A DNA stretch of 64,000 bases. Origin: Candidatus Woesearchaeota archaeon (GTDB lineage Archaea; Nanobdellota; Nanobdellia; Woesearchaeales; JAFGUC01). The notes under the pieces are model-generated. The model searched no databases and was not told where the DNA came from. It worked only from the letters and a program-made list of their open reading frames with translations. Both the position numbers and the translations under genes were made by a program. Positions 1 through 64,000 of the stretch are shown here, in pieces (positions within the stretch are counted from its first letter, which is position 1; each line of letters starts with the position of its first letter). The DNA is taken from positions 325,633 through 389,632 of the forward strand of contig JAFGUC010000006.1 in the NCBI GenBank assembly GCA_016938695.1. Reading direction: 5' to 3'.

Positions 1-468
1 GAAAAGAAAGCAATTGAGATTGTTGAGTATGGGAGTGGAGTAGTTGAGAAGATTTATCATAATAGAGGTTATTATGACCCTGTTGTTGTAAATCATAGAT
101 GTGAAGTGTTTAAACCTGTTATAGAGCAACAGTTCTTTGGTCCTTTTCGAAATGGAGTCAATTTGTATTCTATTGGGAATGTTTCTGGTATGAATATTTT
201 TGTTGGGGATTTGAATGGAAAAAGGATTGTCTTTAATGTAAAAAGTGATTTGTATGGTAATCCTTTATATGATTCAGAAAAAAATTTACAAATTAGAAAA
301 ATTAAGGAATTTGAACCAACAAATTCTTTAGAAGACTATGTTTCTGAAATATTTACTAAATTAGATGCAAAACAAAAAGATAAGGTTAATTCTGTTAAAA
401 CAGTTGATGTTCATAAAATTGATTACGAACGGTTTGAGTCAGGTTATCTTTCTCGAAAAGCAGCTTAA
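1..468 (+). CDS. Hypothetical protein, 5' end outside the window
   Basis: The reading frame is open from the first base, so the protein starts upstream of the window. The first internal start codon is a GTG at 106, but the frame upstream of it reads like ordinary protein. About 155 residues are visible: mixed alpha/beta composition with a lysine-rich end and no motif I recognise. The stop is followed after one base by the ATG of the radical-SAM gene, so the two probably form an operon and may work together (inference). Confidence 0.6.
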   Translation, partial: EKKAIEIVEYGSGVVEKIYHNRGYYDPVVVNHRCEVFKPVIEQQFFGPFRNGVNLYSIGNVSGMNIFVGDLNGKRIVFNVKSDLYGNPLYDSEKNLQIRKIKEFEPTNSLEDYVSEIFTKLDAKQKDKVNSVKTVDVHKIDYERFESGYLSRKAA

Positions 469-469
469 G

Positions 470-1945
470 ATGAAACAAAGTAAAAATCATTTATTGTTTG
501 AAACTGGTTCTGTACGTGGCGATTTAGAACTTTGTCTTACTGTTGGTAATAGAAAAGGTCTAGTTGAAATTTTTGATGTTGGAGTTGATTTAAATCAGGG
601 TTATAAAATTAAAACTGTTGGAAAATATGGTTATAATTCTTCAAGATATATTCGTCCTGAGAAGATTCAATTTGTCAAAGATTCTGAAGTATTAGTTGAA
701 TTGGATTTTAATATATTTGATTTTGATTCGTTGATGAAATGGAATGTTGAAGCAGTTGATATTTTGCATGAAAGTGATATTAAGGTTCCTGCAATAACAA
801 GCATTGGAAATTATGAACAAACTGTTTCACAAATCATGCGTTTTGTTGATGAAAATTTAGTTAGATTATTTTTACAAAAGGATGGTTCTTATGAATTGCA
901 ACCAATAGAATCAAAATTTAAGATGTCAAATTCAGCTAAAATAAAATTTATTGATAAACGTGTAAAAGAAGTTTTTCCATCTTTTCCTAGAAGACGTGAT
1001 GAATTTTCTTTTTACTTTAGAGAAACTAATTTAGTTGAACAGTTAAATAAATTATATTTATCACGAGAATCATCTTTAGAATTTATTCCTCCTAGTGAAC
1101 GAAGAAGTTTGGTTATCGAAGCAACAGTTGGCTGTGATTACAATGCTTGTACTTTTTGTAATTGTTATTCTGCTGACTCTTTTGCAAAAAAATCAATTGA
1201 TGATATTTTAGAAAACTTAAATGATCTTCGTAGTTTTTCAGGTTTTAAATTGAGATATCTTGATAAATTTTTCATTGGAACTGGAAACGCATTGTCGATG
1301 CCTGCCGAAGATTTATTGAAGATAATATACTGGATTAATTCAAGATTTGATGACGCAAACATTTCTTTATATGGACGTGTTAATGATATTTTATCAAAAA
1401 GTAACGAAGAACTTTTTGAATTATCGCGTAGTGGACTTTCTATGGTGTATTGGGGTGTTGAATCTGGTAGTGATAATGTTTTGAAGTATGTCAATAAAGG
1501 TCAGACTTATGAACAGATGCTAGAAGCTTCTGAGAAATTAAGGAATAATGGTATTAGACAATCAGTTATGATTATGCCCGGACTTGGTGGAATTAAGTAT
1601 TTTGATGAACATTTAGAAGAAACGTCAGAATTTCTTTCACATGCAAGACCTCACTATATAACATTTTTAGGAATAAATCCGGATTCATCTACTAAATATT
1701 TTTCAAAAATGCAAATCGAAATGGCAAACGGCTTGAATCGACCATTAACTGAACGTGAAATTATTTTACAGATAAGAGGTATAATTGATAGGACAGATTT
1801 ATTTGGTGGTAAATATGGTATGCATAGTCCTTTAATTGATCGTGTTGGTTCAAATCCAATTAACTTTAACGATGCTCTGTTTGACGATTTTGATAAACTT
1901 ACATTGTTGAGAGAAATTGACAGTGTATACAATGTTACACAATAA
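470..1945 (+). CDS. Radical SAM protein with N-terminal extension
   Basis: A 491-residue protein. The first ~215 residues match nothing I know. After them comes a radical-SAM core with the cluster motif GCDYNACTFCNC, i.e. CX4CX2C instead of the more common CX3CX2C, and the downstream strand VYWGVESGSDNVLKYVNKGQ typical of Elp3/MiaB-like cores. Radical-SAM enzymes bind a 4Fe-4S cluster through these cysteines and cleave S-adenosylmethionine. The substrate cannot be deduced. I chose the ATG at 470, one base after the previous stop; an upstream in-frame start at 365 would overlap the preceding gene by over 100 bases. A second radical-SAM gene with the same cysteine spacing lies on the other strand about 1 kb away. 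Confidence 0.8.
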   Translation: MKQSKNHLLFETGSVRGDLELCLTVGNRKGLVEIFDVGVDLNQGYKIKTVGKYGYNSSRYIRPEKIQFVKDSEVLVELDFNIFDFDSLMKWNVEAVDILHESDIKVPAITSIGNYEQTVSQIMRFVDENLVRLFLQKDGSYELQPIESKFKMSNSAKIKFIDKRVKEVFPSFPRRRDEFSFYFRETNLVEQLNKLYLSRESSLEFIPPSERRSLVIEATVGCDYNACTFCNCYSADSFAKKSIDDILENLNDLRSFSGFKLRYLDKFFIGTGNALSMPAEDLLKIIYWINSRFDDANISLYGRVNDILSKSNEELFELSRSGLSMVYWGVESGSDNVLKYVNKGQTYEQMLEASEKLRNNGIRQSVMIMPGLGGIKYFDEHLEETSEFLSHARPHYITFLGINPDSSTKYFSKMQIEMANGLNRPLTEREIILQIRGIIDRTDLFGGKYGMHSPLIDRVGSNPINFNDALFDDFDKLTLLREIDSVYNVTQ

Positions 1946-1977
1946 AATATATAAAGTATTGTAGTTTTTTTAAGCAG

Positions 1978-2997
1978 ATGTTATCACAAAAAAACATCAC
2001 TAATATTGTTTCTTTATTAAATTTGAAGGGAAATGAAAAAATCTTGATTATTGAAGATTCTACGTCACAATTTTTAACTAAACCCTTGTATTCTTTTTTA
2101 CGAGCGAATCATAAAATTAATGTTAAAGACCTAGATGATTATGAAAGACCTTTAGCTAAGATTCCTGTTGACTTGAAAAGATTAATTCTTGAAAGTGATG
2201 TTTGTTTTTACGCAATTGACAAAAAAGGAAATTCTGATGTTAATGAGGTTACTTTTAGAAAAGAGATTATGCATTTAGTTGAAAAAACAAAAGTGAGAGT
2301 TAGTAATATGCTTTCAGTTACTGAAGAAATTATTGAAAGTGGATTTAATTATGATATTTTGGAATTAAAAAAATTTACACTTCAGGTTTATGATTATTTG
2401 AAGACAGTTGATGAATTAAAAGTTACAACTCCTCAAGGAACTAACCTAATTGTTAATTTTGATTCTCGATTTCGGTGGATTGCTTCAACTGGTTTTGCAG
2501 AAGAAGGTTTTGTTAGAAATGCGATGCCTTCTGAGGTTTATACATATCCAGCAAATATTAATGGTGTTGCAGTTGTTACTGGTACTTATGGTTATTTGAC
2601 TTCTTTGAATGAATTTAAAGATTCTAAAAAAACATTGAAACGATTAAATAATACTCCGCTTTTTTGGACAATTGAGAACGGAAAAATAGTTGATGTTAAG
2701 TGTGATGATAAAGAACTTGAAAAGTTATCTCACGATATTATTAATTCTTGTGAGAATGGAAATAAGATTGGTGAATTTGCACTTGGAACTAATTTGGGTA
2801 TTTCACAATGTTTAGGCAGTATGATGCTTGATGAAAAATTTCCAACAGTTCATATTGCTCATGGTCATGGGTATTCAAACGTTACTGGTGCGGATTATGA
2901 TTCTAATATTCATTTTGATGGATTGTTACTCAATGCAACTGTTGAGAATACTAAAACTGGTGTAAAAATTCTTGAGAATGGAAAATTTTTAATTTAA
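1978..2997 (+). CDS. M29-like (AmpT/AmpS type) metallo-aminopeptidase
   Basis: A 339-residue protein. Its second half carries elements of the thermophilic aminopeptidase family M29: a glutamate strand IGEFALGTNLGI, a DEKFPTVHIAHGHGY segment and the terminal metal-binding-type motif SNIHFDGLL (His and Asp ligands). M29 enzymes remove N-terminal amino acids using two metal ions. The N-terminal half looks like a Rossmann-like domain, as expected for the family. The protein is somewhat shorter than typical M29 enzymes (about 370-410 residues), so an amidohydrolase relative is possible. Its 3' end overlaps the convergent radical-SAM gene by 9 bases. Confidence 0.65.
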   Translation: MLSQKNITNIVSLLNLKGNEKILIIEDSTSQFLTKPLYSFLRANHKINVKDLDDYERPLAKIPVDLKRLILESDVCFYAIDKKGNSDVNEVTFRKEIMHLVEKTKVRVSNMLSVTEEIIESGFNYDILELKKFTLQVYDYLKTVDELKVTTPQGTNLIVNFDSRFRWIASTGFAEEGFVRNAMPSEVYTYPANINGVAVVTGTYGYLTSLNEFKDSKKTLKRLNNTPLFWTIENGKIVDVKCDDKELEKLSHDIINSCENGNKIGEFALGTNLGISQCLGSMMLDEKFPTVHIAHGHGYSNVTGADYDSNIHFDGLLLNATVENTKTGVKILENGKFLI

Positions 2998-4329
2998 AAT
3001 TAACATATGTTCTCTAAAGTAATTCATTTCTCTAGGATATTTGTTTAATTTTAAAATGGTTTTTAGATGATTGCTTTTTAGTTTTGTTGCTTGTTCTTGT
3101 GTTAATCCTTTTGTAATTCTGTAAAATATTTTAGGTTCAAGTATTGTTCTTTTTTCTTGAATTATTTTTTCTATGTTGTATTTTGCTGGATTTTTGTAAA
3201 CGTCAGTATCTTTTTGAAGACCGAAAATTGAGAATGATATTAAGTCAATATTTTCAGTGTTATTTTTTAGAAATTCTATTGTTTCTAGAAATTCTTCTTT
3301 AGTTTCAGTTGGAAAACCAAACATTATGTATGTTACATTTTTTATCTTGGAATTTTTTGAATCTTGTAGAACTTGTGTTACGTCTTTAATGTTAGTTCCT
3401 TTGTTCATCATTTTTAGAACTCTGTCGTTTCCTGATTCAACACCCCAAATAATCATATCTAATCCTGAATTGTTTAATTCTGTTAGGATTTCTTTTGTTA
3501 GATCTTTTGTTGGTCGTAGTTGGCACGCCCATTTAATATTTAATGGTTTGAATTTTTTTGCAATATCCATAAGTCTTTTTGTTGAAATCATGTCATCAAT
3601 TATGAAGAAAAATTTTTGTTCTGATTTTTTTATTGTTTCAACTATTTCATCAAGATTATATTCGTAATAGTTTGTTTCTTTGTTGTGTGAACAAAAAGTG
3701 CAACCTTTATAGAAGCAAGTTGATGATGTTTTTAATGGAATTACTGGATTAGGTGTAAAATATTCTTTAAGATTATATTTAGTGTAATCTAATGTTGTCT
3801 TACATATTAGTTTGTCGTGTTCTTTTTTTTGTATTAGACTTAGGAGTTCATATTCATTATTTTGTGCGTGAGTTGCAATTGTTTTGAGTTTTTTATTTAC
3901 TGCTGGTCCACCAACAACTGTTATTTTCTTTTGTAAGTTTTTGATTAGTTGATATGTATAAAATGCTTGTGATGAGTATACTACACTAAACGCAATAATA
4001 TCTGCATCATATGTATTTATTTTTTCTAGAAACTCTTTTTCAAATTCAATTTCTTCATTATTAACTACGTGCATATTATTTTCATAATAATCTTTTGAAG
4101 TTTCAATCTTGAATTGTTTTGACATCTCTTCATAATTTTCCCATTTAGTTTTGTCTTGAAAATATTTTTGGTATTGTGGATATTTTTTTTTATGGTATTC
4201 TAAGTTTAAATCAAGAACTTCGACTTTTGCATCAGAATTATCTTCTAGAAAAGATGCTAGATAAGTAATAGAATATGGTGGACTTGCTGGTGTACAAAAT
4301 GGTGGGTAGATAAGTAATATTTTTTTCAT
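2989..4329 (-). CDS. B12-binding-type radical SAM protein
   Basis: 446 residues. The N-terminus (MKKILLIYPP, then YSITYLASFLE) and the later DIIAFSVVYSSQ and ITVVGGPAV strands form the Rossmann-like domain seen at the front of B12-binding radical-SAM enzymes; no DxHxxG cobalamin motif is evident, so cobalamin may not be bound. The radical-SAM core has STCFYKGCTFCSHNK (CX4CX2C) and MIIWGVESGNDRVLKMMNKG. Its core resembles that of the radical-SAM gene at the start of the window. It is translationally coupled to the upstream HD-like gene through a 4-base ATGA overlap, suggesting one operon. The substrate is unknown. Confidence 0.8.
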   Translation of the reverse strand: MKKILLIYPPFCTPASPPYSITYLASFLEDNSDAKVEVLDLNLEYHKKKYPQYQKYFQDKTKWENYEEMSKQFKIETSKDYYENNMHVVNNEEIEFEKEFLEKINTYDADIIAFSVVYSSQAFYTYQLIKNLQKKITVVGGPAVNKKLKTIATHAQNNEYELLSLIQKKEHDKLICKTTLDYTKYNLKEYFTPNPVIPLKTSSTCFYKGCTFCSHNKETNYYEYNLDEIVETIKKSEQKFFFIIDDMISTKRLMDIAKKFKPLNIKWACQLRPTKDLTKEILTELNNSGLDMIIWGVESGNDRVLKMMNKGTNIKDVTQVLQDSKNSKIKNVTYIMFGFPTETKEEFLETIEFLKNNTENIDLISFSIFGLQKDTDVYKNPAKYNIEKIIQEKRTILEPKIFYRITKGLTQEQATKLKSNHLKTILKLNKYPREMNYFREHMLILN

Positions 4330-4985
4330 GTTGTTATTAATTGTGGGTGGTATTTATTTGTTAGGTGATTTTCTGCATACAGATTTTGTAATGCTTCGTT
4401 TAGTCTGAATATTATTTTTTGATATGTTTTGTTGTTTATTCCGATGTTGTGAATGTTGTATAAATCAGTAATACTTTCTAGATCTGGTTGTGTTAGTTTT
4501 CTCATTTCTGCAATTGCCTCAATTGTAGCGATTAATTTTCGTGGATATTGTTTATTTGTTTTGAATAGGATCTCATTGATTTCATCATAAGTATGTTTGC
4601 CACCTTGATAATCTCTGTTCTCTAGTTGTGAGCATATTGCATCAACTGCGCCAATTGTAAGATTTTCTGGTGTTGCAAGATAGTGTTCTCCATTCCACAT
4701 CCGGTGGTGTAATTGTTTTCTGTGGAGTTTTAAGCTTGGTTCTATATGAAAAAAGAAGTTTTCTACACTTCTGTCTTTTAATGCCAGTCCTTTTATTACT
4801 GGCCATTCGAATTTGTTATATGGTCCAACTGTGTCGTGTGGTCTTTCTAGATCTACAACGGGATTTACATCAAATTTTTCTAGGAAATACTCTACATGCA
4901 TTGAGTGCTTTGTGGTTTGTACTAACCAATCTAAAATTTCTGCTTCAGATGGAATTTTCTCCATATATCTAAATTTTTTATTCAC
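4326..4985 (-). CDS. Hypothetical protein, possibly HD-like (DUF5662-like)
   Basis: 219 residues rich in histidines at spaced positions: SMHVEYFLEKF, then ERPHDTVGPYNKFEWP, then HRKQLHHRMWNGEHYL. This His...HD...HH order recalls HD-type metal-dependent phosphohydrolase folds and DUF5662-like proteins, but I cannot confirm the family. The GTG at 4985 gives this length; an ATG at 4964 is an alternative start. It shares an ATGA overlap with the downstream B12-type radical-SAM gene, so the two are probably co-expressed. A divergent promoter region of about 50 bases separates it from the Nudix gene. Confidence 0.6.
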   Translation of the reverse strand: MNKKFRYMEKIPSEAEILDWLVQTTKHSMHVEYFLEKFDVNPVVDLERPHDTVGPYNKFEWPVIKGLALKDRSVENFFFHIEPSLKLHRKQLHHRMWNGEHYLATPENLTIGAVDAICSQLENRDYQGGKHTYDEINEILFKTNKQYPRKLIATIEAIAEMRKLTQPDLESITDLYNIHNIGINNKTYQKIIFRLNEALQNLYAENHLTNKYHPQLITT

Positions 4986-5038
4986 ATTTTAAAAACTTTA
5001 TGGCAAAATTGATAAAGGATTGACTAAATTGTTCTTTT

Positions 5039-5437
5039 ATGAAAAAAACAGTAGTAGTTTCTGCAGGAATAATTCGTGATGCAGGTAAAATCTTAATTAC
5101 ACAAAGACGTCCTAGTTGTGGTGTTGCACCATTATTATGGGAGTTTCCAGGTGGAAAAATTGAATTAGATGAAACTCCACAGAATTGTTTAGTCCGAGAA
5201 ATTAAAGAAGAAATTGGAATTGAGATTGAAAGTGAAGAATTGTTTGATGTTTTTTCATTTGCATATCCTGAACAATTGCATGTTATTTTGATTGTGTACT
5301 TTGCAAAAAAATTGTCGGGAGTTGAGCAGTTGTTAGATATTCAGGATTTTAGATGGGTGTCAATTGCTGAATTTAATAATTTCGAATTCGCGCCAGCTGA
5401 TGTTGAGATTGTTCATAAGCTTCAATCCTTGCAATAA
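5039..5437 (+). CDS. Nudix hydrolase, MutT-like
   Basis: 132 residues with a complete Nudix box, GGKIELDETPQNCLVREI followed by KEEIGI, matching GX5EX7REUXEEXGU. The N-terminal strand VVVSAGIIRDAGKILITQRR and the C-terminal FRWVSIAEFNNFEF match MutT-type 8-oxo-dGTP diphosphatases, which clean oxidised nucleotides from the pool; other nucleotide substrates are equally possible. The 3' end overlaps the convergent GNAT gene by 65 bases, the longest tail-to-tail overlap in the window. Confidence 0.85.
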   Translation: MKKTVVVSAGIIRDAGKILITQRRPSCGVAPLLWEFPGGKIELDETPQNCLVREIKEEIGIEIESEELFDVFSFAYPEQLHVILIVYFAKKLSGVEQLLDIQDFRWVSIAEFNNFEFAPADVEIVHKLQSLQ

Positions 5438-5852
5438 GATTTTTAGTTGGAGCAGTCCATAATCTTCTTTTTTGGTAGTCGAAAAAATTAGCGTAGAAGT
5501 TTTCAGCGGACGGTGTTGCATTTACACTGATTGAATCAATACTTAATTTATCCATTTCTACAGCAATTGCTTTAATTAGTCTTGTTCCTATTCCTTGTTT
5601 TTTATATTCTGAATCAATTGCTAGATAATCTATTTCTGCGCCAATGTTTGGAGTAATTGTGGTTAAAATAAATCCAACTCCTTCTTTATTAATTTCTGCA
5701 ATACGAAACATTTTATCTTGTAATTCGTTATTTAGATATTGTCTTCCTGTTGTCTTTGCAAACCCGTATTGTGCAAATTCTTTTGATACTAAATAACCAA
5801 TTAATCTTAAATGTTCTTCTCTTAAGTCTGTAATAGTAATGTCATTTCTCAT
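5373..5852 (-). CDS. GNAT-family N-acetyltransferase (third of a tandem trio)
   Basis: About 159 residues. The acetyl-CoA binding signature is visible as IDYLAIDSEYKKQGIGTRLI (Q/R-x-x-G-x-G/A type), followed by SINATP-like and FYANFFDYQ segments typical of the GNAT C-terminal strand pair. I chose the ATG at 5852, just past the stop of the upstream GNAT gene, because the domain starts there (MRNDITITDLREEH); a start at 5885 would overlap the neighbour by 32 bases. It ends a three-gene GNAT operon. The acceptor substrate is unknown. Confidence 0.8.
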   Translation of the reverse strand: MRNDITITDLREEHLRLIGYLVSKEFAQYGFAKTTGRQYLNNELQDKMFRIAEINKEGVGFILTTITPNIGAEIDYLAIDSEYKKQGIGTRLIKAIAVEMDKLSIDSISVNATPSAENFYANFFDYQKRRLWTAPTKNLIARIEAYEQSQHQLARIRNY

Positions 5853-5853
5853 T

Positions 5854-6483
5854 TTAGTACTCGTTAAATTCTGTATCGTCTCCATAGTATTCTTTAATCA
5901 TTTTTGTAAAATTTTCTAATCTTTTATATATTCCTTCTTGAGCACAACTTTCATCTAATTCGTCATCAATACAGCAACTATCTGAAAGTACATCCTCAAT
6001 TTCATCTTCTATTTGAGATCCAGTTAATTCCATTATTATTTTTTTTTCAAGTATGCTTTTTACCGTTTTTATTTTTCCAGTGAATGAGCCACTTGAATTT
6101 GTAAAGAATCCGTTTTTTTTGTAAAATTTATCTGATTCGTAATCTTTACTTGTTAATTCAACTTCTGTTATTCCTAATTTTTCAATTCCTGAAAGTAAAT
6201 TGTATAGGAGGTATGATCCTAAATGACTTTGTTGAAATTCTTTATCTACTGCTATATATTCTAGTGTTCCATTTTCTGTTGCAAATGCATATCCAATTAT
6301 TTGTGAGTTGTATTCTGCTACTTTGAATGGATTGTTTGTATCTCCTAGATATTCTCTATATGATTTCATTATATCTTTAGATAATGGTGTGAGAGTCCTT
6401 TCTGTTAAATCTTCTAATTCACTAAAATCTTCTTCTCTAGCATATCTTATTTCTGTGTTTTCTAGTAAGTTAAGAATTCTCAT
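5854..6483 (-). CDS. GNAT-family N-acetyltransferase with acidic C-terminal extension
   Basis: 209 residues. A GNAT core spans roughly residues 10-130, with the acetyl-CoA loop EYIAVDKEFQQSHLGSYLL and the late DKFYKKNGF segment. It is followed by about 70 residues that are strongly acidic and contain two cysteines in a row (SDSCCIDDELDESC), a part not usual in GNATs and possibly a metal- or partner-binding tail. The start codon overlaps the upstream GNAT stop by ATGA, so the genes are translationally coupled. Confidence 0.8.
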   Translation of the reverse strand: MRILNLLENTEIRYAREEDFSELEDLTERTLTPLSKDIMKSYREYLGDTNNPFKVAEYNSQIIGYAFATENGTLEYIAVDKEFQQSHLGSYLLYNLLSGIEKLGITEVELTSKDYESDKFYKKNGFFTNSSGSFTGKIKTVKSILEKKIIMELTGSQIEDEIEDVLSDSCCIDDELDESCAQEGIYKRLENFTKMIKEYYGDDTEFNEY

Positions 6484-7079
6484 TTTTGTTTCACCATTGT
6501 TGTAAAATCATTTCCAAATGCTCTAAAATATCCTTGTGCTTCATATGAATTATTTTCAAATAATGCTCTTGAGTTTGAATTTGCGTCTGCTACTAGAAGT
6601 GTTCCTCTTCTTGTTAGTTTTTCAACAGCTTCTAATAGATTGTATGCAATTTTATTTCCTCTAAATTCAGGTTCAACAAAAACTTTATCGATGTAAGTAT
6701 AATTTTCTTGGATACTATGTTTTGGATCATTATAGTTTTGTATGAACCAAATTGCACCAATTACTTTTTTATCAGATTTAGCAGCAATTACTTCTCTTGC
6801 AATAGTTTCTTCTAATTGAGATAATCTTTTGATTTGAGAAATTTCTTCGACATCTGCATCTTCTAGAAATGTTTCTCTAATGAAATGTTTTTTTATTCTT
6901 TGAATTTCTGAATTAGATTGATTTGTTTTAATGTATGAAATAGGATTGTCATTAGAATCTTGATATATGATTCCGTAATCGCTGGGATTAATATTTAAGG
7001 TTGTTATTGTTTGGGTGAATGCTTCTTTGTCTGTTTTGTACAGTTCTTTTAGATATTTTTGCATGTCAAATTCAGCCAT
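6480..7079 (-). CDS. GNAT-family N-acetyltransferase (first of a tandem trio)
   Basis: 199 residues. An N-terminal ~75-residue region precedes a GNAT core with TYIDKVFVEPEFRGNKIAYN, whose RGNKIA is the pyrophosphate-binding loop, and the closing segment SNSRALFENNSYEAQGYF. The ATG at 7079 is chosen because a GGGGGT ribosome-binding-like stretch lies 7-12 bases upstream; a TTG at 7094 sits inside that stretch. Upstream is a good promoter (TTTATAA at 7121-7127), so this gene leads the GNAT operon. Confidence 0.8.
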   Translation of the reverse strand: MAEFDMQKYLKELYKTDKEAFTQTITTLNINPSDYGIIYQDSNDNPISYIKTNQSNSEIQRIKKHFIRETFLEDADVEEISQIKRLSQLEETIAREVIAAKSDKKVIGAIWFIQNYNDPKHSIQENYTYIDKVFVEPEFRGNKIAYNLLEAVEKLTRRGTLLVADANSNSRALFENNSYEAQGYFRAFGNDFTTMVKQK

Positions 7080-7110
7080 GTTTAAGACCCCCAATTTTAT
7101 GTAAAAGTTA

Positions 7111-7127
7111 ATATATAGGTTTATAAA
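7111..7127 (-). promoter_or_regulatory. TATA promoter of the GNAT operon
   Basis: On the minus strand the sequence reads GTTTATAAACCTATATATTA. The TTTATAA element would place a transcription start about 26 bases downstream near 7097, giving a short leader that contains the G-rich ribosome-binding stretch ahead of the ATG at 7079. About 15 bases further upstream is one copy of the ACTACTAA..GTAACA motif that also occurs near the two neighbouring promoters. Confidence 0.45.
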
Positions 7128-7142
7128 CTTTTCGTTATTTTG

Positions 7143-7751
7143 TTACTTAGTAGTAATGATTTTTAAATTTTTCCAATATATTTCTCTTGAATTTTTTGCA
7201 ACATGTTCGAAACCAAAATATTCTTTTTCTATGTTGTATATGTCGTATATGCATTCTAGAAGTGGTATGTTGGCTGTTTTTTTGTAAAATGGTATGCAAT
7301 TTTCTCCAAAACCACGTAGCCCTGTCAATGTATCTGCGAACCAGAAAGCAAAACCTTCGGTTATTGCTGTGTTTTTTTTGTTGGTCATTTTGTGTTTTGT
7401 TTCTAGAAGAAAATTGTCTGCACTGTATGCTGACATATAGTCTATCATATGGCCATATTCGTGTGTTATTGCATATTCAACAAATTCTTGAAATGTTATG
7501 AATGGGTTGTTTTTCTTGAATGCAATGTATGATTTGTAGCTTTCGTCAAACTTTGCAACATTTGGAGAAAGTGCTATTTTGTATCCGAAATAGTCTCCAT
7601 CTGTAACGTATGCTATAGCATCGGTTAGATCTTCATCGATTTCTATTTCTGCAGAATCAACGATATCTGGAAGTATAGAAACTATTTTAGCATGAATTTT
7701 ATCGTTTGTTTCAAGTATTCTTTCAATATTTGTATGGGTTGAAATTGGCAT
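7143..7751 (-). CDS. Putative zinc metallopeptidase (HEXXH)
   Basis: 202 residues with the zinc-binding helix ITHEYGHMIDYMSAY (HEXXH) and, ~38 residues later, TEGFAFWFAD, whose glutamate could be the third ligand in a gluzincin-like arrangement. No signal peptide or membrane segment is visible, so it is probably cytoplasmic. The peptidase family is not identified. I chose the ATG at 7751 (MPISTHTNIER); the further upstream start would add 21 cysteine/aromatic-rich residues that look like translated promoter, since TATA-like sequence lies just upstream of 7751. The C-terminal codons contain a sequence related to the regulatory motif seen at 7783 and 8516. Confidence 0.6.
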   Translation of the reverse strand: MPISTHTNIERILETNDKIHAKIVSILPDIVDSAEIEIDEDLTDAIAYVTDGDYFGYKIALSPNVAKFDESYKSYIAFKKNNPFITFQEFVEYAITHEYGHMIDYMSAYSADNFLLETKHKMTNKKNTAITEGFAFWFADTLTGLRGFGENCIPFYKKTANIPLLECIYDIYNIEKEYFGFEHVAKNSREIYWKNLKIITTK

Positions 7752-7782
7752 AACTTCTATGCAATATTTATAATATATAAAT

Positions 7783-7804
7783 TTAACTACGAAACAGTAA
7801 CAAT
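7783..7804. promoter_or_regulatory. Putative regulatory motif upstream of the metallopeptidase
   Basis: The top strand contains ACTACGAAACAGTAACA. It matches 18 of 22 positions of the site at 8516-8537 and sits directly upstream of the TTTATATATTATAAATA promoter sequence of the metallopeptidase gene on the minus strand. The conserved pattern is ACTAC-N-AAA-N-AGTAACA. Position next to a BRE/TATA element suggests binding of a transcription factor; this is inference from three related sites in 1.4 kb. Confidence 0.4.
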
Positions 7805-8466
7805 TACAAATCAAAATCTAATGGTTTGCCTGGCACTTGATGATGATATTTGCATCTTGCTTCGTATTTTTCAGTAGATTTTTCATCTTCTACAGAATTT
7901 ATTGGTTCATCGTAGTGAGCTGGTTTTCCGTTTATCAATCGTTGTGAGAATAAAGCAGGGTGGTAGCAATCTGGTGAATGATCACACCTCGCAATCAAGC
8001 TATAATCTTTGTTTGCAATTGCCAACAGATAATTGAATGCTGGGAAGTATATCTTTCTAAAGTCTCTATCAAGTCCAGAAAGCAGTATGTGGGCTTCTGG
8101 TGCACATTGTGATAGATATTCGACTGTTTGATATACTTTTTCTGCCTGATAAAATGTTGCTTCATCTATAATTATTAGTTTTGTCTTAGAATTGACGTAA
8201 GAAATCATTTCTTGTGGTTTATCAAGCGGGATATGATGACATTGAATTCCCCAATCATAGTCTCTTGATTTTATTAGTGGGGCTTTATTTGCAAATATAT
8301 CTGGTTTGAATGCTACAAATTCAAAATCTGAGAATTGTAAGAATTTATCTTGTATTGCTTTTGTTTTTTGGCTTTTCATTGGCCCGTGTACAAATTCAAC
8401 TAAACCTGGCGTATAAGGCGTTTCTAAGAACATTTCGAGTGTTTTTTGATTAAGCTGCATCTTCAA
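7804..8466 (-). CDS. tdk: Type II thymidine kinase, atypical P-loop
   Basis: 220 residues, the usual size of type II thymidine kinase, which phosphorylates thymidine to dTMP in the salvage pathway. The Walker B strand is LIIIDEATFYQ, followed by ILLSGLDRDFRKIYFPAF, matching the GLDxDF lasso of the family. Zinc-ribbon-type ligands appear as CDHSPDCYH and ARCKYHH. The P-loop reads HGPMKSQKT where the family has GPMFSGKS/T, so the glycine before the catalytic lysine is a glutamine. Either the family member tolerates this or activity is altered. It faces the Fic gene across a shared promoter region. Confidence 0.8.
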   Translation of the reverse strand: MKMQLNQKTLEMFLETPYTPGLVEFVHGPMKSQKTKAIQDKFLQFSDFEFVAFKPDIFANKAPLIKSRDYDWGIQCHHIPLDKPQEMISYVNSKTKLIIIDEATFYQAEKVYQTVEYLSQCAPEAHILLSGLDRDFRKIYFPAFNYLLAIANKDYSLIARCDHSPDCYHPALFSQRLINGKPAHYDEPINSVEDEKSTEKYEARCKYHHQVPGKPLDFDL

Positions 8467-8515
8467 AAATAAAGGAAATAATCAATAATTTATTAATATT
8501 GGCAAAGTGCAAATA

Positions 8516-8537
8516 TTTACTACTAAATAGTAACATT
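8516..8537. promoter_or_regulatory. Putative operator between thymidine kinase and Fic genes
   Basis: The top strand contains TTACTA-CTAAA-TAGTAA, a 6-base inverted repeat with 5-base spacer, within a longer ACTAC-N-AAA-N-AGTAACA motif shared with 7783-7804 and, with a 3-base deletion, with 7142-7157 on the other strand. It sits immediately upstream of the TTTATTAA box (8537-8544) of the Fic gene, whose ATG at 8566 would then be leaderless. The same site could act on the divergent thymidine kinase gene. Confidence 0.45.
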
Positions 8538-8565
8538 TATTAATGATAAATGCTATTTTAGTTGT

Positions 8566-9483
8566 ATGTTAGAGGCAATTTTAGAACAAATTGATACTAA
8601 ATTGAATAGAGTGAAAACTCATCCAGAATTTTCTAAAAAACATTATTATACTGTTGTAAAAACTTTGCAAGAAGAGTCTTTTAGACATTCTTGGGATATG
8701 GAATCCTCTGATGCAGTTGGTGGATGGCAATTGCTACAGAATGCTTGGAAATATCTTCTTGGAAATGGTGTTTCTCTTGGTTCATTATCAACACTTGGTA
8801 ATAAAGTTGAACCAACAACTACTGAAAATTTTAGATCTAAAATGGTTGCATTTGGTGGTTTTTATCCAGATGAACCTTCAAAAGTAATTTATCACATGAA
8901 TGATTTAGTTGATTTCTATAAACATGAAAATAATTTTCATCCTATACAAAAAGCGATTGAATTACATAATCAACTTGTTGAAATTCACCCGTATGACGAT
9001 GGTAATGGACGAGTTGCTCGTTTGTTAAGTAATTATTTTTTAGTTGAGAATGATTTTTTGCCATATGTTATAGAACGAGATGAACGACCAGAATATATTT
9101 CTTTACTGAAAGATGTTATGAAATCAAGATTTAATGAAAAATCTAATATTTACAATCCAAGTATTGCTGAGAGTGCATTTTATTATTATATTGCAGAGAA
9201 AGTTTTAGATTCTGTTGTTCATGTAGAAGATGAATTAAATAAAAGACGAATGTATGAAATTTCTTTTACAAAGACATCAGATTCAAAGGCTTTAGTTCGA
9301 CGTGTTTCAAATAGTATTGGTAAATGTAAACAAGTTGGACCTAAGGTGAGTTTATCACATGCACATAAGTCAATTGATGTTATTGGTGATGTTTCATTAG
9401 ATGAATTACGATATTGTGTTGATTGGTATAAAGAAAATCGTTCTATTGATAATTTTAAGTATAAAATAAAGGTGAAATTTTAA
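8566..9483 (+). CDS. Fic-domain protein (AMP/NMP transferase)
   Basis: 305 residues. The Fic active-site motif is HPYDDGNGRVAR at residues 141-152, with the catalytic histidine, the DGNGR anion loop and the arginine all present. Fic enzymes transfer AMP or related groups from nucleotides to hydroxyl side chains of target proteins. The segment ESSDAVGG (residues 46-53) is where an inhibitory SSxIEG-like helix motif would be expected; if aligned so, the inhibitory glutamate is missing. The C-terminal third (residues 215-305) is unassigned and may be DNA- or partner-binding. The stop codon overlaps the start of the first of three paralogous small genes, so the four form an operon. Confidence 0.85.
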   Translation: MLEAILEQIDTKLNRVKTHPEFSKKHYYTVVKTLQEESFRHSWDMESSDAVGGWQLLQNAWKYLLGNGVSLGSLSTLGNKVEPTTTENFRSKMVAFGGFYPDEPSKVIYHMNDLVDFYKHENNFHPIQKAIELHNQLVEIHPYDDGNGRVARLLSNYFLVENDFLPYVIERDERPEYISLLKDVMKSRFNEKSNIYNPSIAESAFYYYIAEKVLDSVVHVEDELNKRRMYEISFTKTSDSKALVRRVSNSIGKCKQVGPKVSLSHAHKSIDVIGDVSLDELRYCVDWYKENRSIDNFKYKIKVKF

Positions 9484-9950
9484 TGGTAATTGATACTATA
9501 ATTGAATCTTGTACTAAAAGTGGCATCGAAGATTATTCTAAGACTAAGCACGGTGGAATATTTGTTTTTGAAATAAATTCAAAACCTTATTTTCTTAAAA
9601 CAGGATTTGAATTGAATAAGCGAATAATTTATCATACTCCAGAAGAAGCGCAATTGTATCTTGAAATTTGTAATGTTGCAAAAGAAAAGAATATTTTTCA
9701 TCCTGATTCGATTTATGAATTGGATTCACGAGGTAAGTTTTATTCAGTTAAGGCTTTGATTCCATTACTTAACGTTGGTAGATGGTCGCCTGTTTTATTT
9801 GAAGATGAAAAAACACGACAGTTGAATAATCTTATTAGATCTTATTCGAAATTTCCATCTCGAGATATTTTTTTCCCTTTTAATTGGGGCTTAGACGACG
9901 GTGAATCCTATTATTTTGATTTGCATATAACTGATGAGTTTGAGTTTTAG
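9483..9950 (+). CDS. Fic-linked small protein 1, protein-kinase N-lobe-like
   Basis: 155 residues, first of three tandem paralogs after the Fic gene (1-base stop/start overlap). Shared motifs are FHPDSIYEL near the middle and FNWGLDDGESYYFDLHI near the end. The order GIFVFEINSKPYFLKTG (strand with a lysine), a helix, HPDSIYEL, GKFYSVKALIPLL recalls kinase beta1-3, alphaC, the HPN turn, beta4-beta5 and hinge; NWG-x7-YYFDLH could stand for the catalytic-loop Asn and DFG Asp in a drastically shortened C-lobe. This fold assignment is inference; no known family was recognised. Confidence 0.65.
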   Translation: MVIDTIIESCTKSGIEDYSKTKHGGIFVFEINSKPYFLKTGFELNKRIIYHTPEEAQLYLEICNVAKEKNIFHPDSIYELDSRGKFYSVKALIPLLNVGRWSPVLFEDEKTRQLNNLIRSYSKFPSRDIFFPFNWGLDDGESYYFDLHITDEFEF

Positions 9951-9959
9951 AGGTAAATG

Positions 9960-10409
9960 ATGAAATTTGATATTAGTCCGTGTGATGGTGCAAGTGGAGT
10001 TTTTAACATTTTAGTGGAAAATACTCCTGTTGGAATTTTGAAAGATACTTCAAGATTATCTCGTCCAATTAGATTTTTGAATGAAGATTTTGGACAAAAA
10101 GTTTTAGATATTTATGATACTTTAATTCATTTAGATATTTATCATCCTGACACTAGAATTTCGTTGAAGTATCAGAATATGTTTTATTATGTTTCAACAA
10201 TGCCAAAACTTGATGTTTGTTTTAAAGTTGCAAGATCTAGTCCACTAGAGGAAATACTTGACAAAAAGCAAGATCTTTGCAAGCAGATAATTAATTCTTA
10301 TGGTTTTGCAGAAAATTCGGATGTTTTTGAGTCTTTTAATTGGGGCGTTAAAAATTCAAGTGTATATTATCATGATATGCATATTTTGCAAGAGGTTTTT
10401 GGGAGATGA
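9960..10409 (+). CDS. Fic-linked small protein 2, paralog
   Basis: 149 residues. It keeps the shared motifs YHPDTRIS and FNWGVKNSSVYYHDMHI, and the beta-strand GVFNILVENTPVGILKDT with a lysine at the position of the first paralog. An AGAGGT ribosome-binding site ends 5 bases before the ATG at 9960; an ATG three bases earlier is possible. It overlaps the next paralog by an ATGA, which implies coupled translation at equal dosage. Divergence from its neighbours is high, so the duplications are old or the proteins evolve quickly. Function unknown. Confidence 0.65.
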   Translation: MKFDISPCDGASGVFNILVENTPVGILKDTSRLSRPIRFLNEDFGQKVLDIYDTLIHLDIYHPDTRISLKYQNMFYYVSTMPKLDVCFKVARSSPLEEILDKKQDLCKQIINSYGFAENSDVFESFNWGVKNSSVYYHDMHILQEVFGR

Positions 10410-10909
10410 AAATCTTAGATGATTATTTTGGAAGTAGTGTTGCTAAAAACTTGGTTTTAGTTCCAAAAGTTGAAGGTATTTTTGAAATTCATTTTAATGA
10501 TTCTATTTTAGGTTATTATAAGAATACTTTTGAAAATCATACTCCATATATATCATCACGAAGATTTGATGCCGAGGAATTATTTGAATTTTATAGTGTT
10601 TTAAAATGTGAAGGAATTTATCATCCTGATTCTATGTTTATGGTTTCTGAGTTTGGTAAAAAGTTTGGTGTTGAAGTGGTTATGCCTGTTCTAGAAATAC
10701 ACAACGTGATTCGTATAAAAGGATATTCTTTTTTGCAAGATGTTGTTGAAAAACGAAATCAAATAGATGATATTATTGGAACTTTTTTTTTAGGAACAAG
10801 AGAATCGCATCCTGATGTTGATTTTGATTGGAACTGGGGAATGTCAAAAAATGAATTTTTTTATCATGATTTACATATTATTAATATGACAAAGTATTTA
10901 ATGGATTAA
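10406..10909 (+). CDS. Fic-linked small protein 3, paralog
   Basis: 167 residues, last of the trio. The conserved elements are IYHPDSMFMV and FDWNWGMSKNEFFYHDLHI, preceded by EIHFNDSILGYYKNT, where the lysine of the putative beta3 strand is again present. The sequence around the final motif is the best conserved part among the three, pointing to an active or binding site with Asn, Asp and His. No membrane segment or signal peptide. The DUF368 gene follows after 15 bases. Confidence 0.65.
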   Translation: MKILDDYFGSSVAKNLVLVPKVEGIFEIHFNDSILGYYKNTFENHTPYISSRRFDAEELFEFYSVLKCEGIYHPDSMFMVSEFGKKFGVEVVMPVLEIHNVIRIKGYSFLQDVVEKRNQIDDIIGTFFLGTRESHPDVDFDWNWGMSKNEFFYHDLHIINMTKYLMD

Positions 10910-10924
10910 GATTTATTTTTATTC

Positions 10925-11782
10925 ATGGTTGATTATAAGGTTTTTTTGAAAGGTCTTGCAATGGGTGTTGCAGACATTATTCCTGGTGTTTCTGGCGGAA
11001 CTTTAGCTTTGATTCTTGGTATATATGAACGTTTTATTTCTGCATTAAAAAATATTAATGGTTTATTTATTATTGATTATTTTAAATATATTCAGACAAA
11101 AAAGAAAAAGTATTTCTTGGAAAGTAAAAAGAATTTTTTACGAATGGATCCTGCTTTTCTTTTAGTTTTAGCATCTGGAATTTTTATTTCACTTTTGGCA
11201 GGATCTTACTTCATGCCTTATTTGATGAAAAATTTTCCATCATTTACGTTTTCATTTTTCTTTGGATTAATTTTTGCATCTGCAATAAAATTGTTACTGA
11301 AAAATGTTAAGCAGTTTAAACTTGGTAATTTTATTTCTTTGATTATTGGTTTTTTTATTGGTTTTAGTATAACTGGTCTTAGTAGTATATTGTCAAGTCA
11401 TTCTAGTGTTGTTATTTTTCTAAGTGGAGTTTTGGCGATTAGTGCGATGTTGTTACCAGGGATTTCAGGCTCTTTTGTTTTATTAATTTTAGGTCAATAT
11501 GATTATATTTTATCTTTAGTTCATAATTTGTCAACTGGATTTTTTAAATTAGTCTTGTTCTTGATTGGTATTTTTACAGGTTTAGTAGGATTTTCAAGAG
11601 TTGTTACATTTTTATTTAAGAGATATCCTAATCGAACATTGTTTTCTTTAATTGGTTTAATGCTTGGCTCATTAAGACTAATCATAATGAAAATTCTAGA
11701 AACTGCTTTTATTCCAGGTGTATTTTTTGTAATATTTTTTAGTGTTTTACTAGGAGTTATTGCGGTTGTTTTGTTGGAATAG
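10925..11782 (+). CDS. DUF368 membrane protein, PopT-like polyprenyl-phosphate translocase
   Basis: 285 residues and about eight hydrophobic segments. The family signature is seen twice as an internal repeat: GVADIIPGVSGGTLALILGI near the N-terminus and SAMLLPGISGSFVLLILGQY in the second half. DUF368 proteins (PopT) recycle undecaprenyl phosphate across the membrane in bacteria; in an archaeon the likely substrate is dolichyl or related polyprenyl phosphate used for surface glycosylation (inference). The 3' end overlaps the convergent RelA/SpoT-like gene by 26 bases. Confidence 0.85.
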   Translation: MVDYKVFLKGLAMGVADIIPGVSGGTLALILGIYERFISALKNINGLFIIDYFKYIQTKKKKYFLESKKNFLRMDPAFLLVLASGIFISLLAGSYFMPYLMKNFPSFTFSFFFGLIFASAIKLLLKNVKQFKLGNFISLIIGFFIGFSITGLSSILSSHSSVVIFLSGVLAISAMLLPGISGSFVLLILGQYDYILSLVHNLSTGFFKLVLFLIGIFTGLVGFSRVVTFLFKRYPNRTLFSLIGLMLGSLRLIIMKILETAFIPGVFFVIFFSVLLGVIAVVLLE

Positions 11783-13187
11783 AATTATGTAGAATCGTAT
11801 TTTTTAATTTCATCAATTCTTTTCTGTATATTTCTTTTGGAAATACTTTAAAGAATGTATTTGCTCTTACTTGATTCATTTTAAGTCTTGCATGGTCTGT
11901 TGGACTTCCTCTTGTGATTCCTGCCAGATATGATTTTAAATCTTGGATTTGTACTTCTACAACCATTACGCTTGGTTGGGTTATTAGAAATTCTTTTCTA
12001 TTTTCGATTTCTCTTCGTATTGATTCATCAGAGATTAATTCTAGAAGTCTATTTAGTTCATCTATTCTTGGACTTGGAAGTGATATGTCATAAATTGCTT
12101 TCCATACGAAATATTCTTTGGATGAATATTCGCTTAGTACGTGTTTTCCAAATAAGTGTAAATTGTTTTTTTCTTTTTTTCTTGATGAGGTTCCACCTAA
12201 AAATTTTTCAAGGTGAGATATTATTTTTGAAACTTCATCTTGAGTTGTCGTAACAATTCTGACTCCAATTAGATCGTGAATTTGATTTGGGAATTCCAGA
12301 TTTTTTCGAATCATTTTTTCAAGAAATGATGAGTAATATGGTTCATTATCTCTTTCAATCTTGTTTCTTATTTCAAATTTTAAAATCTTGTTTCCATATT
12401 TTGTCTTGAATGGTTCAAGTGTTATGTGTTGAAGAGGATACTCAGTTAAACCAATACTTTTTCTGACTTGACTAGATTCTTTGTGACCTAGCATTGCTTT
12501 TGTTTTGTCTTTTTGAATTTGTGTGTGCTCTTTGTCATCTACCCAGAAGAAAACGTTTTCTTCATTTTTTTCTTCTAGACCAAGATTTGATATAAAGAAA
12601 TTTTTGATTGAATTCATTGCTGAGTTTATATCGTCGTATAAGTATTGTTTTCGTATTCTTGATAACACATCAACAACAGATATTCTTCGTAGAATTTCAA
12701 ATTTTAATCTTCTTGATTTTGCTTTTTTGTATATATTTAGTAGTGCAATAAATTCGTGTTCGTTTATTATTAATTTATTTTCATACAGAACTTCTTTCAT
12801 TTCATCTGGAAGCCCTGATACGTTAATCATGTCTTTTATAAAATTTGCAGAATATCTTGACATCATTGAAAATGTTTCAAGACATTTATGATAGTTGCAG
12901 CTTTGTGTTATTTGATTGAATTTGATGCTAAGATAAGAACAGATTGCATCTTTTAATTCATTTTCTTTCTTGATTCGTGCAATTCTTTCAAATGTTATTA
13001 GTTCTTTGCTGTTTTCAAGTATTTTTGGATCAAAGTATGAATGAATCTTTCTAAATGCTTTGATGTCTTCAGGAATGTCTTTGTAGAAATCGTCAATTAA
13101 TAGAAGGACACCGATATCTGTATGTGTGAGATTGTTATTTGCATTTAGATATGCATCTATTTTAGTTTTGAAGTTTATAGATTGCAT
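11757..13187 (-). CDS. RelA/SpoT nucleotidyltransferase-fold protein
   Basis: 476 residues. The C-terminal half has the layout of the (p)ppGpp synthetase domain: KFEIRNKIERD, then YYSSFLEKMIRKN, then QIHDLIGVRIVTTTQDEV (the D..G.R core), and finally VMVVEVQIQDLKSYLAG with DHARLK, equivalent to the ExQI...H..(Y)K block. The N-terminal ~230 residues are helical and do not show an HD hydrolase motif. Alarmone synthesis is rare in archaea, so the protein may instead use another nucleotide reaction. I chose the ATG at 13187 over a TTG at 13202 because GGGG, a possible ribosome-binding site, lies between them. Confidence 0.6.
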   Translation of the reverse strand: MQSINFKTKIDAYLNANNNLTHTDIGVLLLIDDFYKDIPEDIKAFRKIHSYFDPKILENSKELITFERIARIKKENELKDAICSYLSIKFNQITQSCNYHKCLETFSMMSRYSANFIKDMINVSGLPDEMKEVLYENKLIINEHEFIALLNIYKKAKSRRLKFEILRRISVVDVLSRIRKQYLYDDINSAMNSIKNFFISNLGLEEKNEENVFFWVDDKEHTQIQKDKTKAMLGHKESSQVRKSIGLTEYPLQHITLEPFKTKYGNKILKFEIRNKIERDNEPYYSSFLEKMIRKNLEFPNQIHDLIGVRIVTTTQDEVSKIISHLEKFLGGTSSRKKEKNNLHLFGKHVLSEYSSKEYFVWKAIYDISLPSPRIDELNRLLELISDESIRREIENRKEFLITQPSVMVVEVQIQDLKSYLAGITRGSPTDHARLKMNQVRANTFFKVFPKEIYRKELMKLKNTILHNSIPTKQPQ

Positions 13188-13295
13188 TAAAAATAGCCCC
13201 AACTAAACGATTTGTGGCATAAAATAATTAATACTTTTTAAGGTTTTGGGAATTTTTTAGAAAGGTATATAAGGTTTTTGAGTGATTTAATTGAT

Positions 13296-13502
13296 ATGCA
13301 ATTGAAAAAAGTTTACAAGCGATTCGCATACTTTCTTGTATTATTTGGTGGTTTGAACTTAGGTTTTAAAGGATTATTCAAGGCTGATTTAATCAGTAGT
13401 CTTTTTGTTTCGTTTCCTTTAATTGCTAGAGCGATATATGTTGTAATTGGAATAGCGACACTTTTTTTGATGTATGAGTCGTTTATTGTAAAGAAGAAAT
13501 AA
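13296..13502 (+). CDS. Small DUF378-like membrane protein
   Basis: 68 residues with two membrane helices. The first contains LVLFGGLNLGFKGLF and the second ARAIYVVIGIATLFLMY, matching the GGLNWGLVGLF...R.IY...G pattern of DUF378. The function of the family is unknown. A TTG at 13278 in the same frame could add six residues (SDLID after the Met); the ATG matches the typical length better. It is followed after 15 bases by the exonuclease gene and probably co-transcribed. Confidence 0.7.
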   Translation: MQLKKVYKRFAYFLVLFGGLNLGFKGLFKADLISSLFVSFPLIARAIYVVIGIATLFLMYESFIVKKK

Positions 13503-13517
13503 GAAAGGTGTTGAGAG

Positions 13518-14099
13518 TTGATTGATGATGAATTTGTTGTTTTAGATATTGAGACTACTGGTCTTTCTAAAAATTTTCATAGAATCACTGAGATTGCAGC
13601 AGTTAAAGTGAAAAATGGTGAAATTATTGGTGAGTATCAAACTTTAGTGAATCCTGAAACTCATATTCCTTCTTTTATTACTAAGTTAACAGGGATTAGT
13701 AACGAAATGGTTTCAGATTCTCCTAAAATTGATAGAGTCTTGAATAGTTTTTCAGATTTTTTGGGTTCTAGTGTTATTGTGGCACACAATGCAACATTTG
13801 ATTATGGTTTTATTGATTATAATTTGCAAAAATATCATGGCAAGAATCTAGAAAATGAAAAAATTTGTACAAGACGACTTGCATCTAGATTACTTCCTGA
13901 TTTACCAAATAAAAAACTCTCAACAATTGCTGAATCGTTTGGTGTTGTTAACGAAAACGCTCACCGTGCAATGGCTGATGTGAAAGCGACAACAGAAATA
14001 TTTTTGAGATTTCTTGATTTGCTTCATTCAAAAGGTTGTTCTAATTTATCTGATATAGTTAATTTTCAGAATAAGCCACGTTCTACTTTGAAAAATTAA
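13518..14099 (+). CDS. DnaQ-like 3'-5' exonuclease (DEDDh)
   Basis: 193 residues with all three exonuclease motifs: VVLDIETTGL (ExoI), VIVAHNATFDYGF (ExoII) and ENAHRAMADVKAT (ExoIII, histidine version). This is the domain of the bacterial DNA polymerase III epsilon subunit and many stand-alone exonucleases; here it stands alone and likely serves in repair or nucleic acid turnover. Start: TTG at 13518, with AAAGGTG ending 7 bases upstream as ribosome-binding site. It overlaps the convergent YbaK-type gene by 17 bases. Confidence 0.88.
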   Translation: MIDDEFVVLDIETTGLSKNFHRITEIAAVKVKNGEIIGEYQTLVNPETHIPSFITKLTGISNEMVSDSPKIDRVLNSFSDFLGSSVIVAHNATFDYGFIDYNLQKYHGKNLENEKICTRRLASRLLPDLPNKKLSTIAESFGVVNENAHRAMADVKATTEIFLRFLDLLHSKGCSNLSDIVNFQNKPRSTLKN

Positions 14100-14544
14100 A
14101 TATTTTTGTTGGATTTGCGATATTTAGATAATCTTTTGTTTTTAGTATTATTGAATCAGTCAATGATCCTGCGTTGAATGCTATTTTCTCATTTTCTGTA
14201 ATTGATGTGTCTATGTATAAATTAAAATCTATTACTGGATTTCCAAAAGGAGGGACTGAACCAGGAACTAAATTAGTTAGTTCTTTAAGTTCTTGAGGAG
14301 TTGCAAATCTTAAGCTTTTGATGTTTAGTTCTTTTTTTATTTTTTTAGAATCTAGTTGTTTACTAGCTGAAATTATGAATAATTGGAACATATCATCTGT
14401 TTTGAGTAAAAGTGCTTTTCCACCAATTGAGATATCTTCTCCACGCTCTCTTGCTGAGTCAATTGATGTAGGAGTTTCTTTATGATGAATTTCTTTGTAG
14501 TTTGTATTTTTTAATAATTCTTTGATTTTATGGTAAGTTTCCAT
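14083..14544 (-). CDS. YbaK/EbsC-family aminoacyl-tRNA deacylase
   Basis: 153 residues of the YbaK/ProX fold. Diagnostic parts are HHKETPTSIDSARERG, the lysine strand GGKALLLKTDD, then LRFATPQELKEL, VPGSVPPFGNP and the end NAGSLTDSIILKTKDYL. These enzymes hydrolyse mischarged tRNAs such as Cys-tRNA(Pro) or Ala-tRNA(Pro). The exact specificity is not deducible. It lies downstream of a 66-residue small gene and the 5S rRNA gene on the same strand. Confidence 0.8.
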   Translation of the reverse strand: METYHKIKELLKNTNYKEIHHKETPTSIDSARERGEDISIGGKALLLKTDDMFQLFIISASKQLDSKKIKKELNIKSLRFATPQELKELTNLVPGSVPPFGNPVIDFNLYIDTSITENEKIAFNAGSLTDSIILKTKDYLNIANPTKIFNFSK

Positions 14545-14603
14545 TTAATTTAGAATTAGTTTGTTGTTTAAAATTTTTTAGAAAAAAATTGAGAATAAAA
14601 GAG

Positions 14604-14804
14604 TTACCTTCTATATATTCTTGGTCTGTTGTCATAGCTTGGAAGTTGCTTAGTTTCCAATGCTGGTTGAATTGGTTGATAAAATCGGTCGTAACGTCTG
14701 ATTCCAGTTTTTGATACGTGTTCATATCTAGCGTGTAAGGCTTGTGTAACACTGTCAATTGAGCCAGACAACCCAGTGGTTCCTATTTTAGTTTTTATTT
14801 CCAT
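14604..14804 (-). CDS. Small basic protein downstream of 5S rRNA
   Basis: 66 residues beginning MEIKTKIGTTGLSG and ending in RPRIYRR, rich in Arg, Tyr and Gln and without membrane segments. Codon choice looks like that of neighbouring genes, and a TATA element (CCTTATATAG at 14849-14858) is placed properly upstream. An overlapping frame (14528-14758) is less convincing. No family was recognised; the basic, tyrosine-rich tail would fit an RNA- or DNA-binding role (weak inference). Confidence 0.45.
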   Translation of the reverse strand: MEIKTKIGTTGLSGSIDSVTQALHARYEHVSKTGIRRYDRFYQPIQPALETKQLPSYDNRPRIYRR

Positions 14805-14848
14805 ATGCAACACCAAATTTCTTGGAAAACAGAGTTTAGAGTAAGAAC

Positions 14849-14858
14849 TATATAAGGT
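14849..14858 (-). promoter_or_regulatory. TATA promoter of the 66-residue gene
   Basis: The minus strand reads ACCTTATATAG, about 45 bases upstream of the ATG at 14804. Expected initiation near 14825-14828 would give a leader of roughly 20 bases. It lies just downstream of the 5S rRNA gene, which indicates separate transcription of the two. Confidence 0.4.
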
Positions 14859-14883
14859 TTTGGTCTTTTTTAGAAAATAAAGG

Positions 14884-14998
14884 GCGGACAGCTTTCCGTG
14901 GTTCCCGCACACGAGTGCAGTACAACACGAAACGTAGACTTGCTTAACTTCTGTGTTCGGAAAGGGAACAGGTGTTACCAAGCCGCTTTGGCCGTCCT
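14884..14998 (-). rRNA. rrf: 5S ribosomal RNA
   Basis: The minus strand carries the hallmark loop TTTCCGAACACAGAAGTTAA followed by GC, the standard 5S motif around loops B and C. The 5' GGACGGC and 3' GCTGTCC segments pair over 7 bases as helix I. Length is about 115 nucleotides; the ends are estimated to within a few bases. No 16S, 23S or tRNA gene is seen within at least 14 kb on one side and 49 kb on the other, so the gene is unlinked from any rRNA operon within the window. Confidence 0.93.
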
Positions 14999-15020
14999 AT
15001 ATGTAATGGTGAAACAGGTC

Positions 15021-15030
15021 ATATATAAAG
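15021..15030 (-). promoter_or_regulatory. TATA/BRE promoter of 5S rRNA
   Basis: On the minus strand CGAAAC-CTTTATATAT precedes the 5S 5' end at 14998 by about 25-30 bases, which is the normal archaeal spacing from TATA box to transcription start. This is a strong-looking BRE plus TATA element, as expected for a stable RNA gene. Confidence 0.6.
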
Positions 15031-15039
15031 GTTTCGATT

Positions 15040-15798
15040 TTAGTTCTTTTTGAACCAAGGAATTAAAATTGGAGTTGTCATTTTATAATTTTTATAATCT
15101 GTATTTTTTCCCCATTTTGAATCAGCATATTTTTCAAGTGGTGGAATTCCTGTTATTTTAATTAATAACAGACTTATTACTAAAGGGCTTATTAGACCAA
15201 TAGACTTGTATTTGAGGTCAAAACTCAAAAAAACAGTAAGATAAATACCTACCCAGCACAATATCTCTCCAAAATAATTAGGATGTCTTGAATAATTCCA
15301 GAGTCCTGAGTGGATGAATTTTCCTTTGTTTTTTGTATCTGAATTAAATTTATACTTTTGAAAATCTGCAATTGTTTCAAAAGCGATACCTAAAACCCAG
15401 ATAAGTATTCCAGCAATGCATAATCTGTTTTCAGTTCTTGTCATAAAAATAATACTTGGAATTAGAATGATCCATACAACAATTGCTTGTAGTAACCAAA
15501 ATTGTCCAAATTTTATGAAATTATTTCTAATGTCGTCAAATCGTTTATCTTTTGACATTTTTCGGATTCTTATAACTAAAAATATTCCAAGTCTTAGACT
15601 CCAAAAAATAACCATGATAAGAAGTATTATTTTTTCTAAATTGAGTTTGTTAGTTAGTGACGCGTATGTTATTATAGCAATGAATGATAGAGAATAGCTA
15701 AGATCTGTTAATTTGTCTGTTTTTAGAATGAAAGCAGGAATGAATAATATAATGTTTATTGAGAAGGATATTAATAAGTAAAAAATTACGTCGTTCAT
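15040..15798 (-). CDS. DUF1295 membrane protein (steroid 5-alpha-reductase/ICMT-like)
   Basis: 252 residues with about six membrane helices. The C-terminal signature GLWNYSRHPNYFGEILCWVG is the hallmark of DUF1295 and related steroid-reductase/isoprenylcysteine methyltransferase folds, where the HPNY region binds the cofactor. These enzymes act on lipophilic substrates in the membrane. The substrate here is unknown; a lipid double-bond reductase or methyltransferase is plausible. Confidence 0.82.
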   Translation of the reverse strand: MNDVIFYLLISFSINIILFIPAFILKTDKLTDLSYSLSFIAIITYASLTNKLNLEKIILLIMVIFWSLRLGIFLVIRIRKMSKDKRFDDIRNNFIKFGQFWLLQAIVVWIILIPSIIFMTRTENRLCIAGILIWVLGIAFETIADFQKYKFNSDTKNKGKFIHSGLWNYSRHPNYFGEILCWVGIYLTVFLSFDLKYKSIGLISPLVISLLLIKITGIPPLEKYADSKWGKNTDYKNYKMTTPILIPWFKKN

Positions 15799-15898
15799 AT
15801 TTTTTGTATGGTATTTATAGTTTATAATGGTTGCTTTTGAAACTATAAGTTGTGACTAAAACAATAAACAAATATAATGAAGTCATAATCTTGGGTTT

Positions 15899-15953
15899 TA
15901 GTATACTAATTTGCACAAAATTTATATATAACCTAGTATACATTTAGTGTATA
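15899..15953 (+). promoter_or_regulatory. Promoter with flanking TAGTATAC operator-like sites
   Basis: A perfect palindrome TAGTATACTA (15899-15908) lies upstream of the TATA element TTTATATATAA (15920-15930), and a second site TAGTATAC followed by a related GTGTATA (15934-15953) lies downstream of it. The two TAGTATAC cores are 35 bases apart and flank the TATA box. The gene that follows encodes a winged-helix-like protein, so autoregulation is the simplest idea. The rest of the 180-base intergenic stretch shows nothing else. Confidence 0.5.
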
Positions 15954-15978
15954 ATCGTGGGGGCTTAGAGGAAACAAT

Positions 15979-16377
15979 ATGGTAATACTGTTTGATTTAT
16001 ACAATTTGCCTGAAGATATTTATGAAGTTATCTTTGCAACAACTCAACAGAAGATAGTTGCGAAACTCTTGATAAATGAGATCAAAGACAAAGATGGTGA
16101 AATGACTAAAACAGAGATGTCCATGTTCGCAACTGCGCTTCACGAAGGAACACTTGTTACTGAAATAGATGAAGAACCATACATTGGTAAAAAAGTCAAG
16201 ATTTCATATAATAAGCGACAATTTTACGATAGAATACTAACTCCAATGAAATCCATGGGATTAATTGATTACGATCTTTACAAAAAAACGTACAAGATTT
16301 CTGATAAATTTAACAAGTCTCTAATCAAGATTGGTTTAATGTGGGTTAGAGAATTAAGAGAGAAACAATTACTTTAA
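15979..16377 (+). CDS. Winged-helix-like protein, possible autoregulator
   Basis: 132 residues, no recognised family name. The pattern TQQKIVAKLLINEIK, MTKTEMSMFATAL, RQFYDRILTPMKSMGLIDYD followed by a KKTYKISDKF hairpin fits a winged helix-turn-helix with helices, recognition helix and wing. The ATG follows GAGG-type ribosome-binding sequence in TTAGAGGAAACAAT. It precedes the Nog1-like GTPase gene by one base and is likely co-transcribed with it. The palindromes around its promoter may be its own binding sites (inference). Confidence 0.6.
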   Translation: MVILFDLYNLPEDIYEVIFATTQQKIVAKLLINEIKDKDGEMTKTEMSMFATALHEGTLVTEIDEEPYIGKKVKISYNKRQFYDRILTPMKSMGLIDYDLYKKTYKISDKFNKSLIKIGLMWVRELREKQLL

Positions 16378-16378
16378 A

Positions 16379-17362
16379 ATGTCTTTTGCAACAATTGCTA
16401 AAATAGAGAAATACCAGTTCTATCTAGATTTAGCTGTGCAAAAAAGCAAGAAAGAGATTGATGATTTTAGAGGCACTGTTAAAGCTAAGGATAATTTGAA
16501 TAAATCTAAGGATTTGGAATTGAAGCGTCTTGAAGTTATGCGACGAGAATTATCAAAACCGCTTCATAGAATTATGAGAGAATTTCCTTCCATTGATAAT
16601 TTAACTGAATTCTATAAAGAATTAATCAAGATTGAAATCGGTATTGTTGAATTGAAAAAAGCTCTTGCAACTTTGAAATGGACTGATGATAAATTGACTG
16701 AATTTTGTAGGCTTTATTCAGGAAAGATAAAAAAGGCTGAAAAATTAGTTTTAGTCAATGAATATAGACGTGATTATTTAGGCAGGATTTCATCTTTATT
16801 CAAACGAAATCGTGAAATATTTGACTTTTTAGATGAGTGTAGAAAAATTTTTATCACGTTTCCTGCAATTAAGGATGGAATTTATTCTGTTGCTATAAGT
16901 GGATATCCTAATGTTGGAAAGAGTACTTTGTTATCTAGAGTAACTTCAAGTAAGCCAAAGATTAGTGATTATGCATTTACAACTGTCTCTTTATTAACTG
17001 GCTATCATAAAACAGAAACAAGTAAAATTCAATTTATTGATACTCCTGGTACTTTAAACAGGCGAGATGCAGAGAATGCAATTGAACGAATGTCTTACTG
17101 TGCAATTAAATATACAAGTGATATGATTGTTTTTGTGTTTGATCCAACACTATATGGATTTGAACAGCAATATGAACTTTTAAAACGCTTAGATGTTTAT
17201 GGAAAAGATGTTGTAGTTTATGTTAGTAAACTTGATATGTATCCAAAAGAAGTTGCAGAATTAAAACAGCATATTTTAACTGTTAAACCAAAGATTAAAA
17301 TTTTTGATAACTCTGTTGATTTAATGGATGAAATTAAGAAAAGGGCTATCGAGCTTTTCTAG
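16379..17362 (+). CDS. Nog1-like GTPase
   Basis: 327 residues. A helical N-terminal region (about 1-160, including REFPSIDNLTEFYKELI) resembles the Nog1 N-domain that contacts 23S rRNA. The GTPase core shows G1 ISGYPNVGKSTLLSRV, the G2 threonine in DYAFTTVSLLTG, G3 FIDTPGTLNRRD and G4 as VSKLD instead of NKxD. Nog1 helps assemble the large ribosomal subunit. The protein lacks the C-terminal extension of eukaryotic Nog1, as usual in archaea. Overlaps convergent mscS by 17 bases. Confidence 0.85.
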   Translation: MSFATIAKIEKYQFYLDLAVQKSKKEIDDFRGTVKAKDNLNKSKDLELKRLEVMRRELSKPLHRIMREFPSIDNLTEFYKELIKIEIGIVELKKALATLKWTDDKLTEFCRLYSGKIKKAEKLVLVNEYRRDYLGRISSLFKRNREIFDFLDECRKIFITFPAIKDGIYSVAISGYPNVGKSTLLSRVTSSKPKISDYAFTTVSLLTGYHKTETSKIQFIDTPGTLNRRDAENAIERMSYCAIKYTSDMIVFVFDPTLYGFEQQYELLKRLDVYGKDVVVYVSKLDMYPKEVAELKQHILTVKPKIKIFDNSVDLMDEIKKRAIELF

Positions 17363-18464
17363 TTTTTTTTGTAATTTTTGTTCTAATAGTTTTTCGTGTT
17401 CTTTTTGTTTTAACTGGTTTAGTATAAATTGTTCTTGTTGGGAAAGGAATTCCAATTCCTGAATTGTTTAATGCTTGGTAGATTAGTATGTTTGCATGAT
17501 GTTTTGATAAGAATTTGTCTCTGAATGAATCAACCCAATAGTATAGATTGAACTTTAAAGCATAATCTCCCATTTCTTCGAAATATACAAAAGGTTCTGG
17601 TTCATCAAGAATATTTGGAATTTGTTTTATTGTTTTTAGAACAACTTCTTCAACTTTTTTAGGATCTGAACCATATTCAACACTGAAATTAATTTTTGCT
17701 CTTGTCTTGTTGTTAGGTCTTGCATAATTTTTTATTACACTAGACGCAATTTTACTGTTTGGAATTATTAAAACTTCATTGTCAAATGTCCTAACTCTTG
17801 TACTTCGGAATCCAACTTCTATTACGTTTCCAAATTCTCCAGTATCAAGTTTTATTGTATCGTTGTAGTTGTATGCTCTATCGATTACTAGGAAAAAACC
17901 ACTGAATATGTTTCCAAAGGAATCTTTTAGACCAAAACCAACAATTATACCTACTACTCCTAAACTGGCCATAATTGGACCAATTGCGATGCTCCATTTG
18001 TCTAGAATTATTAAGACACCAATTGAAATTATTGTTGCAGATATTATTTTATCTAGCAATGAGAACATTATATTGTCAATTTGTACGTTTCTTTTAATTG
18101 ACCAAGATTCTTCCCAAAATTTAAGGAAGATTCTAAACATGGTTGAGATTATGTATGATGAGATAAGTATAATTGCACTTTCAGTTATTAAAAGGAGTTT
18201 TGTATTTGCGTCAATAATTCTTAATGAGATTATACTGCCAAGTAATACTATTAGAATAATAAAAGGATATTCAGTTTTGTCTAAAAGTTCATCATCTAGG
18301 GTGTTAGCTGTTTTTCTAACAAGATTTTGAAAGTATGTCTTTGCGATATATGCTATTGCTTTTGCTAATATCAAGAAGATTACAATATTTATTAGGGCTT
18401 GGATATATTTATGCGAGGATATGATTAAACCTAAATTTTCCAGAAATCCAACTATAGCTTCCAA
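17346..18464 (-). CDS. MscS-family mechanosensitive channel
   Basis: 372 residues, five predicted membrane helices then the MscS beta domain. The pore-lining helix and following strand are ASLGVVGIIVGFGLKDSFGN and VIDRAYNYNDTIKL, then STRVRTFDNEVLIIPNS, all typical of the family. It opens under membrane tension to release osmolytes. The C-terminus is an unusual lysine/arginine-rich tail (RTRKTIRTKITKKTRKAR) that may anchor to lipid head groups or nucleic acid. Confidence 0.92.
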   Translation of the reverse strand: MEAIVGFLENLGLIISSHKYIQALINIVIFLILAKAIAYIAKTYFQNLVRKTANTLDDELLDKTEYPFIILIVLLGSIISLRIIDANTKLLLITESAIILISSYIISTMFRIFLKFWEESWSIKRNVQIDNIMFSLLDKIISATIISIGVLIILDKWSIAIGPIMASLGVVGIIVGFGLKDSFGNIFSGFFLVIDRAYNYNDTIKLDTGEFGNVIEVGFRSTRVRTFDNEVLIIPNSKIASSVIKNYARPNNKTRAKINFSVEYGSDPKKVEEVVLKTIKQIPNILDEPEPFVYFEEMGDYALKFNLYYWVDSFRDKFLSKHHANILIYQALNNSGIGIPFPTRTIYTKPVKTKRTRKTIRTKITKKTRKAR

Positions 18465-18519
18465 ATATACTTTCCCCCTTTTTTTTATAAATAAAGATGA
18501 TTACTTTTAAAAAGTTTTA

Positions 18520-19200
18520 TCACTTTTTTTTGGTAGTTAATTTGTGTGGTTTTAGCATTCTTTGCTGTTGATATAATAACATCCCAAAAATAAAAAACAC
18601 GAAACTGATCATGATTGTATAAATAATGACTCTTACGAATGCATCTTTAAATATAATTTCAGGAAATAAACGTATCATTAGGTCTGTTTTTGGATTCATT
18701 AACCACAAATTATTGTTGAATGCGAGTTTGTGGAATTGCAAGAAAAACATTTCAAAGTTTTTAGCCAATATTGTTAATATGATGATTATGACACCATCGA
18801 CAATAAATGTTAGTATGTATGGTTTGTAAATGTGTAACATGTTTTTTCTGTACCATAAAAAGACAAGCCCAATAGATACTGGAAACAGAATAAAAATTGT
18901 TATCTTGATTCCTTGGAAAATATTCTTTACATCTTTTGAATGTATTTTCTCTTTTTCGTTAAAAAAAGTATTATCTAAATTATTTTTTTTTCCTGTGAGA
19001 TAATCTAATAAATTCAGTGCATTATTGTTTATTTCAAATTTAGAATAATTTGTATCATTGAAGTTATCGTAGATATTATATTTTTCAAATTCTGAAGTCA
19101 TGAATGACTTGCTTTGAGAAATAGTGTAAATAGAAATCAAAAAAATTAGAGTTCCTAATAGTATTGCAGTTATTACTGTTTTTGTTTTATTCAGTTGCAT
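18520..19200 (-). CDS. DUF1461 (TIGR01906-like) integral membrane protein
   Basis: 226 residues: N-terminal membrane helix, an outer loop, then three further helices. The signature FLQFHKLAFNNNLWLMNPKT followed by DLMIRLFPEIIFKDAF matches the DUF1461/TIGR01906 consensus (FH...F....W..dp..D.LI.LFPE.F). Function of the family is unknown. It overlaps the upstream thioredoxin-like gene by 10 bases and follows the large disulfide-exchange protein, suggesting a role in the same extracytoplasmic redox pathway (inference). Confidence 0.75.
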   Translation of the reverse strand: MQLNKTKTVITAILLGTLIFLISIYTISQSKSFMTSEFEKYNIYDNFNDTNYSKFEINNNALNLLDYLTGKKNNLDNTFFNEKEKIHSKDVKNIFQGIKITIFILFPVSIGLVFLWYRKNMLHIYKPYILTFIVDGVIIIILTILAKNFEMFFLQFHKLAFNNNLWLMNPKTDLMIRLFPEIIFKDAFVRVIIYTIMISFVFFIFGMLLYQQQRMLKPHKLTTKKK

Positions 19201-19541
19201 AGTAGGTAAAGCTCTTCTAGACTTTTTTCACCTAGATATTTTCTTCCATTTATTTCCCAAGTTGGATATGCATTGATTTCTTCAGTCTTACAAAGTTCTT
19301 CATTTGTTGAACATTCTATGACATTTAATAGTCTTAAATCATCTTTAAACAATGCTTTTTGGGCTTTGCAGTGCGAACAAGTTATATGTGCATATAATTT
19401 TGCATCTGCGTTATTTAAGCAATATACAACTTGAGTTGTTGTTAAATTGTTTAGTCTTTGAGAAGAAATAGTTAAAACTACACCTATAATGAATACAATA
19501 ATTATTGTTGGTGCAATCCAGTTGTGTTGTTTTTGTTTCAT
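19191..19541 (-). CDS. Membrane-anchored thioredoxin-like protein (VKOR-partner type)
   Basis: 116 residues: one N-terminal membrane helix (IIIVFIIGVVLTI), then a short thioredoxin-like domain with HITCSHCKAQKALF (CxxC) and INAYPTWEINGRKYLGEKS with the cis-proline. This is the thioredoxin domain commonly fused to or paired with vitamin K epoxide reductase (VKOR). It probably shuttles electrons for disulfide bond formation outside the cytoplasm. No VKOR gene is in the window. Confidence 0.8.
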   Translation of the reverse strand: MKQKQHNWIAPTIIIVFIIGVVLTISSQRLNNLTTTQVVYCLNNADAKLYAHITCSHCKAQKALFKDDLRLLNVIECSTNEELCKTEEINAYPTWEINGRKYLGEKSLEELYLLCN

Positions 19542-19566
19542 TTTAAAAATAAAAATTTAAAAAAAT

Positions 19567-21501
19567 TTAGCAGGATCCTCCTGCTGGTGCACCTTGTGTG
19601 TCTGTACTTAGTGTGTTTGAACAACCACTTAGATTTGGATTTGCTGCACAATAATTTGTTTTTATTGTTTCAGAATCAATTCCACTAAATGTTTTAATGT
19701 TGTTTACAAGCCAAGTTGGACTTGCACCGATATTTAGGCTTTGTGCAACTTTAAGATCTTCAGATAATAGTTTTTTACCTTCAGTTCCAGTCGAACATGA
19801 TTCGATTGTTGCTTGATCTAGACCTTCAACACAACTTTTCCAATCACCTGCAATATCTGCATTTCTGCACCAAATATAATCCATAAATGTGTCAAAACCT
19901 AGTTTTTCTTTAACACATAATTGTCTTATATTTTCTTCAACTTCGCCTTGTCCGTGAAGTGAATTAAATGAACCGTCTGCGTTTTCAGATGCGATGTAGT
20001 GAACATCAAACTTGATATCATTACCAAAGTTATCTAAAACTTGTTTCATTGCATTAAGTCCTCTAATTCCGTATGGACATTGACTCATTACAAAAACTTG
20101 AAGTTCTTTTTCAGTTTTTTCACGACAGATTAGTTGGCTTGAACATTCATCATCTTCGCAGTCGATTAGGCCATCTTGATCCCTATCATCTTTGTTGTTA
20201 TCACAAATTTCAACTTTTGGATTATAACTTGCTGCCATTGCTGCAGGAATTATAAAATAATAATTGCCTGATTTTTGGAAAGCTGATTGAAATTGAGCTC
20301 CTGCAAGTTTCCATGCTTGAGTTTCTTCAATTTTAAGGTCGAAAACAAATGTTGGTAGAGTAGTAATTCCTAATTTTTCCATTAGCTCTTTTCCACCATT
20401 GTCATAATCAACAACTCTAGTTGATAAACCTTTGAAGTATCCTTCTTTTAGAATTCCTGCTAATTCATTTGCTGAATCAGTACAATCTGCACATAAAGAA
20501 TCTGTTAGAATTATTGCTTCTAATTTAACAGGATCTTTGTATTCGCAGTATGCATCTTTTTCATTTGGATTTACACAGCTTCCTATTTTGTCTGCTTGTT
20601 CAGTACAATCATAATCTGCAGAACATACTGGAATTCCTTCACATTCTGGTACATCTCCAATTACAGAACATATAGCTCTTTCGAAGTCTGTTGTTGCTCT
20701 TCCGCTTTGGTATAGTTGTCCATCAATGTAAATTGTAGGACTTCCCATTGCTTGAGCTTGAGCAGCTTTTTCTGCGCTTGCAGATAATAATGCTTTTCCT
20801 TCATCACTTGATGCACATTCTTTTACTTTTTCAGTGTCAATTCCTGTTTTTTGTGCACATGCATCAAAGTTTGTTGGGATATTTGTATACTGTTCATTCA
20901 TACAAGTGAATAGATCTAAATATTTTGTTGGTTCGTATTTTATTGCACAAAGTTCTAAAATATTTCCTTCAACTTCAGTTTGACCGTGAAGTGAATTAAA
21001 TGAACCATCAGCATTTTCAGTTGCAATATAATCAACTTTGAAGTCAACATATTGTTCTAGTTCTTTGATTGCTGGTGCGATTGCGTCAACTACTTGAACT
21101 CCATATGGACATTTACTCATGATATAGAATTGAACTTCTGCTTTATCGCCAGTATATTCTTTAGTTTCTTGTTTTGCTGGAGATAATATATTGGTTATTT
21201 CAGTAAGTTTTCCTGCTAATTCAGAGTCTTGAGATAATACTCCTTTGATGTCGCTTATTTTTTTACCATATCCAGTAAATCCTTGTGTGAATATTGCCGC
21301 AATTAATAGTATTGCTAAAATTCCACTTAGTACTTGGTAGAATAAGACTTCATTGCCTTTTTTTTTGTTGTGTTTTTCAGAAGTTTTATGTTCTGCTTTA
21401 TGTTCTTTATGATCACTTTTGTGCTCATGTTCTTTTTTGTGCTCTTTACTTTCGGTATGAGCATGTTTTACTTCAGAATTGTCTTTCTTTTCTTCAGACA
21501 A
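19567..21501 (-). CDS. Secreted/anchored protein with three thioredoxin-like domains
   Basis: 644 residues. Order: a cytosolic His/Lys/Glu-rich stretch (residues 10-45), one membrane helix (~52-72), a thioredoxin-like domain with MSKCPYGVQ, a middle thioredoxin-like domain with LCADCTDSANEL (true CxxC) and TTLPTFVF, a calcium-loop-like DRDQDGLIDCEDDEC, and a third domain with MSQCPYGIRG. The two CPYG domains share segments such as ENADGSFNSLHGQ and are clear duplicates; the second cysteine of the usual CxxC is a glycine. Start: TTG at 21501, 6 bases after GAGGTG; the GTG inside that site at 21510 is not a likely start. Confidence 0.8.
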   Translation of the reverse strand: MSEEKKDNSEVKHAHTESKEHKKEHEHKSDHKEHKAEHKTSEKHNKKKGNEVLFYQVLSGILAILLIAAIFTQGFTGYGKKISDIKGVLSQDSELAGKLTEITNILSPAKQETKEYTGDKAEVQFYIMSKCPYGVQVVDAIAPAIKELEQYVDFKVDYIATENADGSFNSLHGQTEVEGNILELCAIKYEPTKYLDLFTCMNEQYTNIPTNFDACAQKTGIDTEKVKECASSDEGKALLSASAEKAAQAQAMGSPTIYIDGQLYQSGRATTDFERAICSVIGDVPECEGIPVCSADYDCTEQADKIGSCVNPNEKDAYCEYKDPVKLEAIILTDSLCADCTDSANELAGILKEGYFKGLSTRVVDYDNGGKELMEKLGITTLPTFVFDLKIEETQAWKLAGAQFQSAFQKSGNYYFIIPAAMAASYNPKVEICDNNKDDRDQDGLIDCEDDECSSQLICREKTEKELQVFVMSQCPYGIRGLNAMKQVLDNFGNDIKFDVHYIASENADGSFNSLHGQGEVEENIRQLCVKEKLGFDTFMDYIWCRNADIAGDWKSCVEGLDQATIESCSTGTEGKKLLSEDLKVAQSLNIGASPTWLVNNIKTFSGIDSETIKTNYCAANPNLSGCSNTLSTDTQGAPAGGSC

Positions 21502-21573
21502 GATAACCACCTCTACTTGTTAATATGATAGACTCGCCCCCACGGCTAACATTTTAGTGTTTGTTAATTCTAT

Positions 21574-22266
21574 TTAAATGTTTTCATTATTAAGTTGTGT
21601 TTGAAAATCGAACAATTTCCCGTTTTCGGAAATGATTATTTGAAAATTATTTTCTCTTTTTAAAAAGGGCGACAAGAATTTTTCTTCAAGTATGTTATGT
21701 CCTGCTAACAATAGATTAAAAGACGGTAGTATTATTATCTTTTCTTTTATCAAGAATGTTTTATATTCTTCTGATCTTGTTTTGTTTTCAAGTTTAACTG
21801 CTGGATGTTCATGACCGATAATTAGTGTTTTATTCGTATCGTAATATTTATCACCATGAGTTATGAAGAAATTTGATGTTTCGTAGTAATCTAGTATTTT
21901 TGTGTCTTTTATTATGTGATTTAGCATAATGTCGTGGTTTCCTTTAATTATAATGAGTTCTTTGGCGATTTCTTTTTTTATTAGGTTGATTATTTTTTCA
22001 GCAGCTTGAGTTACTTTGTTATCAAGTTTAGAGAATTCATGGAAAAAATCTCCATTGATTATGAATATATCCAATTTTTTTTTATTAGTTTCTTTTAGTT
22101 CTTTTATTATGTCATTGACTTGATTATCTATTATGTGGATTCCTTTTTTGTTTAGAAGTCTGATATAACCTATGTGAGTATCTGCGATTATTCCTATTGT
22201 CTTGCTATCATCTTTTAGAAATAATTGAAGTCTGTCTAAGTATATCTTTGAATTTATCTTTATCAT
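21574..22266 (-). CDS. Calcineurin-like metallophosphoesterase
   Basis: 230 residues with every metal motif of the fold: IIADTHIGYIRL (D-x-H), IINGDFFHEF (GD), IIKGNHDIML (GNHD), FITHGDKYY and LIIGHEHPAV (GHxH). Proteins of this archaeal branch are annotated as ICC-like phosphoesterases, often near DNA-repair helicases; here Lhr lies about 1.4 kb away. The substrate (nucleic acid end or phosphodiester) is not known. It overlaps the upstream small membrane protein gene by 4 bases. Confidence 0.85.
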   Translation of the reverse strand: MIKINSKIYLDRLQLFLKDDSKTIGIIADTHIGYIRLLNKKGIHIIDNQVNDIIKELKETNKKKLDIFIINGDFFHEFSKLDNKVTQAAEKIINLIKKEIAKELIIIKGNHDIMLNHIIKDTKILDYYETSNFFITHGDKYYDTNKTLIIGHEHPAVKLENKTRSEEYKTFLIKEKIIILPSFNLLLAGHNILEEKFLSPFLKRENNFQIIISENGKLFDFQTQLNNENI

Positions 22267-22580
22267 TTTTTACTATATTTTGTCGCAATGTAGTTTATTA
22301 TGATTCCATATACAATTCCTGCAAAAAAATCAGGTGTATCTTTAAATGCTGTTGCAATGTAGAAAGAACTACTCATGATAAATCCTAAAATTGTGCCCTT
22401 GAATTTAAAATTTTTATGAGCTAAGCCAATCACTAATCCTATTAACACTCGATTTATCCATGTTGCAAGAATAAATATTTCATTCCCTTTGAATCCTGAT
22501 CTGAAACTTATTCCAATTATACAAAAGATTCCTAATAACGCTCCTGTTATTAAGGACAAAGTTATTCTATTCAGTTTCAT
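22263..22580 (-). CDS. Small integral membrane protein
   Basis: 105 residues with about four hydrophobic helices (LITGALLGIFCIIG, IFILATWINRVLIGLVIG, GTILGFIMSSSFYIATAF, FFAGIVYGIIINYIA). The glycine-rich repeat of short helices recalls small archaeal proteins of unknown function. It is translationally coupled at both ends: 14 bases overlap with the Nudix gene upstream and 4 bases with the phosphoesterase downstream. Confidence 0.7.
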   Translation of the reverse strand: MKLNRITLSLITGALLGIFCIIGISFRSGFKGNEIFILATWINRVLIGLVIGLAHKNFKFKGTILGFIMSSSFYIATAFKDTPDFFAGIVYGIIINYIATKYSKK

Positions 22581-22992
22581 TGTGTTTCTTGAATGCTTCT
22601 TTTACAAGTGTTCTTATCGGTTCTTCTAAATCATTTATATTTTCTTTTGAAATCCATTTGTAATCGTTAATTTCATCTTTTTGAATTCTTAGATTATCTG
22701 TGTTGTTTGTTTTGCATAGAAAATCGTAGTTTATTTTGTTTTTTTGTGTGAATATGTAAAATGGTTTTGGTTGAATTTGAACGTCTTTACTGATTTCTTT
22801 GAAATAGTTGTAGTATTCAAGAAATTCTACATCTAAATTAACTTCTTCTTTTACTTCTCTAATTACTGTGTCTTTTGGAGTTTCATTATCCTCTGAATGT
22901 CCACCGACAGGAAGCCATCTACCTAGTTTTTTGTGATTGATTAAGAGAAGTTTATCGTTATAAAAAATAAATGCGGTTGCAGTTGTCTTCAT
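22567..22992 (-). CDS. Nudix hydrolase
   Basis: 141 residues. The Nudix box runs from GGHSEDNETPKD to IREVKEEVNL; the last conserved glycine of GX5EX7REUXEEXGU is an asparagine, a tolerated change. The N-terminal GRWLPVGGH resembles NTP/ADP-ribose-type members. The substrate is unknown. It starts a three-gene operon with the membrane protein and the phosphoesterase. Confidence 0.8.
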   Translation of the reverse strand: MKTTATAFIFYNDKLLLINHKKLGRWLPVGGHSEDNETPKDTVIREVKEEVNLDVEFLEYYNYFKEISKDVQIQPKPFYIFTQKNKINYDFLCKTNNTDNLRIQKDEINDYKWISKENINDLEEPIRTLVKEAFKKHNETE

Positions 22993-23009
22993 AAACTTGT
23001 TTTATTCTT

Positions 23010-23495
23010 TTAGTTTAAATTATTTATGTAATCAAAATGCCACCATTCGTATTCATTTTGCTTGAATCCGTGTTTTTCCATTGCTGATTTTAGAAGGTTT
23101 CGGTTTTTTATTTTATTTTCTGGTAAGTTGTTATAATTGGGATTTGCTTTTTCATTGAATTCATCAAAATCTGTTGGCATTTCTTGGTTGCTTAGTGTTA
23201 CGTCTACTGCTATTCCTTGTGAATGATTTGAGAATTCGCTAACAAAGTTCGGATCATTTATTATGGATTTTAATATTTCTTGGACTTCTATGGGCCTATA
23301 TGCATCCCAAATTTTTAGAGTCATGTTGTTTTTTTCTAGATCTTGTTGGACTTTGTCTAGCGCTAGTGCTACATCTTGTCTTAGTAAGCAATCATTTGAT
23401 TTGTAGAGAACTTGATTTGTGAAATTGTTTTTACTTGCGTATCTTAAATCAATTACTATGTTTTTGTTGATTTCTGTAATGTTGACTAACTGCAT
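23010..23495 (-). CDS. VanX-like D-Ala-D-Ala dipeptidase (M15)
   Basis: 161 residues. The zinc and catalytic signatures are SNHSQGIAVDVTL (SxHxxGxAVDV) and EYEWWHFDY (ExxWH), with IWDAYRPIEVQ before them, as in VanX/DdpX. The family cleaves D-alanyl-D-alanine, a peptidoglycan precursor. Archaea lack murein, so here it may salvage D-amino-acid dipeptides from bacterial neighbours or hosts, or cut another dipeptide (inference). The protein is shorter than VanX (about 200 residues) and has no signal peptide. Confidence 0.85.
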   Translation of the reverse strand: MQLVNITEINKNIVIDLRYASKNNFTNQVLYKSNDCLLRQDVALALDKVQQDLEKNNMTLKIWDAYRPIEVQEILKSIINDPNFVSEFSNHSQGIAVDVTLSNQEMPTDFDEFNEKANPNYNNLPENKIKNRNLLKSAMEKHGFKQNEYEWWHFDYINNLN

Positions 23496-23610
23496 TATGA
23501 TTTTGTTGTGTTGGATGGTTTATAAAATTTATTTTTCCAAAAACTTTTTAAAACAATCAGTTACAAAACAGATATGAAAATTTACTATTATTTATTTTCA
23601 ATATTGAAAA

Positions 23611-26511
23611 ATGATTACAACAATTGAACATCCAAACACAAAAGAAGAACTTGATAATATATTGAATCCTTTGGTAAAGAAGTGGTTCTACTCTCGATTT
23701 AGTTCGTACTCTTTGCCACAGTTGTTTGGTGTTATGAAGATTCATTCGCGTGAGAATGTTTTGGTTAGTGCACCAACTGGAGCTACAAAAAGTCTTACTT
23801 CATTTATGTCTGTATTAAATGAGCTGGTTGATTCTTCTATTCAAAATGTTCTAGAAAAGAAGATATATTGTGTTTATGTCTCGCCGTTAAAATCATTGAA
23901 TAATGATGTAGAAAGAAATTTGTCGAAACCTTTGGAAGAAATGAATGCTTTGTATGGTAAAGATTTGGGAATTCGTGTCATGGTTCGTACTGGCGATACA
24001 ACAACAAAAGAAAAGAGTTATATGTTAAAAAATCCACCTCATATCTTGATTACAACTCCTGAAAGCCTGTCTATTATGCTTGCATCAAAAAAATTCAAAG
24101 AAAATTTTTCTAATGTTGAGTGGGTAATTGTTGATGAGATTCATTCTTTTGCTGAGAATAAACGTGGTGTTAGTCTATCATTGTCTTTGGAATTTTTACA
24201 AAAAATTTCTCCTGGTATTTGTCGTGTTGGGTTGTCTGCAACGGTAAGCCCTATTGAAGAGGTTGCTAAGTTTTTAGTTGGAACTAACCGAGATTGTAAG
24301 ATTGTTGATGTCAATTATATTAAAGGAAAAGATATTGATGTTTTAACTCCTGTTGATGATTTCTTGAAGTATGATTATGATTTTATTGATAGAAAACTTT
24401 ATGCGTTGATTGATAAGTTAATTCAAGAGCATAAAACTACTTTAATTTTTACAAATACTAGATCTGCAACTGAAAAGGTCGTGAATCATTTAGTTGAAAA
24501 ATTTCCGGGTAATTATTCAATTTTAGAGGATGGAAAAAGAATTGGTGCACATCACAGTTCATTATCTAAAGAACATCGTTTAGAAATTGAACAAGGTTTA
24601 CGTGAAGGTAAACTTAAATGTGTTGTTTGTTCTACGTCACTTGAACTTGGAATTGATATTGGTTATATTGATTTAGTAATTTTACTAGGCAGTCCTAAAA
24701 GTGTTGCACGAGGATTGCAAAGGATTGGACGTGCAGGACACCAATTAAAAAGTGTAACTAAGGGCAGAATTGTTGTTCTTGATCGTGATGATTTAGTTGA
24801 ATGTGCTATTTTATTGAAGAATTCTCTTGAGACCAAAATTGACAGAATTCATATTCCTCGTAATAGTTTAGATGTATTAGCACAAGCTGTTATTGGTTCT
24901 ACTTTTGTTTTTAGCGATATTGTAGTTAAGGATTTATTTGATATGGTTAAAGAGTCATATTGTTACTCTGGTTTGAAATATGAAGATTTCTTTGAGATAA
25001 TTGAGTATCTTTCTGGAGAATATATTGAATTGGAAAAGAGACATTTTTATGCGAAGATAAGGTTTGATAAAGAAACACGAATGATTATGCCTAAAGGAAA
25101 GTTGGGACGGGTTTTGTATATGACTAATGCTGGTACTATTCCAGATTCTAGTGGTGTTAGTGTTAAAATTGGAGAAAATGTTTTAGGTGTTGTTGAAGAG
25201 GCATTTGCTGAAAATTTACGTGCTGGTGATATTTTTGTTCTTGGCGGAAGTTGTTATCGATTTAAGTTTACACGTGGACAAACTATGCAAGTTGCTGCAG
25301 CTGACGGTCGAAAGCCAACGGTTCCAAATTGGTTTTCACAGATGCTCCCGTTAAGTTTTGATTTGGCTTTAGATATTGGTCGATTTAGACGTCTTGTTTC
25401 GGAGAAAATTAACGATTCTGATGTTGTTGATTTCATTAGAACGTATACTGGTGTTTCAAAAGAATCTGCTTTGGCAATTTTTCAATATTTTGCAGTTCAA
25501 GCAGAATATGCGCTAATTCCAAGTGACAGAGAAATTCTAATCGAAGAATATTACGATTCTGATTTTGATAAACACTATTTTGTTTTTCACGCATTATTTG
25601 GTCGGCGTGTGTTGGATTGTTTATCGCGTGCAGTTGCTTTTGCAATTGGAAGAAAGACACACAATGATGTAGAAATTGGATTAAATGATAATGGATTTTA
25701 TGTTGCAATTGATGGATCTATATCTTTACATGAGGTTAAATCACTTTTTATGTATTTGGCTACTGAGAATTTATACGATGTAATGAAGAATGCAATTGAA
25801 TCAACTGAGATTTTGGCTCGTCGTTTTAGGCATTGTGCCAGTCGCTCTTTTTTGATTCTACGAAACTATATGGGTAATTCAAAAAATGTTGGTCGACAAC
25901 AAGTTTCAAGTAAATTAATCTATAATGCAGTTAGGTCTATTAATGAGAATTTTGTAATAATTAAAGAAGCACGTCGTGAGGTTTTAGAAGATGTCATGGA
26001 TGTAGAAAATGCTACTAAAGTTTTACAAGCGGTTAAGGATAACAAGATTAAGGTTTTAACTATTACTACACAGGTTCCATCACCCTTTGCAACTAATTTA
26101 GTTTTGCAAGGTTTTAGTGATGTGTTGAAGGCTTCTGATAGACTAGAATTTTTGAAAAATATGCATAATATGGTTCTTGCAAAGATATCGTTAAAACCTA
26201 AGACTAATACTTCTAAATTTAGTTATGATGAATTTTGGACAAGAAAAGAAGAAGATTTGGGTATTAAAGAATTTGAGAATATTGAAAAAATACGTCGAGA
26301 GTTTAAGGAATATGCAGAAACTCATGATGTCGATTTATTGTTTGTTAAGGATATGAATAAAATTTTTGTAGGGGATTATCATAAAGTCCGGACAAAGACA
26401 TATGATTTTCTAGAGAGTTTATTGAGTGAGGATATTTCTGAGTCTTTGAAAAAATTTGTAAATGTTGCTTTGATAGAGATTTCTAAAGTCAACGAAGAAA
26501 TAGTTAAGTAG
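23611..26511 (+). CDS. lhr: Lhr-like superfamily 2 helicase
   Basis: 966 residues. Helicase motifs: APTGATKSLTSF (motif I, an archaeal Lhr variant), TTPESLSIML, VDEIHSF (DEIH), GLSATVSP (motif III), STSLELGIDIGYID and LQRIGRAGHQ (motif VI). The C-terminal ~350 residues match the winged-helix and beta-barrel Lhr core rather than other helicases. Lhr unwinds DNA/RNA hybrids and branched DNA in repair. It lies upstream of a RecB-like nuclease gene, spaced by 44 bases. Confidence 0.9.
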   Translation: MITTIEHPNTKEELDNILNPLVKKWFYSRFSSYSLPQLFGVMKIHSRENVLVSAPTGATKSLTSFMSVLNELVDSSIQNVLEKKIYCVYVSPLKSLNNDVERNLSKPLEEMNALYGKDLGIRVMVRTGDTTTKEKSYMLKNPPHILITTPESLSIMLASKKFKENFSNVEWVIVDEIHSFAENKRGVSLSLSLEFLQKISPGICRVGLSATVSPIEEVAKFLVGTNRDCKIVDVNYIKGKDIDVLTPVDDFLKYDYDFIDRKLYALIDKLIQEHKTTLIFTNTRSATEKVVNHLVEKFPGNYSILEDGKRIGAHHSSLSKEHRLEIEQGLREGKLKCVVCSTSLELGIDIGYIDLVILLGSPKSVARGLQRIGRAGHQLKSVTKGRIVVLDRDDLVECAILLKNSLETKIDRIHIPRNSLDVLAQAVIGSTFVFSDIVVKDLFDMVKESYCYSGLKYEDFFEIIEYLSGEYIELEKRHFYAKIRFDKETRMIMPKGKLGRVLYMTNAGTIPDSSGVSVKIGENVLGVVEEAFAENLRAGDIFVLGGSCYRFKFTRGQTMQVAAADGRKPTVPNWFSQMLPLSFDLALDIGRFRRLVSEKINDSDVVDFIRTYTGVSKESALAIFQYFAVQAEYALIPSDREILIEEYYDSDFDKHYFVFHALFGRRVLDCLSRAVAFAIGRKTHNDVEIGLNDNGFYVAIDGSISLHEVKSLFMYLATENLYDVMKNAIESTEILARRFRHCASRSFLILRNYMGNSKNVGRQQVSSKLIYNAVRSINENFVIIKEARREVLEDVMDVENATKVLQAVKDNKIKVLTITTQVPSPFATNLVLQGFSDVLKASDRLEFLKNMHNMVLAKISLKPKTNTSKFSYDEFWTRKEEDLGIKEFENIEKIRREFKEYAETHDVDLLFVKDMNKIFVGDYHKVRTKTYDFLESLLSEDISESLKKFVNVALIEISKVNEEIVK

Positions 26512-26555
26512 ATAATTCATAATTTTTATAAGTACAATATGATAATCTTTTCTTA

Positions 26556-27338
26556 ATGGCATATTTTTCATACTCAAAACTTGGAACATTTAAGCAATGT
26601 AAGTATAAATTTAAGTTGCAATACATTGAAAAGGTTGAAGTTGACATTCAAACTACAATTGAGATGTATATGGGCCAAATGGTTCATTTTGCATTACAAA
26701 AATTGTATGAAAGTGTGAATTCTGGAAATGTTTTGACTCGTGAATTATTATTATCGTTGTATGACAAGGAATGGTTTTCTAATTGGAAAGGTAATGTCTT
26801 AATTGTTAATAGGAATTATGTTATGGAAGATTATTTGCTTAAAGGACGTAAGTTTATTTCTGAATATTACGAGCATTATAAACCATTTAACCAATTTAAG
26901 ACAATTGGTCTAGAGACTAGTGATTTTTTGACTCTTCAAAACGGAGATAAGTATTCTGTCAGAATTGATCGACTTGCAAAGGATTCTGATGGTAATTATT
27001 ATGTGTGTGATTATAAAACAAATAATTCACTTAAATCTCAAGATGAATTAGATTCTGATGAACAACTTGCAATGTATTCATTATGGGTCCATAATAAATT
27101 TGATGATTGTAAATCAGTAAAATTAATTTGGTATTTTTTAGCGCACGATACTGAAATGATTTCCGAGAGAAGTACTGAACAACTTAATAAGTTACATGAT
27201 GATGTTGTTTCGTTAATTTCAGAGGTTAAAAGTTGTAAAGATTTTCCAACTAATCCTTCAAAATTATGTGATTGGTGTATTTACAAAGGAATGTGTCCTG
27301 CTTTTGGATTAAAGCAAAGTACGTTGTTTGATTTTTGA
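26556..27338 (+). CDS. PD-(D/E)XK nuclease, RecB/Cas4-like with Fe-S cysteines
   Basis: 260 residues. Opening YSYSKLGTF-like helix SYSKLGTFKQCKYKFKLQYI, then HFALQKLYE, the nuclease core RIDRLAKDSDGNYYVCDYKT (D...x-D-Y-K) and SDEQLAMYSLWV. The end has CDWCIYKGMCPAF, which with the early KQCKYKF cysteine forms the four-cysteine set that binds a 4Fe-4S cluster in AddB/Cas4-type nucleases. Probably a DNA-end-processing exonuclease working with the adjacent Lhr helicase (inference from context). No CRISPR array or cas gene is nearby. Confidence 0.85.
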   Translation: MAYFSYSKLGTFKQCKYKFKLQYIEKVEVDIQTTIEMYMGQMVHFALQKLYESVNSGNVLTRELLLSLYDKEWFSNWKGNVLIVNRNYVMEDYLLKGRKFISEYYEHYKPFNQFKTIGLETSDFLTLQNGDKYSVRIDRLAKDSDGNYYVCDYKTNNSLKSQDELDSDEQLAMYSLWVHNKFDDCKSVKLIWYFLAHDTEMISERSTEQLNKLHDDVVSLISEVKSCKDFPTNPSKLCDWCIYKGMCPAFGLKQSTLFDF

Positions 27339-27339
27339 A

Positions 27340-27756
27340 ATGATAATTACAAAACAATTTTCGGATTATAGTAAATTAAATGACTTTAGTTTAGATTATG
27401 AATTATCTATTCAAGCAAAAATGTTTTTTAAGTTTGTTGAGATTAATTCTTTTGTTAATTTTGATTTGATATTTTATGTCGAAGATAAAAAGATACTGGG
27501 TGCTGTACTTTTTGTTGGAAATCTTTTAGCAAATATTTTTATTGATAGAAGCTTAGAAGGGAAAGGTATTGGTGGTCTTTTGATGAAAGAATTATTTACT
27601 TTGGCTACTTCTAAAAAATTAGTTAGTATTACTACAAAAGTTATGCCTCATACTGTTAAATTCTATGAGAAAAATGGTTTTGAAAAAATATCAGATGAAA
27701 AAACATCAGGAAATATATTACTAAACCAAGTTACTTTAGTTAAGAAGGTATTGTGA
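27340..27756 (+). CDS. GNAT-family N-acetyltransferase
   Basis: 138 residues. The acetyl-CoA site is FIDRSLEGKGIGGLLMKEL (xGxGxG/A type) followed by HTVKFYEKNGFEKIS, the C-terminal signature of GNATs. The ATG at 27340 follows the previous stop at once; a TTG at 27328 would overlap the nuclease gene by 11 bases. The target is unknown. It sits in a + strand operon between the nuclease and the queuosine-precursor transporter. Confidence 0.8.
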   Translation: MIITKQFSDYSKLNDFSLDYELSIQAKMFFKFVEINSFVNFDLIFYVEDKKILGAVLFVGNLLANIFIDRSLEGKGIGGLLMKELFTLATSKKLVSITTKVMPHTVKFYEKNGFEKISDEKTSGNILLNQVTLVKKVL

Positions 27757-27757
27757 A

Positions 27758-29675
<1,918 letters not shown>

Positions 29676-29680
29676 TTAAA

Positions 29681-30469
29681 ATGACTGTTTACAAGGGACT
29701 TTTACCGATTGTTGAAAAACAAGATGTTGCTTGTTTATTTGATTGTGGTGAAGATATATACGATGGATTAGATAGGTTGCATACTTTAAGTATTGATGCT
29801 GCTGAGGCTGTCGATGAGTTCTGTAGTCGTTTTGGACATTATACTAAGGCATTAGAAGCTTCTGTTGTTGTGTATGATTTATTATCATATAAAGGCGTTT
29901 TACCAATTGTTGTTGATTCTACAGTTAGAGCATTGGATACTGATGTTGATTGTTTTAACACTTTAGGGGATTTTGCAGATTCAATTCTTTATAGATTAAA
30001 AGAAGACAATGTTGGAATTTATGAGTTATTAGCTAACAAAGGATTGGAAGAAAAAATTGCAGGAACTTACACATATAGATTATTTGAATTGCAAAAAGAG
30101 GGTGATCTTTGTGTTGTTCCTAGAATTCCTTTTGAGCGATATTCACAGACAGGATATTTTAGACATCAATTGAATATTGCTCTTACAACTGAAAATTATG
30201 AAGAAGCTTGCGTATTAAGAGACGTAATTAATAGTTATGCTGACGAGAAATTACAGCCATGGGAATTGATTTCTAGTGATGATCTTACAAGAAGAATGCA
30301 GGCAAGTGGTTTGAAACCATTTAGTTTTTCGCCAATTCATTATCCAACAACTTGGGTCTTAAAGAAGAAACTAGCATTTGAGGTATTAGGTGAAAATTAT
30401 GAAACTGCTGCTGAAACGCGGTACACGATTCATAAACTTATGGCTTCTAATAATACTCGGGACTTCTAA
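29681..30469 (+). CDS. Hypothetical protein with two UVR-motif-like segments
   Basis: 262 residues, cytosolic, acidic. Two segments near the C-terminus resemble the UvrB/UvrC/McsA interaction helix pair: LNIALTTENYEEACVLRDVI and LAFEVLGENYETAAETRYTI (x-AL..EnYE.A..LRd.I). The N-terminal half contains two related halves (GLLPIVEK...AVDEF and GVLPIVVD...DFAD), suggesting internal duplication. UVR motifs mediate binding between repair or stress proteins, and a UvrB gene is present in this window; a link is speculative. Overlaps the convergent NTPase gene by 23 bases. Confidence 0.6.
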   Translation: MTVYKGLLPIVEKQDVACLFDCGEDIYDGLDRLHTLSIDAAEAVDEFCSRFGHYTKALEASVVVYDLLSYKGVLPIVVDSTVRALDTDVDCFNTLGDFADSILYRLKEDNVGIYELLANKGLEEKIAGTYTYRLFELQKEGDLCVVPRIPFERYSQTGYFRHQLNIALTTENYEEACVLRDVINSYADEKLQPWELISSDDLTRRMQASGLKPFSFSPIHYPTTWVLKKKLAFEVLGENYETAAETRYTIHKLMASNNTRDF

Positions 30470-30965
30470 ATATTGCAAGAGCGGATTTTATTGCTTCTCG
30501 GAATTCTCCATCTCTGGTTAGTAGATTCTTTGTTAGAATTCCACCAGTTCCAACGGTTTGTCTAATAGTATCGTCTTTTGCAAGTTCGTGAATAATTGGG
30601 CCAAGTTCTTCGCCGTTGTTTATTCTTTCTTCAATTTGTTTAGGAATTAGGATATGTCCACTTGAACCAATTCCAGTTGTTCCACTTTTATCAATTATTG
30701 CAACCCAACCAGATAAAAACATACCATGTTTATTGGTATTTACTGTTCCTTCTAAGCCAATTCCAAAATCTGCATCTGATACTTTGATTGCTTCTTTTGC
30801 TCTGTTGATTGCTCCAGTAATTGCTTCGTTGTCTGAAAGTGGTTGTTCTCTTATTTTTGAATCGGTTTTCAATGGAATGTATTCTACATTTTCGTATAAT
30901 TTATCGAATACATCTTTAACGGCTTTGTTTTTAGCTTGATTTTCTGAACCTATTGCGATTTTCAT
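30447..30965 (-). CDS. Inosine/xanthosine triphosphatase, YjjX/DUF84 family
   Basis: 172 residues. Family marks: N-terminal IAIGSENQAKNKAVKDVF, FGIGLEGTVN, FLSGWVAIID and SSGHILIPKQIEE. DUF84 (YjjX, archaeal Mj0226-related) hydrolyses ITP/XTP and so removes deaminated purine nucleotides. The divergent intergenic region to the flavodiiron fusion gene contains promoters for both strands. Confidence 0.85.
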   Translation of the reverse strand: MKIAIGSENQAKNKAVKDVFDKLYENVEYIPLKTDSKIREQPLSDNEAITGAINRAKEAIKVSDADFGIGLEGTVNTNKHGMFLSGWVAIIDKSGTTGIGSSGHILIPKQIEERINNGEELGPIIHELAKDDTIRQTVGTGGILTKNLLTRDGEFREAIKSALAIFRSPEYY

Positions 30966-31015
30966 ACGTTTAAGATTTTAGTAAGGGTATAAAAAGTTTT
31001 TCTTAAATAACATAA

Positions 31016-31056
31016 AATATAAAAACCATCTTCGTTTAATGTTATTAAAAGAGGTG
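31016..31056 (+). promoter_or_regulatory. Promoter and ribosome-binding site of the flavodiiron/oxidoreductase operon
   Basis: A TATA-like ATAAAAACC tract near 31019-31027 is followed, at a spacing that would place initiation around 31043-31048, by a strong ribosome-binding site GAGGTG at 31051-31056. The codon 7 bases after it in the reading frame of the fusion protein is GTT (31064), not ATG, GTG or TTG. In other genes here GAGGTG sits 6-7 bases before the start, so initiation seems to be directed to this spot. Confidence 0.5.
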
Positions 31057-31057
31057 A

Positions 31058-33988
31058 ATTAAGGTTTCTAGAACTGTCAAGATTAATGACTCTGTATTTG
31101 GTGTTGGTGTAGTTGATTTAGTTAAAAAGAACTTTGATGAGTTGATGCCTTTACCTGATGGTACTAGTTATAATTCTTATTTAATTAAGGGATCTGAAAA
31201 AACAATCTTGATTGACACTTGTGAATTTGATTTTAAGGAAGAGTTGCTGGATAATATAAAATCTCTTGGTGTTGATAAAATTGATTACGTTATTTCAAAC
31301 CATGCTGAACAAGATCATAGTGGCTCTTTAAATTTTATTTTGGGAAATTTTCCTAATGCAAAAGTTGTTTGTAATGAAAAGGCAAAAAAAGTTTTACAGA
31401 ATGAATTTGAATTTAGTGATGATGTTTTTCTGATAATCTCAGATGGTGAAACTTTAAGTCTTGGTGATAAAACTTTAGAATTTATTTTTGCGGAGTGGGT
31501 TCATTGGCCTGAGACAATGTTTACTTATTTACGTGAAGACAAGATTTTATTTCCTTGCGATTTTTTTGGTGCTCATTTAGCAAATAATGATTTTGTGACA
31601 GGTTTTGATGAAATATCTCATCCTGCAAAAAGATATTATGCTGAAATAATGATGCCTTTTTCATCATTTGTGAAAAAGCATTTACTTAAGCTTGAGAATT
31701 ATTCTATTAATGTAATCGCACCAAGTCATGGACCAATATATTCTGAACCAGAAATGATTATTAATTTGTATAAGGAATGGACATCTGAAAAATATTCTAA
31801 TGTTGTTGTCATGCCGTACATTACTATGCATGGTGATGTTCCTAAGATGATTTCTTATTTAGCAGAAAAATTAAAGAGTAAAGATTTTGATGTCAAATTG
31901 TATGATTTGTCTGATTCTGATGTTGGTGACATTGCAATGAATTTAATTAATTCATACGCATTAGTATGTGGTTCTCCGTCGTACTTGGGTGGAATGCATC
32001 CTAAACTTGCATCATTATTGTATTTAATTAAAGGATTTAAACCTACTTTTAAGTATACTGCTTTGATTAATTCTTTTTATTGGGGGAGTGGAATTGTTGA
32101 AGAATTTAAAACTGCAACTGCAGGATTAAATGCGAAATATATTGATTCTGTATTGATTCAAGGTAAACTTAATGATGATGGAAAAAAATTATTAGATGTT
32201 CTTGCTGAAAAATTAATGGATGAGGAAAAAATGGATACTGTAAATGTTTCAAATTTTGTGGATTATAAAAATAATATTCAAAAGAAATTAGAACTTAAAG
32301 ATGATGTATCAATTGTTCTTTGTGGTGAAGCAGGACAAGGAATTCAAACAATCCAACAGATGCTTACTCACTTACTTAGGTTAGATGGTTATAATGTTTT
32401 TACAACAAAAGAATATATGTCTAGAGTCCGGGGAGGATCTAACTCTACTGAGATTCGTGTTACAAGTAAGAAAAGTCGCGGATTTGTGAATAAGATTGAT
32501 ATTTTAATTCCCTTAGATGAAAAGGCTGTTGAACATTTGCAATCGCGAATATCTGAAGACACAATTATAATTGGCAACAGGGATATTGTTCCTGAAAAAT
32601 ATTCTTTAATTGACATTCCTTTTGTAAAAATTGCAACTCAAATTGGAAACAAGATTTATGCTAATACGATTTCTGTTGCAACTATTCTATCATTATTTAA
32701 TGTAAGTTCTGTTAATCTTGAGAATTATTTGAGAACTAGATTTGATAAAAAAGGCGAAGATGTCATTAATAATAATTTACTTGCCGCTAAAAAAGGATTT
32801 GAATTAGGTAAAAAAATAATCTTGGATGGAATTAGTATTAATGTTGCTAAATCAGATGATTCTAGAAATGATATTTTTTTATGTGGAACTGATGCTGTTG
32901 GTTTAGGAGCAATTGCTGGAGGCTGTAATTTTGTTTCAAGTTATCCTATGTCTCCGTCGACAGGAGTTCTTGTTTTTTTATCTGGTCAATCTAATGATTT
33001 TAAGATAAATGTTGAACAAGCTGAAGATGAGATTTGTGCAGTTAACATGGGTCTTGGTGCATCGTACTCGGGTGCAAGATCTTTAGTTACAACTTCAGGT
33101 GGTGGATTTGCGTTAATGGGTGAAGGAGTAAGTTTATCTGGCATGATAGAAACACCAATTGTATTTCACATTGCTCAACGACCAGGTCCTGCAACTGGTT
33201 TACCAACTAGAACTGGTCAAGAAGACCTGAATTTGGTTTTGTATGCGGGTCACGGTGAATTTCCTAGAATGATTTTTGCACCAGGAACATTGGATGATGG
33301 ATATTTTTTGACGGCGCATGCATTTAATATGGCTGATAAATATCAAATTCCTGCATTTGTTTTAACAGACGAATACTATGTAGATACATATTACAATTGT
33401 GAAAAATTTGATGTAAATAAAATTAAAGCTCAAAAGAATATTGTTGAAACTGATGTGGACTATAAACGTTATTCATATTCTGAAACTGGAATAAGTCCTC
33501 GTGGTGTTCCTGGTAACGGAACAGGTCTAGTTTGTGCTGATAGTGATGAACACGATGAAACTGGACACGTTACTGAAGATTCTAATGTAAGAATAAAGAT
33601 GCAACAAAAACGTCTCAAGAAAGGAGATGTCATGATGCAAGATGTATTGCTACCAAAAATTGTGGGAAATAATGATGATTATGATGTTGCAATTATCTCT
33701 TGGGGTTCAACATTTGAAACAGTAAAAGAGGCTGTTGAGAAAATAAATGAAGAAGGTAAACAAGTTTGTTTATTTCATTTTGTTCAGTTATATCCTTTGT
33801 ATTCGAAGATTAATGATATATTTGAAAAAGCTACTAAAACAATTATTATTGAAGGAAATTCGACATCACAATTTTCACGTTTGATAAGACAAGAAACTGG
33901 TTTTTTGATTCCTGAAAAAATATTGAAGTATGATGGATTTCAGTTTACTGTTGAAGAAGTATATTCTGAAATTTTAAAGAGGATCTAA
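31058..33988 (+). CDS. Flavodiiron protein fused to 2-oxoacid oxidoreductase gamma and alpha domains
   Basis: About 976 residues, four domains. (1) Metallo-beta-lactamase diiron domain with all ligands: [10 protein letters not shown] (H, E, D, H), then EWVHWPE, FPCDFFG, IAPSHGP, as in FprA/ROO, which reduces O2 to water or NO to N2O. (2) Flavodoxin-like domain, [12 protein letters not shown] and [11 protein letters not shown], with the FMN-phosphate loop altered. (3) Gamma domain of a 2-oxoacid:acceptor oxidoreductase, [11 protein letters not shown]. (4) Alpha domain, [12 protein letters not shown] and [17 protein letters not shown]. The first ~28 residues ([12 protein letters not shown]) match FDP N-termini but precede every canonical start; the first is TTG 31142. 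31058 is simply the first open codon. The beta gene follows by one base. Confidence 0.85.
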
Positions 33989-33989
33989 A

Positions 33990-35885
33990 ATGACTAATAA
34001 ATTTGATATGGGAAATATTGATATTGCTTGGTGTCCTGGTTGTGGTGATTTTGGAATATTGGCAACATTAAAGGAAGTTTTTTCAGAGTTAAATTATGAT
34101 CCTAAAGATGTTGTTCTAGTTTCAGGTATTGGTCAAGCTGCAAAAACTCCACAATATGTCAAATCAAATTTTTTTAATGGTTTACATGGTAGAGCTTTAC
34201 CTCCTGCAACAGGAATATCTTTATCGAATCCTAATTTGAAAGTAATTGTTACAAGTGGTGACGGTGATATGTATGGAGAAGGGGGAAATCATTTCATTCA
34301 CGCAATCCGACGTAATCCAAATATTACAGTCTTTGTCTATAATAATATGATTTATGGATTGACAAAAGGTCAAGCATCACCAACAAGTCTTGTTGGAATG
34401 AAAACACCTGTACAAGTTAATGGTGTCTTTTTAGAACCATTTAATCCGTTGGCAGTTGCAATCAGTTTAGATGCTTCTTTTGTCGCTCGAACATCTATAA
34501 CTGACATTGAACACAGCAAAGAAATTTTCAAGAAGGCATTGGAGCACAAGGGATTTTCATTGGTTGACATTTTTCAGCCATGTGTTAGTTTTAATAAATT
34601 AAATACATATGAATGGTTTAGAGATAACACTTATTATCTTAATTCAAATCACGACGTGCATGATAGAAATTTAGCTTTTTCTAAAGCTACAGAAACAATT
34701 GAGCATGGTAAATTGCCTTTAGGGATTTTTTATATTTCAAAAGAAAAGAAAACAATTAATGAATTTGTAATTGGCAATACTAAGGATTCTACTCCATTGT
34801 ATAATCATGAAGTTGATTATGATAAACTTGATAAGTTACTTGATAGTAAAATTGAACGTGAGATTATTACAAATTCTGTTGTTGATGATAATGAATTTGT
34901 TGCGAAAATTGTTGAACAATGGAATGAAACTCATAATGTCAAATCTTTTGTTTTGGCTGTAAGTAATTTTTCTTTTAAATCTGGTCAACATATTAGTGTT
35001 GGTTTTAAAGATGGAAGAAAAATAAATGGAAAAGACAAAATTCCTTTGAGTATTTCTAATCCACCAACTGATAAAGATAAAATAATTATTACATTTAAAG
35101 AGGTTGGCTTGTTTACAAGTGAATTGGCTAAATGTAAAATTGGTGATGAATTAATTATTAGTAAACCGTTTGGAAATACTTTTATTGTCGATGATAAAAC
35201 TGCAGATGACTTCATAATATTGTCTGGCGGAACTGGTATTACTCCTTTTATGAGTGGTATTAGATTTTTGCTAGCTAAAAACATGAAAAATAATGTAATT
35301 TTGTTTGATGGTAATTTGACAGAGAATGATATTATTTTTAGAGATGAATTAGGCAGAATAAATAATGAACGTGACAATGTTAAAATTGTGCACGTTTTAT
35401 CAAATGCAACATCTGAATGTGGTATTGGTGAAAAAGGTTTTATCACTAAGGATTTAATATTAAAATATGCTAATGATTTATCAAAATACAAATGGATGAT
35501 TTGTGGTCCGCCTGTTATGATTAAAGCAATGCAATCTGTTCTTATTGAATTAAATATTCCTAAAGAAAAGATTCTTGTCGAGGAATGGAATCAAACTTGT
35601 GAACCCGCAAAAAAATTAGGTGATAATATGGAGAATGCAATTTTATCAAATGGTACTAAAGAAGTTGAATTAAGTCCTGGTCCAATAATTAAAGCTGCTG
35701 AAGAATTAGGAGTTCCTTTTTTATGCAGACAAGGTGTTTGTGGAACTTGTAAGATAACTATTGAAGAAGGAATGGAAAACTTAGAAGAGTTAACAGAAAA
35801 AGAAAAAGCAATGAACCTTGCTCCTAATCAAAGACTTAGTTGTCAAGCAAAAATCAAAGGTGGAAAGGTTAGGATTAGTTTTTAG
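33990..35885 (+). CDS. 2-oxoacid oxidoreductase beta fused to FNR-like reductase and 2Fe-2S ferredoxin
   Basis: 631 residues. Residues 1-285: thiamine-diphosphate beta subunit with WCPGCGDFG, the TPP motif [12 protein letters not shown] and [12 protein letters not shown]. Residues ~300-530: ferredoxin-NAD(P) reductase-like module with [12 protein letters not shown] and [13 protein letters not shown]. Residues ~545-631: plant-type ferredoxin, [13 protein letters not shown] plus Cys618. The third cysteine for the 4Fe-4S cluster, normally GIGCS, is glutamine 49 (GIGQAAKTP); Cys15, Cys18 and Cys198 remain. Paired with the preceding fusion it should complete an alpha/beta/gamma oxidoreductase with its own electron-transfer chain. 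Overlaps radC by 4 bases. Confidence 0.88.
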
Positions 35886-36535
35886 ATTATGCTATTCCAA
35901 CCGTTATCATGTATTATTACATGATCTAATACTTTGATTTGAAGTAGGTTTCCTGCTTTTACGATTTCTTGAGTTGTGGTTATGTCTTCAGTTGATGGCT
36001 CGCCTGAGTTTGAGGGATGATTATGTACTAAAATTATTGAATTGGCTGATTCTTTTATTGCATTTTTGAAAACTTCGCGTGGATGAACAACGGACATATT
36101 AAGTGTCCCTATTGAAACAAGGTCTTTTTTAATAATCTCGTTTCTGGAGTTTAGTAATAATGTATAAAAGTATTCCTTTTTCTTGCCTAATAAATCGTCT
36201 TTGAAGTAATTGTAAACATCTTTTGCTGAACAAATTATTTTTGGTTGATCTTCTTTTTTTTGTGTTCTTTTTAGAATTTCAAAAATACATTTTAATTTGA
36301 TTGCTTTAATTTTTCCAATTCCTTTTATTTTAGTTAATTCGTAAATAGTTGCATTTTTTATTTTTTCTAAGCCAATTGTTTTTATTATTTCGTTACTTGT
36401 TTCGATTGCATTAATTTCTTTTGACCCTGTTCCAATAATTATTGCTAGAAGTTCTGCGTTACTTAATGAAGTAGGACCAAAATTTAAGAATCGCTCACGA
36501 GGTCTATCATTTTGAATGATGTCTTTTATTTTCAT
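35882..36535 (-). CDS. radC: RadC/JAB-domain protein
   Basis: 217 residues. N-terminal helix-hairpin-helix-like part ([36 protein letters not shown]) and C-terminal JAMM metalloprotease-like motif VHPREVF...[17 protein letters not shown]. RadC-type proteins are widespread in bacteria and scattered in archaea; their role in DNA metabolism is unproved. The HPSG of the usual motif reads HPSNSG. Confidence 0.88.
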
Positions 36536-36576
36536 ATACTAATTTTTGTAAGAATGTAATAAAAAAATTTATGTGA

Positions 36577-38649
36577 TTAATTGGATAACCAATTTAGTAC
36601 AGTTTCTTGTACTGTTACATCATTGAGCATTTTGTTGTGAAGATATTTTCCAAAGCTACAGTTTCCTTGAATTTCTTTAGTTTCAATTGCATAATTTAGT
36701 AGAACGTTTTCTTTAGTTACGATTCCGTCACCATCTATTTTGTCAGTATCGCAACCAGTACCATAAATGATGTATAATGGTATTTTGGTTTGCTTGCTAT
36801 TTAATCGAGTAAGGAATACACTATTTTTGGTCATATCTTGACATTCTTTTTCTGAACCCATTGTTGAACATAAACTTTCAACTTTGCCTTCTACGCCGTA
36901 ATTTGGAGTTCCAATCTCTATTAATTTGTCAATTGAATTGTTACCAAATAATTCAATGTAGTATCTTGTAACAAGGCCACCCATTGAATGTGCGACAATT
37001 GTTACTTTGTCTGACTTTGTATGTTCTTTTATGTTCTCAATTATTTCTTTTAATCTTATTGCATAATTTTCAATACTTTCTGTTTTTCTTACGACAAACA
37101 TATTTGTGTCAATTATTGAATAATACGAAGCACTAATTGAGATTGGATAAGCCATTTTACTCCAGATTTGATTTGAATCTTCTAATTCTAAATAATCTCC
37201 TGCGTTAACGTATCCTTTACTTTCGAAATATTCTTGAAAGCTTACAAAACTTGTTAATGATTCTTCAATTGGGCTGTCTTTACTAAATGAATGACCATGA
37301 ATGAATATTATTGGTGTTTTTGATGTTATTTCACAGTTTGTGCAGTTGTTATTAATGCAACATTGTGGTTTATTATCTTGTATTGTTTGAATTGTTTGGT
37401 ATTCAATTTGTGGTAGAATAACTACTTTTGGTATTGTTATTGTGTTATTTAGTGATACGTTTTTTGCAAGGCAATAATTTAGAAAATTTGTAATCTCAGT
37501 ATCATTGATTGTTTTATTTGCTTCATTTAATGATGCCGTTTGTTTTGAAATTTCTTTTAATGTGTTACATTGGGTTGTTTTGTTTATTGTTATATTGTAA
37601 TTGCTTAGTTCGGCTATTTTTTGATTTATCTCGTTTTGTATTTGTGAATTATATACTGATATTGAATTTTGTGTTTGATTTAATATGTTTTTAATTGATT
37701 CGTCTATTAATGTTAATTCTATTAAGTTAGGAGTGTTGATTGTTGATTTTAGTTGTTTTAGTTTTTCTATGTTGTTTAGTATATTTGATATTTTTATGGA
37801 ATTGTTTATTTTACTGTAAAAGTTGAATGAATCATTTAATTTATTAAAATTATTACTTATGTTTGTTAGAATCTGAATTGTTTTGTTATACTCGTTGTAT
37901 TTTCTTATAATTGTATTATATTCTTTTTGTGCTTTGTTTAATACATCGCTAAGTTGTGTCATTGTTTGATTATTCAATCTATCATTTAGTGTTGTGTATT
38001 CATTTTGTATCCAGAGATTAATTAGAAGCTTTTTAGTTGAATTAATTTTTTCAATTGTTTTAGGATCATAACTTAATGTCATAATATTACTTATTTGTGC
38101 AAAGTATTTGTCTAATGAATTAAGTTGAGTACTTATTCTGATGTATTCTTGCAGATTATCCTTTGTTTGATTGATTATTTCTTGTTCTTTTGTGTTTAGT
38201 GTATAGTCAACAGTTAGAAGTGCTGTTTTTTTGTATTCTTTTTCATCTGTTGGGCAAAGGAATGTTTTTGTACTTTTACAATTTAATTTTACATAAAATA
38301 TTTGCTCACCAATTCCTTTTGTATCTAAATTCAATGTGATATTCTTGTTCTTTAGATCTTTTGAATTTTGAGTTTCATTTAATATGTATTTGTTGTTTTT
38401 TGTGTCATATACTGTAAATGTGCAAGTTGCATCGCAAAACCAGAATTTATTTGTTGAGATTTTATAGTTAACATCAAATGTTTCATTATTTTGAACTTGT
38501 ATAACTTTTTGTTGTGGTGATATTTTAACATGAAGTTCTTGTGATAAGAGAAAACTAAGATTAGTGCCAATGATTGTAACAATTGATATTAATATGAATA
38601 GTGCAGGTATTAGTATTATTATCTTTTGTTTTAGGCTTAATTTTTTCAT
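36577..38649 (-). CDS. Membrane-anchored or secreted alpha/beta-hydrolase (lipase-like) with coiled coil
   Basis: 690 residues. N-terminal membrane helix (about 10-30), a cysteine-containing beta-rich domain, then a long coiled coil (about 150-400, Asn/Gln/Ile-rich), and a C-terminal hydrolase: TPIIFIHGHSFSK (oxyanion HG), TIVAHSMGGLVTRYY (GxSxG nucleophile), GTPNYGVEG, and GDGIVTKENVLL with LHNKML for the acid/base region. It resembles triacylglycerol lipases or phospholipases displayed outside the cell. The target could be host or bacterial lipids (inference). Asparagine-rich sequons fit surface glycosylation. Confidence 0.75.
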   Translation of the reverse strand: MKKLSLKQKIIILIPALFILISIVTIIGTNLSFLLSQELHVKISPQQKVIQVQNNETFDVNYKISTNKFWFCDATCTFTVYDTKNNKYILNETQNSKDLKNKNITLNLDTKGIGEQIFYVKLNCKSTKTFLCPTDEKEYKKTALLTVDYTLNTKEQEIINQTKDNLQEYIRISTQLNSLDKYFAQISNIMTLSYDPKTIEKINSTKKLLINLWIQNEYTTLNDRLNNQTMTQLSDVLNKAQKEYNTIIRKYNEYNKTIQILTNISNNFNKLNDSFNFYSKINNSIKISNILNNIEKLKQLKSTINTPNLIELTLIDESIKNILNQTQNSISVYNSQIQNEINQKIAELSNYNITINKTTQCNTLKEISKQTASLNEANKTINDTEITNFLNYCLAKNVSLNNTITIPKVVILPQIEYQTIQTIQDNKPQCCINNNCTNCEITSKTPIIFIHGHSFSKDSPIEESLTSFVSFQEYFESKGYVNAGDYLELEDSNQIWSKMAYPISISASYYSIIDTNMFVVRKTESIENYAIRLKEIIENIKEHTKSDKVTIVAHSMGGLVTRYYIELFGNNSIDKLIEIGTPNYGVEGKVESLCSTMGSEKECQDMTKNSVFLTRLNSKQTKIPLYIIYGTGCDTDKIDGDGIVTKENVLLNYAIETKEIQGNCSFGKYLHNKMLNDVTVQETVLNWLSN

Positions 38650-38708
38650 AATTTATTTTTTATTTTATCTAATTATAAAATTTACTAAAAAAATTAAAAA
38701 AAGAGAAA

Positions 38709-38927
38709 TTAAATCATTTCTCCTATTTCTACATACTCTTGTTCAACAAACTCATTTTCAACAGTTGAAAACACTTCATTTTCTGGAACTATTTCTACTT
38801 GTTCTTCAATTGGAGCATTTGTATTTGCTGTGTTCTGAGTGTTTGTTGAAGCGTTTGGTGCAATAGTACACGCAGTTATAACTGACAGTAGCAGTAATAA
38901 TGATGTAAATATTACTATTTTATTCAT
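38709..38927 (-). CDS. Small secreted lipoprotein
   Basis: 72 residues. The N-terminus MNKIVIFTSLLLLLSVITAC ends in a lipobox-like VITAC; the mature part is Asn/Thr/Glu-rich, probably an extended linker. The ATG at 38927 follows a GGTGG ribosome-binding site and overlaps the end of the preceding coiled-coil gene by 8 bases. The longer frame upstream would add residues before the signal peptide and is unlikely. Confidence 0.6.
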   Translation of the reverse strand: MNKIVIFTSLLLLLSVITACTIAPNASTNTQNTANTNAPIEEQVEIVPENEVFSTVENEFVEQEYVEIGEMI

Positions 38928-39807
38928 TTCTACCACCTGTGCTGTTCCTGGTTGTACTTTCTTCATCTTCATCTGTGTTGTTTGTTCTTGTATTAGCTTC
39001 TTCTTTTTCTTCTATTCTTTCTTGAACTCTTTGTGCAACTCTGTCTTGTATTCTTTGACTAACTTTTTCTTGAAGTCTTTCTTGTATCTTATCTTCGACT
39101 TTTTCAGCAATTGCTTTTCTAAGAATTGTTGCTTTTGCAACTTGCTCTTTAACTTTACCTAATACTTCTTGCTTTTTTTCTTTAGAGAGTTCTTTATATC
39201 TATTTTCTAATTCTTGTTTTATTTCATTGACTTTCATTTGACCTTGTTGGATCTTTTGAATTGCTGTTTCGTTGATACTTAGACCTAATTTATTGAACAA
39301 TTGTTTTGCTGTTTCAGCGTTGTATTTGTTTTTCAGTTGCTGAAATTCATCTTTACGTTCTTGAATTCTTTGTTCAATTTTTGATTTTGTTTGTTCTCTA
39401 ATTTGTTTTTTTTCTTCAGAAGATATTTCTTTTGATACAAGTTCTCTAAATTCTTTTGTTAGATTTATTGATTCTTGTTTCAATTGAACGTATAATTCTA
39501 CTAATGATTCTTCTGTTGTATAATCGATATCATTTATTGTATCAATTATTTCTTCTAAATCGTTAAGAATATTTTCTGCTTCGTTTTGTATTGAATCATT
39601 TAGATATTCTATTACGTCTTGACCAATAATAATGTTTTTTTCAATAGATTGTTTTAATTGTAGGAATCTTACTTCTGCTCCAAAGTTGTATTGGAAGCTT
39701 GACACTTCTGAATCTGTGCAATTTTGGCACTCTGTACTATTATCTGCTACAACAAATGATAATACAAGTAATGCGCTTAACATCATGCTTAATAGTATTT
39801 TTTTCAT
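38920..39807 (-). CDS. Secreted coiled-coil protein
   Basis: 295 residues. Signal peptide MKKILLSMMLSALLVLSFVV, then a highly charged Glu/Lys/Gln/Arg helical region with coiled-coil periodicity (EKVEDKIQERLQEKV, SQRIQDRVAQRVQERIEE) and an Asn/Thr/Asp-rich end. Two cysteines near the N-terminus (ECQNC) could form a disulfide. No known domain. Start: ATG at 39807 behind a full GGAGGTTG ribosome-binding site; the further upstream frame is promoter DNA with the GGAACA repeats. Likely a surface or extracellular filament-like protein. Confidence 0.65.
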   Translation of the reverse strand: MKKILLSMMLSALLVLSFVVADNSTECQNCTDSEVSSFQYNFGAEVRFLQLKQSIEKNIIIGQDVIEYLNDSIQNEAENILNDLEEIIDTINDIDYTTEESLVELYVQLKQESINLTKEFRELVSKEISSEEKKQIREQTKSKIEQRIQERKDEFQQLKNKYNAETAKQLFNKLGLSINETAIQKIQQGQMKVNEIKQELENRYKELSKEKKQEVLGKVKEQVAKATILRKAIAEKVEDKIQERLQEKVSQRIQDRVAQRVQERIEEKEEANTRTNNTDEDEESTTRNSTGGRNE

Positions 39808-39845
39808 TTTCAACCTCCAGACTGTTTGTCTTGTATTATAAAATA

Positions 39846-39889
39846 GGTGGAACAAGATATCTATTTTTGGTGGAACATACCGGAACAAG
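39846..39889. repeat. Triple GGAACA operator-like repeats
   Basis: Three copies of GGAACA (39849-39854, 39872-39877, 39882-39887), two of them in the longer context GGTGGAACA, spaced 23 and 10 bases. They lie directly upstream of a TATA-like TTTTATAATA on the minus strand (39833-39843) that would serve the coiled-coil/lipoprotein operon, and between that operon and the end of the gene for a membrane-bound winged-helix protein. They look like regulator binding sites (inference). Confidence 0.45.
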
Positions 39890-39898
39890 CCGGAAATC

Positions 39899-40582
39899 CT
39901 ATTTGTTTTTTAGAATTAGAGTATTTGACATTCCGTTTGGTGTTTTTTCAAGTATGTTTTTTCTTTTTAGAGATTCTATATTTCTTGAAAGTGAAGATTT
40001 AGGTAATTTACTTATTTTTTCTAGTTTGCTTTGAGTTAATTGACCTTTGTTTTTTTGTAGAATTTTAACTATTTCTTGTTGTCTTGGTGTTAATGTGTTA
40101 AAATTCAATTTGGTCTTTTTCTTTTTTAATTTTAGAATTACTGTTGTTATTATTGCTAGTAGTAAAATTGTTCCTATAATAATTGGCATAATTATGTTGC
40201 TATTTGTTGATTTTATTTGGTATTGCAATATTATTACAATTTTTCCAGTTCCAGCACCATATATGTTTAGATTTGCTGAATTTTCAATTCTTGTAAATGA
40301 TGATACTTTCATGTAGTTTACTACAGAATTTTTTGGAAGTGAAACCTTGAAATTGTATGGATCGTAAATGTCTTGAGTTGTTATGTTTAGTGTCCAGAAT
40401 CTTCCTTTCTTTGTTGTGAACTCTGGATTGTCTTGTGTTAATATTGCTTTATTGTTTGTAACGCCTTTAATTGTGGTTTTTCCAGTATCGTCAACGTTAA
40501 TTTGTAGATCTGCATAATATGCGAATACATTAGGAATTAATATTATAAAAAGCAGTAAAAGGGGCAATATTTGTTTTTTCAT
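39899..40582 (-). CDS. Membrane-anchored winged-helix regulator with extracytoplasmic domain
   Basis: 227 residues. Signal sequence, about 110 residues of beta-rich outer domain (YADLQINVDDTGKTTIKG), a membrane helix (IIMPIIIGTILLLAIITTV), then a cytosolic MarR-like winged helix (LTPRQQEIVKILQKNKGQ, LPKSSLSRNIESLKRKNIL). Such one-component membrane regulators are common in archaea. It may sense an envelope signal and control the downstream secreted-protein genes through the GGAACA repeats (inference from position). Confidence 0.75.
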   Translation of the reverse strand: MKKQILPLLLLFIILIPNVFAYYADLQINVDDTGKTTIKGVTNNKAILTQDNPEFTTKKGRFWTLNITTQDIYDPYNFKVSLPKNSVVNYMKVSSFTRIENSANLNIYGAGTGKIVIILQYQIKSTNSNIIMPIIIGTILLLAIITTVILKLKKKKTKLNFNTLTPRQQEIVKILQKNKGQLTQSKLEKISKLPKSSLSRNIESLKRKNILEKTPNGMSNTLILKNK

Positions 40583-40648
40583 GACAGTAGAGTAGACAAA
40601 TATATTTATAAATATGACTCATATATTATAATATAGGGTGATTGGTTT

Positions 40649-41347
40649 TTGAGTATTATTTCCGTTAATGAATTGACAAAGGAGTATGGACCTGTTCTTG
40701 CACTAAATAATGTATCTTTTAATGTCAAGGAAGGAGAGGTCTTTGGTATTCTTGGTCCAAATGGTTCTGGTAAGACTACTATGATTAAGATTCTGACTGG
40801 TCAAATTAAGCCGACATCTGGACATGCTCGTGTTTTAGATTATGATGTGAAGAAGAGTTCTATTACGATTCGTAAGCACGTTGGAATCATTCCTGAGCAA
40901 GAGACTCCTCCGAGTTTTTTGACTGCTGAAGAATATCTATATTTTATTGCTAAGGTTCGTAAGATTAAGGATATTGAGTTTAAAATCGGTTGGTGGATGG
41001 ATTATCTTGAATTTCGAAATCAAAAAGATTTGTTGTGCAAGGATTTATCTCGTGGAACCCGACAAAAGTTGATGATTGCTCAAGCATTTTTGCATGAACC
41101 AAAATTAGCGTTTATTGATGAGCCTCTTATCAATCTAGATCCAATCATGCAAGATAAGGTCAAGAAATTTATAAAATCTGAAGCGAAAAAGGGAAACACT
41201 ATTTTTGTTTCAACACATGTCCTAGATATTGCTGAGGATATTTGTGACAGTCTTGCAATAATTAACCATGGAAATTTGCTTTATGCTGGAAAGGTCAAGA
41301 AAAATTTAGAGAAATTTTTTATTAAATCGGTTAAGGGTAGTAAGTAA
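40649..41347 (+). CDS. ABC transporter ATP-binding protein
   Basis: 232 residues, CcmA/ABC-2 type: Walker A GPNGSGKTTM, Q-loop region, signature LSRGTRQKLMIAQ (in place of LSGGQ), Walker B LAFIDEPLINLDP and H-loop STHVLDIAED. Start: TTG at 40649, following GGGTGATTGGTT. It pairs with the membrane protein gene that begins one base later. Confidence 0.9.
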   Translation: MSIISVNELTKEYGPVLALNNVSFNVKEGEVFGILGPNGSGKTTMIKILTGQIKPTSGHARVLDYDVKKSSITIRKHVGIIPEQETPPSFLTAEEYLYFIAKVRKIKDIEFKIGWWMDYLEFRNQKDLLCKDLSRGTRQKLMIAQAFLHEPKLAFIDEPLINLDPIMQDKVKKFIKSEAKKGNTIFVSTHVLDIAEDICDSLAIINHGNLLYAGKVKKNLEKFFIKSVKGSK

Positions 41348-41348
41348 G

Positions 41349-42746
41349 ATGTTTGAATTGTTTACTTCTATGATAAAAGAAGAATGGAGAATTCATTCGA
41401 CTGTTTTTGGTAATATGGCTTTTATGTTCTTGCCTGTTCTTGCGTTTTTGTTGTCTATTGGACTTTCTATATCTTTACCTTTGTTTGTTTTATTATTCTC
41501 GGAGTTTTCTGTCTTGATTTTTATTCATTACTTGTTTCTGTTTTTTGGAATCAATATTGGTGCATTTGGATTATTTGGAAAAGAGTGGATGAATAGACGT
41601 TTTGGCCAAGCAAGTTTACTTGCATATTCTTCTCGTTCGCTTCCTATTAGTGAGAGAAAAGTGTTTTTTTATATGGTGTTAAAAGATATTGTTTATTATG
41701 CTTTCATCTGGATTATTCCAATCTTGCTAGGTTTATTTGTATCTTCTTTTTTTGTTAATATTGATTTTGGTCCTTTCCAAAATTATGCATTGAGTTTATC
41801 AGTATCATTTTTCTTGGGTTTGAGTTTTGTGTTTTTCTTATCAGTTTTATATGCTCATCTTGGGCGATGGTTTATTCTTGTTCTAGGAGCTGTTCTTGTG
41901 GGTGTTGTTAAATATTTTAATCTTAATTTTATTGATTTATTCACTGTCAAATTCTTTTTGACGTATGATTTCTCTTACATTCGTGAGTCTTTAATTTTGA
42001 TTTTTGTTTTCTTTTTTTTAGCTATTTTATTTGCAAGTTTTGATTTTCCTACGCATGTTTCAAGATTTAGAAATCATTTGGGAAAACTAGAAAAACTGTT
42101 TTCTAAGTTTGAATTTTCTGAATTTATAGCTAAAGACTTACTTGATTTCAAAAGAACGGGGGCGGGTTTGGGGAGAATATTTTTTTCATATTTATTTCCT
42201 GTAGGTTTTATTTGGTTTTTTTTGAGATTTTTTGTTGAGAAGGTAATTGATGCAAATTTCTTAGTTTTATTTGCAATTTTTATGGGATCTTTTTCGGCAT
42301 CAATTTATACCTGGATAACTGAATTTGATTTATTTGGCCAGTATTCTTTTTTACCAATTAAGCCATCTGACTTGATTAAATCAAAGATATATAGTTTTTC
42401 TATACTTAATTTAGTTTCATTCGTTATTTTGGTTGTTGCAGGTTTTGTCTATTCTAGTTTTTTGATGACTTTATTATCATTACTTGTATTTGGAATTGTT
42501 TCGTTCTTTTCTTTGGCAATTACAATATATTTAACTGGACTTATGCCAAGTGTTATGTTTATGAACTTTAAGGTTTTAGCTAAATATTTACTTGTAATTA
42601 TACCGTCTATGTTGGTTTTAGTTTTTGTGAATGTTTTATTTGATTGGTTGGTTTTATTGGTGCTTTTAGTCTTGTTTTTGCTTTCTTTTGTGATTTTTAG
42701 AAAAGCGTTCTTTAAGTGGGATGAGATTGAACAAAAAACATTCTAA
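41349..42746 (+). CDS. ABC transporter membrane protein
   Basis: 465 residues with about ten membrane helices, very Phe-rich. No signature motif stands out, but the position directly after an ABC ATPase gene (1 base gap) and the ABC-2-like topology make it the permease. Likely an exporter, because no binding protein accompanies it; its substrate is unknown. Confidence 0.8.
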   Translation: MFELFTSMIKEEWRIHSTVFGNMAFMFLPVLAFLLSIGLSISLPLFVLLFSEFSVLIFIHYLFLFFGINIGAFGLFGKEWMNRRFGQASLLAYSSRSLPISERKVFFYMVLKDIVYYAFIWIIPILLGLFVSSFFVNIDFGPFQNYALSLSVSFFLGLSFVFFLSVLYAHLGRWFILVLGAVLVGVVKYFNLNFIDLFTVKFFLTYDFSYIRESLILIFVFFFLAILFASFDFPTHVSRFRNHLGKLEKLFSKFEFSEFIAKDLLDFKRTGAGLGRIFFSYLFPVGFIWFFLRFFVEKVIDANFLVLFAIFMGSFSASIYTWITEFDLFGQYSFLPIKPSDLIKSKIYSFSILNLVSFVILVVAGFVYSSFLMTLLSLLVFGIVSFFSLAITIYLTGLMPSVMFMNFKVLAKYLLVIIPSMLVLVFVNVLFDWLVLLVLLVLFLLSFVIFRKAFFKWDEIEQKTF

Positions 42747-42779
42747 AAATATATAAAGGATTTAATTTGTTGTTAGTTG

Positions 42780-44147
42780 ATGAAAGCTAGTAGAGAAGAA
42801 ATTCTAACAGGAAATATGTCTAAAACCATATTTAAGTTGGCATTACCGACCATGATTGCATTTTTGTTGCACACGGGTTTTAATGTCGTTGATACTATTT
42901 TTGTTGGAATGATTTCTTCAGATGCTATTGCTGCTGTAACACTGGTATTTCCAATCTTCTTTTTTGTGTTTGCTTTAGGAAATGGCCTTGGCCTTGGTAC
43001 TGCTTCAGCTATTTCACGTTTTTTAGGGGCTGGGCGTAAACAAGAAGCATCTAATGTCGCTGAACATGCCTATCTTATATCTGTTATTGCTGGTGTTTTT
43101 TTTGCGGTTATCGGACTGGTTTTTTCTAGAGAAATATTTACATTAATGGGTGCATCTGAATCTCTTGTTAATCTTGTTTTGCAGTATTCTTTTTGGATAT
43201 TGCTTGGTTTTCCTTTCATGATTTTTTCAATGGTATCTAATAGCATTTTGCGTGGCGAAGGTGACATGAAGAGTCCAATGATTGCAATGGGAATTGCATC
43301 TATTATGAATATCATACTTGATCCTTTGTTTATTTTTGGTATTGGTCCTTTTCCTGAAATGGGGGTTGGTGGAGCTGCTTTTGCAACTTTTTTGTCTAGA
43401 TTATTTGCATTTTTTTACTCTACCTGGTTTGTATTTACTGGAAGATCTAATGTCAAGATTTCAATTGCAAATTTTAAATTTAAGGTTGCATACATTTGGG
43501 ATATTCTAAAAGTTGGTATTCCAAGTTCATTAGATAGAATAGTTATGTCTGTTGCAATGTCTATTCAAACTAAGATTGCATCTTTATTTGGTGATATCGC
43601 AATTGCTGCATTTGGTTTGTCTTTTAGAGCAGAATCTATTATATTTATGCCGTCAATGGCGTTTGGATCTGCAATTCTAACAATGGTTGGTCAAAATATA
43701 GGTGCAAAAAATGATTCACGTGCAAGATTAATAGCTATTAAGGGAAGTGTAATTGCTGCTATTTTTGCATCAATTATTGGTCTTATTTTTTATTTCTTCC
43801 CTGAGATTATAATAAGGGTTTTTACTTCAGACACTGTTTTAATTGATTCATCAAAAGGCTATTTTTTAGCTATGGGATTTTTTTGGGCTTTTATTGCAAC
43901 ACAATTTGTAATTGGTTCAGCATTCCAAGGAAGTGGAAAAGGTATTCCATCTTTTCTATTTAATTTTGTAAGGTTATTTATTGTTGGAATTCCGTTGATG
44001 TACTTTTTTGCAGTTAAACAGAATATGGGTCTTAATGGCATATGGAAAGCATATCCATATGCTGCAGTTGTCGGTGGACTTTTTGCTGTATTGTGGTTTA
44101 AATTCAACAAATTAGGACATAAGAAACTTGATGTCGTTATTGAGTGA
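42780..44147 (+). CDS. MATE-family efflux transporter
   Basis: 455 residues, twelve membrane helices in two pseudo-repeats. Family hallmarks: PTMIAFLLHTGFNVVDTIFV, GNGLGLGTASAISRFLGAGR, NSILRGEGDMKSPMIAMG and VGQNIGAKND in the second half. MATE proteins export cationic compounds or polyisoprenoid-linked molecules (some are lipid II flippases related). The ATG at 42780 is used; a TTG lies just upstream. It overlaps the convergent dus gene by 36 bases. Confidence 0.9.
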   Translation: MKASREEILTGNMSKTIFKLALPTMIAFLLHTGFNVVDTIFVGMISSDAIAAVTLVFPIFFFVFALGNGLGLGTASAISRFLGAGRKQEASNVAEHAYLISVIAGVFFAVIGLVFSREIFTLMGASESLVNLVLQYSFWILLGFPFMIFSMVSNSILRGEGDMKSPMIAMGIASIMNIILDPLFIFGIGPFPEMGVGGAAFATFLSRLFAFFYSTWFVFTGRSNVKISIANFKFKVAYIWDILKVGIPSSLDRIVMSVAMSIQTKIASLFGDIAIAAFGLSFRAESIIFMPSMAFGSAILTMVGQNIGAKNDSRARLIAIKGSVIAAIFASIIGLIFYFFPEIIIRVFTSDTVLIDSSKGYFLAMGFFWAFIATQFVIGSAFQGSGKGIPSFLFNFVRLFIVGIPLMYFFAVKQNMGLNGIWKAYPYAAVVGGLFAVLWFKFNKLGHKKLDVVIE

Positions 44148-44990
44148 ATTTTTGCTTACATCTTTTAGGAGATGTTTGAGATTTTGTTTTAGATATTTTG
44201 TGTCTTTTGCTAATTGAATGAACTCTTTAATTAGTTTTTCATATTCTTTTGTTAAGGTTTTAATTGATTTATTTATTATTAATTTATTAATTTCTTTGTT
44301 TTCTTTTATTTTCTTAAATATTAATGGATCTTTGAGTGCAAATCTACCTATCATTATTCCTTTTGGTTTGAATTTTTTAATTAATTCTTGTGCTTTTTGT
44401 ATCGAATCAATGTCGCCATTGATTATTATTTCTAATTTTGTTTTTGGTAATTTTATTGAATTGTAGTCAATTGGTTTTTGATATGATTGGTTTAATGTTC
44501 TACAATGAATATATGCTTTTTTTATTTTTGCATCTTCTAGTATTTTTAGATATTCATTAATTCTAATTATGTTTTCTTTTGGACCTAATCTTAATTTTAC
44601 GCTAGGTATAATGTTGTTTTTAATACATATATTTGCAAAATCGGTTGCGACTAATTTCATTGCGTTTTCATCAATAAGTAATCCTGAACAAATTTTATTT
44701 TTTTGGAATGTAGAATGAGGACAACCCATGTTTAGGTTTAATTCTTTTGTGTTTTTTATGTATGGCATTATTTTTTCTATTTGTTCTTTGTTTTGGGCTG
44801 CAATTTGAAATATTGTTTTTTTATATTCGTCTTTACTGTAAACTTTTAATTTGTCATTTTTTATTTCTTTATCAAAATAATCATCACATCGTATCATTTC
44901 TGAAAAGCAGAAATCTGCACCATTTTCAAATAGAAAGTGTCTATATAAGTAATTACCTAGAAGATTCATTGGTGCAAAATAGTATTTCAT
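44112..44990 (-). CDS. dus: tRNA-dihydrouridine synthase
   Basis: 292 residues. FMN-enzyme motifs: YYFAPMNLLGN, LNLNMGCPHS (active-site cysteine region, here followed by KICSGLL), AYIHCRTLNQ, IIINGDIDS and KGIMIGRFAL. Reduces uridines in the tRNA D-loop. The catalytic cysteine in this group usually lies in the GxGxCG loop; here CSGLL takes that place. Archaeal Dus is often short like this. Confidence 0.85.
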   Translation of the reverse strand: MKYYFAPMNLLGNYLYRHFLFENGADFCFSEMIRCDDYFDKEIKNDKLKVYSKDEYKKTIFQIAAQNKEQIEKIMPYIKNTKELNLNMGCPHSTFQKNKICSGLLIDENAMKLVATDFANICIKNNIIPSVKLRLGPKENIIRINEYLKILEDAKIKKAYIHCRTLNQSYQKPIDYNSIKLPKTKLEIIINGDIDSIQKAQELIKKFKPKGIMIGRFALKDPLIFKKIKENKEINKLIINKSIKTLTKEYEKLIKEFIQLAKDTKYLKQNLKHLLKDVSKNSLNNDIKFLMS

Positions 44991-45017
44991 TTTATTAATA
45001 GGCCTGAATAGGGTCTT

Positions 45018-46553
45018 TTATTTCTTTTGGTTTGGCAATGTGAAAATAAGACTTGTTCCTTTATTAGCACCTTTACTTTCTGCCCAAATCTTACCACCAT
45101 GTGCTTTAATTATTTTGTTACAAATTGCAAGACCTAGACCTGATGATGCTGCAGCGTCGTGCCTTGAATCATCGATTTTAAAGAATTCTTCAAATATTTT
45201 ACTTATGTATTTCTTATCAATACCAATACCAGAATCTTTTATTGTTATTTGAGTGAACTTACCTTTCTTTTTTGCGCTGATTTCGACTTCTTTTTTCTTA
45301 GGCATATATTTAACAGAGTTACCAATTATATTTGCAATGACTTCTGTTATCCTGAATTTATCAGCATATACTATTAGTGAATCTGTTTTTATTGTGTTTT
45401 TTATTTTAACTTTATTTTGTTTGGTAATTACTTCAATTGCTTTTAATGAATCATCTAGTATTTTTTTCATAGAAATATTTTCAAAATGAAATTCGGATTT
45501 TCCTGTATCAAGTCTTGATAGATTTAATGTATCTGAAACTAGAGTTGATAAGTATTCAACATTATTATCAATTATTCTTAATTTGTCTTTTAGTTTTCCA
45601 CATCGTGCATCATTTGTTATTATTGGCAATAATGCTTTTATTGGTGTTAAGGGTGTTCTTAAATCATGTGCTACTTGATTGATAAACTGGGTTTTTAGAT
45701 TTAGTAAATTTAGTATTTTTTTATTTGCATTTTCTAAATCTTTTGTTCTTAATTTTACTTTCTTTTCTAGATTTTTATTTAAGTATTCTATTTCACTAAT
45801 CTTTTCTTTTAATGCCATTACCATTTGATCTAATGATTCTGCTAGAATACCAATTTCATCATTTCTGTTTTTTATGGATGGATTAATATGTTCGTATTTT
45901 CCGTCAGAAATTCTTTTTGAAGCTTCTGAAAGTTCAATTATTGGTTTTGTAAAATTACTTATAACTATAAATGTAGCAATAATTGTCACGATATATGTTA
46001 GTATATTTCTTATATTGCCATAAAATATGGATTCATTTATTTTTTTTTCAGTTTCTGCACTTATTTTATTAAAATAATTTAGTTCACTTAAAATTAATTC
46101 AGCAGTATTGTCTCGAACAAAATCAGCATATTTTAATAATTCCCAATATTTGCTTGATATTCCAAGGATAGAATTACTGTTTAAAGTTTTGTTTGATTCT
46201 AATATTATGTTATTAATTGAATTTCTTATTCCTCTAAACTTTATATAACTATTTGGATCTTTTATTCCTGCTTCAATATTATCTAAAGTATTTATTATTT
46301 TTTCAGATTCTATGTAGAAATCATGGATTAAATTTTTATCTTTTGCTGCAGCATAAAATTTGTTTACTAGGTTATATGCTTCTGTTGTTAATGATTCTTC
46401 AATCATAAGATTATTTAATATTTCTCTTTGCTCATTTTGAAGATTTGTATATGATACAAATCTTGCATGAGTACTTACTATTAAAAGAGTAAAAAAACTA
46501 ACTATAACTAGTAAAATTTTCAGTTTTATTGATTTATTCTTCTTTATAGACAT
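45018..46553 (-). CDS. Sensor histidine kinase (HAMP, HisKA)
   Basis: 511 residues. Two membrane helices (~13-30 and ~186-205) enclose an extracytoplasmic helical domain; then HAMP, a coiled coil and the kinase core: H-box QVAHDLRTPLTPIKALL, N-box VIANIIGNSVKYM, G1 IKDSGIGIDKKYI, G2 GLGLAICNKIIKAHGGKIW. Its start overlaps the end of the XylF-like gene by 20 bases, so the two are translationally coupled. No response regulator is in the window. Confidence 0.9.
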   Translation of the reverse strand: MSIKKNKSIKLKILLVIVSFFTLLIVSTHARFVSYTNLQNEQREILNNLMIEESLTTEAYNLVNKFYAAAKDKNLIHDFYIESEKIINTLDNIEAGIKDPNSYIKFRGIRNSINNIILESNKTLNSNSILGISSKYWELLKYADFVRDNTAELILSELNYFNKISAETEKKINESIFYGNIRNILTYIVTIIATFIVISNFTKPIIELSEASKRISDGKYEHINPSIKNRNDEIGILAESLDQMVMALKEKISEIEYLNKNLEKKVKLRTKDLENANKKILNLLNLKTQFINQVAHDLRTPLTPIKALLPIITNDARCGKLKDKLRIIDNNVEYLSTLVSDTLNLSRLDTGKSEFHFENISMKKILDDSLKAIEVITKQNKVKIKNTIKTDSLIVYADKFRITEVIANIIGNSVKYMPKKKEVEISAKKKGKFTQITIKDSGIGIDKKYISKIFEEFFKIDDSRHDAAASSGLGLAICNKIIKAHGGKIWAESKGANKGTSLIFTLPNQKK

Positions 46554-47562
46554 CTTCTCTACTATGAAATCCGTCAGCTATAATTGTCTTATCAATATTC
46601 TCTTTTGTAACAAGTGTTGGTTTTAACAATCTTGATGGTACTTGCATTAGTTTATTATCCAAATATGTATCAATTTGGTAATACTCATCTTTTGCCATTT
46701 GAATTGCTATTTTAATTGTTTCTCTTGCTAATTCTTTTATTGGTTTATACACTGTTCCTGTTTGTGTTCCTTGTATTATTCTTTGACATGCTGTAAGGTC
46801 TGCATCTTGGCCTGATACAGGAATTTTTCCATTTAAACCAAATTTTTCTAAAGCTTGAATTGAACCAAAAGCAGTTCCATCATTTGCAGCAATAACTCCA
46901 ACAATATCTGTTCCGTTTTCAGTAAGGTAGTTGAATAGATGTTCATATGCTGATTCTGGTTTCCATTGGTCTGAGAATTGATCTACAACGATTTCATATG
47001 TTCCGTTTTGGATGTATGGTTCTAAAACTTCTAATGAGCCTTTTCTTAGAAGTAATGCGTTGTTATCAGTTATTGAACCACCAATATATGCAACTTTTCC
47101 TGGTTTTGCGTTGTTTAAAACTACTTGTGCTTCTAGTCTTCCTACTTCTTCATTATCAAAAGAAATGTACAAATCTACGTAAGTGTCAGTCATTAATCTA
47201 TCGTAACTAATAACCATTATTCCTTTTTCACTTGCTAATTTTGTTAAATTTGCTAATGAATCTGCAACTTGAGGAACTATTATCAATACATCAACGCCTT
47301 GTAATATTAAATTTTCAATTTCATTTTTTTGAATTTGTACATCATTGTTTGATGACTTTAATATCACGTCAGCACCTAATTCACTTGCATATTCTTCTAA
47401 ATATGCTTTATCTTTTAGCCAACGTTCCTCTTGGTATCCGCTCATTGAAATTCCTATAAGAGGTTTATTTTCTACTATTTGATTTGTTACTTGTGTGTTT
47501 TGAGTAGTACAACTAGACAAAGACAGCAATAGAATTGTTAAAATAATTAGTAAATGTCGCAT
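46534..47562 (-). CDS. XylF-like sugar-binding lipoprotein, sensor partner
   Basis: 342 residues. Signal peptide with lipobox LSLSSCTTQ, then a periplasmic-binding-protein fold of the type I sugar class: GISMSGYQEERWLKDKA, ILQGVDVLIIVPQV, YISFDNEEVGRLEAQ, VIAANDGTAFGSIQAL, VSGQDADLTACQ and GTQTGTVYKP, all matching D-xylose/ChvE-type proteins. There are no ABC permease or ATPase genes around; instead a histidine kinase overlaps it. This resembles sugar-sensing pairs such as XylFII-LytS, so a signal role is more likely than import (inference). Confidence 0.85.
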   Translation of the reverse strand: MRHLLIILTILLLSLSSCTTQNTQVTNQIVENKPLIGISMSGYQEERWLKDKAYLEEYASELGADVILKSSNNDVQIQKNEIENLILQGVDVLIIVPQVADSLANLTKLASEKGIMVISYDRLMTDTYVDLYISFDNEEVGRLEAQVVLNNAKPGKVAYIGGSITDNNALLLRKGSLEVLEPYIQNGTYEIVVDQFSDQWKPESAYEHLFNYLTENGTDIVGVIAANDGTAFGSIQALEKFGLNGKIPVSGQDADLTACQRIIQGTQTGTVYKPIKELARETIKIAIQMAKDEYYQIDTYLDNKLMQVPSRLLKPTLVTKENIDKTIIADGFHSREDVYKEE

Positions 47563-47646
47563 TTTGTTTTATTAATGTAATTTTCTTTAATAAATCTTAG
47601 TTACTTCTTTAGAGTTGCACAAGACACTCGACATCTTGACGCTTGG

Positions 47647-47654
47647 TTTATAAA
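47647..47654 (+). promoter_or_regulatory. TATA promoter of the dinB gene
   Basis: TTTATAAA lies 23 bases before the ATG at 47677, a spacing that fits a leaderless mRNA. About 10-28 bases upstream of it is an inverted repeat CAAGA...TCTTG (47619-47637), which might be a control site but is short. Confidence 0.45.
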
Positions 47655-47676
47655 TTTAATTTTGTTGTATATTATT

Positions 47677-48717
47677 ATGATTATTGCTCATATCGACATG
47701 GATTGTTTTTTTTGTGCATGTGAATTGAAAAGAGATTATTCATTAAAAGGAAAACCTGTAATTGTTGGTGGACTTGGAAAACGTGGAGTTGTTAGTACAT
47801 CTAATTATCTAGCACGTAGGTATGGAGTATTTTCTGCTCAACCAATTTGTATTGCAAGAAAATTATGTCCTGATGCTATTTACTTAACTCCAGATCATGA
47901 ATATTATAGTAATGAATCTTCTAAAATAATGGACGTATTATCAAGTTTTGGTGAGATTGAACAAGTCTCAATTGATGAAGCCTATATTGATGTAACTGAG
48001 TTTATGAAAATATTTTCATCTCTAGAGAAGATGACTGAGTTTATGCAAAGAAAAGTTCTTAAAAAAACAGGTTTAACTTGTTCAATTGGTATTTCAACAT
48101 CTAGGTACGTATCAAAGATTGCATCAGATTTTAAAAAACCGTTTGGATATACTATTGTTTTAGATCCTGCTGAATTTCTTTCAACTTTAAATATCTCAAA
48201 AATACCTGGTATTGGTAAAGTTTCAAAATTATACTATAATAAGAATGGAATTAATACAATTGGCGACTTAGCAAACATGAATCGTGGAGCTGTTCTTGAT
48301 AAATTTGGAAAATCTGGATTACATTTTCAAAATATTGCTTTAGGTTTGGATAAAACTGGTTTACTAGAACACGGTCCAATTAAATCATCTAGCCGTGAAA
48401 CAACTTATCAAGAAGACGTCAGTGATTTTGATGAATTAGAAAAATCTCTTGCTAATTTATCTGAACATGTTATTTCAGATGCAAAATCAAAATTATTCAA
48501 AACTGTTTCAGTAAAGATAAGATATTCTGATTTTACAACTCGTACTAAAGATTATAGTTTTAATTGTTTTATTAATTCAATTGATACTGTTAAAGAAACA
48601 TGTAAAAGTATGCTAACTGAATTGTTTGATTCTGAGAAAGGAGTAAGACTTCTTGGTGTCAAATTAAGTAAATTTGCAAATGGGTTAGAAAGACAATTAT
48701 CTCTTACTTGCTTTTAG
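47677..48717 (+). CDS. dinB: DNA polymerase IV (DinB, Y family)
   Basis: 346 residues. Catalytic acids are in AHIDMDCFFCAC (Asp7) and QVSIDEAYIDVT (Asp-Glu); the little-finger and HhH regions are visible in KIPGIGKVSKLYY and later strands. Y-family polymerases copy past damaged bases. The ATG at 47677 is chosen because TATA spacing and the family N-terminus (MIIAHIDMD) agree. 3' end overlaps the PAS sensor gene by 14 bases. Confidence 0.92.
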   Translation: MIIAHIDMDCFFCACELKRDYSLKGKPVIVGGLGKRGVVSTSNYLARRYGVFSAQPICIARKLCPDAIYLTPDHEYYSNESSKIMDVLSSFGEIEQVSIDEAYIDVTEFMKIFSSLEKMTEFMQRKVLKKTGLTCSIGISTSRYVSKIASDFKKPFGYTIVLDPAEFLSTLNISKIPGIGKVSKLYYNKNGINTIGDLANMNRGAVLDKFGKSGLHFQNIALGLDKTGLLEHGPIKSSSRETTYQEDVSDFDELEKSLANLSEHVISDAKSKLFKTVSVKIRYSDFTTRTKDYSFNCFINSIDTVKETCKSMLTELFDSEKGVRLLGVKLSKFANGLERQLSLTCF

Positions 48718-50629
48718 TTAAATTATTTATTTCTTCTTTTAATGAAATCATCTTAAGTTCTCTGTTGACTGTTATATCCTGAAATTTTTGTAACTCTTCA
48801 ACTTTTTGCTTTAGTTCTTCTTCTATCCTAAACCTTAACAAACCTGCTGAAATTATCTCGCCTATTGATTTAATTAATGAAATTTTTTCTTTTGACCATC
48901 CAATTATTCTATTATGGCATGTTAAAGTGAAATATCCATTGAATTTTTCATGAATTGTCAGAGGAATTATGAGCATTGACTTTACTTTTTGATGTGATAT
49001 AAATTCTCGCATTTGCTTGTTCTTGATATCTGATATTTCTTTATACATAAAAAGTCCATTTGAACTTAATTTTGTAAAAATATTAATGCCTGTTTTTGCT
49101 GGAAGACTATTGATAAATTCTTTTTGAGAAGGAACGTTTTTTGCTTTCCATTCATATATTTCAGCTATTTTTTCGTTATTTATCTCAAATATACATGTTT
49201 GAGTCAAGTTGAACATGTCATTAATTACTTCTAGAGAATTTTCCATCGTTTCTTTTTTGTTTTGACTTTTGACAAAAAAAGACGTAATGATGCTTAGTAA
49301 TGTTTCGGATCTTAAATGTTTTCTTAGTGACTCTTTTGTTTCTATTTCTTTTGTTTGATCAGTGAACATAACTAAGAATGCAGGTTTTCTTTGAAATAAT
49401 ATCTTACTTGTCGATACTGTTAAAAATATTTTTTTTCCATTGCTATCAAAGAATTCCTCGGTAATTATTGGTAATGGACCAAAATCACTATGTTTCCATC
49501 TATCGATAATAATACTTTTAGTCTCTGGAGGAATGTTTTTAAATATATCGTATCCTTGATATTTTGTTGATTTGTTAACATTAAACAGTTTGTAAACACC
49601 TTCGTTTGCAAGTATTACTTTTTGTCCGTCATGTACTAGAATTGGAACAGGAGCATTTTTTACAATTAGCTCGTAATTTTGTTTTTCCTCTAGAAGAACT
49701 TGTTGAGCTCTTAGCAATTCTGTTTGATCTTCAAAAGTTGTTATAATTTCATTTTGTACTATGATGTGTGATATCTTTACAGTCTTGATTTCAGAATTTT
49801 TGCATTTTATGCTTACTGTTCGTGAAAGTTTATTGATTGCTTTTTTGTTTGAAAGTTTTTTTTCGTAATCTAATATTTTTTGGTTTGTACTTATTAGTTT
49901 TGATTGCCAATTTTTTCCTTTTATATCATCTAAAGTATATCCTAGTAATTTAGTAAACTCAGAGTTACAATATTTTGATTCAAGATTAGATGTTACAACA
50001 AGAATTGGAATTCTCAAATTATCAATTATATCTTTATATCTTTTCTCGTGTGCTTCTAGTTCCTCTTTTGCTTTTTTTAGGTCTAAAATTGTATTTTTAC
50101 TTTCAGTTATATCTTCGAATATAGTAATAAATTCTAATTTTTTTGGTGAGAAAGCAGTTATCTTAAACCATTTTTCATTTATTTTAGAATATGTCTCAAA
50201 TGATATGCTTTTTTGTGTTAAGGCAACTTTTCCGTATATTGATATCCAATTAACATTGTCTTTTTTTATGCCTTTAAAAATTTGAGTTACTCTTTTTCCA
50301 ATAATATCTTCTCTTTTTAGATTTAATATTTTTAGAAAAACATCATTTACATCGATAAATATGTAATCTGTTGGTTTTTTGTTTCTATCTAAAACTATTT
50401 TGTGATGTGCAAAAGCGTTTGTATATGTTTTCAGAAAGGAACCTATGTTGTTTTCTTTGAAAATGACAATTGTTTTTCCATCACAACTTAACGTGGTATA
50501 TTTTGGATCGTCATTAAATGTTTTTGGTAAATTTATTTTTTTTGCAGACTCGTTTTTGTAGATAACCTTATTCTTATCTAACACAACTACTGGTTGGAAT
50601 ATAGAATCAAGTACCTTATTGAAATCCAA
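48704..50629 (-). CDS. PAS/GAF-domain sensor without kinase domain
   Basis: 641 residues. Several PAS-like modules are visible (PVVVLDKNKVIYKNESAKKI; FIDVNDVFLKILNLKREDII; RIPILVVTSNLESKYCNSEF; PVPILVHDGQKVILANEGVY), then a GAF-like domain near 470-590 (CIFEINNEKIAEIYEW, SMLIIPLTIHEKFNGYFTL) and a final coiled coil. No HisKA or HATPase follows, so it would need a partner for output. Start: TTG at 50629, 6 bases after GAGGTG, rather than the ATG 33 bases upstream. Confidence 0.78.
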   Translation of the reverse strand: MDFNKVLDSIFQPVVVLDKNKVIYKNESAKKINLPKTFNDDPKYTTLSCDGKTIVIFKENNIGSFLKTYTNAFAHHKIVLDRNKKPTDYIFIDVNDVFLKILNLKREDIIGKRVTQIFKGIKKDNVNWISIYGKVALTQKSISFETYSKINEKWFKITAFSPKKLEFITIFEDITESKNTILDLKKAKEELEAHEKRYKDIIDNLRIPILVVTSNLESKYCNSEFTKLLGYTLDDIKGKNWQSKLISTNQKILDYEKKLSNKKAINKLSRTVSIKCKNSEIKTVKISHIIVQNEIITTFEDQTELLRAQQVLLEEKQNYELIVKNAPVPILVHDGQKVILANEGVYKLFNVNKSTKYQGYDIFKNIPPETKSIIIDRWKHSDFGPLPIITEEFFDSNGKKIFLTVSTSKILFQRKPAFLVMFTDQTKEIETKESLRKHLRSETLLSIITSFFVKSQNKKETMENSLEVINDMFNLTQTCIFEINNEKIAEIYEWKAKNVPSQKEFINSLPAKTGINIFTKLSSNGLFMYKEISDIKNKQMREFISHQKVKSMLIIPLTIHEKFNGYFTLTCHNRIIGWSKEKISLIKSIGEIISAGLLRFRIEEELKQKVEELQKFQDITVNRELKMISLKEEINNLTKSK

Positions 50630-50723
50630 TAAATTCACCTCTTTTAATATATTAAGTATCATTATTTTAAAAGGTTTTGGTTATAACAAAAATTTTATAA
50701 AAGTTTTAATATTATTAATCTTC

Positions 50724-51179
50724 ATGGATGTATTTAACGATATTTTGGATCGTGCAATAATTCATGAGAATAATTCTTATTTGTATTGTGCGGGGTTTTC
50801 TAAAAAATCGTATGATTCGGATTTACGACAACTATATTTGAAGTTAGCTTTAGAGGAATTAGAACATAAAAGAATCCTAGAAATATTCAAAGAAACTAGA
50901 GATATTGATTATTCTGTTCAAGCAGCAAAACATAGAGGTGCTGTGTTTGAAGATGTTGATCCTAGACCTTCTGATTTTATGAATACTTTAGAGGTCAAAA
51001 CAGGTCTTAAAGAGGCAATAGACAAAGAGAAACTAGCTTATGAGATGTATCTTGATTTTAGAGGTAAAGTGGACGATTTGGTTGGTAAAAAACTTCTTTT
51101 TATGCTCGCTAAAATGGAAGAATACCACATGAAAATGCTTGATAAAGAATATTCTAAAAGATTCTTAATCAATGATTAA
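50724..51179 (+). CDS. Ferritin-like/rubrerythrin-type diiron protein
   Basis: 151 residues, four-helix bundle pattern with two repeated iron motifs: AIIHENNSY with ALEELEHKRILE, and AIDKEKLAY with AKMEEYHMKML (Glu ... ExxH twice). No rubredoxin domain. Such proteins detoxify peroxide or sense iron. The ATG at 50724 has a TTTTATAAA box about 22 bases upstream, so a leaderless transcript; the longer frame upstream is promoter. Fits with an oxygen-defence theme together with the flavodiiron fusion. Confidence 0.8.
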   Translation: MDVFNDILDRAIIHENNSYLYCAGFSKKSYDSDLRQLYLKLALEELEHKRILEIFKETRDIDYSVQAAKHRGAVFEDVDPRPSDFMNTLEVKTGLKEAIDKEKLAYEMYLDFRGKVDDLVGKKLLFMLAKMEEYHMKMLDKEYSKRFLIND

Positions 51180-51536
51180 AGTTTTAATATGTGGTAATTC
51201 TTTATTTATTTGTGCAAAAACTTCATTTATGTGATTTGATAATTCTTTAGTCGTTTGTTTGTAAACTCCACTAAAATCTTCTGATGTTGAAAAAGTTGTT
51301 TTATACTCTTCACCATACTGTATTCTTTTACCATTACCAAGCTTTGCGTATAATTTGAATAGAAAAGTATCAACAAATGCTTCGTTTTGTGTAATTATAC
51401 TTCTTTCTTGCGGTATTGATTCAAAATATTGTGTACTTTTTATAATTGGTTTAGCTATAATTACGTTTGTTCCATACTTACCAAGATTATATACAAAATC
51501 ATCGAGGCTTTTTACTTTTTTTATGCATAATGTCAT
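51165..51536 (-). CDS. Hypothetical protein, paralog of the 56802 gene
   Basis: 123 residues, soluble. Similar to the protein encoded at 56802-57113 in its beginning (KKVKSLDDFVYNLGKYGTN against IRSIDKLVVTLTKFGSN), in the middle (FKLYAKLGNGKRIQYGEEYK against VNITATLDSGKNIIFKRYF) and in the end (VYKQTTKELSNHINEVFAQI against IYKQTNAKATEYLNNIVEKI). No known family. Overlaps the convergent ferritin-like gene by 15 bases. Confidence 0.55.
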   Translation of the reverse strand: MTLCIKKVKSLDDFVYNLGKYGTNVIIAKPIIKSTQYFESIPQERSIITQNEAFVDTFLFKLYAKLGNGKRIQYGEEYKTTFSTSEDFSGVYKQTTKELSNHINEVFAQINKELPHIKTLIID

Positions 51537-51576
51537 TTTGTCTGCCTTTTTGAAAATGAATTTAAGAAGTTTTCTT

Positions 51577-52095
51577 TTATGAAAACTCTTTTTTCAAAAC
51601 TTTATGCCATTTGTTTAATTCTTGGAATGAATCATGGTCACCTGAATCAGTATCGGGATGCAAAGTTTTAGCTAAAGTTTTATATTGTTTGTTTACTACT
51701 GCCATGTCAACAGGGTCAGTTACACCGAAAAATTCTCTTGCTTTTTGTCGATCATCTAAAACTTCAGTATCGTGATTAGTAAATAATTGTATAAACTCTT
51801 CAAATGTTATTTCTTCATTAATTAGTTCTTCAACTTTTTTAGTCACTACAACTGAAATTGCATATAGATTCTCAATTGTTCTTCCAAATTTTGCACATGA
51901 TACAAAACAATGTCTATCATCAAGGTACCAAGAGACATGTTCTGTTCCTGTTTTCATTGGATTATTTCTTGAAAACTCAATCCCATCGACGTCAACTCCA
52001 AGTTTTTTTAGAGAACTGATTATCTTATTTTTTAATGCCGTACTTCTTCTAAAGAGAGAATCTTTAAATTGTGGTATTGTTATTTCGTCAAACAT
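51577..52095 (-). CDS. Protein with C-terminal J domain
   Basis: 172 residues. The last 55 residues form a J domain with the invariant HPD (YKTLAKTLHPDTDSGDHDSF) after FFGVTDPVDMAVVNKQ. J domains recruit Hsp70/DnaK. The first ~110 residues (HVSWYLDDRHCFVSCAKFGR) match no family I know and presumably bind the client. A J domain at the C-terminus is less common than N-terminal placement. Confidence 0.75.
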   Translation of the reverse strand: MFDEITIPQFKDSLFRRSTALKNKIISSLKKLGVDVDGIEFSRNNPMKTGTEHVSWYLDDRHCFVSCAKFGRTIENLYAISVVVTKKVEELINEEITFEEFIQLFTNHDTEVLDDRQKAREFFGVTDPVDMAVVNKQYKTLAKTLHPDTDSGDHDSFQELNKWHKVLKKEFS

Positions 52096-52138
52096 TTTAT
52101 AGGTTTAATGTGTTGGATTTATATGTGTTTTGGAAAGG

Positions 52139-52309
52139 TTTAAATAATGAAATATCAATACTAATTCTATAAAATCAAAACGCCATTTTGGGGCAAAAAA
52201 AGATAAACAAAAAGACCGGCTCGTTCCAAAAATAACAGGTGACTCATTCTATGATTCCACACAACTTAGGTCTAAACTCATGTTCTTATTATGCGAGAGG
52301 TGAAAACAT
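52139..52309 (+). promoter_or_regulatory. Promoter and structured leader upstream of the Lys/Ala/Pro mini-gene
   Basis: This is the only gene-poor stretch above 300 bases (52096-52454 apart from a 24-codon ORF). A TATA-like TTTAAATAA (52139-52147) predicts a start near 52168, giving about 140 bases of leader. Short pairings are possible: AGACC (52213-52217) with GGTCT (52269-52273), and CTCG (52220-52223) with CGAG (52294-52297), which interlock. The leader ends in GAGAGGTG, a strong ribosome-binding site for the mini-ORF. I see no known riboswitch or tRNA in it. Confidence 0.45.
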
Positions 52310-52381
52310 ATGCCAGCAAAAAAAGCACCAGCTAAAAAAGCTGAACCTAAAAAAGCAGCTCCAGCTAAAAAAAAGAAATAA
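52310..52381 (+). CDS. 23-residue Lys/Ala/Pro-rich peptide
   Basis: ATG plus 22 codons and TAA. The peptide consists only of Pro, Ala, Lys and one Glu after the Met (PAKKAPAKKAEPKK... and a Lys run at the end), resembling the tails of histone H1-like and bacterial HU proteins. A perfect-looking ribosome-binding site AGAGGTG ends 7 bases before the ATG. A stable hairpin plus T-run follows 17 bases later. It may be a free nucleic-acid-binding peptide or a leader peptide for the downstream ATP-grasp gene. Confidence 0.5.
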   Translation: MPAKKAPAKKAEPKKAAPAKKKK

Positions 52382-52398
52382 TTGGAGCCAATTAAATA

Positions 52399-52431
52399 GC
52401 TACCTCCTAGAGACAGGGGGTAGCATTTTTT
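52399..52431 (+). terminator. Hairpin with T-run (terminator or attenuator)
   Basis: GCTACCTCC (52399-52407) pairs with GGGGGTAGC (52416-52424) over 9 base pairs (one G-T), loop of 8, followed by A and six T. This is the clearest intrinsic-terminator shape in the window, otherwise rare in archaea. The 5' arm TACCTC can alternatively pair with the GAGGTG ribosome-binding site of the mini-ORF, and the ATP-grasp start is only 24 bases after the T-run, so an attenuator role is possible. Confidence 0.6.
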
Positions 52432-52454
52432 AAAGTTTGAAAGAGTTGTTATTT

Positions 52455-53675
52455 ATGGATATTCTATTTGTCAACAGTTCTGGCGAAAAGACATCGCACT
52501 TTTTGCCTGCTAAGAGAATGGGTCACAAAATTATTCTAGTTAAAGATTCTCCAACAAAAAAAGATTATGAATTATTTGATCAAGTAATTGATTGCGATTT
52601 ATTTGATGAAGAAAGAGTATTATCTTTATTGCCGCATGTTGATGCTTGCCTAACAAGATTTGAACCAAACGTTCCTTTAGTGGGTTACATCTGTGATAAA
52701 TTAGGATTGGTTGGTCCATCATTAGATGCTACGTTAAATGCACGTGATAAACTTCGTATGAGAGAAGTTCTTTTGCAAGCAGGCATTCCACAACCAAAGT
52801 TTTTTGCTATTCGTTCTGTTTCTGATGCATATACTGCTGCTAAGAAACTTGGATATCCGTTTATCATTAAACCAATTTCTGGTGCTAAGAGTAGATATAT
52901 CAAGAAGGTAACATGCTATGAAGAAATTGAACCCTTTTTTAATATTGTGTATGATGGTTGTAATGAAAACGGTGGGGATTTATTCCAAAATTTTAAGACA
53001 ATACAAGATAATGATTTTAGATTAGTATTTTTAGCAGAAGAATGCATTATTGGAAAACAAATCACTACAACAACTGTTGTTTCAAAAGGTGTTGTTAAAC
53101 ATCTTTGTGTAGCAGATTTAATAACTGGTCAAGATATTGGAGTTGATGCATTTTACCTGATTTCACGAACACAACCTAGTAGGATGTCTTCGTCTGAACA
53201 GTCCAATGTTTTGGATGTTTGTACCAGAGCAATAAAAGCTCTTGGTTTAGATAATACTGCAGTTCATCCAGAATTTATATATACTTCTGATGGTCCAAAG
53301 GTATTAGAGATTGCTGCGCGTATTGGTGGATATAGGACTGAAATGACACGTGAAGCATTTGGTATTAAACTTAATGAAATTGCAATTAAGATTGCATTAG
53401 GTGAGGATATTGATTTTACTCCTCTGTTTACTAAAGCGTCTAGTGCTGTTGAAGTTTGGCCATTGACTTCGGGAATTGTCCAGACTGAAATTGAAAAAAA
53501 GTATGATACTGTGGAATTTAAAGTCAAGAAAAAAGTTGGAGATAGGTATGACGTTCCACCTGTTGGAGAGTTTCCTGTTTGTAATTTTGTTGTTACTGCT
53601 TTAACTCCTATAGAAGCAGAAAGTAAAGCAAAAGAAATAATGGATGATATTCTTTCCAACTTGAAAATTTCATAA
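52455..53675 (+). CDS. ATP-grasp ligase (carboxylate-amine ligase type)
   Basis: 406 residues. ATP-grasp features: VPLVGYICDKLGLVGPSLDA, KLGYPFIIKPISGAKSRYI (ATP-binding lysine), FLAEECIIG, and KVLEIAARIGGYRT (metal-binding E...(N/A)xR). It resembles the amino-acid ligase branch related to biotin carboxylase and PurK/BacD; substrate not deducible. The ATG at 52455 begins the domain (MDILFVNSSG); a TTG at 52437 is alternative. TTTTTTAAAG ahead of it could serve as its own TATA box, independent of read-through past the hairpin. Confidence 0.8.
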   Translation: MDILFVNSSGEKTSHFLPAKRMGHKIILVKDSPTKKDYELFDQVIDCDLFDEERVLSLLPHVDACLTRFEPNVPLVGYICDKLGLVGPSLDATLNARDKLRMREVLLQAGIPQPKFFAIRSVSDAYTAAKKLGYPFIIKPISGAKSRYIKKVTCYEEIEPFFNIVYDGCNENGGDLFQNFKTIQDNDFRLVFLAEECIIGKQITTTTVVSKGVVKHLCVADLITGQDIGVDAFYLISRTQPSRMSSSEQSNVLDVCTRAIKALGLDNTAVHPEFIYTSDGPKVLEIAARIGGYRTEMTREAFGIKLNEIAIKIALGEDIDFTPLFTKASSAVEVWPLTSGIVQTEIEKKYDTVEFKVKKKVGDRYDVPPVGEFPVCNFVVTALTPIEAESKAKEIMDDILSNLKIS

Positions 53676-53707
53676 GGTTTTTAAAATTCTTTTTCTTTCT
53701 TATTATT

Positions 53708-54322
53708 ATGAAGAGGTTATTGATACTTTTATTATTGTTGTTTATTCCTTTTGCTCATGGACTAACTTTGTATGAGCCACTGGTTTCTAATTATTCAGTT
53801 ACTGTTAATGGAATTGATTCTAATGTTTCTTTTATTGAATTTGACTGGGGAGATACTATTGTTTCTAAAGGTTTTTTTCCTATGACGCATAATTATTCTT
53901 CACGTGGCGAGTATAAAATTACTGTAACGTCTTTTCGCGAGAATGCTACGATGGCTGTTGCCTATAAGAAGATTATAATTGGCTCAGTTCCAGCTGTTGA
54001 GGTTCCAACATTTAAATTTAGTATTTTGTGGAAAATAATTACTTTTTTTGTCTTGCTTATTTTGGCATTTAAATTTGGGTTTATTAAATACGATATAATG
54101 ATTGCATCGCGAATGCTTGATTTGCGTCTCGTCAAACAACCCATCATTGATTTCAAGGTTTATTGGTATGTGTTAAAGAATAAACAAGAGTTTGCAGATT
54201 TAAATTGGGGAAAGTTTATTTTTGCTAGAAGTTCTATTTATTTCTTCATTATTTGTATCTTCTTAATTATTGTTGGATTTTTAATAAGTCAACTGTTTAC
54301 TATATTAAATCTTGTTCGTTGA
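53708..54322 (+). CDS. Membrane protein with extracellular PKD-like domain
   Basis: 204 residues. Signal peptide (LLILLLLLFIPFAHG), then an Ig-like PKD domain (IEFDWGDTIVSKG, THNYSSRGEYKITVTSF) and two or three membrane helices with a cytosolic loop between them. PKD domains serve in binding at archaeal cell surfaces. Sequons (NYS, NVS) suggest glycosylation. Overlaps the convergent Sua5 gene by 18 bases. Confidence 0.7.
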   Translation: MKRLLILLLLLFIPFAHGLTLYEPLVSNYSVTVNGIDSNVSFIEFDWGDTIVSKGFFPMTHNYSSRGEYKITVTSFRENATMAVAYKKIIIGSVPAVEVPTFKFSILWKIITFFVLLILAFKFGFIKYDIMIASRMLDLRLVKQPIIDFKVYWYVLKNKQEFADLNWGKFIFARSSIYFFIICIFLIIVGFLISQLFTILNLVR

Positions 54323-55273
54323 AGCTTTTTTTATTCTATTTAGAATTCCAATTCCTAGTCCTTTTTCTTCTACTATTTTAACATGAATTGTTTTTATTTT
54401 TTTATTGTCAAAATCTCTAAATGCTTTAAAAATTCCTTTTGCATATTCTTGCTTGTTTTTGAAGTGTATTTCGTTTGGCTTATTTAACTTTGTTTTGTAT
54501 GTTATTATTCCATCTGTTTTTGGAATTATTTTTGGGAGTTCTTGGTATAATATAACTTTTGCTTTTGGAGAATAATGTTTGTATTTCATTCCTGGAGCTA
54601 AAGCATCTATTACTTTTTTTTGTGGATTTAGAATCGATTCATGCAATTCTATTTTCCCTATTGTTTTTTCGATTTGTTCAATTGTTATTTTTCCAGGTCG
54701 TAATAATAATGGTGGATTTTTTGTTAAGTCTATTATTGTCGACTCTACTCCAATACTACATTGTTTGCCGTCAAGAATTATTTCTAATTTGTTTTTTAAA
54801 TCTTCGTAAACATGATATGGTAGTGTTGGACTAGGTTTTGAGAATGAATTTGCGCTTGGTGCTGCAATTGGACAGTTTGATTCTTTGATTAGTTTTAATG
54901 CAATTTTATTTTTTGGCATTCTGATTCCAACAGTATCTTTATTTGCCGTTGTAATGTCTGGGACTATTGACTTTTTTTTAAGAACTATAGTTAATGGTCC
55001 TGGCCAGAATTTTTGTGTTAGAATAATTGCTTTTTTTGGTATTTGTTTTGCTAATTGTTTTAATTGGTTTATATTTTCTATGTGAACTATTAATGGATTA
55101 TCTGATGGTCTGCCTTTTGCTTTGAATATTTTTTCTACTGCGTCTTTATTTAATGCGTTTGCTCCTAGACCATAAACTGTTTCAGTTGGAAATGCAACTA
55201 TATTTCCTAATCTTATTTCTTTTGCAGCTTTAGTTATGTTCTCTTTTGTTGGTTTTAGGATTTGTGTTTTCAT
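54305..55273 (-). CDS. sua5: L-threonylcarbamoyladenylate synthase (Sua5)
   Basis: 322 residues. YrdC domain with IVAFPTETVYGLGANA, IFKAKGRPSDNPLIVHI, GIRMPKNKIALKLI and PIAAPSANSFSKPSPT, then the C-terminal Sua5 domain (PGMKYKHYSPKAKVILY). Makes the TC-AMP needed for the essential t6A37 modification of ANN-decoding tRNAs. Full length, as in archaeal Sua5. Confidence 0.93.
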   Translation of the reverse strand: MKTQILKPTKENITKAAKEIRLGNIVAFPTETVYGLGANALNKDAVEKIFKAKGRPSDNPLIVHIENINQLKQLAKQIPKKAIILTQKFWPGPLTIVLKKKSIVPDITTANKDTVGIRMPKNKIALKLIKESNCPIAAPSANSFSKPSPTLPYHVYEDLKNKLEIILDGKQCSIGVESTIIDLTKNPPLLLRPGKITIEQIEKTIGKIELHESILNPQKKVIDALAPGMKYKHYSPKAKVILYQELPKIIPKTDGIITYKTKLNKPNEIHFKNKQEYAKGIFKAFRDFDNKKIKTIHVKIVEEKGLGIGILNRIKKASTNKI

Positions 55274-55328
55274 CTTTTTTTTATAAAATATAGATAGGTT
55301 TTTAATTTTATCTTATTTATTTTATTTT

Positions 55329-55616
55329 ATGGAAGAAATTGATGCAACCGGTTTTGAACAAAAGTTTGTTTTAGATCCTAATGGATATTTTTTGATTAGA
55401 GTTTTGGATGGTTTTATTGAGGTTGGACATTGTTTGAAGTCTAATGTTATTTTAACTGTTGTTCGCGGTCGTACTCCTGAAGAAGTTATGTATAAAGTAA
55501 TTGATTTAGAATTAATTTCTTTGCTTGATCATGCTGCGTATTTAGGAAAAGAACTTGAGAAAGCTTATACTTGTATTTTAACCGGAAAAAAATATGTTCA
55601 AGATTCACGCCCTTGA
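55329..55616 (+). CDS. DUF4346-like small protein
   Basis: 95 residues. The sequence DPNGYFLIRVLDGFIEVGH, then RGRTPEEVMYKVIDLELISL and DHAAYLGKELEKA with the final GKKYVQD fits the pattern of DUF4346 (D.xG.flI.v....I.v.h, LIS.ldHAaYLGrEL.KA). That domain is seen alone or fused in archaeal folate/methanopterin-related proteins; here it stands alone and no cofactor pathway gene is adjacent. Overlaps the convergent membrane protein gene by 19 bases. Confidence 0.65.
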   Translation: MEEIDATGFEQKFVLDPNGYFLIRVLDGFIEVGHCLKSNVILTVVRGRTPEEVMYKVIDLELISLLDHAAYLGKELEKAYTCILTGKKYVQDSRP

Positions 55617-55936
55617 ATAACTATTTCTTCTGCTTCTAGAAGTGGTCTAAAAACTCTTGCTATTTTAAATAACCGTAAATATGGTGAATAAGTTATAATT
55701 GCTAAGATATCTGGCCAACATGTTTTCAAGAATCTTTTTAGATTTTTTCTTTTATGATATTCAAAAACAAGATCAATTATGAAAAAAACCACAATAATTA
55801 GGTCAATTATATCAAATATATAACGTGTTTTTTCTGTTGTTTGTGCTAATAATTCTATTGCTGTTGTTATTATTGAAAGGGACAAAAATATTATTACTAG
55901 TTTGTGAAATAAATTATCTATTTTATGAAGCTTCAT
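55598..55936 (-). CDS. Stand-alone voltage-sensor-like membrane protein (no pore)
   Basis: 112 residues. Helices S1 (LVIIFLSLSIITTAIELLA), S2 (IFDIIDLIIVVFFIIDLVFE), S3 (FLKTCWPDILAIITYSPY) and a short S4-like RLFKIARVFRPL with three spaced basic residues match the first part of voltage-gated potassium channels; the pore module is missing and the gene ends there. It could be a proton channel or a regulatory sensor subunit (inference), or a truncated relic. The ATG at 55936 has a TTTATATTTATA promoter about 26 bases upstream; an ATG at 55963 is the longer option. Confidence 0.6.
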   Translation of the reverse strand: MKLHKIDNLFHKLVIIFLSLSIITTAIELLAQTTEKTRYIFDIIDLIIVVFFIIDLVFEYHKRKNLKRFLKTCWPDILAIITYSPYLRLFKIARVFRPLLEAEEIVIQGRES

Positions 55937-55981
55937 TATATTAGCAATATAAATATAAATCATTTAAATACCTTTTTTATT

Positions 55982-56827
55982 ATGAAAGAGTTATTGTTAA
56001 AGTTTGGTGTTGATTTTTCTCATGTTTTAGATGTTAAATTTTATGGAAGTCCTGAACGTACGTCTTCACGTGTTTGTGTTGTTGATACTAATGGGGTTAA
56101 GTATGTTCTTGAGAGTTTTAAGGATTTTTCTCGTAAATCTTCTATTCTTAAGTTTTTACGGTCGGTTGATTTGCCAGTTTTAGAATATGTTGGGGATATT
56201 GTTTATTATAATGGGTTGTATTATAAGTTATCTAAATATGTTGCTTCTTCACCTTTAGATCAATCTAGTTATGGCTTAAATTTTAACATGGGTAAATCTG
56301 TTGGTGAGTTTTTATTGCATTTATGGTCATTAGAACTTTCTGTTAGCTTAGATAATGTTGATTATTTTGCTGAAGTGTCTAAACTTGTGTTTAAGTTTCC
56401 TCAATTAGAAAAGTATTATTCTGTTTCTTTACCGGTTGTTAAGTCTATTGATTCTTTTTCTTTTGCTCATGGGGATTTGCATCCAATGAATATTTTGTGG
56501 TCTAATGATTCAGTTTTGAAAGTTATTGATTGGGAGTTTTTTGGTGTTCGTTATTCGGGGTATGACTTGGCTAATTTAATCGGTTGTGTTGGAATTGAGA
56601 ATCCTTCTTGGTTGACTGCTGATTTTGTTCGTGGATTACTTTCTACTGTTCGGCAGATTGTTTTACCTGAATTAGTATTATTTAGTCGTTTTGCGTGGAT
56701 GATTGAGTGGGTTAATAAGAAGGATGTTTCTATGATATCATTAGAATTAGATTATATGGAATATTTGTTTTGTAATTTGGAAGAGTTACGTTCTACGTGG
56801 GCTAGTTTTTCTGATACTGTTGATTAA
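55982..56827 (+). CDS. Aminoglycoside phosphotransferase-fold kinase
   Basis: 281 residues. The kinase catalytic block is SFAHGDLHPMNILW (Brenner motif HGDxHxxN) followed by LKVIDWEFFGVRYSGYDLA (DFG-equivalent IDWE). The N-lobe has GVKYVLESFK where the lysine is not in the usual AxK context. APH-fold kinases phosphorylate choline, homoserine, sugars, antibiotics and others. The ATG at 55982 fits the promoter; the longer frame covers the divergent promoter. Overlaps the convergent gene by 26 bases. Confidence 0.8.
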   Translation: MKELLLKFGVDFSHVLDVKFYGSPERTSSRVCVVDTNGVKYVLESFKDFSRKSSILKFLRSVDLPVLEYVGDIVYYNGLYYKLSKYVASSPLDQSSYGLNFNMGKSVGEFLLHLWSLELSVSLDNVDYFAEVSKLVFKFPQLEKYYSVSLPVVKSIDSFSFAHGDLHPMNILWSNDSVLKVIDWEFFGVRYSGYDLANLIGCVGIENPSWLTADFVRGLLSTVRQIVLPELVLFSRFAWMIEWVNKKDVSMISLELDYMEYLFCNLEELRSTWASFSDTVD

Positions 56828-57113
56828 TTTTTTCTACAATATTATTTAAGTATTCAGTTGCTTTAGCATTTGTTTGTTTGTAGATTTTTTGATAATCGTT
56901 GAAACCAGAATGTAATCTTGTGAAGTATCTCTTGAATATTATATTTTTTCCAGAATCTAGGGTTGCAGTTATATTGACGTACCAGTCGTCCATTATGACA
57001 CCATGAATTGCACCTTGTGGTTTGACTTTGATTTCGGTTTTTACATCATTTGAACCGAACTTTGTTAATGTTACGACTAATTTATCGATGGAACGTATTC
57101 TTTTTGGAAACAT
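56802..57113 (-). CDS. Hypothetical protein, paralog of the 51165 gene
   Basis: 103 residues, soluble, no known family; similar over its whole length to the 123-residue protein at 51165-51536 (see IYKQTNAKATEYLNNIVEKI and LTKFGSN). Both lie on the minus strand at a convergent end following a metabolic or stress gene. This one lacks a middle stretch of about 15 residues. It probably shares an operon with the HEPN/MNT pair upstream on the same strand, with only 8 bases between. Confidence 0.55.
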   Translation of the reverse strand: MFPKRIRSIDKLVVTLTKFGSNDVKTEIKVKPQGAIHGVIMDDWYVNITATLDSGKNIIFKRYFTRLHSGFNDYQKIYKQTNAKATEYLNNIVEKINQQYQKN

Positions 57114-57121
57114 AGAATTTG

Positions 57122-57628
57122 TTACTGGTTGAAATTTAAAAGTTTTTCCTTAGTTGTATTTAAAAATTCTAATACTTTTTCTTCATAGTCTAGTATCATT
57201 TCATTTGAGAATAAAATGTTTGTGTTATAACTTGCGTTGTGTCTTTCTTGTTTTAGGTTAGAATATAGTTGTGCATCTTCTTTACTTATAGTTAGATTAT
57301 TTATTGTTTTTACTTCTGCTTTTGTAAGTTTATATTCTTTTATTAGAATTAATAATGTTGCATGATGATTTTTAGATGAAAATTCTTTTAAAGTTATTAA
57401 GGCAAGTGCTGAGTGATATAATGCGTAGTATAAAATTACAATAAGCCAATCTTTGAATTCTGTTCTGGATTTAGTTAATTTAAAAAATTTAATGTTGTGT
57501 AAAGACTTATTAAAATGAGAATTTGCGAGTTCTAGATTTTTGGATATTTTTTTTATTGTGCCTTGTTTTAAGTAATAATTTAATTGTTTAGCTTGATAAT
57601 TTTCATTGAATAACCTCTCTATATTCAT
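57122..57628 (-). CDS. HEPN-domain protein (toxin partner of MNT)
   Basis: 168 residues, all helical. HEPN marks: WLIVILYYALYHSALALITL, then SKNHHATLLILIKEYKL, and LKQERHNASYNTN with the R-x4-Y/RH pattern of the RNase-type active site. The start overlaps the end of the nucleotidyltransferase gene by 26 bases, the standard layout of MNT-HEPN toxin-antitoxin systems, where HEPN cuts RNA and MNT AMPylates or otherwise silences it. Confidence 0.75.
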   Translation of the reverse strand: MNIERLFNENYQAKQLNYYLKQGTIKKISKNLELANSHFNKSLHNIKFFKLTKSRTEFKDWLIVILYYALYHSALALITLKEFSSKNHHATLLILIKEYKLTKAEVKTINNLTISKEDAQLYSNLKQERHNASYNTNILFSNEMILDYEEKVLEFLNTTKEKLLNFNQ

Positions 57629-58244
57629 TTACTATTTCCTCGTAAAAGTTTTGTTCTTTGTATATTGGAAATCCTGTTTTTCTTGCTTGAATAATAACTG
57701 GATCTTTATTTTCTATGAATTGATTTATTGTGCAATTGAATACTGAAATTTCTTTTGTTGATGTTAATTCTGCGTTTTTTTTGTGTTTTGGGTTTATTTT
57801 TTCAGTGCTTACTACTAGAATATCAATATCACTATTCTTTTTTTCTTCTTTTCTTGAGCTTGACCCAAATAATACTACACAATATGTGTCTTTTGGAATA
57901 TCCTTTATGAAATTTAGTAATGGAATTTTTATATTGACATTTAAGTTATTGAATTTTTCAATTGCTAATTCTGCAAATTTTAATTCAAATGTCTTATTAT
58001 CTTTTATTCTATAGAATACATTAGATTTATTTTTTATTTGGGATAAAATATTATTTTCTAGAAGTTTTTTTATTGTATTTTGTAATGAACTATTAGATAG
58101 TTTTGTGTGTTCTTTTATTTGGCTGAAGTATATATTGTTTTTTAATTCTAGAAATGTTTTGTAAATTTTATGTTCTGCTTTCATTAGTGTTATTATTTTT
58201 TTGCTGTTTAAAAAACTTGCCAAAATTTGGTTATATTTTGCCAT
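57603..58244 (-). CDS. MNT nucleotidyltransferase with N-terminal winged helix (antitoxin)
   Basis: 213 residues. A winged-helix domain (IYFSQIKEHTKLSNSSLQNT, LLENNILSQIKNKSNVFYRI) precedes a minimal nucleotidyltransferase core: VVLFGSSSRKEEKKNSDIDI, with the GS and DxD motifs of the polymerase-beta fold. The glycine commonly found after the arginine is lysine. It may bind its own promoter through the winged helix and neutralise the overlapping HEPN protein. It overlaps uvrB by 14 bases. Confidence 0.8.
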   Translation of the reverse strand: MAKYNQILASFLNSKKIITLMKAEHKIYKTFLELKNNIYFSQIKEHTKLSNSSLQNTIKKLLENNILSQIKNKSNVFYRIKDNKTFELKFAELAIEKFNNLNVNIKIPLLNFIKDIPKDTYCVVLFGSSSRKEEKKNSDIDILVVSTEKINPKHKKNAELTSTKEISVFNCTINQFIENKDPVIIQARKTGFPIYKEQNFYEEIVNEYREVIQ

Positions 58245-60168
58245 AATTTGGTAGTTGTTCTTTTAATTTCTTGAGTTTGTTTCTTATGTCAATTGCTCGT
58301 TCGAATTCTAATTTAGACGCTGCTTCATTCATTTCTGCTTCGAGTTCTATAATCAAGTTTGGAATGTCGCTTTTTGGAATGTGTTTTGTGTCTGTTATTT
58401 CTACTTGTTTTTCTCTAATTGGTTTTATGATTGTTTGTGGTGTTATGTTATTTACTTTGTTGTATTCTATTTGTAAGTCTCGCCTTCTTTTTGTTTCTTG
58501 TATTGCTGTTCGCATTGAGTCAGTTATTCGGTCTGCATACATTACAACTCGTGAATTGTTGTTTCTTGCAGCTCGTCCAATTATTTGGATTAGACTTCTG
58601 TGGTTTCTTAAGAATCCTTCTTTGTCTGCGTCTAGAATTCCAATGAATCCTACTTCTGGAATGTCTAAGCCTTCTCTTAAAAGATTTATTCCTACTAGAA
58701 CATCAAATTTTCCTAGTCGTAGTTCTCTTATTATTTCTGTTCGTTCTAGTGTGTCTATTTCTGAATGTAGATATCTTGTTTTTATTTTGTTTTGGGATAA
58801 ATATTCTGCTAGTTCTTCGGCTAGTTTTTTTGTTAGTGTTGTTAGCAGGACTCTGTTGTTTTGTTTTATTGTTTTTTCTATTTCTTGTTTAATGTCTTCG
58901 ATTTGGTTTTTAGTTTTCCGGACTTCGACTAGTGGGTCCAAGAGTCCGGTTGGCCTAATTATTTGTTCGACTACTTCTTTTGATTTTTTTAGTTCATAGT
59001 CTCCTGGAGTTGCTGAGACGAATATTGTTTTTTTGAAGTATTTCTCGAATTCTTCGAATTGCAATGGTCTGTTGTCGTATGCACTTGGTAACCTGAATCC
59101 GTAGTCGATTAGTGATTTTTTTCTTGATCTATCGCCTTTATACATTCCGTGTGCTTGTGGAATTGTTTGGTGACTTTCATCAATTATTAATAAGAAGTCG
59201 TCTGGGAAGTAATCCATTAAAGTGTATGGTTTTTCTCCTTCCTTTCTATTATCAAAATGTCTTGAGTAGTTTTCTATTCCTTTGCAGTAACCAGTTTCTT
59301 TAATCATTTCAAGGTCATACATTGTTCGTTGTTTTATTCTGTGTGCTATAAGTGGATCTTCAATTGTTTTTAGGTGTTCATCTAGTTCTTCTTTTATACT
59401 TTGGAATGCTTGTTCTTGTTCTTCTTCTGTTATCACGAAGTGTTTTGCTGGATATACGTAGAAATAGTTTGGTGTGTCTTGTAAATTGTTTGTTACTTTT
59501 TCTAGAATTGATATTCTTTCTATTATGTCGCCAAATAATTCTATTCTAATTGTACTTTCTCCGTATGCTGGAATTAAGTCAATTGTGTCTCCTTTTACTC
59601 TGAATCGACCTGGTTGAAGTTCTGTGTCGTTTCTTTCGTATTGGCTTGTTACTAGTTTTTGAATTAGTGCACTTCTTGATATTTCTTGGGATGTCTTAAT
59701 TTCAAAACCAATGTTTTTGTAGTTTTCTGGGTTACCTAAACCGTATATGCATGAGATTGATGCTATTACTATTGTGTCTTTGTTTGATAATAGAGATGCT
59801 GTTGTTGCGTGACGCATTTCTTCTATTTTTGGATTGATTGCAGAATCTTTTTCTATGTATTGGTCTTTTTGTGGAATGTATGACTCTGGTTGGTAATAAT
59901 CGTAATATGATATGAAGTATTCTACGTGGTTATCGGGAAAGAAGTCTTTGAATTCGTTATATAGTTGAGCTGCTAGTGTTTTGTTGTGTGCTAGAACTAG
60001 AGTTGGTTTTTGTATTTTATTTATTATATTAGCCATAGTAAACGTTTTTCCTGAGCCTGTTACTCCTAGTAAGGTTTGGAATTGGTTTGTTTTTAGGCTG
60101 TTTAGTAATAGCTTAATTGCTTCTGGTTGTGACCCTTTTGGCTTGAATTGGGATTTTAATTTGAACAT
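58231..60168 (-). CDS. uvrB: Excinuclease ABC subunit B
   Basis: 645 residues. Walker A LGVTGSGKTFTMANII, the beta-hairpin region EYFISYYDYYQPESYIPQKD, DEXX box LLIIDESHQTIPQ, FVSATPGDYEL, motif V/VI region REGLDIPEVGF and QIIGRAARN, plus the C-terminal UVR motif (EAASKLEFERAIDIRNKL). Works with UvrA and UvrC in bacterial-type nucleotide excision repair. No uvrA or uvrC gene is in the window. Confidence 0.96.
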   Translation of the reverse strand: MFKLKSQFKPKGSQPEAIKLLLNSLKTNQFQTLLGVTGSGKTFTMANIINKIQKPTLVLAHNKTLAAQLYNEFKDFFPDNHVEYFISYYDYYQPESYIPQKDQYIEKDSAINPKIEEMRHATTASLLSNKDTIVIASISCIYGLGNPENYKNIGFEIKTSQEISRSALIQKLVTSQYERNDTELQPGRFRVKGDTIDLIPAYGESTIRIELFGDIIERISILEKVTNNLQDTPNYFYVYPAKHFVITEEEQEQAFQSIKEELDEHLKTIEDPLIAHRIKQRTMYDLEMIKETGYCKGIENYSRHFDNRKEGEKPYTLMDYFPDDFLLIIDESHQTIPQAHGMYKGDRSRKKSLIDYGFRLPSAYDNRPLQFEEFEKYFKKTIFVSATPGDYELKKSKEVVEQIIRPTGLLDPLVEVRKTKNQIEDIKQEIEKTIKQNNRVLLTTLTKKLAEELAEYLSQNKIKTRYLHSEIDTLERTEIIRELRLGKFDVLVGINLLREGLDIPEVGFIGILDADKEGFLRNHRSLIQIIGRAARNNNSRVVMYADRITDSMRTAIQETKRRRDLQIEYNKVNNITPQTIIKPIREKQVEITDTKHIPKSDIPNLIIELEAEMNEAASKLEFERAIDIRNKLKKLKEQLPNYGKI

Positions 60169-60208
60169 GTTCTAGAAGTTTGATTTAATGTTTATATACG
60201 TTTTGTGT

Positions 60209-60346
60209 CTATCTTTTTATACTAGAATTTATTATTTTCTTAATGGTTTTACTTTTCATTGATGATTCATCTTGAATCTTATCTGAAATCACATTAAAGC
60301 TAGTAAAACAAGACATTAAATTTATCTTTGAAATTATTTGTTTCAT
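60209..60346 (-). CDS. Possible 45-residue basic protein
   Basis: ATG at 60346 preceded by TTAGGTGATAAC, an AGGTG ribosome-binding site 5 bases away, and by a TTTAAATAC promoter-like element. The product is Lys/Ser/Ile-rich (SKTIKKIINSSIKR end) with no family. An upstream in-frame extension exists but would overlap the neighbouring gene. It could also be a chance ORF in promoter-proximal AT-rich DNA. Confidence 0.35.
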   Translation of the reverse strand: MKQIISKINLMSCFTSFNVISDKIQDESSMKSKTIKKIINSSIKR

Positions 60347-60384
60347 GTTATCACCTAATATTAGATAGTATTTAAATTTGTTTA

Positions 60385-61731
60385 TTATTTTAACGATTCT
60401 GATACAGATTTTGCTAAAACATCGACACAAAAACTACGAATTTCTTTTGATATTTTTTTGACTAATGATGGGTTTTTATTACGTTTTGCTTCAGTTAATT
60501 CTGAAAATTTTTGATAAATTTGTGCTGATAATTCTGCTAAATTGTAACTTATTTTTGATAAATCTGATACGCTTTTATCTAACTCTTTAAGACTTATTAA
60601 AGGTGTTAAATTCGTAATTGAACCTGAAATTCCTCTTGTGTTAAGTTGTCTTGCTAATGTTCGTGTATAGTCGCGCATGTAATAAACACGTATTTTCCTA
60701 TTTTGAGATTCTAAACCGTTAATCTGATTATTTAATAATCCTCGAAAATTATCTAGTGATTTAACTAAAACATCTCTTGTTTCTTGAATCTGTGTCTCAT
60801 CTAGAGATTCAATTTCAGATGTTTTTTGTAGTTCTTGTAATATACTTCGTTGAATATTTAATAATGCCCGTTTTTCTATTTCTTGTAATTCAATTTGTAT
60901 GTGAAATAATACTTGATCAAATATTGTTATATAAATAAATGGTAATATTTGTTTAAGCTTATCTTTTCCAAAATTAGAAGTTATTACCGAATTGTTAGCT
61001 GAATCGTATAAAATATCTATCCTAGGTCTACTTCGTTGTGGAATTGATATCTTGTCAAAAATATTATTTTCAATTTCAACTCTATCTAAATTATCAATTT
61101 CAGAAACTTCAGCCTTATCGGTTTCATAATTGATTACAGTTATATTACATTTGTCAAAGATCCATAAATATAATAATTTTTGAATATTTACTAATATTCT
61201 TTTCAAAGCTTCATTTAAATTTATTCCTGCGTCTTTTGCTATTTTTGATACAGATGCTCTACTCAAATATTCTATTGTTTTTCGATCTAAAAATGAGTTA
61301 TCCAAATCAGGATGGTCATATATATCTGATAAAATATTTTGCAATAGTAGACTAACTGTTTCATAATCCCCCATCCCGGATTCATTTGCTTTTGCAATAA
61401 AACTAGATATTTGTGTAATAATCTCATCTTTAAATGATATCGATTTTTTTGCTTCTTCACTATTGTAATATTCAATATGTTTTTCTTTAATTTTTTCAAT
61501 TAAATCAGATATTAAATAATCAAAATCTGTAATTTCAGAATAGGGTACATTTTTAGCTTCAATTTGAAATAAATTATCGTCTATTTTGTTTATTTTTATT
61601 CTGTTATCAACTATTAGATCTTCAATTTCTTTGTACGAAATATCTGGAGACTTTAAAATAATTCTAATGAAATCTTTAACAGATGTTATATTCAATTTTT
61701 TGATTTTTGTTATCTTTCTTGAATTAGACAT
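60385..61731 (-). CDS. Hypothetical helical protein
   Basis: 448 residues, almost wholly helical, charged, with no membrane segment and no recognised domain. Long amphipathic runs (EIEKRALLNIQRSILQELQK, LDNFRGLLNNQINGLESQNR) suggest coiled coils. It lies in the same minus-strand region as the zinc-ribbon and HerA-like genes and could belong to the same functional group. Composition (many Ile, Asn, Lys) differs from the first 60 kb, as do the following genes. Confidence 0.6.
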   Translation of the reverse strand: MSNSRKITKIKKLNITSVKDFIRIILKSPDISYKEIEDLIVDNRIKINKIDDNLFQIEAKNVPYSEITDFDYLISDLIEKIKEKHIEYYNSEEAKKSISFKDEIITQISSFIAKANESGMGDYETVSLLLQNILSDIYDHPDLDNSFLDRKTIEYLSRASVSKIAKDAGINLNEALKRILVNIQKLLYLWIFDKCNITVINYETDKAEVSEIDNLDRVEIENNIFDKISIPQRSRPRIDILYDSANNSVITSNFGKDKLKQILPFIYITIFDQVLFHIQIELQEIEKRALLNIQRSILQELQKTSEIESLDETQIQETRDVLVKSLDNFRGLLNNQINGLESQNRKIRVYYMRDYTRTLARQLNTRGISGSITNLTPLISLKELDKSVSDLSKISYNLAELSAQIYQKFSELTEAKRNKNPSLVKKISKEIRSFCVDVLAKSVSESLK

Positions 61732-61834
61732 AAGTTATAAATAAAAAATTAAATATAAATGATTTGCTACTAGGAGTCTAGTGTCTTGTGAGTTATGTCG
61801 ATCATATATGCAATAATTTAATTTATTTTGATAT

Positions 61835-62602
61835 TTACCCATATACTTGAACATAAATCTTATACGTTCCTTCATTGTCATCATAAATATCATCATTAAT
61901 TGCGAGTTCTAATATTCCATCATATTCGGAAATTAACTCTAGGTATTCTCCAACAAATTTACAATGATAATCAGATGTTGAATTTGTTTTTAATCTCATA
62001 ACTAGTGCTAAAGGTGTTATTTTTGGACAAAGACCTGTATTTGTTGACCAAGATACATTTATTCCCTTTGGTGTAGATAATGTTGTGTAATCACTAAATC
62101 TAACTTTTCCTGCAGCACCTATTTTTAGCTTATTATTTTTTTGAATTCTTATTTCTGTATTATACCAAAGTTTTTTATTAGAATTTAGTTCTATTATTTT
62201 GCTCTCTAAAAGTGTAATTTCATCTTCTTTTTCTTCAGTTCTATTTATTGGTGCCATAGTTACTACTATTTTTTGCTCTGTTATATTTGTGATTTTGGTT
62301 TTAATATCTGATATGTTATCTAAAGTAATATCTGTTTGGTTATCCTCATTTTGGACAGAATTATTGTCAAAGTAAGTATCATTTTTAATTGGAGTAATTT
62401 CTTTAGAAGTTGCAATTGTTATTGAATTGTTAATATAACTTACTACAACACTAAAAATTAGTATTGATGAAATAAATATTAATAAAAAAATAATCTCATT
62501 ATAAAATCTAAAATGAACTCTAAAACCACATTTTGAACAAAATTTACTATTAGATTTTAATTTCGTATTACAATTTCTACAATATCTAATTTGTTTTTTC
62601 AC
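61835..62602 (-). CDS. Zinc-ribbon membrane protein
   Basis: 256 residues. N-terminal zinc ribbon YCRNCNTKLKSNSKFCSKCG (two CxxC), one membrane helix (IIFLLIFISSILIFSVVVSY), then ~170 extracytoplasmic residues rich in beta-strands with a short EEKEDEITLLES helix. The GTG at 62602 overlaps the end of the preceding gene, whose own C-terminus is also a zinc ribbon; the two look like relatives at that part. An upstream start at 62647 would add 15 basic residues. Confidence 0.6.
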   Translation of the reverse strand: MKKQIRYCRNCNTKLKSNSKFCSKCGFRVHFRFYNEIIFLLIFISSILIFSVVVSYINNSITIATSKEITPIKNDTYFDNNSVQNEDNQTDITLDNISDIKTKITNITEQKIVVTMAPINRTEEKEDEITLLESKIIELNSNKKLWYNTEIRIQKNNKLKIGAAGKVRFSDYTTLSTPKGINVSWSTNTGLCPKITPLALVMRLKTNSTSDYHCKFVGEYLELISEYDGILELAINDDIYDDNEGTYKIYVQVYG

Positions 62603-63305
62603 CACATTGTTCACAAAATTTTTGAGTTTTTTTTGTTGGATAACCACAATTTTTGCAAAATTCAGTATTTTTCTTATCTATAATAAAACTATACTTAGAA
62701 GCAAATCCTTTTGTTAATATGCTTTTATTTAAGTCGTATTTAATCTGATTTATTTTAGCAATTGATCTTTTAAAACTTAAAGTTAAAGATTGATTTTGTT
62801 CATTACAATTATGACATGCTGTCTCTAATGTATTATATTTTTCATTATAAACTTTAAGTTCAGTTTGTAAATTATTTTTAGTTTCGGTTAAATTTTTTAT
62901 TTGTTTTTCTTTTTCTAACTCTATGTTTTTTAGTTTAACTAGTTCAAGTTTATGATTATTTTCTTGTTCACTAATTAATTCGAGATTTTGCTTTAATTCA
63001 TATATTCTAGATTTATTTTCTTTATCTTTATTTTCCAAGTCTTTTATTTGTTTTTTTAATTGAGGTAACTCTTCTTTTTTTAAGTATTCAAATTCTTCTC
63101 GTTCAGTCGCTTCTTTTTTTAGTCTTTTGATCTCTGTTTCAGAGCGCTTTTTACTTTCTTCCTCATCAAAATTATTTACTAAAGCAGAATATTCTTCACG
63201 ATCACTAATTCGTATGATTTTTAATTTTTTTGAAAAGTTTTCTGATGCAAACTTGATAAAACATTTTCCTGGTTCTGATACTCTTATTTGATAAATATTT
63301 TGCAT
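62586..63305 (-). CDS. Coiled-coil protein with C-terminal zinc ribbon, probable frameshifted tail of the HerA-like gene
   Basis: 239 residues. It opens with YQIRVSEPGKCFIKF, which reads like the last beta-strands of a HerA/VirB4-type ATPase, then a long Glu/Lys coiled coil and the zinc ribbon FCKNCGYPTKKTQKFCEQCG. It overlaps the upstream HerA-like gene by 101 bases in another frame. A one-base shift would join SLAKDAKYL to this ORF and yield one ATPase-coiled coil-zinc ribbon protein. True frameshift, sequencing error or a separately started ORF cannot be decided here. Confidence 0.55.
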   Translation of the reverse strand: MQNIYQIRVSEPGKCFIKFASENFSKKLKIIRISDREEYSALVNNFDEEESKKRSETEIKRLKKEATEREEFEYLKKEELPQLKKQIKDLENKDKENKSRIYELKQNLELISEQENNHKLELVKLKNIELEKEKQIKNLTETKNNLQTELKVYNEKYNTLETACHNCNEQNQSLTLSFKRSIAKINQIKYDLNKSILTKGFASKYSFIIDKKNTEFCKNCGYPTKKTQKFCEQCGEKTN

Positions 63306-64000
63306 CTTTTGCTAAACTACACTGGAAAGACATAATTGTACCAACATTTGCTAAAATCGTTTCTGAAAAATCCGTTGGTCTTTGTGATGCTAAAATTACA
63401 CCTACTCCGTATTTTCGAGATTCTCTTAATAATAAATCAACAGGTGAACCTTCATAAGTAACTCTATGTGCTTCATCAATTATACAAAATAATTCTATAC
63501 CTTCTTTTGATTGACCTTTAAGGTAAAAATAATTTATTAATTTATTAAGAATTATTTCCGCAATCATACTTTTTATTTCATCTGTTGGAAATTCTTTAAG
63601 TTGTATAACACTAACTTGTGTTGTCATAGTATTAAATGGTAATGATGTTTCCTTAGCATCCATGAAGATATCAGTATCAAAAACAATTGATAATTTTGCT
63701 AGTAAACTTTCAGTCTTACGTCTTTCAAAATTATTTTCAAGAATTTCTTTAAAATGTGAAAAAGGTAATAGTTTAAAATTTCCAGAATTTTCTTTTTTTA
63801 AATCTTTTATTTTTGAATCTTGATAAAATGTTTTTATTGCTTCTCTAATAATTGCTTCTTGAATTTCTCCTAGAGAAAAAATTTTAGCAAAAATTTTAGC
63901 AATTTTATAAGTTACATCAATTGGTCTTTCTCCCACTTGAATTTCTAAAGGATGAATAGTAGTATTATCTAATTTAATTAAGTTATCGGCTAATATTGTA
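63205..64000 (-). CDS. HerA-like (DUF87-type) ATPase, 5' part outside the window
   Basis: About 265 residues visible; the frame is open to the window edge (a GTG at 63936 is internal). Walker B/catalytic LFCIIDEAHRV, then LLLRESRKYGVGVILASQRP, FSETILANVGTIMSFQCSLA are typical of archaeal HerA-like DNA translocases or secretion ATPases; Walker A lies upstream. After DAKYL the frame continues into basic, unfamiliar sequence and stops, while the expected continuation is in the next ORF, so this gene appears frameshifted. Right end truncated. Confidence 0.75.
   Translation of the reverse strand, partial: TILADNLIKLDNTTIHPLEIQVGERPIDVTYKIAKIFAKIFSLGEIQEAIIREAIKTFYQDSKIKDLKKENSGNFKLLPFSHFKEILENNFERRKTESLLAKLSIVFDTDIFMDAKETSLPFNTMTTQVSVIQLKEFPTDEIKSMIAEIILNKLINYFYLKGQSKEGIELFCIIDEAHRVTYEGSPVDLLLRESRKYGVGVILASQRPTDFSETILANVGTIMSFQCSLAKDAKYLSNKSIRTRKMFYQVCIRKLFKKIKNHTN

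What the first reader, a model, noticed from the sequence alone, without database searches (positions are those of the whole stretch)
31058..35885. Two-gene fusion joining flavodiiron oxygen reductase to a complete 2-oxoacid oxidoreductase with its own reductase and ferredoxin
Seen: one ORF with flavodiiron (diiron ligands all present) plus flavodoxin-like plus OFOR gamma and alpha domains; the next ORF, one base away, with OFOR beta plus FNR-like plus 2Fe-2S ferredoxin. Known: FDP reduces O2 or NO; OFOR oxidises 2-oxoacids and passes electrons to ferredoxin; FNR links NAD(P)H to ferredoxin. Inference: the pair forms one machine that uses a 2-oxoacid (or NAD(P)H) to remove O2 or NO without free carriers, or that senses oxygen. 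I know of no described enzyme with this layout.
Basis: partly seen in the sequence, partly recalled or inferred. Interest (0 to 1): 0.93.

Follow-up and report, generated by a model that had tools for sequence, protein, structure and literature searches.

The report
Oxygen reductase fused to oxoacid oxidoreductase
In a small archaeon, an enzyme that destroys oxygen (or nitric oxide) is built into the same two proteins as an enzyme that burns 2-oxoacids and one that draws on NAD(P)H, so it probably makes its own electrons on the spot; several distant bacteria carry similar parts as neighbouring separate genes in oxygen-defence operons.

Summary
ORF A (976 codons) is a flavodiiron (FDP) core fused to OFOR gamma and alpha; ORF B (631 aa, one base on) is OFOR beta fused to an FNR-like reductase and a 2Fe-2S ferredoxin. 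It is not an assembly chimera: G513, another family of the same order, has the same two fusions (53% and 56% identity) with the ferredoxin as a convergent gene; in G119 the flavodoxin end of an FDP is fused straight to the FNR. In several bacteria similar parts are neighbouring separate genes in oxygen-defence operons (PerR, peroxiredoxin, FDP, superoxide reductase, rubrerythrin, OFOR). The fused OFOR groups with those bacterial OFORs, not with the archaeal phylum's own, and shares their Gln in place of one cluster cysteine. Related archaeal FNR genes often sit beside superoxide reductase, rubrerythrin or FDP. Best reading: a dual-fuel (2-oxoacid or NAD(P)H) O2 or NO reductase. Activity, substrate, geometry and cluster type are untested; the bacterial OFORs nearest in the tree lack stress neighbours; the window copy has a deviant FMN loop and an unclear start codon. 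I found no described FDP class with these modules in the papers seen.

The parts
31014..31025 (+). AT-rich TATA-like stretch upstream of gene A
   Evidence: sequence; inference only
31051..31057 (+). Shine-Dalgarno-like GAGGTGA; candidate unusual starts ATT 31058 or GTT 31064
   Evidence: sequence; homologue G513 starts with ATG near the equivalent place
31058..33988 (+). gene A: FDP core + OFOR gamma + OFOR alpha, 976 codons open
31079..31753 (+). metallo-beta-lactamase-like diiron domain (residues 8-232), ligands HEDHHDH complete
31793..32242 (+). flavodoxin-like domain (residues 246-395); FMN loop TMHGDV deviates from SMHGST
32225..32296 (+). linker between FDP core and OFOR gamma (residues 390-413), low confidence in the model
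32297..32827 (+). OFOR gamma domain (residues 414-590)
32858..33985 (+). OFOR alpha domain (residues 601-976), YPMSPST and EQAEDE motifs
33990..35885 (+). gene B: OFOR beta + FNR-like + 2Fe-2S ferredoxin, 631 aa
33990..34844 (+). OFOR beta domain (residues 1-285), GDGD...N TPP motif; cluster cysteines C15, C18, C198, with Gln49 in place of the fourth
34884..35609 (+). FNR-like FAD/NAD(P)H reductase domain (residues 299-540), GGTGITPF and CGPP motifs
35625..35882 (+). 2Fe-2S ferredoxin domain (residues 546-631), C579-x4-C584-x2-C587...C618

Best explanation
The pair encodes a two-subunit, dual-fuel oxygen (or NO) reductase. The FDP core is the output: the FMN of one protomer passes electrons to the diiron site of its partner, which reduces O2 to water (or NO to N2O). 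One input is the OFOR module, which oxidises a 2-oxoacid with CoA and sends electrons through TPP and an unusual beta-subunit cluster. The other is the FNR module, which takes electrons from NAD(P)H through FAD. The 2Fe-2S ferredoxin is the likely shuttle from both to the FMN. FDPs and OFORs both work as dimers (OFOR: recalled), so A and B could assemble as a symmetric A2B2 complex. The gene pair looks like an FDP/FNR/ferredoxin oxygen-defence set of this archaeal group with a bacterial-type OFOR gene pair placed exactly between FDP and FNR. Shown: domains, key residues, a second genome, operon contexts, tree position of the OFOR. Inferred: activity, direction of electron flow, substrate, shuttle role, complex, order of evolutionary steps.
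For: Same double fusion in G513, another family. In G119 the flavodoxin end of an FDP is fused to the FNR, with a convergent ferredoxin gene; the OFOR lies exactly at that junction. Diiron ligands complete. OFOR models pass their cut-offs (TIGR03710 612.7 vs 482.75; TIGR02177 358.8 vs 261.9; NF008821 449.9 vs 438). Bacterial operons with PerR, Prx, FDP, SOR, Rbr and OFOR, and with OFOR, a rubredoxin-like ORF and FDP in a row (L242). Among genomes whose OFOR match scores 480 bits or more, an FDP lies on the same contig and strand within 4.5 kb in 16 of 21, 2 of 6 and 1 of 9, read from the tables. A quick OFOR alpha tree puts both fused copies in a 21-row clade with 19 bacterial rows (SH-aLRT 100), apart from the archaeal phylum's OFORs. 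Gln at the fourth ligand in 2 of 2 fused, 33 of 41 bacterial and 0 of 45 own-phylum distinct betas that cover the sites. Stand-alone FNR genes of the same order lie with SOR, Rbr, ferritin or FDP in 8 of 15 loci read. A whole-genome search found no other FDP in G000, only one weak MBL match; G000 has a separate four-subunit PFOR-like cluster and its own SOR and Rbr. Precedents: rubredoxin as PFOR acceptor (title in the reference list of PMC9364112); ferredoxins co-purifying with OFOR subunits and rubrerythrin-related proteins in Thermococcus (PMC6401487, passages).
Against: No activity, cofactor or complex data exist. The FMN loop of the window copy has T256, D260 and V261 where the 78 relatives have S in 78, S in 76 and T in 72; V occurs in 6 at the last site, D in none at the middle one. 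The start codon of A is not standard. In the FDP tree (13 of 100 inner branches at 95 or more) G513's FDP pairs with G119's (98), not with the window's, and in the OFOR tree the two fused copies pair with support 74 only, so one origin of the fusion is not shown. In two of three bacterial phyla most of these OFORs have no FDP close by, and the bacterial OFORs nearest to the window one by path (L238, L240) show none of the stress genes I labelled. Only 2 fused genomes were found. A 2Fe-2S ferredoxin is not a known partner of an OFOR or an FDP to my knowledge (recalled).
Confidence: 0.58

Rival explanations
1. The OFOR-FNR part is the business end: a 2-oxoacid:NAD(P) oxidoreductase that makes acyl-CoA and NAD(P)H, and the attached FDP is only a local guard that removes O2 before it destroys the OFOR clusters.
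For: OFORs are oxygen sensitive as a class (recalled); beta is fused directly to the FNR in G000 and G513, giving a short path from OFOR to NAD(P); FDPs eliminate oxygen (PMC6033852, passages seen).
Against: G119 has FDP-FNR and the ferredoxin with no OFOR between them, which suggests that the FNR serves the FDP; part of the bacterial homologues lie with SOR, Rbr and Prx; the genome has an ordinary PFOR-like cluster elsewhere.
Confidence: 0.22
2. The window copy is decaying or re-purposed: FMN is no longer bound and the FDP part is a scaffold or O2 sensor.
For: FMN loop changed at positions conserved in relatives; no standard start codon; long end branch (0.92) of the window FDP.
Against: 976 codons stay open with 53% identity to G513 over the whole length; all seven diiron ligands kept; the G513 copy has an intact FMN loop and ATG start.
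Confidence: 0.1
3. An electron-bifurcating or confurcating enzyme that couples NAD(P)H and 2-oxoacid/ferredoxin electrons with O2 or NO as the high-potential acceptor.
For: Two donor modules sit in one complex; the FNR part is distantly related to the small subunit of NfnI (5jca_S, E 2.2e-5).
Against: The family scans of A and B list no large Nfn subunit, Etf or HydABC-type partner (for NCBIfam the best 25 of 41 and 44); O2 reduction is downhill from either donor, so no coupling is needed (reasoning).
Confidence: 0.04
4. Assembly chimera or binning artefact joining bacterial and archaeal genes.
For: OFOR is of bacterial type and the bin has 5.42% contamination; the archaeal rRNA is on another contig (C70).
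Against: G513 repeats both fusions; GC is 0.30-0.34 from 31 to 36 kb against 0.25-0.34 around it; domain junctions are clean and in frame; the contig is 411 kb.
Confidence: 0.02

Closest known systems
Flavodiiron proteins, class A core (Moorella FprA 1ycf, Desulfovibrio ROO 1e5d)
   Same: complete MBL diiron plus flavodoxin core, all seven ligands
   Different: fused at its C-terminus to OFOR gamma-alpha; FMN loop deviates in the window copy
Class F FDPs (Clostridioides CD1623, Trichomonas TvFDPF)
   Same: works-like: self-sufficient FDP with its own electron supply (PMC6033852 and PMC9364112, passages seen)
   Different: class F uses a short rubredoxin plus NROR on one chain; here OFOR, FNR-like and 2Fe-2S modules on two chains
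Two-subunit 2-oxoacid:ferredoxin oxidoreductases (Sulfolobus 5b46/5b48, Magnetococcus 6n2n)
   Same: gamma-alpha fused, separate beta, TPP motifs
   Different: fourth cluster cysteine is Gln; fused to FDP and FNR-Fd
FNR-2Fe-2S reductases (Hcr, PaaE type)
   Same: NAD(P)H/FAD module followed by 2Fe-2S domain; PaaE model matched over 325-631
   Different: below the cut-off of every FNR-type model among the 25 listed of 44; FAD motif IPLSIS rather than RxYS; attached to OFOR beta
Bacterial FDP-OFOR gene neighbourhoods (Goldbacteria L073, Lentisphaerae L074, uncultured L102, Planctomycetota L086)
   Same: same FDP type beside a Gln-type OFOR
   Different: separate genes; no FNR or 2Fe-2S Fd matching gene B in these loci; L086 lies outside the 21-row clade

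Membership tests
Flavodiiron protein | seven diiron ligands H-x-E-x-D-H...H...D...H | tested here: met
   HEDHHDH in the window and 78 of 78 aligned FDP genes, and in G513 and G119
Flavodiiron protein | flavodoxin-like domain with FMN | tested here: inconclusive
   fold predicted and matched to FDP crystals; FMN loop deviates in the window, normal in G513
Flavodiiron protein | O2 or NO reductase activity | not testable with these tools
   none
FDP classes B-H | extra Rd, short Rd, NROR or flavin-reductase modules as named in the published class figure | tested here: not met
   extra modules are OFOR, FNR-like and Fer2; class modules from the figure legend of PMC6033852; the figure itself and the original class paper were not seen
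Two-subunit OFOR | gamma-alpha and beta domains above NCBIfam cut-offs | tested here: met
   TIGR03710 612.7 (cut-off 482.75), TIGR02177 358.8 (261.9), NF008821 449.9 (438)
Two-subunit OFOR | TPP-binding motifs | tested here: met
   YPMSPST, EQAEDE in alpha; GDGDM...NMIYG in beta; motif roles recalled
Two-subunit OFOR | four cysteines for the beta 4Fe-4S cluster | tested here: not met
   C15, C18, Q49, C198; the same in 33 of 41 bacterial betas
Two-subunit OFOR | CoA-dependent oxidation of 2-oxoacids | not testable with these tools
   none
FNR-2Fe-2S reductase | NAD-binding domain and 2Fe-2S cysteines C-x4-C-x2-C...C | tested here: met
   PF00175, PF00111 above cut-off; cysteines
FNR-2Fe-2S reductase | canonical FAD-binding domain and motif RxYS | tested here: inconclusive
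   no Pfam FAD-binding hit; IPLSIS in place of the motif; cytochrome b5 reductase aligns over the region; the motif is recalled

The most novel reading that the evidence does not exclude
A new enzyme type, a water-forming 2-oxoacid (and NAD(P)H):O2/NO oxidoreductase, whose OFOR belongs to a Gln-type family (one cluster cysteine replaced) that powers oxygen and ROS defence in several bacterial phyla, a role I found not described, and that was captured and fused to the FDP in archaea.
Probability: 0.42. Interest if true: 0.87.

Novelty: new variant of a known kind. Interest (0 to 1): 0.73.

Why it matters
PMC9364112 says that characterised class A flavodiiron proteins were studied with artificial partners because their natural electron donors were not identified (passage). 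Here gene fusion and, in part of the bacteria, gene neighbourhood point to 2-oxoacid oxidation as an electron source, which makes that question directly testable. It also suggests that some anaerobes keep a 2-oxoacid oxidoreductase for oxygen defence, separate from the one of central metabolism, with an altered cluster that might tolerate oxygen.

Tried and rejected
Assembly chimera: rejected because G513 repeats both fusions. Other fused copies: among the matches listed, none in a 371-genome phylum sample or a 378-genome class sample apart from G000; only G000 and G513 among 352 genomes of the order (with protein B); none in three bacterial phyla (194, 74 and 45 genomes; only up to 4 candidates a genome were scored). 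Long open frames around OFOR beta in G503, G484, G113 and G505 showed no FNR fusion. The FDP tree did not resolve the origin of the fused FDP. The careful tree did not finish, so the quick tree is reported. The model of A is confident for the FDP core, mixed for alpha (below 50 at 793-839) and poor for gamma, with pTM 0.49; its top Foldseek match, the OFOR 6n2n_A, superposes badly (rmsd 18.2 A). The model of B is too poor to use; no complex could be modelled. The sensor reading was considered and nothing was found for it. Neighbour labels come from local BLAST against proteins of L073, L074, L193, L194 and L197 that I named by reading (recalled), not from Pfam. In one search, betas not covering the scored sites were dropped before the count.
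Full report
WHAT IS THERE. Gene A (window 31058-33988, +) is open for 976 codons and holds, in order, an FDP-type metallo-beta-lactamase domain, a flavodoxin-like domain, an OFOR gamma domain and an OFOR alpha domain. Gene B (33990-35885, +) starts after one spacer base and holds OFOR beta, an FNR-like reductase and a 2Fe-2S ferredoxin. NCBIfam models for OFOR alpha and beta pass their cut-offs, including the equivalog model NF008821 for beta. All seven diiron ligands align with Moorella FprA and are kept in 78 of 78 FDP genes from the 80 fetched loci (the fetching patterns include one of these residues). TPP motifs, NAD-binding motifs and ferredoxin cysteines are present. Pfam gives no flavodoxin and no FAD-binding hit at E 1e-3; those parts are seen through NCBIfam and crystal homologues. 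The AlphaFold model of A, made with 40 rows, is confident for the FDP core (36 of the first 39 ten-residue blocks at 80 or more), low for the linker and gamma and mixed for alpha, pTM 0.49; Foldseek matches the FDP part to FDP crystals (TM-score by target 0.90).

ODDITIES OF THE WINDOW COPY. Gene A has no ATG, GTG or TTG before TTG 31142 (residue 29), although residues 5-28 align with FprA and G513. A Shine-Dalgarno-like GAGGTGA ends at 31057, so the start may be an unusual codon (ATT 31058 or GTT 31064), or there is a sequence error. The FMN loop reads TMHGDV where most relatives read SMHGST: of 78, S is found in 78 at residue 256, S in 76 at 260 and T in 72 at 261. G513 and G119 have the normal loop.

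NOT A CHIMERA. A search of 352 genomes of the order with protein B found G513, in a different family, with a 969-aa FDP-OFOR gamma-alpha gene and a 513-aa OFOR beta-FNR gene (53% and 56% identity). Its 2Fe-2S ferredoxin is a separate, convergent 84-aa gene, 65% identical to the fused one. In G119, of a third family, the flavodoxin end of an FDP is fused directly to the FNR, again with a convergent ferredoxin gene; its diiron domain lies at the end of another contig. Aligning the junctions puts the OFOR exactly between the FDP end and the FNR start. Either an OFOR gene pair was inserted into an FDP-FNR gene, or it was lost from G119; the data do not decide. GC is level across the region. The genome has archaeal SSU and LSU rRNA as best Rfam matches, on another contig.

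WHERE THE OFOR COMES FROM. A genome-contig scan seeded on the FDP part returned 80 loci, 6 of which also hold an OFOR gene pair (L073, L074, L076, L086, L098, L102), all as separate genes; in L098 it is 5 kb away with other genes between, and the OFOR of L076 is of the Cys type. In Goldbacteria (L073) the order is PerR-like, peroxiredoxin, FDP, ferritin-like, superoxide reductase, rubrerythrin, OFOR gamma-alpha, OFOR beta; in Lentisphaerae GWF2_38_69 (L074) ferritin, ferredoxin, Hcp, a small protein, FDP, OFOR gamma-alpha, OFOR beta, rubrerythrin; in L102 OFOR gamma-alpha, OFOR beta, FDP, rubrerythrin (names by reading). Whole-genome searches then gave, among genomes with an OFOR match of 480 bits or more, an FDP on the same contig and strand within 4.5 kb in 16 of 21 (phylum of the Goldbacteria genome, 45 genomes), 2 of 6 (phylum of the Lentisphaerae genome, 194 genomes) and 1 of 9 (phylum of L102's genome, 74 genomes). 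I read these counts from the tables; G827 is counted by its gamma piece because its OFOR is split over two contigs, and one search scored at most 4 candidates a genome. In 8 of the 16 the gap is 1.3-2.7 kb, in the other 8 it is 3.6-4.5 kb. Two further, lower-scoring OFORs lie by an FDP: in L242 the order is OFOR gamma-alpha, OFOR beta, a rubredoxin-like small ORF, FDP, and in L241 OFOR, two further genes, a rubredoxin-like ORF, FDP, rubrerythrin, which read like electron chains. Against this, L192, L195 and L198 and L238, L239, L240, L243 and L245 show no labelled stress gene near the OFOR; L238 and L240 are the bacterial rows nearest to the window OFOR in the tree.

TREE AND CLUSTER LIGAND. 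A quick IQ-TREE of 81 OFOR alpha rows puts both fused copies in a 21-row clade with 19 bacterial rows (SH-aLRT 100), away from the OFORs of the archaeal phylum; the two fused copies pair with support 74 only (the careful tree did not finish). The fourth cysteine of the beta 4Fe-4S cluster (Cys46 in Sulfolobus; alignment, numbering recalled) is Gln in 2 of 2 fused and 33 of 41 bacterial betas, and Cys in 45 of 45 own-phylum betas and 8 of 41 more distant bacterial ones (distinct sequences that cover the sites). The Gln is wider than the 21-row clade: L241 and L242 have it too but fall elsewhere in the tree. A three-cysteine cluster could be 3Fe-4S or have another fourth ligand; this is speculation.

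WHERE THE FNR AND FERREDOXIN COME FROM. I read 15 loci (L248-L262) taken from near the top of the FNR-only matches (G279 and G018 were left out). In 8 of 15 the FNR lies with SOR, Rbr, ferritin, FDP or rubredoxin-like genes (L248, L249, L250, L252, L253, L254, L257, L261; in L261 also a 2Fe-2S ferredoxin, 50% identical); L259 has it beside peroxiredoxin-like genes, and L251, L255, L256, L258, L260 and L262 show no such label. G000 itself has SOR and rubrerythrin, no other FDP found (one weak MBL match only), and a separate four-subunit PFOR-like cluster (weak BLAST and reading).

HOW IT LIKELY WORKS. Electrons from a 2-oxoacid (OFOR) or NAD(P)H (FNR) converge, probably on the 2Fe-2S domain, then on FMN and the diiron site, where O2 or NO is reduced. 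FDPs work as head-to-tail dimers, since FMN and diiron in one chain are about 40 A apart (PMC9364112, passage); OFORs of this type are dimers of heterodimers (recalled), so an A2B2 complex is compatible. PFOR reducing rubredoxin is a published precedent (title in a reference list), and in Thermococcus kodakarensis ferredoxins co-purify with OFOR subunits and with rubrerythrin-related proteins (PMC6401487, passages). Which 2-oxoacid, O2 versus NO, and the direction OFOR to FDP rather than OFOR to NAD(P)+ are not shown.

NOVELTY. [quoted passage not shown] Neither passage names an OFOR, FNR or 2Fe-2S ferredoxin module. The original class paper (Folgosa et al. 2018, recalled) was not read.

Noticed in passing
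window 31051-31142: Gene A lacks a standard start codon; candidates are ATT 31058 or GTT 31064 behind a Shine-Dalgarno-like GAGGTGA.
   Followed up: partly
L264 1-1731 (+): OFOR-beta-like gene in G484 with a long intein-like stretch (by reading) ending in ...HNC just at the cluster cysteine motif.
   Followed up: no
L068 2721-5333 (-): 870-aa protein in the same archaeal order: FDP core, short rubredoxin-like motif and NROR-like end (by reading), resembling class F FDPs.
   Followed up: no
window 14883-14999 (-): Isolated 5S rRNA gene; SSU and LSU are on another contig (C70).
   Followed up: no
window 45018-47562 (-): Histidine kinase beside a periplasmic sugar-binding-like protein (by reading), unusual in a small-genome archaeon.
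   Followed up: no
window 50619-51179 (+): Rubrerythrin/ferritin-like protein (PF02915) about 15 kb from the fusion.
   Followed up: no
L261 4045-6522 (-): 2Fe-2S ferredoxin, two peroxiredoxin-like genes, FNR and superoxide reductase in one cluster of a related archaeon.
   Followed up: partly
L194 7334-10330 (+): Thiol-peroxidase-like gene directly upstream of the Gln-type OFOR pair, suggesting that this OFOR may also feed peroxide reduction.
   Followed up: no
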